From: a virus | Direction: 5' to 3' (one strand) | Length of the DNA: 26,482 nt | IMG/VR virus record: IMGVR_UViG_3300006754_000136 | Coordinates: 1 to 26,482 of that record | Part shown: positions 1 through 26,482 of the stretch, one piece after another | Numbering within the stretch: position 1 is the stretch's first letter | How the letters are laid out: every line of letters begins with the position of its first letter | Made by a program: the position numbers and the translations under genes | The notes under the pieces: model-generated | Told to the model about the DNA's origin: nothing | Databases searched by the model: none | What the model saw: only the letters and a program-made list of their open reading frames with translations

Positions 1-756
1 ACTGGTGTGACAAGAGATGCCCGTAAGATGAATGTAAGATCTCTTAAGACTGCAAAGAAAAAGGCTGCTGACATTAAAGCAGACAAATCTGATGCAGTTA
101 AACGAGGTACTCCAAAAGACACTCTTCAACGTGCTGCTGCTACTAGGGCATTTAAGACACCTAAGTTGGTAAGATCTACTTCTAAAAAGGCTGATGCAGT
201 TAAAAAGAAGGTTGACAGTGGAGTACAAAAAGCAAAGGAAACTCAACCAAAGAAGGAAACTTCTAGAGTAGGTCTTTTAGGTAAGATTAAAGGTGCAGTT
301 AGAAATGCTCAGGCTAGAGATCTAAAAGGAGTTCGTAAGGTACGTGACACTGTAAGAAAAGTACAGAAGTCTGAATTTGGTAAGGGTGTAGCATCAGGAG
401 TGAAGGCAGTTGGTAAAGCTGCTAAGGATGTTAATAGTGTTCTTAAGGTGAATAAGAAGAAGACTGTGAATATGCAGTCCTATGAACCAGAAGGAGACAC
501 TATTCAAGAGGTAGCAACAACTAGAATTCCTGCCCAGAATGGGAATGTATATGAATTAATGTATAGTTGGAGAGGAAAAACTTATTTCTGTAAGATGTTC
601 TTCCCTCAACCAGGAAAACCTAGTAAGAAGGAAGTTCAAACGGCTTTAAATCAGGTTTATCCTAGTGCTATTCTAAGAAATTGTACAATTTCTGCTGTTA
701 ATTATGGAGATCCATATATTCATGCTGGTAAGGGAGACGGATTCACTGCAAATTAA
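1..756 (+). CDS. Lysine-rich hypothetical protein, 5' end cut by window
   Basis: The frame is open from the first base, so the gene probably starts upstream; in-frame GTG at 7 and ATG at 28 are the only visible start options. The visible 251 codons fall in two parts. Residues up to about 160 are very rich in Lys, Arg, Ala and Val with repeated KK pairs, look helical and are strongly basic. The last 90 or so residues are a compact-looking domain with YSWRGKTYFCKMFF and a GDPYIHAGKGDGF tail. It sits directly before the large terminase, where T4 has the small terminase gene 16, but I see no gp16-like features. The basic part suggests DNA or scaffold contact; this is inference. I do not recognise the family with certainty. 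Confidence 0.75.
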   Translation, partial: TGVTRDARKMNVRSLKTAKKKAADIKADKSDAVKRGTPKDTLQRAAATRAFKTPKLVRSTSKKADAVKKKVDSGVQKAKETQPKKETSRVGLLGKIKGAVRNAQARDLKGVRKVRDTVRKVQKSEFGKGVASGVKAVGKAAKDVNSVLKVNKKKTVNMQSYEPEGDTIQEVATTRIPAQNGNVYELMYSWRGKTYFCKMFFPQPGKPSKKEVQTALNQVYPSAILRNCTISAVNYGDPYIHAGKGDGFTAN

Positions 757-758
757 TT

Positions 759-763
759 GAGGA
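759..763 (+). promoter_or_regulatory. Shine-Dalgarno site of the terminase gene
   Basis: GAGGA lies 9 nt before the ATG at 773, in the 16-nt gap after the upstream gene, and supports that start. Confidence 0.6.
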
Positions 764-772
764 TTTTAAATT

Positions 773-2422
773 ATGAGTTCTGCTGAAATTTATCTTGGTA
801 ATCCTAATCTAAAAAAAGCAAATACTCCTATTGAATTTACAAGGGAGCATGTAGAGGAATACGTCAAGTGTAAAGACGATCCGGTATATTTTGCTAAGAA
901 TTATATTAAAATTGTTACTCTAGATGAAGGTTTACAACCTTTTGCACCATACCATTTTCAAGAGAAATTAATTGAAAATTTTCATGAGCAGAGATTTAAT
1001 ATATGTAAGATGCCTAGACAGACTGGTAAATCTACCACTGTTGTAGCATTCTTGCTTCATTATGCGGTCTTTAATTCTAGTGTAAATATTGGTATACTAG
1101 CTAATAAAGCAGCAACTGCAAGAGAACTTTTGGGTAGGTTGCAGATTGCTTATGAAAATTTACCCAAATGGATGCAACAAGGTATTTTATCATGGAACAG
1201 AGGTTCATTGGAGTTAGAAAATGGCAGTAAGATATTGGCAGCTTCTACATCTGCATCTGCTGTCCGAGGTATGTCGTTTAACATCCTCTTTCTCGACGAG
1301 TTCGCGTTCGTCCCAAATCACATTGCTGATTCGTTCTTTGCCTCTGTTTATCCTACTATTACTTCTGGTAAATCAACAAAAGTCATAATAGTTTCAACAC
1401 CACACGGTATGAATCATTTTTACCGTTTGTGGCATGATGCTGAACGTGGTAAGAATGAGTATATCCCTACAGATGTTCATTGGACTGAAGTTCCTGGTAG
1501 GGATGAAAAGTGGAGACGACAAACTATTGCTAACACGTCAGAATCACAGTTTAAAATTGAGTTTGAATGCGAATTCTTAGGATCAGTTGATACTCTTATT
1601 GCTCCTAGCAAGTTGAGGACTTTAGTTTATGATGCTCCTATCCAACAAAATGCTGGATTAGATATTTACGAAAATGTCAAAAAGGATCATGATTATGCCA
1701 TGACTGTGGACGTTGCAAGGGGAGTAGGAAATGACTATTCTGCATTTGTTGTTGTGGATATTACAAAGTTCCCGCATCAAGTTGTTGCGAAGTATAGGGA
1801 TAATGAAATTAAACCCATGTTATTTCCTAGTATAATATACGAGGTAGCAACACAATATAATCAAGCATTTATTCTTTGTGAAGTAAATGATGTTGGGGAT
1901 CAAGTAGCATCTATTATAAATTATGATTTAGAATATGAGAATCTTCTTATGTGTTCCATGAGAGGTAGAGCAGGTCAAGTTGTAGGACAGGGATTCTCAG
2001 GAAAGAAAACACAACTTGGAGTAAAAATGTCCAAGACTGTGAAGAAAGTGGGATCATTAAATCTCAAAACTATGATTGAGGCAGATAAGTTGCTTTTTAA
2101 AGATTATGAAATAATGAGTGAATTGACAACTTTCATACAAAAACATAATTCATTTGAAGCAGAGGAAGGTTGTAATGATGATTTAGCTATGTGCCTTGTA
2201 ATATATGCATGGCTTGTTGCTCAAGATTATTTTAAGGAACTCACCGACCAAGATGTAAGAAAAAGATTATATGAAGATCAAAAAAATCAGATAGAACAAG
2301 ATATGGCTCCTTTTGGTTTTGTTGATGATGGATTGGATGAAGGGAGTTTTGTGGATGAAGAGGGGGATAGATGGCATACTGATGAATATGGTGATAGATC
2401 CTATATGTGGGACTATATGTAA
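773..2422 (+). CDS. 17: Terminase large subunit, packaging ATPase/nuclease (gp17)
   Basis: Motor protein that pumps DNA into the prohead and cuts the concatemer at headful. At 549 aa it is shorter than T4 gp17 (610 aa). The N-terminal ATPase has a Walker A loop PRQTGKST at residues 81-88 and a Walker B run ILFLDEF with D175-E176. The C-terminal RNase H-like nuclease shows the expected acidic residues: D313 in TVDVARG, E370 in CEVNDVGD, and the D469-D470 pair in GCNDDLAM. A GAGGA site precedes the ATG. The DNA around the Walker B (about 1255-1345) uses many C-ending codons, unlike the AT-ending codons on either side. The acidic tail ends 54 nt before the sheath gene, and a late promoter lies in that gap. 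Identification is firm from motifs and gene order. Confidence 0.97.
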   Translation: MSSAEIYLGNPNLKKANTPIEFTREHVEEYVKCKDDPVYFAKNYIKIVTLDEGLQPFAPYHFQEKLIENFHEQRFNICKMPRQTGKSTTVVAFLLHYAVFNSSVNIGILANKAATARELLGRLQIAYENLPKWMQQGILSWNRGSLELENGSKILAASTSASAVRGMSFNILFLDEFAFVPNHIADSFFASVYPTITSGKSTKVIIVSTPHGMNHFYRLWHDAERGKNEYIPTDVHWTEVPGRDEKWRRQTIANTSESQFKIEFECEFLGSVDTLIAPSKLRTLVYDAPIQQNAGLDIYENVKKDHDYAMTVDVARGVGNDYSAFVVVDITKFPHQVVAKYRDNEIKPMLFPSIIYEVATQYNQAFILCEVNDVGDQVASIINYDLEYENLLMCSMRGRAGQVVGQGFSGKKTQLGVKMSKTVKKVGSLNLKTMIEADKLLFKDYEIMSELTTFIQKHNSFEAEEGCNDDLAMCLVIYAWLVAQDYFKELTDQDVRKRLYEDQKNQIEQDMAPFGFVDDGLDEGSFVDEEGDRWHTDEYGDRSYMWDYM

Positions 2423-2433
2423 ATGGTGATTTT

Positions 2434-2441
2434 AATAAATA
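2434..2441 (+). promoter_or_regulatory. Late promoter octamer (T4-type) before tail sheath gene
   Basis: AATAAATA matches the T4 late consensus TATAAATA at 7 of 8 positions and ends 35 nt before the sheath ATG, within the 54-nt gap after the terminase gene. It would be read by gp55-bound RNA polymerase. Confidence 0.65.
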
Positions 2442-2476
2442 TTTTTAGATAAACTGAGACTTTAGGGGAAAATAAC

Positions 2477-4681
2477 ATGGCGACTCCTCAATTATCTCCT
2501 GGTGTATTAATCAGGGAAGTTGATTTAACAGTCGGAAGAGCTGAGAATGTACTAGATAACATCGGTGCTATTGCCGGTCCATTTAAGATTGGACCAGTTA
2601 ATGAAGTTGTGGATATTCAAACATCACAACAATTCATCGATACATTTGGTAAACCACTCTCTTCTGATAGCCAGTACGAGTACTGGATGACTGCTTCTTC
2701 CTTCCTGAGTTATGGAGGAGTTTTAAAGGTAGTAAGAACAAGTGGAGATGATTTAAATAATGCTAATGCTGGTGTAGGTATTGCATCAACAGATTCCTTA
2801 TTGATAGAAAATAAGGATGACTATGAGGCAAATCATACAACTGCCACAGATTTCTATTATGGAGCAAAGAACCCAGGTAATTGGGCTAATACAATGAAGG
2901 TTTGCTTCATTGACAATGCTGCTGACCAAACAATTGGAATTGCTACTACTAATCCAGGGAATGCTGGAATGGTAATTGGATATGGTATTACATCAACATT
3001 GGATAACGTAGTTATCCCTGGTGCTGGTTCAACCTCAGGTTTTACAGGTTATCTAAAAGGTATTATTACAGGCGTTTCAACAGACGCTGTTGCTTCTAAC
3101 AGTACAATAGATGTTAAGATATTCTCTAGAGTATCTAGTGCAGGAACTGAAACACAGATTAACTATCAGGAAAGTGATCCTGCTAGATCCTTTGAAGTAT
3201 CTGACACTCTATGGTTAGTCAATAATTCTGGTATCAATACTGGTGGAGGTGGTGCTTCTGGTGTATCTAGATCCGCAGCTACTTCAGTTGATTGGTATGA
3301 TCAACAGACTCTTGGATTAACTAATTCTACAGTTTATTGGAAAGCAGTTGCTTCAAAACCTGTAACAAGTAATTATGTTTCCAACAGACAAGGACAGAAT
3401 GATGCTTGTCATATTGTTATCGTAGATGACACTGGAGACATTACAGGAATTCAAGGGAACATCCTTGAGAAGCATAGTTTCCTATCTAAAGCAAAAGATA
3501 CAGTTGCAGATGGCGAATCTGGCAAGAAGACATACTATAAGGATTTCCTTGTAGACAATTCAGCTCAGATATGGGCTGGTTACAACCCATCACAAGGAGT
3601 TGATGCTTACTGGTTAACTGACCCTAAAGCTGATGGATTCTCCTCAGATTACGTTAAAGTAACAACTGGTGATGGTCTTTGGGGACAATCTGCACAGGGA
3701 GTTAACTTCAGTAGCATAGGAAATGTTACTTATACTCTAGGTGGTGGTGAGAACTATGTTTCTGGTGGTGGAATGACTGCTACATTAGGAAACTTGATGA
3801 CATCTTATAATAAGTTCTCTAACAAAGATGATGTTGCAGTAGACTTCCTAATTATGGGTCCTGGTCTATCTGTAGAAGCTCAAACTCAAGCAAAAGCAAA
3901 CCTCCTGCTCTCAATTGCAGGTGATAGAAAAGATTGTGTTGCTTGTATTTCACCTCACAGAGCAAATGTTGTTAATGTTTCAAACACAACAACAGCAACA
4001 AATAATTTACTTAAGTACTACAGTCCACTATCATCTTCATCCTATGGTGTATTTGATACTGGTTATAAGTACATGTATGACAGATTTAATAATGAATTCC
4101 GTTGGATCCCATGTAATGGAGACGTTGCTGGATTGATGGTAAGAACAGGAATCAATGCATATCCTTGGTTCTCACCTGCTGGTCAACAAAGAGGAATTCT
4201 GAATAATGCTGTTAAACTAGCATATACTCCTAATAAGGATCAAAGAGATCTTCTTTACTCTGCAAGAGTTAATCCAATTATCAATCAAAAGGGTATTGGT
4301 ATTATGCTCTTTGGAGATAAGACTGCTCTTGGTTATGCATCTGCATTCGATAGAATCAATGTTAGAAGACTGTTCCTTACAGTGGAACAATCACTTGAAG
4401 GGGCTGCAAATGCTCAACTGTTCGAACTAAATGATGTAAATACTAGGTCGAACTTTGTTAACATTGTTGAACCTTACTTAAGGGATGTCCAAGCTAAGAG
4501 AGGTCTATATGACTTCCTAGTTGTTTGTGATGAAACTAATAACACCCCTGATGTTATTGATAATAATGAATTCAGAGCTGACATTTACTTGAAGCCAACT
4601 AAATCTATTAACTATGTCACTTTGACCTTCGTTGCTACCAGAACTGGTGTTGCATTCGAAGAAGTTGTAGGAACTGTTTAA
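2477..4681 (+). CDS. 18: Contractile tail sheath protein (gp18)
   Basis: Forms the contractile outer tube of the tail; subunits slide during contraction to drive the inner tube through the envelope. The N-terminus MATPQLSPGVLIREVDLT is typical of T4-type sheath proteins, followed by a GPFKIGPVNEVVDI region and a C-terminal half with the conserved DRFNNEFRWIPCNG, NPIINQKGIGIMLFGDKTAL and RTGVAFEEVV segments. The C-terminal region carries the conserved tube-contacting domain. At 734 aa it is longer than T4 gp18 (659 aa); the extra length is in the Ser/Thr/Gly-rich middle, the usual site of variable surface domains. The ATG has an AGGGGAA ribosome site 6 nt upstream and follows a late promoter. 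It is followed directly by the tail tube gene, as in T4. Confidence 0.97.
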   Translation: MATPQLSPGVLIREVDLTVGRAENVLDNIGAIAGPFKIGPVNEVVDIQTSQQFIDTFGKPLSSDSQYEYWMTASSFLSYGGVLKVVRTSGDDLNNANAGVGIASTDSLLIENKDDYEANHTTATDFYYGAKNPGNWANTMKVCFIDNAADQTIGIATTNPGNAGMVIGYGITSTLDNVVIPGAGSTSGFTGYLKGIITGVSTDAVASNSTIDVKIFSRVSSAGTETQINYQESDPARSFEVSDTLWLVNNSGINTGGGGASGVSRSAATSVDWYDQQTLGLTNSTVYWKAVASKPVTSNYVSNRQGQNDACHIVIVDDTGDITGIQGNILEKHSFLSKAKDTVADGESGKKTYYKDFLVDNSAQIWAGYNPSQGVDAYWLTDPKADGFSSDYVKVTTGDGLWGQSAQGVNFSSIGNVTYTLGGGENYVSGGGMTATLGNLMTSYNKFSNKDDVAVDFLIMGPGLSVEAQTQAKANLLLSIAGDRKDCVACISPHRANVVNVSNTTTATNNLLKYYSPLSSSSYGVFDTGYKYMYDRFNNEFRWIPCNGDVAGLMVRTGINAYPWFSPAGQQRGILNNAVKLAYTPNKDQRDLLYSARVNPIINQKGIGIMLFGDKTALGYASAFDRINVRRLFLTVEQSLEGAANAQLFELNDVNTRSNFVNIVEPYLRDVQAKRGLYDFLVVCDETNNTPDVIDNNEFRADIYLKPTKSINYVTLTFVATRTGVAFEEVVGTV

Positions 4682-4697
4682 CTTTATTAAATAACAT

Positions 4698-4703
4698 AGG
4701 AGG
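4698..4703 (+). promoter_or_regulatory. Strong Shine-Dalgarno site of the tail tube gene
   Basis: AGGAGG sits 9 nt upstream of the ATG at 4713. It is one of the best ribosome sites in the head/tail block and fits the high copy number of the tube protein. Confidence 0.7.
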
Positions 4704-4712
4704 AACCAACTA

Positions 4713-5342
4713 ATGGCAGAAACAAGAACACTTTCACAATTTAAAGCAAAACTGGCAGGTGGCGCTGCCCGCCCCAATTTATTTGAAGTCTCAATTCCTA
4801 CTTTCCCATCTTCAGTTAATGGAGCATGGGGATCAGGTGATGATGGAGAAAATGGAGTCTTTAAATTTTTATGTAAAGCAGCAACACTTCCTGCTTCAAA
4901 TATAGGAGATGTGACTATTCCTTTTAGAGGAAGAGTTTTACATGTAGCTGGAGATAGGACATTCGATCCTTGGACAGTTACAGTTATAAATGATGAAGAT
5001 TTTAGAATAAGAACTGCCTTTGAAACATGGGCAAATGCTATGAGTAAGTTGGATGACGCCACTGGTGTTACTAATCCATCTTCTTATATGTCTGATGCTT
5101 TTGTTCAACAGTTAGGAAGAGGAGCAGGAGTTGCTTCTGGTTCTAATGATGGTGCAGAATCTTCTATTCTCAGAACATACAAGTTTTATGATATCTTCCC
5201 TACTTCAGTTGCTGAAATTGCTCTAAGTTATGATACTACTGATACACCTGAGGAATTTGATGTAACATTCCAGGTTCAGTACTTCACAATTGGCAATTCA
5301 TTACAATCAAGTGGTGGATCAGGAGAGGTTTTAATTTCTTGA
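4713..5342 (+). CDS. 19: Tail tube protein (gp19)
   Basis: Subunit of the inner rigid tube that carries DNA through the tail. Family hallmarks are visible in T4 order: ARPNLFEVSIPTFP near the N-terminus, FLCKAATLPAS, then HVAGDRTFDPWTVTVINDED followed by FETWANAM, and a C-terminal EFDVTFQVQYF strand. At 209 aa it is longer than T4 gp19 (163 aa); a Gly/Ser-rich loop (residues about 30-45), another near 135-150 and a Ser/Gly-rich tail account for this. It lies 31 nt after the sheath gene and appears co-transcribed with it. A second protein of similar plan is encoded at 12609-13172. Confidence 0.96.
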   Translation: MAETRTLSQFKAKLAGGAARPNLFEVSIPTFPSSVNGAWGSGDDGENGVFKFLCKAATLPASNIGDVTIPFRGRVLHVAGDRTFDPWTVTVINDEDFRIRTAFETWANAMSKLDDATGVTNPSSYMSDAFVQQLGRGAGVASGSNDGAESSILRTYKFYDIFPTSVAEIALSYDTTDTPEEFDVTFQVQYFTIGNSLQSSGGSGEVLIS

Positions 5343-5348
5343 TAAATA
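5341..5348 (+). promoter_or_regulatory. Late promoter octamer before portal gene
   Basis: GATAAATA (7 of 8 to TATAAATA) overlaps the stop codon of the tail tube gene and ends 33 nt before the portal ATG. Confidence 0.65.
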
Positions 5349-5370
5349 CTAGAAGGATAAACTTCTAGTA
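5347..5370 (+). repeat. Hairpin in the portal gene leader
   Basis: A perfect 9-bp inverted repeat, TACTAGAAG and CTTCTAGTA, flanks a 6-nt loop and ends 11 nt before the portal ATG. No T-run follows, so it is not a standard terminator. It overlaps the end of the late octamer and occupies the place where a ribosome site would be. It could protect the 3' end of the gp19 transcript or modulate portal translation; both ideas are inference. Confidence 0.5.
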
Positions 5371-5381
5371 GTATTATTGAC

Positions 5382-7046
5382 ATGGCGAGATTATTTGGTT
5401 TCTCTATTGAAGATACGGATCAAACCCCACCTGGCGTAATATCTCCGGTTCCTCCTAATCAACAGGATGGATCGGAGCATTATGTCAGTTCCGGGTTTTT
5501 TGGTTCGTATGTAGATATTGAGGGTGTATATAGAACTGAGAATGACTTATTAAGAAGATATCGTCAGATGTCTTTGTATCCAGAATGTGATAGTGCAATT
5601 GAGGATATTGTAAATGAAGCAATTGTAGCTGATACTAATGATAGTCCAATACAAATTGATCTAGAGAATTTAAATGCTAGTGATGGCATAAAGAAAAAAA
5701 TAAGAGAAGAGTTTAAGTTTATTCTTGAACTTTTAGATTTTGATAAGAAAGCACACGAAATATTCAGAAATTGGTATATCGATGGAAGACTTTATTATAA
5801 TAAAGTAATAGACCAAAAGGCTCCTCACGAAGGAATTCAGGAATTAAGATATATTGATTCTGCCAAGATGCGTTTTATACGCCAGATAAAAAAGCAATCT
5901 GGGAATGCAGTTGGTAACGGATTAGTAAGAGAAGATGTAACAGCATATAATTTTCCAGATATAGAAGAATATTTTATTTTTACTCCTCAGGGAACTAATA
6001 CTGGTCAGACTTATACTAGTAGTGGAGGAAATCCAGCAAAAGGAATTAAGATGACCCGTGATTCGGTCACTTATTGTACTTCTGGATTAGTAGATAGGAA
6101 TAAGGGATCAACTCTTTCTTGGTTACATAAAGCAATCAAACCACTCAATCAATTAATGATGATTGAGGATAGTTTAGTAATTTATAGATTATCAAGAGCA
6201 CCAGAAAGAAGAATCTTCTATATTGATGTTGGTAATCTACCTAAAGTTAAAGCAGAGCAGTATTTACGTGATGTAATGATGCGTTATAGAAATAAACTTG
6301 TCTATGATGCTAACACAGGTGAGGTTCGTGATGATAAAAAGTTTATGTCTATGATGGAAGACTTCTGGCTTCCTAGACGAGAAGGGGGTAGGGGAACTGA
6401 AATCACCACCCTTCCTGGTGGGCAGAATCTTGGAGAAATTACAGACATTAATTACTTCCAGAAGAAGCTTTATAGGTCATTAAATGTACCTGAAACTAGG
6501 GTTAGTGGAGAAGGTGGATTTAATCTTGGAAGATCTTCTGAAATTCTTAGAGATGAAGTTAAGTTTAGTAAGTTTGTAGGTAGAATGAGGAAGAGATTCT
6601 CTCATCTGTTTAGTGACATATTAAAAACTCAACTTATCTTAAAGAACATCATAACCCCAGAAGATTGGGATGTGATGGAAGATCATATTCAGTATGATTA
6701 TCTTTATGACAATCACTTTGCTGAACTTAAAGATTCTGAACTTCTACAAGAAAGACTCAATCTTGCTGGCGCAGCAGAACCTTATATTGGTAAGTACTAC
6801 TCTGCTGATTATGTGAGGAGACAGATTCTCAGACAGACTGATGGTGAAATCATTGAACAGGATAAGATCATTGAACAAGAAATTAAAGATGGAGTAATTC
6901 CTGATCCTAATGCACCTATAGATCCTGAGACTGGAATGCCTTTGGACCCTGCAGCTCCTCAAATTAATGGAGACATGGGAGCAAACCCCATAGATCCTTC
7001 ACCACAGGAAAAAAAGTTTGAGTCTCCCAAGGGTGGAGAGATATAA
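5382..7046 (+). CDS. 20: Portal vertex protein (gp20)
   Basis: Forms the dodecameric ring at the special capsid vertex through which DNA enters and leaves, and starts head assembly. At 554 aa it is close to T4 gp20 (524 aa). Typical features are the early LLRRYRQMSLYPECDSAIEDIVNEAIV stretch, the central SWLHKAIKPLNQLMMIEDSLVIYRLSRAPERR core, the stem region GGQNLGEITDINYFQKKLYRSLNVPETR, and FNLGRSSEILRDEVKFSKFV. The C-terminus is Pro/Asp/Glu-rich. No Shine-Dalgarno site is visible before the ATG; instead a hairpin sits there. The stop codon overlaps the next late promoter. Confidence 0.97.
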   Translation: MARLFGFSIEDTDQTPPGVISPVPPNQQDGSEHYVSSGFFGSYVDIEGVYRTENDLLRRYRQMSLYPECDSAIEDIVNEAIVADTNDSPIQIDLENLNASDGIKKKIREEFKFILELLDFDKKAHEIFRNWYIDGRLYYNKVIDQKAPHEGIQELRYIDSAKMRFIRQIKKQSGNAVGNGLVREDVTAYNFPDIEEYFIFTPQGTNTGQTYTSSGGNPAKGIKMTRDSVTYCTSGLVDRNKGSTLSWLHKAIKPLNQLMMIEDSLVIYRLSRAPERRIFYIDVGNLPKVKAEQYLRDVMMRYRNKLVYDANTGEVRDDKKFMSMMEDFWLPRREGGRGTEITTLPGGQNLGEITDINYFQKKLYRSLNVPETRVSGEGGFNLGRSSEILRDEVKFSKFVGRMRKRFSHLFSDILKTQLILKNIITPEDWDVMEDHIQYDYLYDNHFAELKDSELLQERLNLAGAAEPYIGKYYSADYVRRQILRQTDGEIIEQDKIIEQEIKDGVIPDPNAPIDPETGMPLDPAAPQINGDMGANPIDPSPQEKKFESPKGGEI

Positions 7047-7049
7047 ATA
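7042..7049 (+). promoter_or_regulatory. Late promoter octamer, exact T4 consensus
   Basis: TATAAATA is identical to the T4 late consensus. It overlaps the portal stop codon and ends 31 nt before the next ATG. Confidence 0.75.
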
Positions 7050-7080
7050 ACCCTGCTAAGTTGTATTATTCTTTTTAGAT

Positions 7081-7305
7081 ATGGATGAATTAATGGATTT
7101 GTTGGCGACTGATGAATCACCTTCGCAAATTAGCGATAAGATTAAGGATATTTTATATGCCAAAAGTGCAGAGAATATTCAAAAAATTCGACCTGACGTG
7201 GCAGCATCAATATTCGATAATGATATAAATCTGGATAATCCAGAAACTGAAGCAGAGTTGGATACTGATACTGAAATAGAAAGTGAAGCAGAGGTTGAAG
7301 CTTAA
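7081..7305 (+). CDS. 67: Prohead core protein, gp67-like
   Basis: A 74-aa acidic protein at the T4 gene 67 position between portal and protease; T4 gp67 is 80 aa. The first 50 residues are predicted helical (DELMDLLATDE, SDKIKDILYAKS, DVAASIFDND) and the tail is nearly all Glu, Asp and Thr, the same plan as T4 gp67. In T4 this protein is part of the prohead core and is cut to small peptides by gp21 during maturation. Identity rests on position, size and acidic composition rather than detailed similarity. An exact late promoter precedes it, but there is no clear ribosome site. Confidence 0.7.
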   Translation: MDELMDLLATDESPSQISDKIKDILYAKSAENIQKIRPDVAASIFDNDINLDNPETEAELDTDTEIESEAEVEA

Positions 7306-7325
7306 ATAGCTGATGCTTAAAATTT

Positions 7326-7333
7326 AATAAATA
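7326..7333 (+). promoter_or_regulatory. Late promoter octamer before the 194-aa protein gene
   Basis: AATAAATA (7 of 8 to the T4 late consensus) lies in the 60-nt gap and ends 32 nt before the ATG at 7366. Confidence 0.65.
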
Positions 7334-7365
7334 ACTAACGTATAGGACTATTGTAATTTAAAATA

Positions 7366-7950
7366 ATGGCGTTTCAACCTGTAGGATCTGGAGCTTCTGT
7401 AGCCATAGCTGCTAATGCAGCAGTAGGTTATAGTGCTAAATTTGCTCATAAATCAGACACAATAAGAGTAATTACTGAAAATGCTTCTTGTCATGTTGCA
7501 GTTGGTAATACTGCTGTTGCTGCCACAACTGATTTTGTGGTTGGAAAAGATTCATCTTCAACCATTAATGTAGGAAGACCTTCTTCCCAAAGAGTAGTTG
7601 GAGTTTCAACTTCTGGAACAACAGTTACACTTTTCTTCCCAGAAGGTACAGGATGTCCATTTTTTGAAGGTCAAAAAGTATCACTAACAACAGACAGTGC
7701 TGCTAATAAGCATTGGGAATTTAGTGATTTAGCAATTGCCAGTATTAATCAATCTGCTGATGGTAATTGGGGTCCTGGTACAAAAGTTACAGTAACTCAT
7801 GATTATGGTATAGGTGCTGGTGCTACTGCTTTTACTGGTATAAATTACTCTGAACTAAGATCAAATCTTTTGGTTAGTGTGAAGGGAACTGCTACCCAAC
7901 CATATGGGGCATTATATTATCAACAAGTCCAAGTTTCCGGAGATGCCTGA
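7366..7950 (+). CDS. Beta-rich putative virion protein at the gp68 position
   Basis: A 194-aa protein rich in Gly, Ala, Ser, Thr and Val with alternating hydrophobic strands and almost no long helix. This points to a beta-structured virion protein, not a helical core protein. It occupies the T4 gene 68 position between gp67 and gp21 but does not resemble a prohead core component in composition. The run IRVITENASCHVAVGNTAVA followed by a TTDFVVG segment resembles the small beta domains often found in marine phage structural proteins. Its own late promoter precedes it, and its stop overlaps the protease start as TGATG, so the two are translationally coupled. A capsid decoration or head-surface role is inference; I know no characterised homologue. 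Confidence 0.85.
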   Translation: MAFQPVGSGASVAIAANAAVGYSAKFAHKSDTIRVITENASCHVAVGNTAVAATTDFVVGKDSSSTINVGRPSSQRVVGVSTSGTTVTLFFPEGTGCPFFEGQKVSLTTDSAANKHWEFSDLAIASINQSADGNWGPGTKVTVTHDYGIGAGATAFTGINYSELRSNLLVSVKGTATQPYGALYYQQVQVSGDA

Positions 7951-8600
7951 TGAAACTCATTAGAGAAGAAATAGAATCAGTTGACTTTATCGTTGAAGAA
8001 CGCAATGGTAAGAAGTCTCTGTACATAGAAGGTGTTTTCCTACAAGGAGATCTTCAAAACAGAAATGGAAGAATGTATCCAATGGACATCCTAAGAAAGG
8101 AAGTTGCAAGATACAATGAATCCAATATTGTTACTGGAAGAGCACTTGGAGAACTTGGTCATCCTGATGGTCCTACTGTCAATCTTGATAGAGTTTCCCA
8201 TAAGATTATTGCACTTAAAGAAAGTGGAAATAATTTTATAGGTAAAGCAAAGATTATGAATACCCCAATGGGTAATATTGCTAAGAACCTCATTGATGAG
8301 GGAGTCAAGTTGGGAGTTTCTTCAAGAGGAATTGGTTCATTGAAACCAACTCGTGAAGGATATAATGTGGTTAGTGATGACTTTATGCTATCAACTGCTG
8401 CAGATATAGTGGCAGACCCTTCTGCACCTGATGCTTTTGTCTCAGGAATTATGGAAGGAAAAGATTGGATCTGGGACGGTGGAGTCCTCAGAGAGCAACA
8501 AGCTGCTAAAACTTATAAGCAGATTAATACATTAGTTGACCAAAAACAACTAAATGAAAATAAGTTAAATATTTTTAATGAGTTCTTAAACTCATTGTAA
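7950..8600 (+). CDS. 21: Prohead maturation protease (gp21)
   Basis: Serine protease that degrades the prohead core and trims the capsid protein before DNA packaging. At 216 aa it matches T4 gp21 (212 aa). The catalytic His is H71 in ELGHPDGPTVNL and the nucleophile is in GVSSRGIGS (S124 or S125), the arrangement of herpesvirus-like prohead proteases. The N-terminal NRNGRMYPMDIL segment is also typical of the family. The ATG overlaps the preceding stop (TGATG), with GGAG 7 nt upstream inside the previous gene. The likely substrates encoded here are the gp67-like core, the gp22 scaffold, the gp23 precursor and possibly the two small proteins encoded at 11687-12183. Confidence 0.95.
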   Translation: MKLIREEIESVDFIVEERNGKKSLYIEGVFLQGDLQNRNGRMYPMDILRKEVARYNESNIVTGRALGELGHPDGPTVNLDRVSHKIIALKESGNNFIGKAKIMNTPMGNIAKNLIDEGVKLGVSSRGIGSLKPTREGYNVVSDDFMLSTAADIVADPSAPDAFVSGIMEGKDWIWDGGVLREQQAAKTYKQINTLVDQKQLNENKLNIFNEFLNSL

Positions 8601-8615
8601 AATCCTAATCTACTA

Positions 8616-8623
8616 AATAAATA
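8616..8623 (+). promoter_or_regulatory. Late promoter octamer before scaffold gene
   Basis: AATAAATA (7 of 8) ends 34 nt before the ATG at 8658, in the 57-nt gap after the protease gene. Confidence 0.65.
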
Positions 8624-8657
8624 TAGATTTTAATCATAAGAAATCGGAGCTGTACAA

Positions 8658-9749
8658 ATGTCTCGTGGTAACGAATTACAAGAAATGGAGCAATCTAAAA
8701 CTGCTGTGAATGCAAACGCTAAGCCTGCTCAGCCTCCTGAGAAGGTAGCTGACATCACACCTGGGCAATCTGCCACGTGGGAAGATCTTGGTGGGCCAAC
8801 CCCTGAGAACTACAGTCCTACTAATGACTCTGCCAGAATCAAAGAACCAAAGATCAAGACCGTGGCTGACATAGTTAATGCCAAGGCTGTTCCTGGTGAT
8901 CAAAAGGTCCTCAAGCAAGAGACAGAAGTTCCTGGAGACAAAACCATAGAGGAAGATCAAGTGACTGAAGATGAGACAGTAGTTGCTGAATCTGAAAAAG
9001 TTGATGATGGTGTTGACATTGATGAAGATGTTAATGCTCTCCTAGGTGGAGAAGAAATCTCTGAAGAATTCAAAGAGAAAGCAAAGCTCATTTTTGAAGC
9101 TGCTTTGAATTCCAAAGTAAAAGAAATTCAAGAGACTCTTGAAATCCAGTATGAAGCAAAACTCAAAGAAGAGACAGAAACAGTCAAAGAATCCCTAAGG
9201 GGACGTGTTGACTCGTATCTTGAGTATGTTGCTGAAGAGTGGATGACAGAAAATACTCTTGCAATAGAGCATGGTCTTAAGACCGAAATGACTGAATCCT
9301 TCCTTAGTGGAATGAGAGGTCTATTTGAAGAACATTATGTAACAATCCCTGAAGAGAAATATGATGTGCTGGAAAGCATGGTAACAAAACTAGATGATAT
9401 GGAGACCAAACTCAATGAGCAAATTGAGAAGAACATTGGTTTAAACAGCAGACTCGGAGAGTCGGTTGCCAATGGTATTCTTGAGTCTGTTTCTGATGGA
9501 CTAGCAGTCACTCAGAAAGAGAAGCTTGCATCACTTTCTGAAAGTGTGGAGTTTGAAAGTGAAGAATCTTATCGTGAAAAGTTAGAAGTTCTCAAGGAGT
9601 CTTACTTCACAAGAACTGCTACTGAATCTGCTAAGACAACCTCTAATGCTCAGACCCTTTCCGAAGGTGTAGATAGTACTACCGCTCCTACTGCTGTAGG
9701 GATGGATGCTTATGTAAGAGCACTAGGCAATTTCAAAAAGCAGAACTGA
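8658..9749 (+). CDS. 22: Prohead scaffold (core) protein (gp22)
   Basis: Internal scaffold around which the capsid shell forms, later destroyed by gp21. The position between protease and major capsid protein is diagnostic. The protein has 363 aa (T4 gp22: 269 aa). The first 140 residues are Pro/Glu/Asp-rich and probably disordered. From about residue 150 to 330 it is Glu/Lys-rich and helical with coiled-coil character (KVKEIQETLEIQYEAKLKEE; DDMETKLNEQIEKNI). The C-terminal MDAYVRALGNFKKQN end resembles the conserved scaffold tail that contacts the capsid protein. Many LxE-type triplets suit gp21 cleavage. A GGAG site lies 8 nt before the ATG. Confidence 0.92.
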   Translation: MSRGNELQEMEQSKTAVNANAKPAQPPEKVADITPGQSATWEDLGGPTPENYSPTNDSARIKEPKIKTVADIVNAKAVPGDQKVLKQETEVPGDKTIEEDQVTEDETVVAESEKVDDGVDIDEDVNALLGGEEISEEFKEKAKLIFEAALNSKVKEIQETLEIQYEAKLKEETETVKESLRGRVDSYLEYVAEEWMTENTLAIEHGLKTEMTESFLSGMRGLFEEHYVTIPEEKYDVLESMVTKLDDMETKLNEQIEKNIGLNSRLGESVANGILESVSDGLAVTQKEKLASLSESVEFESEESYREKLEVLKESYFTRTATESAKTTSNAQTLSEGVDSTTAPTAVGMDAYVRALGNFKKQN

Positions 9750-9755
9750 ATATAT

Positions 9756-9763
9756 TATAAATC
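9756..9763 (+). promoter_or_regulatory. Late promoter octamer before major capsid gene
   Basis: TATAAATC (7 of 8; the last base differs) ends 26 nt before the capsid ATG at 9790. Confidence 0.6.
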
Positions 9764-9789
9764 AAACCCAATTACTTAGGTAAATCGCA

Positions 9790-11232
9790 ATGTTCCAATC
9801 CGAACAGTTGCAGGAAAAGTGGGCTCCTCTCCTAGACTATGAAGGTCTAGATCCGATTAAAGATAATCATCGTAGAGCTGTAACCGCTGTCCTGCTAGAA
9901 AATCAAGAAAAGTTTTTAAAAGAAGAAACAGCATTTAGTGCTGGTGGTATTAACCTTCAAGAAGCTGTCCCAACTAACGCTGCTAATGCTGCTGGCGCTC
10001 AGGGTGGTTTCGGTGGTGATGCTACTCCCGCTGGTCCAGTTGCTGGTTTCGACCCAGTTCTGATCTCATTGATCAGACGTGCAATGCCAAACTTGGTCGC
10101 ATATGACCTTGCTGGTGTTCAACCAATGAGTGGTCCTACTGGACTCATCTTTGCAATGCGCTCACGTTACACTTCACAGAGTGGAACTGAAGCACTATTC
10201 AATGAAGCAGATACACCATTCTCAGGTACAGATAAGGGTGATAACACCACACTGACCAGAGATTTTGCTGATCTTAACGCTGGTATTGGTACTGACACAC
10301 AAGCTGGTGACAATCCTTCCCTTCTTAACCCAACTGGTACTGCAACCTCTACTGCCTACAATGTAGGTCAGGGTATGCCTACTGGTGATGCTGAGAATCT
10401 ATATGGTTCTGGCAACTATGCCTTCAACCAGATGGCATTCTCCATTGAGAAGGTAACCGTTACTGCTAAGTCAAGAGCCCTGAAGGCTGAGTACTCACTA
10501 GAGCTTGCTCAGGACCTTAAGGCAATTCATGGTCTTAATGCAGAAGCAGAACTTGCTAACATTCTCTCCACTGAGATCCTCGCTGAGATCAACAGAGAAG
10601 TTATCAGAACAATCTATAAGGTTGCTGAGCAAGGTGCTGTTTCTAACACTGCTACTGCTGGTGTGTTTGACCTTGACATTGACTCCAATGGTAGATGGTC
10701 TGTTGAGAAGTTCAAAGGACTTCTATTCCAGATTGAAAGAGATGCTAATGCTATTGCACAAAGAACAAGACGTGGAAAGGGCAATATGGTCCTGTGCTCC
10801 GCTGATGTTGCTTCTGCACTAACAATGGCAGGTATCCTGGATTACACTCCTGCACTCAATGCAAACCTCAATGTTGATGATACTGGCAATACATTTGCTG
10901 GAACAATCAATGGTAAGTTTAAAGTCTACATTGACCCATATGCTGCTAACCTAGCTTCTGCTAATACAGCAACTAACTCAGGTAACCAGTATTATGTTGT
11001 TGGTTATAAGGGTTCTTCCCCTTATGATGCTGGACTCTTCTATTGCCCTTATGTACCTCTCCAGATGGTCAGAGCAGTGGATGATGGCTCCTTCCAGCCC
11101 AAGATTGGCTTCAAGACCAGATATGGTATTGTTGCTAACCCATTTGCTGAAGGAACAACACCAGGTCTAGGCAGACTTCATGTTAACAGCAACCGTTACT
11201 ACAGAAGAGTAGCTGTTAAGAATCTAATGTGA
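9790..11232 (+). CDS. 23: Major capsid protein (gp23)
   Basis: Main shell protein of the head, HK97 fold. At 480 aa it is near T4 gp23 (521 aa). Marker segments are LISLIRRAMPNLVAYDLAGV, QPMSGPTGLIFAMRSRY, SIEKVTVTAKSRALKAEYS, TRRGKGNMVLCS and the C-terminal KTRYGIVANPF. The N-terminal 65 residues carry a charged helical part that gp21 would remove; a cut near the Ala/Gly-rich stretch around residues 60-75 is likely but not proven. Codons are noticeably richer in C-ending forms than in neighbours, as expected for the most abundant protein. It has its own late promoter and is followed by a strong terminator. No gp24-like vertex gene follows, as is usual in cyanophages. Confidence 0.98.
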   Translation: MFQSEQLQEKWAPLLDYEGLDPIKDNHRRAVTAVLLENQEKFLKEETAFSAGGINLQEAVPTNAANAAGAQGGFGGDATPAGPVAGFDPVLISLIRRAMPNLVAYDLAGVQPMSGPTGLIFAMRSRYTSQSGTEALFNEADTPFSGTDKGDNTTLTRDFADLNAGIGTDTQAGDNPSLLNPTGTATSTAYNVGQGMPTGDAENLYGSGNYAFNQMAFSIEKVTVTAKSRALKAEYSLELAQDLKAIHGLNAEAELANILSTEILAEINREVIRTIYKVAEQGAVSNTATAGVFDLDIDSNGRWSVEKFKGLLFQIERDANAIAQRTRRGKGNMVLCSADVASALTMAGILDYTPALNANLNVDDTGNTFAGTINGKFKVYIDPYAANLASANTATNSGNQYYVVGYKGSSPYDAGLFYCPYVPLQMVRAVDDGSFQPKIGFKTRYGIVANPFAEGTTPGLGRLHVNSNRYYRRVAVKNLM

Positions 11233-11260
11233 TCAGAAGTTTATATCTTCACACATTTAC

Positions 11261-11288
11261 AAGACCTCCTTTTAGGAGGTCTTTTTTT
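11261..11288 (+). terminator. Intrinsic terminator after the capsid gene
   Basis: A 10-bp perfect stem (AAGACCTCCT / AGGAGGTCTT) closes a TTT loop and runs into a T-tract ending at 11288. It lies 29 nt after the gp23 stop and is the strongest hairpin in the late block. Confidence 0.9.
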
Positions 11289-11293
11289 ATGCA

Positions 11294-11301
11294 AATAAAT
11301 A
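11294..11301 (+). promoter_or_regulatory. Late promoter octamer restarting transcription after the capsid terminator
   Basis: AATAAATA (7 of 8) begins 6 nt after the T-tract and ends 25 nt before the ATG at 11327. It insulates the small-gene block from capsid transcription. Confidence 0.6.
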
Positions 11302-11326
11302 TCTAAGGAGACCTGCGTTCATAAAA

Positions 11327-11488
11327 ATGTTTTGTTTTTCAAAAATGAGTCGTACAGAACGACAAAAGAAAGTATTAGAAGTATATACTTACTGGCAAGA
11401 TAATCTCGAAAGAAGAATGGCTGCTGTTAATGCTGCTAAAGAAAAATTAGAAGATCAGATTGAAAGAGATATTGTAGTAGATAAATAA
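11327..11488 (+). CDS. Small helical hypothetical protein (53 aa)
   Basis: A 53-aa ORF starting MFCFSKMSRTERQKK. An internal ATG at 11345 would give 47 aa starting MSRTERQKK and may be the true start, because the first six residues are unlike the rest. The nearest ribosome-site-like run, AAGGAG at 11305-11310, is 16 nt from the first ATG and does not favour either start. The remainder is charged and predicted helical (YWQDNLERRMAAVNAAKEKLEDQIERDI). Its 3' end overlaps the next late promoter, GATAAATA. Function is unknown; the position after gp23 and the late promoter suggest a virion or assembly accessory protein. Confidence 0.6.
   Translation: MFCFSKMSRTERQKKVLEVYTYWQDNLERRMAAVNAAKEKLEDQIERDIVVDK
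11480..11487 (+). promoter_or_regulatory. Late promoter octamer overlapping the end of the 53-aa ORF
   Basis: GATAAATA (7 of 8) ends 17 nt before the ATG at 11505. The spacing is shorter than at the other late octamers and leaves a leader of only about 10 nt, so support is weaker. Confidence 0.45.
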
Positions 11489-11504
11489 TTAAAAAACTGG
11501 TGAT

Positions 11505-11684
11505 ATGGCTTACCGTATAGAAAAACCTAGTATTATGCCTAGTGTAGGCACAGTCTACTATAAGGGTAGTAATGTATGGGATGAAACATTTGCTAATAGA
11601 AAGCTTTATGCTACTCAGGCAGCTGCTGAAGCAGAACCTTATATTTACAAGTGGGAAAATGCTAATATAGTAAATGAGGCTTGA
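11505..11684 (+). CDS. Small hypothetical protein (59 aa)
   Basis: A 59-aa ORF, MAYRIEKPSIMPSV and onward, with several aromatic residues (Tyr in particular) and an Ala-rich TQAAAEAEP segment. It looks like a small mixed alpha/beta domain without membrane or signal segments. It ends 2 nt before the ATG of the next gene at 11687, consistent with coupled translation. I do not recognise the family. Late promoter context points to a late, probably structural or assembly-related role (inference). Confidence 0.6.
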   Translation: MAYRIEKPSIMPSVGTVYYKGSNVWDETFANRKLYATQAAAEAEPYIYKWENANIVNEA

Positions 11685-11686
11685 TT

Positions 11687-11917
11687 ATGAAAAGTTTCTG
11701 GGATTTTCAAGAAAATTTAAATGATAGAAGACTAGAGTTGGCTCAAAAACAGAAAGCTCAGAAGCAATCTGCCGTGGAGAAGTCAAAAAAATCTAGACAG
11801 AAATTTGAAAAAGACGTAGCAGATGAACAAGAATCTAGAAATAAAAATCAACAGAAGGCAAGAGAAAGGGAAGAATTGAAGAAGGAAATAAAAAAAGAAA
11901 TTGAGGATGATAATTGA
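11687..11917 (+). CDS. Charged helical small protein with capsid-targeting-like N-terminus
   Basis: A 76-aa protein beginning MKSFWDFQE. This follows the pattern of the T4 capsid-targeting sequence MKTYQEFIAE (M-K-small-aromatic-x-acidic-F), the leader cleaved by gp21 from T4 internal proteins. The rest is almost entirely Lys, Glu, Gln, Arg and Asp with helix-forming spacing and no hydrophobic core, like an internal head protein that binds DNA. A TTG at 11681 is an alternative start but the ATG at 11687 gives the motif at the very N-terminus. The stop codon overlaps the next ATG (TGATG). The internal-protein role is inference from the motif, composition and gp23/gp21 neighbourhood. Confidence 0.7.
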   Translation: MKSFWDFQENLNDRRLELAQKQKAQKQSAVEKSKKSRQKFEKDVADEQESRNKNQQKAREREELKKEIKKEIEDDN

Positions 11918-12183
11918 TGAAATTCTCAACCTTTATGGAAGGTAAGAAGTGTCCACCAGGATTGAAATGGGATGCTAAGTTGAAAGATTGCGTTCCTTCT
12001 GGTAAAATATATGGCGGACGCTGGTGGGGTGGAGGACATCACCATCATCATAATGGAGAAAATGGGAATGGAAATGGCAACGGCAATGGTAATGGGTCCA
12101 CTAACGGTAATGGAAGTAGCAATGGCAATGGTGGCGGTAATGGTAATGGCGGTGGTAACGGTGGTGGCGGAAATGGTGGTTGA
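11917..12183 (+). CDS. Gly/Asn-repeat protein with His run and capsid-targeting-like N-terminus
   Basis: An 88-aa protein starting MKFSTFMEGKK, again close to the MKxFxxFxE pattern. A short head contains two Cys, C12 in KKCPPG and C25 in KDCVPS. Residues 33-45 are GGRWWGGG followed by five His in a row. From residue 46 to the end the protein is a low-complexity run of Asn-Gly, Gly-Gly and a few Ser/Thr, with no predicted fold. The His run and Cys pair could bind metal. The ATG overlaps the preceding stop and the gene ends just before a late octamer. I do not know a characterised homologue; a virion-associated role is inferred from its position. Confidence 0.7.
   Translation: MKFSTFMEGKKCPPGLKWDAKLKDCVPSGKIYGGRWWGGGHHHHHNGENGNGNGNGNGNGSTNGNGSSNGNGGGNGNGGGNGGGGNGG
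12054..12180 (+). repeat. GGN-AAY trinucleotide-pair repeat coding for Asn-Gly
   Basis: Imperfect tandem repeat of AAY-GGN codon pairs grading into GGN-GGN runs. Third bases vary between copies, so it is kept at protein level and is not a fresh slippage product, but it remains a likely site of length change. Confidence 0.8.
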
Positions 12184-12185
12184 TG

Positions 12186-12193
12186 AATAAATA
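12186..12193 (+). promoter_or_regulatory. Late promoter octamer before the 59-aa acidic ORF
   Basis: AATAAATA (7 of 8) ends 32 nt before the ATG at 12226, the same spacing as the structural-gene late promoters. Confidence 0.6.
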
Positions 12194-12225
12194 TGTTATA
12201 CTTGTAATGAGATATAACAATTAAC

Positions 12226-12405
12226 ATGAAATTTTCCATCACTAAAGAAGGAATTGTAAACGATACTGAGTTATTCAATAATGATAGTACCACCCAACAA
12301 TACGTTAGAACTGCTGTCCATACTACTCTGGAAGAGTTGGGGTTTAAGGTAGAAGAAGAGTGGGAAATGGATGATGATTCAATTGAGATAACCGTCACAA
12401 AGTAA
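12226..12405 (+). CDS. Small acidic hypothetical protein (59 aa)
   Basis: A 59-aa ORF starting MKFSITKEGIVND. A central helix (QQYVRTAVHTTLEELGFKVEEE) is followed by an acidic turn and a closing beta strand DSIEITVTK, giving a plausible small alpha/beta fold. It is preceded by a late octamer and ends 1 nt before the next ATG. No ribosome site is evident. Family not recognised. Confidence 0.65.
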   Translation: MKFSITKEGIVNDTELFNNDSTTQQYVRTAVHTTLEELGFKVEEEWEMDDDSIEITVTK

Positions 12406-12406
12406 A

Positions 12407-12601
12407 ATGGAAAAGAAAAGACCTGAACCTTTTGTAGTTCATATGGATATTAGTATCCATGAGGTCAAATTATTGTATAATTGTATATTAAAATACGCTG
12501 AGACATCATCTGAATTACATCCGTCAGAAAAAGAAAGGTTAACTAAACTTAGAGATTTAATGTATAGGGTTATTATGGAAAATCAGTTTCTAAATAATTA
12601 G
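12407..12601 (+). CDS. Small hypothetical protein (64 aa)
   Basis: A 64-aa protein with a strand-like start (PFVVHMDISIHEV) and two helices (KLLYNCILKYAETSS; SEKERLTKLRDLMYRVIMENQ). It is tightly packed: 1 nt after the preceding stop and 7 nt before the next gene, so it is probably translated by coupling. No motif known to me. Its position directly before a tail-type gene does not reveal a function. Confidence 0.65.
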   Translation: MEKKRPEPFVVHMDISIHEVKLLYNCILKYAETSSELHPSEKERLTKLRDLMYRVIMENQFLNN

Positions 12602-12608
12602 AAAGATC

Positions 12609-13172
12609 ATGGTCGTTAAAAAGTCTATAGTAGGACAAATTGAGAATAGAAATTTTCTAGCTCCTACTGGGTTCCAATTTATAATGAATAGAGCACCCAA
12701 GGTTTCCTATTTTGGAAACATGGTAAGTATTCCTTCGATGACTCTAGGAACACTTAGCGTACCTAATTACTTGAAGGATATTCCATTACCAGGAGAGACT
12801 CTTGATTTTGAAGATTTAACTTTACGTTTTTTGGTTGATGAAAAGCTTGAGAATTACATGGAGATTCAACACTGGCTTAGAGGTCTAGGATTCCCAGAAA
12901 GTTTGTCAGAAACATATAAGTATCAGAAAGAGAAAAGCGATTTAAGTCAGCCAGCAAGAAGTCAATTAAATCTATATTCCGATGGAACATTAACTGTTTT
13001 AGATTCAAATAATATTCCTAAATTTAAAGTAATCTTTGAGAATATGTTCCCTGTCAGTTTAACAACGTTAGACTTTGATGCTACTCAAACAGACCTAGAG
13101 TACTTCACAGCACAGGTCACTTTTAAGTATACTATATACAATATACTAGATATGAATGCGGATGATTGTTAA
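12609..13172 (+). CDS. Tail-tube-like protein, candidate tail completion protein (cyanophage gp3 position)
   Basis: A 187-aa protein whose segment order resembles the gp19 tail-tube plan: a start region RNFLAPTGFQFIMNRAP (compare ARPNLFEVSI in gp19), a segment MVSIPSMTLGTLSVPNYL in the place of the ATLPAS loop, LPGETLDFEDLTLRFLVDEKL in place of the AGDRTFDPWTVTVINDED strand pair, a short helix MEIQHWLRGLG, and a C-terminal FDATQTDLEYFTAQVTFKYTIY strand pair. Between capsid gene and uvsY in cyanophages a tail completion protein called gp3 is usually annotated, and this gene fits that place. It could be a tail terminator, tube initiator or tube-related baseplate component. The tube-like plan is seen; the exact role is not settled. 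Confidence 0.8.
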   Translation: MVVKKSIVGQIENRNFLAPTGFQFIMNRAPKVSYFGNMVSIPSMTLGTLSVPNYLKDIPLPGETLDFEDLTLRFLVDEKLENYMEIQHWLRGLGFPESLSETYKYQKEKSDLSQPARSQLNLYSDGTLTVLDSNNIPKFKVIFENMFPVSLTTLDFDATQTDLEYFTAQVTFKYTIYNILDMNADDC

Positions 13173-13175
13173 TTT

Positions 13176-13610
13176 ATGATTGATTTAGATGATCTTCAGA
13201 TTATGTGGGAAAAGGATTCTAAGATAGATGCAGATAATTTACATACAGAATCTTTGAATATACCTATGCTCCATGCTAAGTATTATGACATTTATAATAG
13301 AATTTCTCTTCTAAAAAAGAGAGCAGAGCAACAAAGAAAGAATATAAGACATGCAAGATATGAATATTATGGTGGTAAAGCAGATCCAGATGTTTATATA
13401 AAAGATCCTTTTCCTAAAAAGATTAGAGATAAAGATACAATGCAAAAGTATCTTGATGCTGATGAGAAACTTTCTGCGTCTTCTCTTAAAATTGAATATT
13501 ATGAAACCACGCTAAATTACTTGGAAAGCATTCTCAGACAGATTTCTAATAGGACATATCAGATTAAGAATGCAATTGAAGTAATAAAGTTCCAAGCTGG
13601 TTATGGATAA
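13176..13610 (+). CDS. uvsY: UvsY recombination mediator
   Basis: Loads the UvsX recombinase on gp32-coated single-stranded DNA in T4-type recombination. At 144 aa it is close to T4 UvsY (137 aa). Shared features are the opening LDDLQIMWEKDSKIDADNL, MLHAKYYDIYNRI, the basic helix with ARYEYYGGKADPD (T4: ARLDYYSGRGDGD), the DADEKL stretch, and the end RTYQIKNAIEVIKFQAG (T4: RGFAIKHIQDMRAFEAG). The protein is helical and Lys-rich. It begins 3 nt after the upstream gene and its end overlaps uvsW by 8 nt, so uvsY and uvsW are co-translated as in T4. Confidence 0.95.
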   Translation: MIDLDDLQIMWEKDSKIDADNLHTESLNIPMLHAKYYDIYNRISLLKKRAEQQRKNIRHARYEYYGGKADPDVYIKDPFPKKIRDKDTMQKYLDADEKLSASSLKIEYYETTLNYLESILRQISNRTYQIKNAIEVIKFQAGYG

Positions 13611-15072
13611 TCTTACTATTGAAAAGGTAAACGAGGTTTATCTTAAAATAACGACTGAACCTCATATTGAATATGAGTTAAAGGATAGATTTAGATTTGA
13701 AGTTCCGTCTAAAAAATTTATGCCGCAGTACAGAAGTAAGTACTGGGATGGATACGTACATCTTTTTAATTTGAAGACCAAAAGAATCTATGTTGGTCTT
13801 TTAGATAAAATTATTGCTTTTTGTGAGGGAGCAGGATATACCTATAAGTTTGAAACCAATAAGTTTTATGGTCCACCATTCGAAGTCAATGAAATGATTT
13901 CTATGAGAGGGGTGAAGGATTATATGGCGTCCATCACTAAATTTAAACCTAGAGACTATCAATTGGATGCAGTATATGATGCTTTAAGATATAATAGAAA
14001 ACTTTTAATATCTCCTACTGCATCTGGCAAGTCATTAATGATATATGCCATTGTAAGATATTTTGTAGCTAAGAAGAAGAAAATTCTTTTAGTAGTTCCT
14101 ACCACTTCTCTAGTGGAACAAATGTATAAAGATTTTGAGGAGTATGGATGGGACCCAGGGAATCATTGTCATAGAATATATGCAGGTAGAGAAAGGACTA
14201 ATGTTAATGAAGTTACAATTACTACGTGGCAATCGGTTTATAATTTAGAGAAAGGATTCTTTGAAGATTACGATGTTATCATTGGTGATGAGGCTCATCT
14301 TTTCAAAAGTAAGTCTTTAGTAAGCATCATGGATAAGTTACATCATGCTAAGTATAGATATGGGTTCACAGGAACTTTAGATGGCACACAGACCCATAAG
14401 TGGGTCTTAGAAGGACTGTTTGGACCATCCTACAAAGTAACTCAAACTAAGGATTTGATGGAACAAGGGCATCTTTCCCAATTAGATATCCAATGTTTAT
14501 TGCTTAAATATAAACCTAAAAAGTTTGAAACTTATGAGGATGAGATTCAATATTTAATAGGTCATGTAAAAAGAAATAAATTTATTTCAAACTTAGCAGT
14601 AGATTTAAAAGGCAATACTCTCATACTTTATAGTCGAGTAGAAGCACATGGTAAGATACTTTATGAAATAATAAATAGCCTTGTAATCCATGAGAGAAAA
14701 GTATTTTTCATTCATGGCGGTGTTGACGCCGAAGACAGAGAAGAAGTTAGAAAAATAACTGAAGAAGAATCCAATGCTATCATAGTTGCTTCTTATGGAA
14801 CATTCTCTACAGGCATCAATATTAGGAGGCTACACAACGTTATTTTTGCTAGCCCATCTAAGTCTAGAATTAGAAATCTCCAGTCTATTGGAAGAGTTTT
14901 AAGAAAAGGCAAAGACAAGGTTAAAGCAAAACTCTATGATATTGCTGATGATTTGACTACAGGATCAAGAAAAAATTATACCTTAAATCATTTTATTGAA
15001 AGAGTCAAAATATACGTACAAGAGCAATTTAACTATGAAATCATAACAATAGATATCAAGGAGGAAAAATGA
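13603..15072 (+). CDS. uvsW: UvsW ATP-dependent DNA/RNA helicase
   Basis: Superfamily 2 helicase that unwinds branched DNA and R-loops and helps switch from origin-dependent to recombination-dependent replication in T4. 489 aa. Motifs in order: an N-terminal domain with KKFMPQYRSKYWDGYVHLFN, Q-like KPRDYQLDA near residue 115, Walker A PTASGKS (residues 138-144), GDEAH (228-232, motif II), GFTGTLDG (motif III region), LYSRVEAHGKIL, ASYGTFSTGINIRRLHNVIFASP, and motif VI QSIGRVLRKG (residues 427-436). The start overlaps the uvsY end by 8 nt. It is complete with all helicase motifs. Confidence 0.95.
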   Translation: MDNLTIEKVNEVYLKITTEPHIEYELKDRFRFEVPSKKFMPQYRSKYWDGYVHLFNLKTKRIYVGLLDKIIAFCEGAGYTYKFETNKFYGPPFEVNEMISMRGVKDYMASITKFKPRDYQLDAVYDALRYNRKLLISPTASGKSLMIYAIVRYFVAKKKKILLVVPTTSLVEQMYKDFEEYGWDPGNHCHRIYAGRERTNVNEVTITTWQSVYNLEKGFFEDYDVIIGDEAHLFKSKSLVSIMDKLHHAKYRYGFTGTLDGTQTHKWVLEGLFGPSYKVTQTKDLMEQGHLSQLDIQCLLLKYKPKKFETYEDEIQYLIGHVKRNKFISNLAVDLKGNTLILYSRVEAHGKILYEIINSLVIHERKVFFIHGGVDAEDREEVRKITEEESNAIIVASYGTFSTGINIRRLHNVIFASPSKSRIRNLQSIGRVLRKGKDKVKAKLYDIADDLTTGSRKNYTLNHFIERVKIYVQEQFNYEIITIDIKEEK

Positions 15073-15465
15073 ATGATAGAAGATGATTTTTATGCAACAC
15101 TAAAATTTAAATGTGGTGACGAAGTATTTGCTAAAGTTTCTGCTTCTGATGAAGGAGATAGAACTTTATTATTAGTTTCTAATCCTATTGTAGTGGAAGA
15201 AGTAAAAACTAGAGGTCAAGTTAGTGGATATAAATTTGAACCTTGGTTAAAAACTTCTAGTGAAGATTTGTTTATTATTAATTTAGATGAAGTTTTAACT
15301 TTATCAGAATCAGAAAATGTAGAGATGATTATTTTCTATCAAGATTATATCAAGAAGATGCATAAAACTAATCATACTAAGTTGAATAAGAGAATGGGAT
15401 ATATATCTAGTGTAAATGACGCTAAAGAGATTTTAGAGAAATTATACAAATCAAGCTCGAACTAA
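15073..15465 (+). CDS. Hypothetical protein, Sm-like beta-barrel candidate (130 aa)
   Basis: A 130-aa protein directly after the uvsW stop (no gap). The first 85 residues form short strands: YATLKFKCGDEVFAKVS, then LLLVSNPIVVEEVKT, YKFEPWLKTSSEDLFIINLDEVLTL. The pattern of a Gly-Asp-Glu turn after the first strands and a closing strand resembles Sm/Lsm-type barrels seen in many marine phage proteins next to uvsW. The C-terminal 40 residues are basic and helical (MIIFYQDYIKKMHKTNHTKLNKRM). An RNA- or DNA-binding role fits but is inference from strand pattern only. Confidence 0.75.
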   Translation: MIEDDFYATLKFKCGDEVFAKVSASDEGDRTLLLVSNPIVVEEVKTRGQVSGYKFEPWLKTSSEDLFIINLDEVLTLSESENVEMIIFYQDYIKKMHKTNHTKLNKRMGYISSVNDAKEILEKLYKSSSN

Positions 15466-15481
15466 CCCTTCAAACCCAACA

Positions 15482-15510
15482 AAGGTATTCTACTTATAAA
15501 TTGATACCTT
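15482..15510 (+). repeat. Inverted repeat upstream of the gp55 promoter, possible operator
   Basis: AAGGTAT (15482-15488) and ATACCTT (15504-15510) form a 7-bp inverted repeat with a 15-nt spacer. The right arm ends inside the -35 hexamer. A protein bound here could block or guide polymerase. Centre-to-centre spacing of 22 nt is about two helical turns. Confidence 0.4.
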
Positions 15511-15537
15511 GTCAACGTTGCTAATTGCTGTTATAAT
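15509..15537 (+). promoter_or_regulatory. Sigma70-type promoter of the gp55 operon
   Basis: TTGTCA (5 of 6 to TTGACA) at 15509-15514, a 17-bp spacer, and a perfect TATAAT at 15532-15537. It lies 24 nt before the gp55 ATG, inside the only sizeable non-coding gap between uvsY and gp46. This should be read by the host housekeeping sigma factor early in infection. Confidence 0.8.
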
Positions 15538-15561
15538 ATTAAGAGCAGATAAGCAATAAAG

Positions 15562-16068
15562 ATGCCAAATTATGCAGCACCTATAACTATGACTACGCGT
15601 AGAAAGAGATCCGAACATTATGTTAATAATAAAGAATTTCTTGCTGCATTAGAAGCTTATTTTGCTGCTATAGAAAGAGCACAGTTGGAAGGTAATCCAA
15701 AGCCTCAAATACCAAGATATATTGGAGAATGTTTTTTAAAGATTGCTAATCATTTATCATATAAGCCAAACTTTGTGAATTATATGTTTAAGGATGATAT
15801 GATATGTGATGGTATAGAAAATTGTGTAAGATATATTCATAACTTCAATCCAGAGAAAAGTAAGAATCCATTTGCATACTTTACTCAAATCATTTACTAT
15901 GCTTTTTTAAGAAGGATATCACAAGAGAAAAAGCAATTAGAAATTAAGAATAAGATTTTAGAGAAGACTAATTTTGATGAGGTCTTCGATGCTAATGATC
16001 TTGACGCTGCGAATTATTCAGATTATAATTCCATCAAGGATGCTGTTCATTCCAAACTTCGTAATTAA
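15562..16068 (+). CDS. 55: Late-transcription sigma factor gp55
   Basis: Directs host RNA polymerase to late promoters of the TATAAATA type, which occur repeatedly in this window. 168 aa against 185 in T4. A reduced sigma2-like core is visible: PRYIGECFLKIANHLSYKPNF, DDMICDGIENCVRYIHNFNP and the characteristic KSKNPFAYFTQIIYYAFLRRISQEKK, the segment matching the core-binding and -10 recognition helices of sigma factors. No sigma4-like domain is present, as in T4 gp55, which is recruited through the clamp instead. It follows a sigma70-type promoter and overlaps the gp47 start by one base (TAATG). Confidence 0.95.
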   Translation: MPNYAAPITMTTRRKRSEHYVNNKEFLAALEAYFAAIERAQLEGNPKPQIPRYIGECFLKIANHLSYKPNFVNYMFKDDMICDGIENCVRYIHNFNPEKSKNPFAYFTQIIYYAFLRRISQEKKQLEIKNKILEKTNFDEVFDANDLDAANYSDYNSIKDAVHSKLRN

Positions 16069-17120
16069 TGAAGGTTGCAATAATTACTGATCAACATTTT
16101 GGATGCCGTAAAAATTCTAAACTCTTTCATGATTATTTTTTAAAATTTTATGAGGATGTTTTCTTTCCGACTTTAGAGAAAGAGGGTATTAAAATAGTTG
16201 TTGATATGGGAGATACCTTTGATAGTCGTAAAGGTATTGATTTTTCTGCGCTAACTTGGGCAAAAAGCAATTATTTTGATCGTTTGAGAGATATGGGCAT
16301 TACTGTTCATACTATAGTTGGTAATCATACTGCATATTATAAGAATACTAATGATATTAATGCAGTAGATTTATTATTAAAGGAATATCAAAATCTAACA
16401 GTTTACTCTAGACCTACTGAAATTAAATTAGGTGAATTAGGAGTTCTTCTTATTCCTTGGATTAATGCTGAGAATGAAAAAGAGACTCTTAAGGCATTAA
16501 CTAAATCAAAATCTCCTTGCGTGATGGGACATTTAGAATTGCAAGGGTTTAAAGTTAATGAATATGTTGTGATGGATCATGGATTTGATTATAGTCCTTT
16601 TGAGAGATTTGAAAAAGTCTATTCAGGTCATTTTCATACTAGATCTAATAGAGGAAACATTTATTATCTGGGCAATCCTTATGAAATCTATTGGAATGAT
16701 TTTGAGGATTCTAGAGGATTTCATCTTTTTGATACCGATACCTTAGAACATACCCCTATTAGTAATCCATATCGTCTTTTTTATAAGATTTATTATGAAG
16801 ATACTCCTCACCAGACTTTTGATGCTAGAGAGTATGAAGATAAAATTGTAAAGGTTATTGTTCGTAAGAAATCAGATCTTACTCAGTTTGAAAAGTTTAT
16901 TGATAAATTATATACTGCTAATGTAGCAGAGTTAAAGATTGTTGAGAACTTTGATTTTAGCGGATGGTATGACCCAGATGATTCTGCTAATGATTATGAG
17001 TCTGAAGATACCTTATCTATTTTGAATAGATATATTGAAGAAGCAGAGATATCTCTTGATAAGTCTGTAGTGAGTGGAATAGTAAAGGAAATCTACCAGG
17101 AGGCTTGTGAATTGGTGTGA
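16068..17120 (+). CDS. 47: Recombination endonuclease subunit gp47 (Mre11/SbcD-like)
   Basis: Nuclease subunit of the gp46/gp47 complex that resects DNA ends for recombination-dependent replication. 350 aa (T4: 339). All metallophosphoesterase motifs are present: DQHFGC (D8, H10), DMGDTFDSRK, IVGNHTAYYKN (the Asn-His pair), MGHLELQG, and YSGHFHTRSN followed by YLGNPYEIYWND. The C-terminal third has the acidic helical cap that binds gp46. It starts on the last base of the gp55 stop codon and its own stop overlaps the next ATG (TGATG). Confidence 0.96.
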   Translation: MKVAIITDQHFGCRKNSKLFHDYFLKFYEDVFFPTLEKEGIKIVVDMGDTFDSRKGIDFSALTWAKSNYFDRLRDMGITVHTIVGNHTAYYKNTNDINAVDLLLKEYQNLTVYSRPTEIKLGELGVLLIPWINAENEKETLKALTKSKSPCVMGHLELQGFKVNEYVVMDHGFDYSPFERFEKVYSGHFHTRSNRGNIYYLGNPYEIYWNDFEDSRGFHLFDTDTLEHTPISNPYRLFYKIYYEDTPHQTFDAREYEDKIVKVIVRKKSDLTQFEKFIDKLYTANVAELKIVENFDFSGWYDPDDSANDYESEDTLSILNRYIEEAEISLDKSVVSGIVKEIYQEACELV

Positions 17121-17398
17121 TGTATATTATCACTGTGAAGGGAAAAGAAAAGGAGGGAGCTTATTCTGTGGTCGATGAAGACCGCGAACAAGTTCTTTAT
17201 ATTTTCCAAGAACATGATGATGCCATGAGATACTCTCTTCAGTTAGAAGATAAGGATTATCCTAAAATGTCTGTTATAGAAATTGAAGATGATGTAATGA
17301 TTAAAACTTGTGAATTACATGGACACAAATATGCCATTATAACACCTAATGACATAGTAGTTCCACCAGATCAGGATACTAAACATGATTATATTTAA
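17120..17398 (+). CDS. DUF3110-family protein between gp47 and gp46
   Basis: A 92-aa protein starting MYIITVKGKEKEGAYSV; a GTG at 17117 would add one residue, but the ATG in TGATG is preferred. The layout matches DUF3110 proteins of cyanobacteria and plastid-bearing organisms: an opening beta strand, a Gly-hinged turn, VLYIFQEHDDAMRYSLQLE (the conserved helix with DDAxRYxxxLE) and a strand SVIEIEDDVMIKTCELHGHKYAII. It overlaps gp47 by 1 nt and gp46 by 14 nt, so all three are co-translated. This points to a partner or regulator of the gp46/47 nuclease, or a host-derived protein inserted there. Family assignment is from pattern, not a search. Confidence 0.85.
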   Translation: MYIITVKGKEKEGAYSVVDEDREQVLYIFQEHDDAMRYSLQLEDKDYPKMSVIEIEDDVMIKTCELHGHKYAIITPNDIVVPPDQDTKHDYI

Positions 17399-19097
17399 GA
17401 AGATATCCTGGAAGAATTTTCTTTCAACTGGAAATCATCCTATAGAGGTTAAGTTGGATGGAGATTCTACTACTTTAATTGTTGGGACTAATGGAGCAGG
17501 TAAGTCTACTATTCTAGATGCTTTAACCTTTGTACTTTATGGAAAGTCTTTTAGGAGGGTTAATAAGAGTCAACTTATTAATACTACTAACGAGAAGAAT
17601 TGTGAAGTTGATATAGAATTCTCCGTTAATTCTACTAATTGGCAAATAATAAGAGGTATTAAACCTGCTATCTTTAAGATTACTAGAGATGGGAAAGAAT
17701 TAGATCAATCTTCTTCTGTAGTAGATCAACAGAAATGGTTGGAACAAAATGTTCTTAAGATGAACTATAAGTCTTTTACTCAAATTGTTATTTTAGGGAG
17801 TAGTACATTTGTTCCCTTTATGCAATTACCTATATCAAGTAGGAGAGAGGTGGTAGAGGAGTTATTGGATATTAAAATCTTTTCCTCTATGAATACTTTA
17901 ATAAAGGAAAAGATACGTGGGGTTAGGGAAGAGGTTCGTACATATGAATTAAAAAAAGAGTCTATAAAAGATAAGGTAGAAATGCAAAAGAACTTTATCA
18001 AGGAAATGGAGTGTAGGGGTAAGCAGAATATAAAGGGTAAGAATGACAAAATTCATAAGTTGAATCTTGAAATTGATCTTAAAATAGAACAGAATCAACT
18101 TACAGAATCAGATATTACTGACCTTCTCAAGGAGCAAGAAGAAGCAACAGGAGAAGCAGGTAAGTTAGTGAAACTTAATAATATTAAGGGTAAAATTACT
18201 CAAAAAGTCTCCACAATTACTAAAGAGCATAAGTTTTTCACAGAGAATTCAGTTTGTCCTACCTGCACTCAAGATATCGAAGAGGACTTTAGAATAAATA
18301 AAATTGATGACGCTCAATGTAAAGCAAAGGAGTTGCAATCTGGTTATAAAGAACTAGAAGAGGCAATTAAAACAGAGGAACAAAGAGAGCGTCACTTCAC
18401 AACTTTATCTAAGGAGATTACTCAACTAACGCATGGCATTTCTAAAAACAATACTTTGGTCTCTACCTATCAACGACAGGTCAGAGATTTGGACAGTGAA
18501 ATTCAAACACTTACCAACCAACTTGAAAATAGAAATACTGAGCATGAGAAGCTAGAAACCTTTAGGAGTACTCTTCAAGATACGTATCAACATTTGGCTG
18601 AGAAAAAAGAGAATATTACTTACTACGACTTCACCTACGGGTTATTAAAGGATGGTGGAGTTAAGTCTTTGATAATTAAGAAGTATCTTCCCTTAATTAA
18701 TCAGCAGGTGAATAAGTATCTTCAAATGATGGATTTTTATATTAACTTTAAACTTGATGATGAGTTCAATGAAACTATAGAATCCCCTATTCATGAGGAT
18801 TTTTCTTATTCTTCTTTCAGTGAGGGAGAGAAGATGAGAATAGATTTAGCACTCTTGTTCACTTGGAGAGAAGTAGCAAGATTTAAGAATTCAGTTAATA
18901 CAAATTTACTAATTATGGATGAGGTGTTTGATAGCTCATTAGACGGATTTGGCACAGAAGAATTTCTTAAGATTATTAAATATGTTATACAAGATGCTAA
19001 CATATTTGTAATATCCCATAAGAGTGGGATGGATGAAAGATTTGATAATGTGGTAAAATTTGAAAAGGTTAAAGGCTTCTCTACAATGAAATTATAA
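17385..19097 (+). CDS. 46: Recombination endonuclease subunit gp46 (Rad50/SbcC-like)
   Basis: ABC-type ATPase partner of gp47. 570 aa (T4: 560). The N-terminal half-site starts MIIFKKISWKNFLSTGNHP and has Walker A GTNGAGKST at 34-42. Two long coiled-coil arms rich in Lys/Glu surround a zinc hook CPTC at residues 291-294. The C-terminal half-site has the ABC signature FSEGEKMRIDLAL (S479 in SEGEK), Walker B LLIMDEVFDS (D512-E513) and a switch His in VISHKSG. The start overlaps the DUF3110 gene by 14 nt. The arms are short, as in other phage members. Complete. Confidence 0.96.
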   Translation: MIIFKKISWKNFLSTGNHPIEVKLDGDSTTLIVGTNGAGKSTILDALTFVLYGKSFRRVNKSQLINTTNEKNCEVDIEFSVNSTNWQIIRGIKPAIFKITRDGKELDQSSSVVDQQKWLEQNVLKMNYKSFTQIVILGSSTFVPFMQLPISSRREVVEELLDIKIFSSMNTLIKEKIRGVREEVRTYELKKESIKDKVEMQKNFIKEMECRGKQNIKGKNDKIHKLNLEIDLKIEQNQLTESDITDLLKEQEEATGEAGKLVKLNNIKGKITQKVSTITKEHKFFTENSVCPTCTQDIEEDFRINKIDDAQCKAKELQSGYKELEEAIKTEEQRERHFTTLSKEITQLTHGISKNNTLVSTYQRQVRDLDSEIQTLTNQLENRNTEHEKLETFRSTLQDTYQHLAEKKENITYYDFTYGLLKDGGVKSLIIKKYLPLINQQVNKYLQMMDFYINFKLDDEFNETIESPIHEDFSYSSFSEGEKMRIDLALLFTWREVARFKNSVNTNLLIMDEVFDSSLDGFGTEEFLKIIKYVIQDANIFVISHKSGMDERFDNVVKFEKVKGFSTMKL

Positions 19098-19192
19098 TGC
19101 GTAAAGTAATATATTGGATTAAAGAACACTTACCGAGGTGGTTGGATTTGGGTCACGATAAGCCTTGGGATCACAGGAGAGACAAAAAGTAA
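19097..19192 (+). CDS. Tiny ORF bridging gp46 and the sulfotransferase-like gene (31 aa)
   Basis: A 31-aa reading frame, rich in Trp, Lys and Arg (three Trp). Its ATG overlaps the gp46 stop (TAATG) and its stop overlaps the next ATG (TAATG), so it is inserted exactly in a coupled chain. This exact fit supports translation. No family known; it may serve mainly to carry ribosomes on to the next gene. Confidence 0.5.
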   Translation: MRKVIYWIKEHLPRWLDLGHDKPWDHRRDKK

Positions 19193-19857
19193 TGGCAACA
19201 TTTAAACATACTGAAACAGGAAAGAGATTTCATTTTATTCACATTCCACGTACAGGAGGAAGATTTATAGAAGTTAATTTAAAGAATAATGGATGGGAAG
19301 CAGAACCAATAGAAGTATATGGAATACCTCATTATCAGCATTCATTTATAGAGGATTGTGAGATAGCTCATTTTCATAGAGAATTGTATGAGAAGTATTG
19401 TGATATAGAAGGTATTCCTCAAATTGCTGTAGTTAGAAATCCTATTGATAAATTTTTCTCAGCATCCATTTATATGACTCAGGTATATGGTCCACAAATT
19501 ATGACACAGGTGGAGGATGAGGAGAAGTTTTTTTATATGTTAGAGAATTTTCCTTTCCCTGAAACTTTAAATTGGTGGAGATCTCAGGTAGAATTTCTTT
19601 CTGAGGATACTCATATATGGAAATATGAGGATGGGTTAGGTCCTAAGTTTTCTAAGTGGGTTAGTGAAATAGTAGGAGTTCCTTTTAAAACAGATGCATT
19701 TGCTCAATATGAGATGAGTCCCAAGGAAGGAACTACCAAGCTTGACAGGAGTGGTAAACTTATAGATAATGTTAGAAAATTGTGTAGGAGGGACATTGAA
19801 CAACTTTATCCCGAACTGGATACATCACTCCAAGAAAGAGAAAAAGCGAAAGCTTAA
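19192..19857 (+). CDS. Sulfotransferase-family-like protein
   Basis: A 221-aa protein with the two cofactor motifs of PAPS-dependent sulfotransferases: FIHIPRTGGRFIE near the N-terminus (residues 15-27, the 5'-phosphosulfate loop, compare HIPKTGG) and IAVVRNPIDKFFSAS (78-92, the 3'-phosphate Arg-Ser motif; R82 and S90). The remaining body is aromatic-rich and acidic, with a Lys-rich C-terminus. The ATG at 19192 is chosen because it overlaps the upstream stop (TAATG) and begins the compact domain; a TTG at 19165 is less likely. The substrate is unknown: a sulfated host glycan, lipid or protein is possible. It is placed at the end of the gp46 transcript and followed by a weak hairpin terminator. 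Confidence 0.75.
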   Translation: MATFKHTETGKRFHFIHIPRTGGRFIEVNLKNNGWEAEPIEVYGIPHYQHSFIEDCEIAHFHRELYEKYCDIEGIPQIAVVRNPIDKFFSASIYMTQVYGPQIMTQVEDEEKFFYMLENFPFPETLNWWRSQVEFLSEDTHIWKYEDGLGPKFSKWVSEIVGVPFKTDAFAQYEMSPKEGTTKLDRSGKLIDNVRKLCRRDIEQLYPELDTSLQEREKAKA

Positions 19858-19894
19858 ACCACAAGCATTGCGTCAAGCAATAGAAAGAAGGAAA

Positions 19895-19926
19895 GCACTC
19901 AAGAGGAAACTTAAGAGTGTTTTTTT
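19895..19926 (+). terminator. Probable terminator after the sulfotransferase-like gene
   Basis: Stem GCACTC+AAG pairs with CTT+GAGTGT with a 2-nt bulge and a 6-nt loop, followed by seven T. Weaker than the capsid terminator because of the bulge, but the T-tract is good. Confidence 0.5.
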
Positions 19927-19997
19927 AATGGGTATAAACTCGTAGGCATTTATTTTTGTAAAAAATAGATGAAATGTGTTGGTTTTCTGACTAAATA

Positions 19998-20093
19998 ATG
20001 ATAGAATGGATAGAAGGAGGACCGTATGAATCCAAACTCCTTTGTTATGGTGTTAAAGTAAACAACTGTGGAGGTCATCAATGCACAACCTAG
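19998..20093 (+). CDS. Small Cys/Gly-containing ORF (31 aa)
   Basis: A 31-aa frame starting MIEWIEGGPYESK with three Cys in its second half (positions 16, 24 and 29) and a CGGHQC motif that could bind metal. It overlaps the start of the next ORF by 13 nt. No ribosome site is obvious. It could be real or a leader for the next gene; evidence is only the frame and the overlap. Confidence 0.4.
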   Translation: MIEWIEGGPYESKLLCYGVKVNNCGGHQCTT

Positions 20094-20251
20094 TATCCCA
20101 TAATCAATTAGCTGGCTGGAAAAGTAAAGTAGAAGAAGTGGAAGAAAAAACAAGTCAAGAATCAGCTATAAATGATTATTTTCAGTGCCTTACCGAGTGT
20201 GATGACAATGCAGTAATGTGCAGACGAATCTGTAAGGAGGTTTTAGTTTAG
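20081..20251 (+). CDS. Twin-CX3C miniprotein (56 aa)
   Basis: A 56-aa protein, MHNLVSHNQLAGW and onward, with a Lys/Glu helix followed by a twin cysteine motif: C36-x3-C40-x6-C47-x3-C51 within DYFQCLTECDDNAVMCRRIC. Two short helices with paired CX3C could form a disulfide-locked or metal-bound helical hairpin. GGAGG at about 20070-20074 sits 6 nt before the ATG and supports the start. A strong terminator follows 26 nt after the stop. I believe similar small proteins occur in cyanophages but know no function. Confidence 0.75.
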   Translation: MHNLVSHNQLAGWKSKVEEVEEKTSQESAINDYFQCLTECDDNAVMCRRICKEVLV

Positions 20252-20276
20252 GCACAACCAATTAAATATCTGTCAC

Positions 20277-20302
20277 AGGACCCCACCAAGGGGTCCTTTT
20301 TT
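20277..20302 (+). terminator. Strong intrinsic terminator before the VWA gene
   Basis: Eight-bp stem AGGACCCC / GGGGTCCT with a 5-nt loop ACCAA and a run of six T. It is GC-rich in an AT-rich genome. It closes the upstream transcript 33 nt before the next ATG. Confidence 0.9.
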
Positions 20303-20334
20303 ATGGCATACTAGATGTATCAAGTCAATAGACC

Positions 20335-22449
20335 ATGACAGTCAACTACGAAATTAAGTCCCAGCTTGCTAAGTTGCTTGCTACAGAGGATTTGGTAGTA
20401 GAAAATAGGAACGTAGAGACTGCTCAGTTCGATGTTCATACACGTGTGTTGACTCTTCCTCTATGGAAGCGTGCCAGTAATCTTGTATATGACTTATTAG
20501 TGGGTCATGAGGTAGGACATGCTCTGTTTACTCCTGATGAGGATTGGACCCAGAGGATAAATGTTCCTCAACAGTTTGTAAATGTTTGTGAGGATGCTAG
20601 AATTGAGAAGTTGATGAAGAGAAAGTATCCTGGACTTACCAAAACTTTCTATAATGGATATAATGAACTTAATGATAAAGATTTCTTTGAGTTAGATGGT
20701 GAAGATATTAATAGTTTTAATCTTGCTGATAGGGCTAATCTATATTTCAAGAGTGGCAACGTCCTTCATATCATTTTTTCGTCTGCTGAAAAACAGATTA
20801 TCAATTTGATTGGTTCTTCTGAGACTTTTGATGATAGTCTTAATGCTGCAGAAGTTCTTTATAAGTATTGCGCTCAACAACAGATGGAGCAGAAACAAGA
20901 AAAGCGTCAAGAAGAAGATATTCAAAAAGAATTAAATTTATCTAGTGATCAGAAAGATGTAGAGGAGATGACTGATGATGAACTCTTAGAAGAGTTAGAA
21001 AAGGAACCACAACAACCAAAGGAGGATCCTGCTCAATTAGATACTCCTAGTTATGAGAAAGGGGAAGAACCTAAAGTTCAGACAGATGATACTTTTAATG
21101 ATAAGTTAAGTGAATTAAATGATAATCGTCAATTTCATGAGAATGTATATTGTGAAATACCAACAGTAGATGTGAATAAGGCTATTATTTCTCATACTGA
21201 AATACATAATGAATTGAATGAGTACTTTCGAGACATATTAAAACCAACTGATGTTAGGAGTTGGGTTGCAGATTATAGTAATGTAGATGAAGATTACCAT
21301 TCTTTCAAAAAGTCAGCACAGAAGGAGGTAAATTATCTTGTTAAGGAGTTTGAATGTAGAAAGGCAGCTGACAATTATGCTCGTACTACTACTAGTCGTA
21401 CTGGGGTTCTCTCTACAGAGAAGCTTCATAGTTATAAATTCAATGAAGACCTTTTTAGGAAGATCAGCATAGTTCCTGACGGTAAGAATCATGGATTGAT
21501 TTTTATTCTTGATTGGTCAGGGTCTATGTGTCATTGTATCAAGGATACAATTAAGCAATTATTTAATTTGGTTTGGTTTTGTAAAAAAGTTCAGATTCCT
21601 TTTGAAGTCTATGCCTTTTCTAATGCTTATTATTTTAGAGATATCTCTGTAAAGTCTCCTATAATTACAGAACCTAAGGAGAATGAATTTGTTGTTGATG
21701 ACCAATTCTGTCTTTTAAATTTTATTAGTAGTAAAGTAAATAAGGCAACTTTAGAAAATCAGTTGTTGAACTTGTGGAGATTGGTAGGTTCTTTAGATTT
21801 TCATAGTAAATTTCGATCTTGCTATCAGGTTCCTCAGAAATTTGGTTTAGGTGGTACTCCTCTTAATGATGCTTTGGTGTGTTTACATCAGATTATTCCT
21901 CAATTTAAAAAGCAGAATGATCTTCAGAAAGTTCAATGTGTTATTTTGAGTGATGGTGAAGCAGGACAAATGCCAGTTTATAAAACCTTTACTAGACATG
22001 ATGGAGAAGAAAGGTTAGGGCAGAGGCATTGGACACCTGAGACTTCTTTTTTACGTAATCGTAAAACAGGTCATACTTATAAACTTTCTTATGAATATTA
22101 TAAGTTTACAGAAGTTTTACTTAATAATTTGAAGCAGATTCATCCAGATGTTAATTTTATTGGTATTCGTCTTGTTTCATCAAGAGACTTTGGTACTTTT
22201 ATTAAAAGATATGATAGTATAGATGATGATACTTTAAGAAAAGCGAAGAAAGATAAAACTTATTCTATTAGGGATTGTGGTTATGATACTTATTTTGCTA
22301 TAATAGATTCAGGATTATCTAATGATGATGAATTTGAAGTACATGAAGATGCTTCTAAGGCACAAATTAAGCGTGCTTTTGTTAAGTCTCTTCAAGCCAA
22401 AAAACTAAATAAAAAAGTTCTTGGTGAGTTTATAGGACTAGTGGCTTAA
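20335..22449 (+). CDS. HExxH and VWA domain protein (CobT-like; candidate metallopeptidase/chaperone partner)
   Basis: A 704-aa protein of three parts. The N-terminal part has HEVGH at residues 58-62, a zinc-peptidase-type HExxH, with CEDARIEKLMKRKYPG downstream supplying a possible third ligand (the Glu or Asp of CEDARIE). The middle (residues about 180-260) is Glu/Gln/Lys/Asp-rich and disordered. The C-terminal part is a von Willebrand A domain with a full MIDAS: DWSGS (D393, S395, S397), a Thr in GLGGTPLNDAL (T508) and Asp in LSDGEAGQ (D540). VWA proteins paired with MoxR/CobS-type ATPases are known; the matching ATPase is encoded at 23146. In cyanophages such genes are called CobT-like or peptidase. 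No ribosome site is visible and a strong terminator lies just upstream. Confidence 0.9.
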   Translation: MTVNYEIKSQLAKLLATEDLVVENRNVETAQFDVHTRVLTLPLWKRASNLVYDLLVGHEVGHALFTPDEDWTQRINVPQQFVNVCEDARIEKLMKRKYPGLTKTFYNGYNELNDKDFFELDGEDINSFNLADRANLYFKSGNVLHIIFSSAEKQIINLIGSSETFDDSLNAAEVLYKYCAQQQMEQKQEKRQEEDIQKELNLSSDQKDVEEMTDDELLEELEKEPQQPKEDPAQLDTPSYEKGEEPKVQTDDTFNDKLSELNDNRQFHENVYCEIPTVDVNKAIISHTEIHNELNEYFRDILKPTDVRSWVADYSNVDEDYHSFKKSAQKEVNYLVKEFECRKAADNYARTTTSRTGVLSTEKLHSYKFNEDLFRKISIVPDGKNHGLIFILDWSGSMCHCIKDTIKQLFNLVWFCKKVQIPFEVYAFSNAYYFRDISVKSPIITEPKENEFVVDDQFCLLNFISSKVNKATLENQLLNLWRLVGSLDFHSKFRSCYQVPQKFGLGGTPLNDALVCLHQIIPQFKKQNDLQKVQCVILSDGEAGQMPVYKTFTRHDGEERLGQRHWTPETSFLRNRKTGHTYKLSYEYYKFTEVLLNNLKQIHPDVNFIGIRLVSSRDFGTFIKRYDSIDDDTLRKAKKDKTYSIRDCGYDTYFAIIDSGLSNDDEFEVHEDASKAQIKRAFVKSLQAKKLNKKVLGEFIGLVA

Positions 22450-22451
22450 TT

Positions 22452-22592
22452 ATGAGTAAAGAAGAAATCCTTGAGGAGATTGAAGGACTTGCTGAAGAAT
22501 TGGGCGGTGAGTACCTTCATCAAACTGCAATTAACACATCAGGTCAGAGTGTCAAACGTATTATTATAGAGTATGACAATGAAATTGACTGA
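22452..22592 (+). CDS. Small acidic hypothetical protein (46 aa)
   Basis: A 46-aa ORF beginning MSKEEILEEIEGLAEELGG, with an acidic helix followed by a strand KRIIIEYDNE. It starts 2 nt after the VWA stop and overlaps the next ORF by 20 nt (or 14 nt with the later start). Packing between the two partner genes argues for real translation. Family unknown. Confidence 0.6.
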   Translation: MSKEEILEEIEGLAEELGGEYLHQTAINTSGQSVKRIIIEYDNEID

Positions 22593-22752
22593 AGAAGCAA
22601 TTAAAAACTTCCCACAGGAATATAAGAAAATGAATTCTAAACTATCTAAAAGACAGATAGAAATTCTTGCTGGCGCAGAATTGAAGTCTCATGAGGGTAT
22701 GGTCTTTGGTGGGATGTATAGTGATTGGAAAAGGAGGAAGGGATATGAATAA
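22573..22752 (+). CDS. Small basic hypothetical protein (59 aa)
   Basis: A 59-aa frame beginning MTMKLTEEAIKNFPQEYKK; the second Met at 22579 is an alternative start and may be preferred. It is basic, with a helical front half (KLSKRQIEILAGAELKSHEG) and a WKRRKGYE end. It overlaps the preceding ORF and the ribosome site and first codons of the next. Function unknown. Confidence 0.6.
   Translation: MTMKLTEEAIKNFPQEYKKMNSKLSKRQIEILAGAELKSHEGMVFGGMYSDWKRRKGYE
22731..22737 (+). promoter_or_regulatory. Strong Shine-Dalgarno site fixing the start at 22745
   Basis: AAGGAGG ends 7 nt before the ATG at 22745. It rules against the longer start at 22691. Confidence 0.75.
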
Positions 22753-23071
22753 GACTTACGATGATTCTAACTGGCGTGAGGAGATGAAATCCTATACTAG
22801 CAGTAAGAAGGATCTTGAGATGTTGGAGAATGGACCTAAGAGTTTAGCTCAGTCATGGTATATGAGTACATTGTATCAAAAGTGGAAAAAGATTAAGGGA
22901 TATAAAGATCCTGAACCACCTGATTGTTCATCATCACTTAAGGAATGGGAAGAGAGTATAAAAAAATATGAAGATATGCCATCAGAGGCATCTGGTCCAG
23001 GAGGTCCTTTACAGGATCAGGCAGGTTCTGGGGTTTATGATGACTATAGTGATCCTTATGGGGGTCACTAA
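22745..23071 (+). CDS. Hypothetical protein with Pro/Gly/Asp-rich tail (108 aa)
   Basis: A 108-aa protein, MNKTYDDSNWREEM and onward. The first 75 residues are helical and charged, with aromatic residues (WYMSTLYQKWKKIKGYK). From about residue 80 the tail is rich in Pro, Gly, Ser, Asp and Tyr (EASGPGGPLQDQAGSGVYDDY) and probably disordered. The start is fixed by a near-perfect ribosome site. It lies between the VWA gene and the AAA+ ATPase and may belong to the same complex; that is inference. No family recognised. Confidence 0.75.
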   Translation: MNKTYDDSNWREEMKSYTSSKKDLEMLENGPKSLAQSWYMSTLYQKWKKIKGYKDPEPPDCSSSLKEWEESIKKYEDMPSEASGPGGPLQDQAGSGVYDDYSDPYGGH

Positions 23072-23145
23072 AGAAAGTGGCATAGAAGAAGTCCTTTCCT
23101 TCTCCTATGGCTCTACAATAAGAACAAATGAAAAACCTTTAAATT

Positions 23146-24246
23146 ATGGCACTTAATCTTGAATCACTTGTAACTTCATTACAGTCTCTTTATGGAGAGG
23201 AGATAGTTGCTGCTGATATTCGTGCTTGGTGCTTGATGAATAATACTCATTATCATACAGTTACTAGCAAGATCACTGAATTTAAAGTTGGTCGTGGTAA
23301 GTGGAATTTAAAGGTAGTCCCAAGAGAAGTAAATAATATAGAGAAAGCATATCAAGCACCTGCTGTTGTGCCTCCTGTTGAGCAAAATCTTACTCCCGCA
23401 AAAAATGATACCTTCGTCCACTTTGGTCCTTTTAATGATATTAAGACCATTCTCAAAACCAGTGTGTTTTATCCTACATTCATTACTGGACTTTCAGGCA
23501 ATGGTAAAACGTTCAGTGTTGAACAAGCCTGTGCCCAACTCGGAAGAGAACTTATTAGAGTAAACATTACTATAGAAACAGATGAAGATGATCTCATTGG
23601 TGGCTTCCGCCTTGTTGACGGTGCCACAGTCTGGCACAACGGCCCAGTCATTGAAGCTATGGAACGGGGATGTGTATTGCTCCTTGACGAGATCGACCTT
23701 GCCAGTAACAAAATCCTCTGCCTCCAACCAATCCTTGAAGGTAACGGAATTTTCCTTAAAAAAATCGGAAGATTCGTGAGCCCAGAAAAAGGATTCAACG
23801 TCATCGCAACAGCAAACACTAAAGGTAAAGGTTCTGACGACGGACGGTTTATTGGAACTAATGTGCTTAATGAAGCCTTCCTCGAAAGATTCCCTGTAAC
23901 TTTTGAACAAAACTATCCTTCTCCAGCGATTGAGAAAAGAATTCTTGGAAAGGTTGCTTCTGTATTAGGAGTTACTGATACTGATTTCTGTCAGAGGTTA
24001 GTAGATTGGGGTGATATTATTCGTAAGACTTTTTATGATGGTGGTATTGATGAGATTATTAGTACAAGAAGGTTGGTTCATATAGTTCGTGCTTATTCTA
24101 TTTTTAATAATAAGGCAAAGGCAATTGAAGTCTGTGTAAACAGATTTGATGATGAAACTAAGCAATCTTTCTTAGAACTATATGATAAGGTAGATGCTGA
24201 ATTTGAATTTGAAAAAGTGGAGGATAAGGTTGATGAAGATAACTGA
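23146..24246 (+). CDS. cobS: MoxR/CobS-type AAA+ ATPase
   Basis: A 366-aa AAA+ protein of the class annotated CobS in cyanophages. The first 95 residues form a small helical/strand domain, then a Pro-rich linker. The ATPase core has Walker A GLSGNGKT (residues 115-122), ETDEDDLIGG (residues about 143-152, the region that faces the pore in MoxR proteins), Walker B CVLLLDEIDLAS (D181-E182), sensor 1 ATANTKG (near N224), and a likely Arg finger in FLERFPV (R248). In cobalt chelatase CobS forms a ring with CobT; here the only candidate partner is the VWA protein 0.7 kb upstream. Bases about 23500-23900 are GC-richer with C-ending codons than flanking DNA. The end overlaps the oxygenase start by 14 nt. 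Confidence 0.9.
   Translation: MALNLESLVTSLQSLYGEEIVAADIRAWCLMNNTHYHTVTSKITEFKVGRGKWNLKVVPREVNNIEKAYQAPAVVPPVEQNLTPAKNDTFVHFGPFNDIKTILKTSVFYPTFITGLSGNGKTFSVEQACAQLGRELIRVNITIETDEDDLIGGFRLVDGATVWHNGPVIEAMERGCVLLLDEIDLASNKILCLQPILEGNGIFLKKIGRFVSPEKGFNVIATANTKGKGSDDGRFIGTNVLNEAFLERFPVTFEQNYPSPAIEKRILGKVASVLGVTDTDFCQRLVDWGDIIRKTFYDGGIDEIISTRRLVHIVRAYSIFNNKAKAIEVCVNRFDDETKQSFLELYDKVDAEFEFEKVEDKVDEDN
24219..24223 (+). promoter_or_regulatory. Shine-Dalgarno site fixing the oxygenase start
   Basis: GGAGG lies 9 nt before the ATG at 24233, inside the end of the ATPase gene. It supports this start over the upstream ATG at 24194. Confidence 0.65.
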
Positions 24247-24847
24247 TCATATTGGAGTCTTTGATGGTGGAGTGCCTAATGACTTATGTGAATCCATCAT
24301 TGAGTCTTTTAATATCTGGGAGGGAAACCGTGAATTTATAGGACCCTGTTTTAAAGATGGGGATAAGCAGATGGCAGATGGTCATTTCTCAAGGAATGAT
24401 GTTCAGATGTGTTTGGAAGTGGTGGAATTAGATTTAACTAAAAAATTAAATTCTTATATTAGGAAAGCATTTGATGAATATGTTAATGTTTATAGGGGAT
24501 TAATTCAAGATACTGATCCTCTCTCTTCCTGGTCTACAAAGGTTCAGAGAACAACTGCAGGTGGTGGATATCATCAGTGGCATTGTGAGGATGGACAATT
24601 CATTTATAGGGATAGAGCTCTTACATGGATGGTTTATTTAAATTCAATTCCCACAGATAATGGAGGAGCAACTGAGTTCTTGCATCAGAAGATTGCTTTA
24701 CAACCAAAAGCAGGAACTATTGTTCTGTGGCCAGCAGGATACACTCATGTACATAGGGGAGGATTTCTAACTGGTGAAATTCCTAAGTATATTTCTACTG
24801 GATGGTTTCTCAGAGAGCCTGGACAAACTACAAGGAATTTGTTATAA
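24233..24847 (+). CDS. 2-oxoglutarate/Fe(II)-dependent oxygenase (prolyl hydroxylase-like)
   Basis: A 204-aa protein with the double-stranded beta-helix oxygenase pattern. The metal triad appears as H117 and E119 in GGGYHQWHCEDG (HxE in place of the more usual HxD) and a distal His, H172 or H174, in GYTHVHRGGF. K185 in GEIPKYISTGW fits the 2-oxoglutarate carboxylate-binding position, as in prolyl 4-hydroxylases. The core LTWMVYLNSIPTDNGGATEF and LQPKAGTIVLWPAGY strands are family-typical. Such oxygenases are common in marine T4-like phages, with proposed roles in protein or nucleotide hydroxylation; the substrate here is unknown. It overlaps the ATPase gene by 14 nt, so the two are translationally coupled. 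Confidence 0.9.
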   Translation: MKITDHIGVFDGGVPNDLCESIIESFNIWEGNREFIGPCFKDGDKQMADGHFSRNDVQMCLEVVELDLTKKLNSYIRKAFDEYVNVYRGLIQDTDPLSSWSTKVQRTTAGGGYHQWHCEDGQFIYRDRALTWMVYLNSIPTDNGGATEFLHQKIALQPKAGTIVLWPAGYTHVHRGGFLTGEIPKYISTGWFLREPGQTTRNLL

Positions 24848-24849
24848 TT

Positions 24850-25671
24850 ATGGCATGGTGGTTATTATATGAGGAACTTTATGGTGACATGGATAAGGAG
24901 TATCCTATTATGAATAATAGGGGTATAGAATTATCAGGAGGATATGAATGGACTCCTGGTTCACCTTGGCCACCTATTTGGGATATTCCAGAGCAGGATT
25001 CTGCGTATCCTTATTCTGATTATTATTACGATTATAATCGTAATGATTCTGATATAAAAAATCCATTTACCGATCCAAAGGATAGAGAGAGGGCATTTAA
25101 AGTGACAGGAGATTTCGTTGATGGGCATGGAGATGTTCATGCTGGTGCAGGAAACTGGGAGGATAAAGCAAAGTTTATCTACGAATCACCAGATAATGGT
25201 AAAACAGTTTATAGGTATCCGATAGGAACTGATCCAAGGAAAAGAGAAAGGGTGATACTTGAAGGTGATGTTGAAAAATTCCCAAAGCAAGTATGGCCAA
25301 CACCATTGAAAGATGATTGTTATCCTACAGTTAGTTCTCTTAAACAAGAACCTTCCATAAACAAAACAGCATACAAAAAATATGAAGAAGATAAAGGAAT
25401 CAAAGATCTTCAGGATTATGTCACTTCAACCTATAATGGACATTATACTTCCCAAGGATCCAACGTCCAAACGCTCGATCTTATCGAATCAGTTGGTGAT
25501 GCGGAATCTTTCTGCCGTTCTAATGCAATCAAGTATTTGAGTAGGTACGACAAGAAAGGACAAGCAAAACGTGATATACTAAAAGCAATGCACTATTGCC
25601 TACTGTTATATTATTTCAGTGGGAATACTCAAGACAATGAAACTCCGACCCGTGGTTATGAAACTTTCTGA
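24850..25671 (+). CDS. Protein with aromatic-rich N-terminus and C-terminal DUF3310-like region
   Basis: A 273-aa protein, start ATG at 24850, 2 nt after the oxygenase stop. The first 70 residues are full of Tyr, Trp, Pro and Asp (YEWTPGSPWPPIWDIPEQD; YPYSDYYYDYNRND) and probably unstructured. The middle has a GDFVDGHGDVHAGAGNWED segment. The last 75 residues match the DUF3310 pattern: NGHYTSQG, TLDLIESVG, FCRSNAIKYLSRYDKKGQAK and DILKAMHYCLLLYYF (the NAIKYLSR..KKG..D..KA.HY signature). In T7, gp1.7 with this domain is a nucleotide kinase; activity here is unproven. Its end overlaps gp45 by 14 nt. The assignment is from pattern and is fairly sure for the domain, not the function. Confidence 0.8.
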   Translation: MAWWLLYEELYGDMDKEYPIMNNRGIELSGGYEWTPGSPWPPIWDIPEQDSAYPYSDYYYDYNRNDSDIKNPFTDPKDRERAFKVTGDFVDGHGDVHAGAGNWEDKAKFIYESPDNGKTVYRYPIGTDPRKRERVILEGDVEKFPKQVWPTPLKDDCYPTVSSLKQEPSINKTAYKKYEEDKGIKDLQDYVTSTYNGHYTSQGSNVQTLDLIESVGDAESFCRSNAIKYLSRYDKKGQAKRDILKAMHYCLLLYYFSGNTQDNETPTRGYETF

Positions 25672-26332
25672 TAAAACAATCAATCTTCTAAAGAACTTCT
25701 CGTCCATTAATCAATCTATTCTTTTCAAACAAGGGAATAAATTACGTAGTATTAGTGTGATGAAGAACATACTTGCTGAAGCAACTATTACTGAGGAGAT
25801 TCCTAAAGATTTTGGAATCTATGATTTGAACCAGTTCCTTAATGGACTAGCTTTGCACCAAACTCCTGAGTTGGATTTTGGTCAGGATAATAGTTATGTG
25901 GTAATCAAAGAAGGGAAGATGCGTTCTAGGTATTTCTTTGCTGATGCTTCTGTTATAGTTTCTCCACCAGATAAACCCATTACTCTTCCTACTGAGGATG
26001 TTTCTTTTATTCTTTCTGGTCAACAGTTAGAGAAGTTGAAGAAAGCAGCATCTGTCTATCAATTACCAGATGTTTCTGTTATTGGTGAAGATGGAGTAGT
26101 TAAATTGGTTGCTAGAGATAAGAAGAATGATACTTCAAATAATTTCTCTATTATAGTGGGTGAGAGTGAGAAATCTTTTGTCTTCAACTTTAAAGAGGAG
26201 AATTTAAAGATTATTCCCGGGACGTATGATGTGATAGTATCATCTAAATTGTTATCTAGATTTCAATGTCAAACTTATGATTTGACCTACTACATCGCAT
26301 TAGAACCTGATTCTACATTTAATGATGAGTAA
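25658..26332 (+). CDS. 45: Sliding clamp (gp45)
   Basis: DNA polymerase processivity clamp that also activates late transcription together with gp55. The start ATG at 25658 is preferred over ATG 25637 and GTG 25619 because it gives MKLSDKTINLLKNFSSINQS, aligned end to end with T4 gp45 (MKLSKDTTALLKNFATINSG), and 224 aa against T4's 228. Other shared landmarks are FGIYDLNQFLNGL, the VSPPDKPITLP loop, FNFKEENLKIIPGTYDVIVSSK and the end YYIALEPDSTFND. It overlaps the upstream gene by 14 nt and has no clear ribosome site of its own, so coupling is likely. Confidence 0.96.
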   Translation: MKLSDKTINLLKNFSSINQSILFKQGNKLRSISVMKNILAEATITEEIPKDFGIYDLNQFLNGLALHQTPELDFGQDNSYVVIKEGKMRSRYFFADASVIVSPPDKPITLPTEDVSFILSGQQLEKLKKAASVYQLPDVSVIGEDGVVKLVARDKKNDTSNNFSIIVGESEKSFVFNFKEENLKIIPGTYDVIVSSKLLSRFQCQTYDLTYYIALEPDSTFNDE

Positions 26333-26482
26333 AAAAATTGATCCAAGTGAATATATGGCAGATGGGTGGGATTCCGCTCATGGACCTGTTAGGTATGCTA
26401 GGGGATCTCGCCATAATAAGATTGGCATGTGGATTATGTGGACCTACTATGTCTTGATTATATTCATGGTCACTAGATTAAT
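26325..26482 (+). CDS. Small membrane protein, truncated by the window end
   Basis: A frame starting MSKKIDPSEYMADGWDS (ATG 26325, or ATG 26322 adding one Met), overlapping the gp45 stop, and still open at the last base. The first 33 residues are polar and basic; then MWIMWTYYVLIIFMVT looks like a transmembrane helix. Only 52 residues are visible. It is not gp44, which is expected near here in T4-type gene order and may lie further on. Function unknown. Confidence 0.6.
   Translation, partial: MSKKIDPSEYMADGWDSAHGPVRYARGSRHNKIGMWIMWTYYVLIIFMVTRL

Follow-up and report, generated by a model that had tools for sequence, protein, structure and literature searches.

The closest described system for the locus discussed here is the capsid targeting sequence (CTS) of bacteriophage T4, typified by the peptide MKTYQEFIAE. 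According to the part of the source available to us (PMC9026906), the first 10 residues of the internal protein IPIII suffice for packaging, and the leader alone carries a foreign protein into heads. In IPIII, mutagenesis identified residues 4 and 7 as the main determinants of targeting and residues 8 and 10 as those of processing, with an Asp at residue 10 blocking processing and leaving targeting intact. The same text describes the T4 CTS peptide as head-specific and the internal proteins IPI-III as poorly conserved among related phages.

In cyanophages, the cytidylyltransferase T4-GC190 has been found in virions of S-SM1 (PMC3037559), and S-CBWM1 is cited for a virion nicotinamide mononucleotide adenylyltransferase (NMNAT) (PMC9602691), each as stated in the accessible portion of the respective paper. 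The accessible portions of the cyanophage virion NMNAT reports give no targeting mechanism, and in that of PMC3037559 neither “capsid target” nor “internal protein” occurs. A search by title and abstract, for which subscription journals were mostly out of reach, returned no paper on CTS-like leaders in cyanophages; “cyanophage” and “capsid targeting” co-occur in PMC9026906, and “capsid targeting” is also found together with “marine” in a few papers.

The window analysed here is the full extent, 26,482 bases, of the IMG/VR record IMGVR_UViG_3300006754_000136, which represents a cyanomyovirus. The nearest relative of its gp23-gp3 stretch is Prochlorococcus phage P-TIM68 (77% DNA identity across 65% of the query), whose gene order, i.e., terminase, sheath, tube, portal, prohead protease, scaffold, gp23, small genes, gp3, UvsY and UvsW, is kept. 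Two of the small genes, here named A and B, are situated between gp23 and gp3 (Table 1), with gp21, gp22 and gp23 immediately upstream in the order of P-TIM68 and with two further small genes between B and gp3. A preliminary description of this DNA had noted the resemblance of both N-termini to the T4 CTS, the position of the genes behind gp23 and the gp21 gene upstream; both reading frames and starts, as well as the two positional statements, are confirmed. It had also assigned the block to late promoters, and this assignment stands in part. Sites of the form [TAG]ATAAATA precede eight genes of the block by 25-43 nt at the motif level, including the one listed in Table 1, whereas TATAAATA at one mismatch is not enriched window-wide (82 found versus 74 expected); late promoters are thus suggested by placement ahead of genes and not by count. 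The TGA stop of A overlaps the ATG of B, GAGG lies 8 nt ahead of the start codon of A, and P-TIM68 gp110, the counterpart of the frame preceding A, matches phrog_24339. The gene after B (window 12226-12405) ends in VEEEWEMDD.SIE.TVT, as does a gene close behind a B-type gene on another locus (L013:3026-3409); given this common end, the pair may travel together.

Table 1. Features of the A/B region and associated head genes (positions refer to the window).
Feature	Position	Strand	Remark
Gene A	11687..11917	+	76 aa, Lys/Glu-rich single helix, start MKSFWDFQEN
Leader of A, first 10 codons	11687..11716	+	M1, K2, F4, F7 like T4 CTS; Q8, E9, N10 unlike
Gene B	11917..12183	+	88 aa: leader, two-Cys domain, Asn/Gly-rich tail
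Leader of B, MKFSTFMEG	11917..11943	+	T4 register minus one residue
Two-Cys domain of B, CPPGLKWDAKLKDCVP	11950..11997	+	Common to virion proteins S-CREM2 gp15 and SSCSM1_29
Asn-Gly repeat tail of B	12052..12180	+	Disordered by prediction
gp21-type prohead protease gene	7950..8600	+	Same location and type of sequence as the head maturation protease gp107 of P-TIM68
Presumed gp21 scissile site in gp23, LQE|A, residues 56-59	9955..9966	+	
Late-promoter-like GATAAATA	11480..11487	+	Before the 11505 gene, itself just before A
59-aa ORF preceding A	11505..11684	+	Counterpart of P-TIM68 gp110, likewise directly before the A-type gene

Protein A is predicted to form one continuous helix (residues 2-75, mean pLDDT 91), in agreement with the earlier view of a Lys/Glu-rich helical protein. 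The model of B, which is of low confidence, comprises a short leader helix, a small hairpin with both cysteines and the disordered Asn-Gly tail. The DNA-packing role once proposed for these proteins finds no backing in their net charge, which is nearly balanced in A (about +2) and about +3 in B. Against Pfam and PHROG, both proteins gave matches at chance level only.

Compared with MKTYQEFIAE of T4, A retains M1 and K2, is likewise aromatic at positions 4 and 7 (F4, F7) and differs at Q8, E9 and N10, while B has one residue fewer before the first phenylalanine, so that F3 and F6 are followed by M7, E8 and G9. The feature associated with targeting is therefore found in A and, one residue short, in B, whereas the feature associated with processing (position 8 hydrophobic, position 10 Glu) is absent from both: A ends in FQEN and B in FMEG, where the leader class described below has F[ILF]xEA. 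The initial expectation that A and B are cut after residue 9 or 10 finds no support, their processing residues departing from those of T4. A gp21-type protease, a gp22-type core and an LxE|A site in gp23 are all encoded in the window.

For a quantitative assessment, the pattern M.{1,3}[FY]..[FY].{0,3}E was set before any virion list was seen. Among the ATG starts of window frames of at least 40 aa, it picks out A and B only. Column-shuffled N-termini of S-CREM2 match at a rate of 0.0091 per protein, at which the chance of two matches in the 32-34 window genes is P = 0.034-0.038; the window by itself is therefore weak evidence, and the case rests on comparative data.

Such data are available from two cyanophage virion proteomes. 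The S-CREM2 virion list holds 52 of 219 proteins (accessible part of PMC10665884), and five of the six S-CREM2 proteins matching the pattern are among these 52 (P = 0.0032), namely the SAM hydrolase gp6 (MKDFDSFLEE), the kinase gp14 (MKRFDAFLTEE), the B-type gp15 (MNFSEFNES), gp136 (MQTFSMFFSED) and the cytidylyltransferase gp154 (MKNFSSFLTEA); the sixth, outside the virion list, is CP12 (MSNFTPYSEYFE). Three alternative patterns gave P values from 0.0006 to 0.013, the pre-fixed one being that reported. Two further virion proteins, gp13 (MKDLHSFLTEQ) and gp12, have leader-like sequences uncounted by the fixed pattern. In gp12, a virion-detected Cas9-like protein (L018:7704-10313, minus strand), RFASFMAEA stands at residues 18-26; codon 17 is CTG, which means that there is no usual start at this place. 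In S-SCSM1, where 48 of 282 proteins are labelled virion in the GenBank record by our count (the accessible text of the paper gives 45), the pattern matches three annotated starts, two of them virion-labelled (P = 0.076, not significant alone). These are the NMNAT SSCSM1_91 (MKSFLQFLKEA) and SSCSM1_31 (MPFKNFLWDEA), both virion, and the unlabelled SSCSM1_30 (MKTFKQFMSES). Pooled over both phages, seven of nine matches are virion proteins versus 100 of 501 proteins overall (P = 2.7e-4).

The virion lists also bear on B directly. Searched against the 219 S-CREM2 proteins, window B (40 residues) has the virion protein gp15 as its sole match (E = 4e-4), while A has no homologue in this set. SSCSM1_29, a 517-aa virion protein, opens with MAKTCKPGYYWCYTDKKCKKIP, i.e., a B-type domain with no leader. 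As judged from sequence similarity, two phages thus have a B-type domain among their virion proteins, preceded by the leader in one of them and leaderless in the other.

Two other sequence features of virion proteins were seen along the way. The 69-aa virion protein SSCSM1_93 of S-SCSM1 (MK867354, 91626-91835) has a leader-like C-terminus, RTFKEFLEYIE. A stretch resembling the mature N-arm of gp23 (GGFTG...GP[VT]AG[FY]DP) is shared by several other proteins, most of them small, i.e., S-CREM2 gp160 (L020:30343-31236), SSCSM1_97 (L277) and proteins of loci L113, L118, L158 and L193, two of which are published virion proteins.

The leader recurs widely on cyanophage enzymes. At annotated P-TIM68 starts, the pattern matches three of 246 genes, one of which, gp057 (MKQFDNYELTT), is not CTS-like in look; besides gp111, discussed below, the sole CTS-like start is that of the cytidylyltransferase gp158 (MKSFTSFFTEA). 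Relatives of gp158 were collected from IMG/VR (best 80 of 214), and 62 distinct sequences were aligned. They share the leader MKxFxxF[IFL]xE, with M1 and K2 in 57 of 57 sequences (five rows start at residue 3 and read MNF instead of MKxF), F4 and F7 in all 62, and E10 in 60 of 60. Among the same best 80 of 214, position 8 is I, F or L and position 11 is A in 42/59, and positions 5, 6 and 9 are variable (2.1-2.8 bits). The loci were picked by whole-query similarity, which favours a common leader but does not force it. The invariant positions of the cyanophage leader coincide with positions 4, 7 and 10 that are important in T4.

When the leader alone was used to scan IMG/VR, at least 120 stretches with 123 ORFs were returned. 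Among the matches listed, the median start lies 6 codons past a stop, 121 of the 123 ORFs are 60 aa or longer or are truncated by the contig end, and T4-like core genes are present on 89 of 120 contigs. The family tally was made on 116 of these ORFs, the seven below 60 aa being left out, and Pfam assigns, among the matches listed, 42 to the cytidylyltransferases, eight to DUF5661, three to zeta/AAA kinases, two each to DUF6267, DUF6321 and GNAT, and one each to DUF192 and WYL_2. As a control, the corresponding DNA pattern applied to T4 picks up ipII and ipIII among seven matches. A DNA pattern run on six phage records gave six matches versus three in the reversed control, too few for use. Taken together, these sequence comparisons support the existence of a CTS-like leader class in cyanophages that marks virion proteins. 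Separately, the hypothetical protein gp61.1 of T4 (NC_000866, 18966-19130, minus strand, gene 61.1) opens with the CTS-like MKTFKEFIKE, and a 138-aa leader ORF at L117:3736-4149 (plus strand; MKTFKEFILEA...YHGTPESSADKI) is reminiscent, on visual inspection only, of an ADP-ribosyltransferase.

Relatives of A are difficult to detect. A tblastn search with A in 50,697 phage records gave no match even at E = 1; since P-TIM68 gp111 is part of that collection and aligns with A by eye, and since its IMG/VR relatives also align with A, tblastn is blind to this low-complexity helix. From IMG/VR, only four loci were returned for A, two of them identical to it. P-TIM68 gp111 and the L004 protein each combine A and B, as opposite ends, in a single chain of ~375 aa. 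This chain also has a middle domain, missing from the window at the A-B place, and retains the leader of B internally (MKNFTSFMEASKT). Eleven internal B-leader copies in fused A-B genes retain ATG, and a purine-rich stretch, AGTAGGAAGAAT, precedes the internal ATG in several of these genes (L001:14548 and ten similar loci); from both features, B may also arise by internal initiation.

B-type leaders are more readily found, as in L011 and L012 (MKTFKQFNEQ), L013 (MKSFNQFIKE), and L127 and L181 (MKDFNKFIEEA). Stand-alone B-type proteins with full leaders occupy the gp23-gp3 slot, directly before gp3, in L197 (MKAFYQFIEEA) and L213 (MKEFDRFIEEA), where the processing feature is present (FIEE|A). 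At one and the same spot, L234 reads MKKFSNFMDEA versus MKNFTSFMEA in P-TIM68; this difference, together with the full site in relatives occupying the slot of B, indicates that the spacing drifts within the family. In 35 distinct occurrences of the B domain, M.{1,2}F..F stands just before the domain in 16 and is missing in 19. In 15 of these 19, the ORF opens with the domain itself (e.g., MAKKCPPG), and most of these ORFs are long and modular; the remaining four are PSSM2_204, S-H34, L158, which has the leader at its own N-terminus instead, and L245, with the near-leader MKSLNTFIDEG. Homologues keeping the body without the leader, which had been named in advance as evidence against the idea, thus do exist and include the virion protein SSCSM1_29, side by side with the 16 that retain it; domain and leader are separable modules. 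The domain pattern behind the 35 occurrences misses L011, S-B68 and S-CREM2 gp15, which were hand-picked for the B alignment, and in this alignment the row of L004 is trimmed, with an incomplete leader.

Several long modular, Lys-rich ORFs (L247, L229, L236 and others) begin with a B-type domain followed by domains known from virion proteins, e.g., SSCSM1_29. The idea that long modular relatives such as those of L247 and P-TIM68 gp159 are polyproteins diced by gp21 at [LIVM]xE[AG] found no support in the density of sites over 211 P-TIM68 ORFs (117 observed versus 106 expected); the best long protein, gp155 (5 versus 0.86 expected, 0/300 shuffles), is not compelling after 211 tests.

These findings allow different readings of A and B to be weighed. 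The leader class might be real and the signal in A and B lost, with F..F a relic or a chance occurrence and both proteins kept for other reasons, such as external decoration or head-tail joining. The missing processing residues, the modest window-only probability and the leaderless B-type domains in virions are in line with such a loss; conservation of the leaders argues against it. In the A family (A and seven relatives, a small set of related sequences), F4, F7 and E9 are invariant in all eight sequences, and invariant positions amount to 8/13 in the leader block versus 17/63 elsewhere (P = 0.02). In eight B-family members, M1, K2 and both phenylalanines are invariant, and the short register of B recurs in the cytidylyltransferase of S-SZBM1 (MRFRQFIIEA). 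We consider loss of the signal unlikely.

Still less probable is that A and B are associated with the tail or neck and that the leader serves late virion proteins at large as a docking peptide. B does lie near gp3, and in L011, L012, L013 and L181 the B-type gene comes after a large gene of coiled-coil or tail-fibre-like type; however, the tagged proteins of known chemistry are enzymes (cytidylyltransferase, SAM hydrolase, kinase) and not tail parts, not one of the 24 structural proteins named for S-CREM2 matches the pattern, and head specificity is reported for the T4 peptide in the available text of PMC9026906. Equally improbable is that the leader has another role and its carriers are abundant late proteins co-purifying with particles, for although the S-CREM2 and S-SCSM1 authors, in the accessible text, name contamination or carry-over as a possibility for their virion preparations, cytidylyltransferase/NMNAT is reported, in the portions available, from virions of S-SM1, S-SCSM1, S-CBWM1 (as cited) and S-CREM2, and the invariant leader positions are those important in T4.

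We favour a reading, which we consider reasonably probable, in which this cyanomyovirus makes A and B as late proteins and loads them into the interior of its head by means of a variant CTS. The preliminary description had likewise proposed internal head proteins; the leader class as a mark of virion proteins and the homologues of B in two virion proteomes speak for it, whereas canonical processing residues are missing. Mechanistically, two aromatics three apart on a short leader helix would attach the protein to the gp22 scaffold core while the shell is still open, and A and B would thereby come to share the head with the DNA. Across the wider class, the peptide ends in a gp21 site ([IFLM]xE|A) and is probably cut off; in A and B, whose endings depart from this site, cutting may be inefficient, occur one residue earlier or not take place at all. 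A would be a charged helical rod, and B, with its two-Cys hairpin and disordered Asn-Gly tail, would probably fill or contact the inner head. That the proteins dock to the core, reside inside the head, are cleaved and pass to the host is inferred, and injection of A and B would follow by analogy with T4. SSCSM1_30, which has a full leader and no virion label, counts against this reading, as do SSCSM1_29 and PSSM2_204 with a B-type domain and no leader and the lack of an A homologue among the 219 S-CREM2 proteins.

On a broader scale, cyanophages probably use the leader to pack proteins for delivery into the host. We give an even chance to the more general proposition that the T4 capsid-targeting code serves cyanophages and their relatives as a general cargo system, in which one ten-residue tag, MKxFxxF[ILF]xE|A, is swapped among unrelated proteins that are packed in the head and delivered with the DNA, A and B carrying a shortened variant and being maybe targeted yet uncut. 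The proposed carriers are the NMNAT-like cytidylyltransferase, SAM hydrolase, APH-like kinase, Cas9-like nuclease, GNAT, zeta/AAA kinase, DUF5661, DUF6321 and the two-Cys domain of B. If true, a T4-like head tag would supply a targeting mechanism for the NMNAT-like enzymes in purified cyanophage virions, candidate injected proteins of ocean T4-like phages could be listed from sequence alone, and what phages deliver to Prochlorococcus and Synechococcus at infection would become testable by an assay existing for T4.

With regard to known systems, A and B resemble IPII and IPIII of T4 in being small phage-encoded proteins with a short N-terminal peptide that has M1, K2 and aromatics at 4 and 7 (in B one residue short), and in the presence of a gp21-type protease, a gp22-type scaffold and gp23. 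Unlike IPII and IPIII, their bodies are unrelated, as judged by the chance-level PHROG and Pfam matches, and the T4 residues 8 and 10 are replaced in A and out of register in B. T4 Alt, an ADP-ribosyltransferase with an N-terminal propeptide that is packed in the head and ejected, offers an analogy for the leader-bearing cyanophage cytidylyltransferase, SAM hydrolase and kinase; the enzymes and the propeptide sequence differ, and injection is a feature of Alt. In the giant phages SPN3US and phiKZ, propeptides of ejection proteins are likewise removed after Glu by a gp21-type protease, but they are mostly much longer, several exceeding 100 residues, in comparison with about 10 here. Finally, the cytidylyltransferase/NMNAT enzymes S-SCSM1 ORF91 and S-CREM2 ORF154 share the leader class of A and B and occur in virions, as does T4-GC190; in contrast to these enzymes with their folded domain, A and B are small and non-enzymatic in appearance.

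What the first reader, a model, noticed from the sequence alone, without database searches (positions are those of the whole stretch)
20335..24246. A MoxR-type ATPase and an HExxH+VWA protein form a candidate protein-remodelling or protease machine, not a B12 enzyme
The large protein has an N-terminal HExxH (H58, E59, H62) and a C-terminal VWA domain with a complete MIDAS (D393, S395, S397, T508, D540). The neighbouring ATPase has Walker A and B, sensor 1 and an Arg finger. Known biology: MoxR-VWA pairs remodel or activate proteins, and CobS/CobT is one specialised member of that architecture. Cyanophage cobS is usually described as a cobalamin gene, but no CobN subunit is visible here and a peptidase-like motif in the partner fits substrate processing better. 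The intervening small ORFs could be adaptors. The biochemical role is inference.
Basis: partly seen in the sequence, partly recalled or inferred. Interest (0 to 1): 0.65.

Follow-up and report, generated by a model that had tools for sequence, protein, structure and literature searches.

The report
Phage ATPase with metallopeptidase-like VWA partner
A gene pair carried by nearly all ocean cyanophages of the T4 type, usually labelled a vitamin B12 gene, looks instead like an ATP-driven machine whose partner protein keeps an intact metal-peptidase motif that real B12 proteins lack, so a widely repeated claim about viruses boosting vitamin production should be re-tested.

Summary
In 173 full-length relatives H58, E59, H62, E86 and the MIDAS are essentially invariant. 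The ATPase is a full-length CobS homologue, far below the CobS equivalog cut-off. The VWA protein matches no CobT or peptidase Pfam model. Related phage and plasmid VWA proteins with HExxH do match Pfam CobT, while 25 biosynthetic CobT proteins have no HExxH. AlphaFold2 puts HExxH and E86 on successive helices; the N-terminal domain's best PDB matches are all metallopeptidase-like but weak (E 0.17 or more). The best match of the whole model is NorD, a MoxR partner. CobN was found in only 2 of 50,697 phage records, neither a cyanophage. E. coli, host of some relatives (IncC plasmids), lacks CobNST. Synechococcus does have CobN-family genes, so host-CobN hijacking (published, PMC8651126) is not excluded. 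The small ORFs between the genes are mostly lineage-specific, not adaptors. Best reading: a MoxR/VWA remodelling machine with a gluzincin-like domain, encoded among replication and recombination genes. Proteolysis is unproven.

The parts
20335..22449 (+). VWA-domain partner protein, 704 aa: N-terminal gluzincin-like domain (res. 1-200), disordered linker (about 201-239), helical region (249-368), VWA domain (about 386-704)
   Evidence: phrog_459 E 2e-257; AlphaFold2 mean pLDDT 84.2; best PDB fold match NorD of NorQD
20506..20520 (+). HExxH motif, residues 58-62 (HEVGH), in helix 49-65
   Evidence: H58 172/173, E59 173/173, H62 172/173; secondary structure
20590..20607 (+). E86-D87-A-R89-I-E91: candidate third metal ligand E86 in the following helix (79-97)
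   Evidence: E86 and D87 173/173, R89 172/173
21511..21525 (+). MIDAS DxSxS, residues 393-397 (DWSGS)
   Evidence: invariant in 173
21850..21864 (+). MIDAS T508 in GGTPL, residues 506-510
   Evidence: 171/173
21952..21957 (+). MIDAS D540-G541
   Evidence: D540 173/173
23146..24246 (+). CobS-like MoxR-class AAA+ ATPase, 366 aa
   Evidence: AAA_5 4e-18, CbbQ_C 8e-5; profile vs solved CobS 9ujv E 1e-58 over residues 46-356
23488..23511 (+). Walker A, residues 115-122 (GLSGNGKT)
   Evidence: invariant G115, G118, G120, K121
23677..23697 (+). Walker B region, residues 178-184 (LLLDEID)
   Evidence: E182 and D184 invariant, D181 nearly
22452..23071 (+). small ORFs between the two genes (46, 59 and 108 aa); judged not part of the machine
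   Evidence: 108-aa ORF in 16/173, 59-aa in 11/173, 46-aa in 3/173 loci; gap size varies widely

Best explanation
The two genes make one machine: a MoxR-class AAA+ ring of the CobS lineage and its dedicated VWA partner. Inferred from NorQD: a finger of the VWA domain sits in the pore of the ATPase ring, and ATP hydrolysis pulls or twists the linker that joins the VWA domain to the N-terminal domain while the MIDAS holds a target protein. The N-terminal domain has a gluzincin-like metal site (H58, H62, E86; E59 as general base). The most likely use is to process or remodel a protein target during phage DNA replication and recombination, rather than to insert cobalt into a corrin ring. Shown: the gene pair, conservation of every motif, distant homology to CobS/CobT, the predicted fold, and gene context. 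Inferred: complex formation, metal binding, proteolysis, target.
For: Pair adjacent on the same strand in 75 of 80 loci of the first set, the other 5 being cut at or near contig ends, and in 77 of 92 of a wider set, where most of the 15 exceptions are cut off. Near-equal counts in 50,697 phage records: 463 with the VWA protein, 467 with the ATPase at 80% coverage or more. Invariant HExxH, E86 and MIDAS. 11 of 13 mobile-element lineages keep HExxH plus an ED-type helix motif, while 25 biosynthetic CobT have no HExxH. AF2: pLDDT above 90 at the site. The first 12 PDB matches of the N-terminal domain are all metallopeptidases or metallopeptidase-like proteins (selecase, abylysin, jannalysin, PprI, ArdC), out of 350,542 chains. 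Whole model: best match NorD. ATPase is a full-length CobS homologue with intact motifs. Neighbours are gp46 and gp45 in T4-like phages, DnaE in SSU5/RHEph10/BUCTxx99/Acinetobacter, SSB-Bet in IncC, YqaJ in Vibrio.
Against: Fold matches of the N-terminal domain are individually weak (best E 0.17, prob up to 0.93). No Pfam peptidase model matches. Two relatives (BUCTxx99, an Acinetobacter plasmid) have lost both histidines but keep E59 and E86, so catalysis is not needed in all members and E59 may be structural. Phage early genes cluster anyway, so the replication context is weak evidence, and several of the lineages share one ATPase clade. Coordinates of the model could not be measured, so site geometry is untested.
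Confidence: 0.55

Rival explanations
1. Viral CobST: the pair is a true cobaltochelatase motor that drives host CobN to raise cobalamin production during infection (published proposal, PMC8651126).
For: ATPase is homologous to CobS over its whole length. Related VWA proteins match Pfam CobT and CobT_C (SSU5 2e-37 and 2.5e-112). The Synechococcus genomes tested have two CobN/ChlH-family genes each and no CobT was found in 61 related genomes, so a motor could be supplied by the phage.
Against: The window ATPase scores 68 bits against a CobS equivalog cut-off of 558 and the VWA protein matches no CobT model. Similar pairs sit in IncC plasmids and SSU5-type phage-plasmids of E. coli and Klebsiella; E. 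coli needed heterologous cobN, cobS and cobT to make B12 (PMC6249242). Pelagibacter phages also carry the pair; that SAR11 lacks B12 synthesis is from own knowledge, not tested here. The intact HExxH is absent from real CobT.
Confidence: 0.17
2. Metal-delivery chaperone: like NorQD, the pair inserts or exchanges a metal in a phage or host metalloprotein; the H/H/E site carries the metal and does not cut peptides.
For: NorD is the best fold match; NorQD inserts iron with a proposed twisting mechanism (PMC13036017); MoxR/VWA pairs commonly serve metalloenzymes.
Against: The NorD sequence examined (Phaeobacter plasmid) has no HExxH. E59, the general base of peptidases, is as conserved as the histidines, which metal carriage alone does not require, although its retention in histidine-less members weakens this point.
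Confidence: 0.2
3. The N-terminal site is a relic: a pure MoxR/VWA remodeller whose zincin-like fold is only a scaffold.
For: Biosynthetic CobT and two mobile-element relatives work, or persist, without the histidines.
Against: 172 of 173 homologues, many below 30-45% identity to the window protein, keep both histidines; drift would have removed them.
Confidence: 0.08

Closest known systems
CobS/CobT of aerobic cobaltochelatase (CobNST)
   Same: CobS-family ATPase over the whole length (solved CobS 9ujv E 1e-58); partner with N-terminal domain, acidic linker and C-terminal VWA; equivalent of E86 kept (EQAR)
   Different: HExxH present here and absent in 25 CobT; canonical MIDAS T508 here where CobT has a different motif (NIDGE); no CobN in the cyanophages; equivalog cut-offs not met; separate clade in the ATPase tree
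NorQ/NorD (MoxR/VWA iron-insertion chaperone)
   Same: AAA_5 plus CbbQ_C type ATPase; NorD is the best PDB fold match of the VWA protein; N-terminal domain, linker and VWA layout
   Different: The NorD protein examined has no HExxH; ATPase is closer to CobS than to NorQ (1e-58 vs 1e-25); no nitric oxide reductase nearby
Haloarchaeal and other tailed-virus 'CobST' (PMC8651126)
   Same: Adjacent ATPase and VWA genes in tailed viruses; same HExxH plus ED motif in Haloarcula virus HCTV-16
   Different: That paper calls the peptidase label a mistake; the intact metal motif found here argues the label had a basis
Minigluzincins (selecase, abylysin, jannalysin), PprI/IrrE, ArdC
   Same: Best fold matches of the N-terminal domain (prob up to 0.93); HExxH helix followed by a helix carrying a possible third ligand
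   Different: E-values not significant (0.17 or more); here the domain is tied to a VWA domain and an AAA+ partner
Midasin (Mdn1/Rea1)
   Same: AAA modules similar to the ATPase (best single domain about 83 bits); VWA/MIDAS used to hold targets; MDN1-MIDAS among fold matches
   Different: One eukaryotic giant chain; no HExxH domain known (own knowledge)

Membership tests
MoxR ATPase plus VWA partner | ATPase of the AAA_5/CbbQ class with Walker A, Walker B, sensor and Arg finger | tested here: met
   AAA_5 66 bits, CbbQ_C 23.3 bits over its cut-off of 20.6; motifs invariant
MoxR ATPase plus VWA partner | Adjacent gene with VWA domain and complete MIDAS | tested here: met
MoxR ATPase plus VWA partner | Physical complex, VWA finger in the ATPase pore | not testable with these tools
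   No complex prediction offered
CobT (TIGR01651, PF06213/PF11775) | Match to family model over its cut-off | tested here: not met
   No CobT model listed at E <= 10 in Pfam or E <= 0.1 in NCBIfam; profile comparison with 25 CobT gave only a 38-column match, probability 2.5%
CobS (TIGR01650) | Equivalog score of at least 558 bits | tested here: not met
   68.5 bits; homology itself is clear
Cobaltochelatase CobNST | CobN subunit in the same element | tested here: not met
   CobN in 2 of 50,697 phage records, neither of them a cyanophage; window is a fragment; host has CobN-family genes
Gluzincin metallopeptidase | HExxH | tested here: met
   172/173 with both histidines
Gluzincin metallopeptidase | Glu third ligand on a following helix | tested here: inconclusive
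   E86 invariant, helix 79-97; distance not measurable
Gluzincin metallopeptidase | Zincin fold | tested here: inconclusive
   First 12 PDB matches metallopeptidase-like, E 0.17 to 0.62
Gluzincin metallopeptidase | Zinc binding and peptide hydrolysis | not testable with these tools
   Needs protein
Known anti-phage defence proteins (PADLOC) | Match to a defence model | tested here: not met
   No match for either window protein

The most novel reading that the evidence does not exclude
Phage and plasmid 'CobST' are a distinct class of AAA+-driven metalloprotease: a MoxR ring powers a VWA-tethered gluzincin that cuts or strips proteins at replicating or recombining DNA, and the B12 enzyme CobT is a derivative that lost the protease site.
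Probability: 0.3. Interest if true: 0.85.

Novelty: new variant of a known kind. Interest (0 to 1): 0.55.

Why it matters
cobS is a core gene of T4-like cyanophages (PMC3037559) and is repeatedly counted as an auxiliary metabolic gene that boosts vitamin B12 in the ocean. If the pair is a protein-remodelling or protease machine, those inferences fail for cyanophages, phage-plasmids and IncC resistance plasmids alike. It would also give a concrete hypothesis for the origin of CobT.

Tried and rejected
Intervening ORFs as adaptors: rejected, not conserved. Absence of CobN in the window as an argument: rejected, the window is a fragment and hosts carry CobN-family genes. HDxxxH of CobT as a shifted HExxH: alignment with intermediates places those columns elsewhere. 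Cellular origin of the T4-type pair: of the 13 genome-contig hits the two examined sit among T4-like phage genes. Staphylococcus, Listeria and Lactobacillus phage ATPases: distant, and the neighbouring proteins checked carry no HExxH or DxSxS, set aside. PADLOC: nothing for the window proteins. Direct profile comparison with CobT: too weak to use alone. A library statement that SAR11 lacks B12 synthesis: not found. Expression data on cyanophage cobS: none found.
Full report
What is there. The window is a 26,482-base virus record, probably a fragment. Its genes are those of a T4-like marine myovirus: terminase, sheath, tube, portal, head protease, scaffold, capsid, UvsY, UvsW, late sigma factor, gp47, gp46, then the pair, a 2OG-Fe(II) oxygenase, a DUF3310 protein and the gp45 clamp.

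Conservation. In 173 full-length homologues H58, E59, H62 and the MIDAS residues are essentially invariant, and so are E86 and D87 on the next helix. The only departures at the tested positions are SSU5 (T508 to N) and BUCTxx99 (both histidines lost, and T508 to N). The ATPase keeps Walker A and B, sensor 1, the Arg finger and a second conserved arginine across phages and plasmids.

Pairing. In the first set 75 of 80 loci carry both genes side by side on one strand, and the other five are cut at or near contig ends. Of 50,697 phage records 463 carry the VWA protein and 467 the ATPase at high coverage, with matching counts for Synechococcus, Prochlorococcus and cyanophage records. The gap between the genes varies and the small ORFs in it are mostly lineage-specific.

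Relation to CobS/CobT. The ATPase profile matches solved CobS over residues 46-356 with E 1e-58, against 1e-25 for NorQ, but the window protein is far below the CobS equivalog cut-off. The VWA protein matches no CobT model. Intermediates close the gap: SSU5 matches CobT (2e-37) and CobT_C (2.5e-112), and the IncC plasmid protein matches CobT (1.7e-6); both carry HExxH. 25 biosynthetic CobT have no HExxH; the aligned columns read S-x-A-L-K/R or similar while the E86 equivalent remains. Across 13 mobile-element lineages 11 keep HExxH with the ED motif. In an ATPase tree seven chromosomal CobS form one clade (100/100) and the window lies in the T4-like clade. The tree is unrooted and has long branches, so the direction of change is not shown.

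Structure. AlphaFold2 gives mean pLDDT 84.2 for the whole protein and 91.8 for residues 1-202, with HExxH in helix 49-65 and E86 in helix 79-97. Against the PDB the whole model's best match is NorD of the NorQD complex. The first 12 matches of the N-terminal domain are metallopeptidases or metallopeptidase-like: selecase, abylysin, jannalysin, PprI and ArdC. Each is weak alone (E 0.17 or more); the consistency is the evidence. In the viral library the domain matches other CobT-like VWA proteins and, more weakly, SprT-like and other metallopeptidases.

B12 or not. CobN was found in only two of 50,697 phage records, a Pseudomonas phage and a faecal phage contig, and in no cyanophage. The two Synechococcus genomes tested carry two CobN/ChlH-family genes each, and no CobT was found in 61 related genomes, so hijacking host CobN, as proposed in PMC8651126, is possible in cyanobacteria. 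In a sample of 150 Pseudomonadota 32 of 39 genomes with CobT also have CobN, against 11 of 111 without CobT. Similar pairs occur in elements of enterobacteria, IncC plasmids and SSU5-type phage-plasmids; E. coli needed cobN, cobS and cobT from elsewhere to make B12. Pelagibacter phages carry the pair too; that SAR11 lacks B12 synthesis is my own knowledge.

Context. The pair sits between gp46 and gp45 in T4-like phages, near DnaE in SSU5, BUCTxx99, an Acinetobacter plasmid and Rhizobium phage RHEph10, near DNA polymerase and primase-helicase in phage T5S1, near SSB and Bet in IncC and YqaJ in Vibrio. No such neighbour is clear in Gordonia GMA3. Because phage early genes cluster, this is suggestive only.

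Mechanism. By analogy with NorQD (PMC13036017) the ATPase ring should grip a finger of the VWA domain and use ATP to move it relative to the N-terminal domain while the MIDAS binds the target. The intact metal site suggests that the N-terminal domain cuts or otherwise acts on that target. Conservation, homology and predicted fold are shown; complex formation, metal, catalysis and target are inferred.

Verdict. The new point is that mobile-element 'CobT' proteins keep a metallopeptidase-type motif that biosynthetic CobT lacks. I have not found this stated in the papers read, which is not proof that it is unpublished.

Noticed in passing
L181:7073-14957 (IncC plasmid) and L183:4614-8612 (Vibrio plasmid): A DUF3150 protein accompanies the CobS-like ATPase in both (labelled cobalamin biosynthesis in IncC, although Pfam says DUF3150, E 4e-91); a possible third component.
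   Followed up: partly
L218:909-1568 and 3009-6627: Haloarcula virus HCTV-16 has a putative SprT-family metalloprotease gene about 1.4 kb upstream of its CobS/CobT-like pair.
   Followed up: no
22573-22752 and 22691-23071: The two small ORFs both match phrog_16908 and weakly each other: a tandem pair of small related proteins of unknown function.
   Followed up: partly
4713-5342 and 12609-13172: Two tail-tube (phrog_45) homologues in one T4-like fragment.
   Followed up: no
19165-19857: Protein matching a galactose-3-O-sulfotransferase PHROG just upstream of the pair.
   Followed up: no
L093 (Nonlabens xiamenensis isolate, 188-kb contig): A contig filed in a bacterial isolate genome carries T4-like phage genes (UvsW, gp46, gp47, clamp loader) and the pair: a phage contig or prophage in the assembly.
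   Followed up: partly
phage record OQ572414.1, 16274-19999: Pseudomonas phage Y13 record holds a full-length CobN homologue (42.5% identity to the Synechococcus protein), possibly host DNA in the assembly.
   Followed up: no
24802-25671: 289-aa protein with a C-terminal DUF3310 domain after about 190 residues that match only an unknown PHROG.
   Followed up: no
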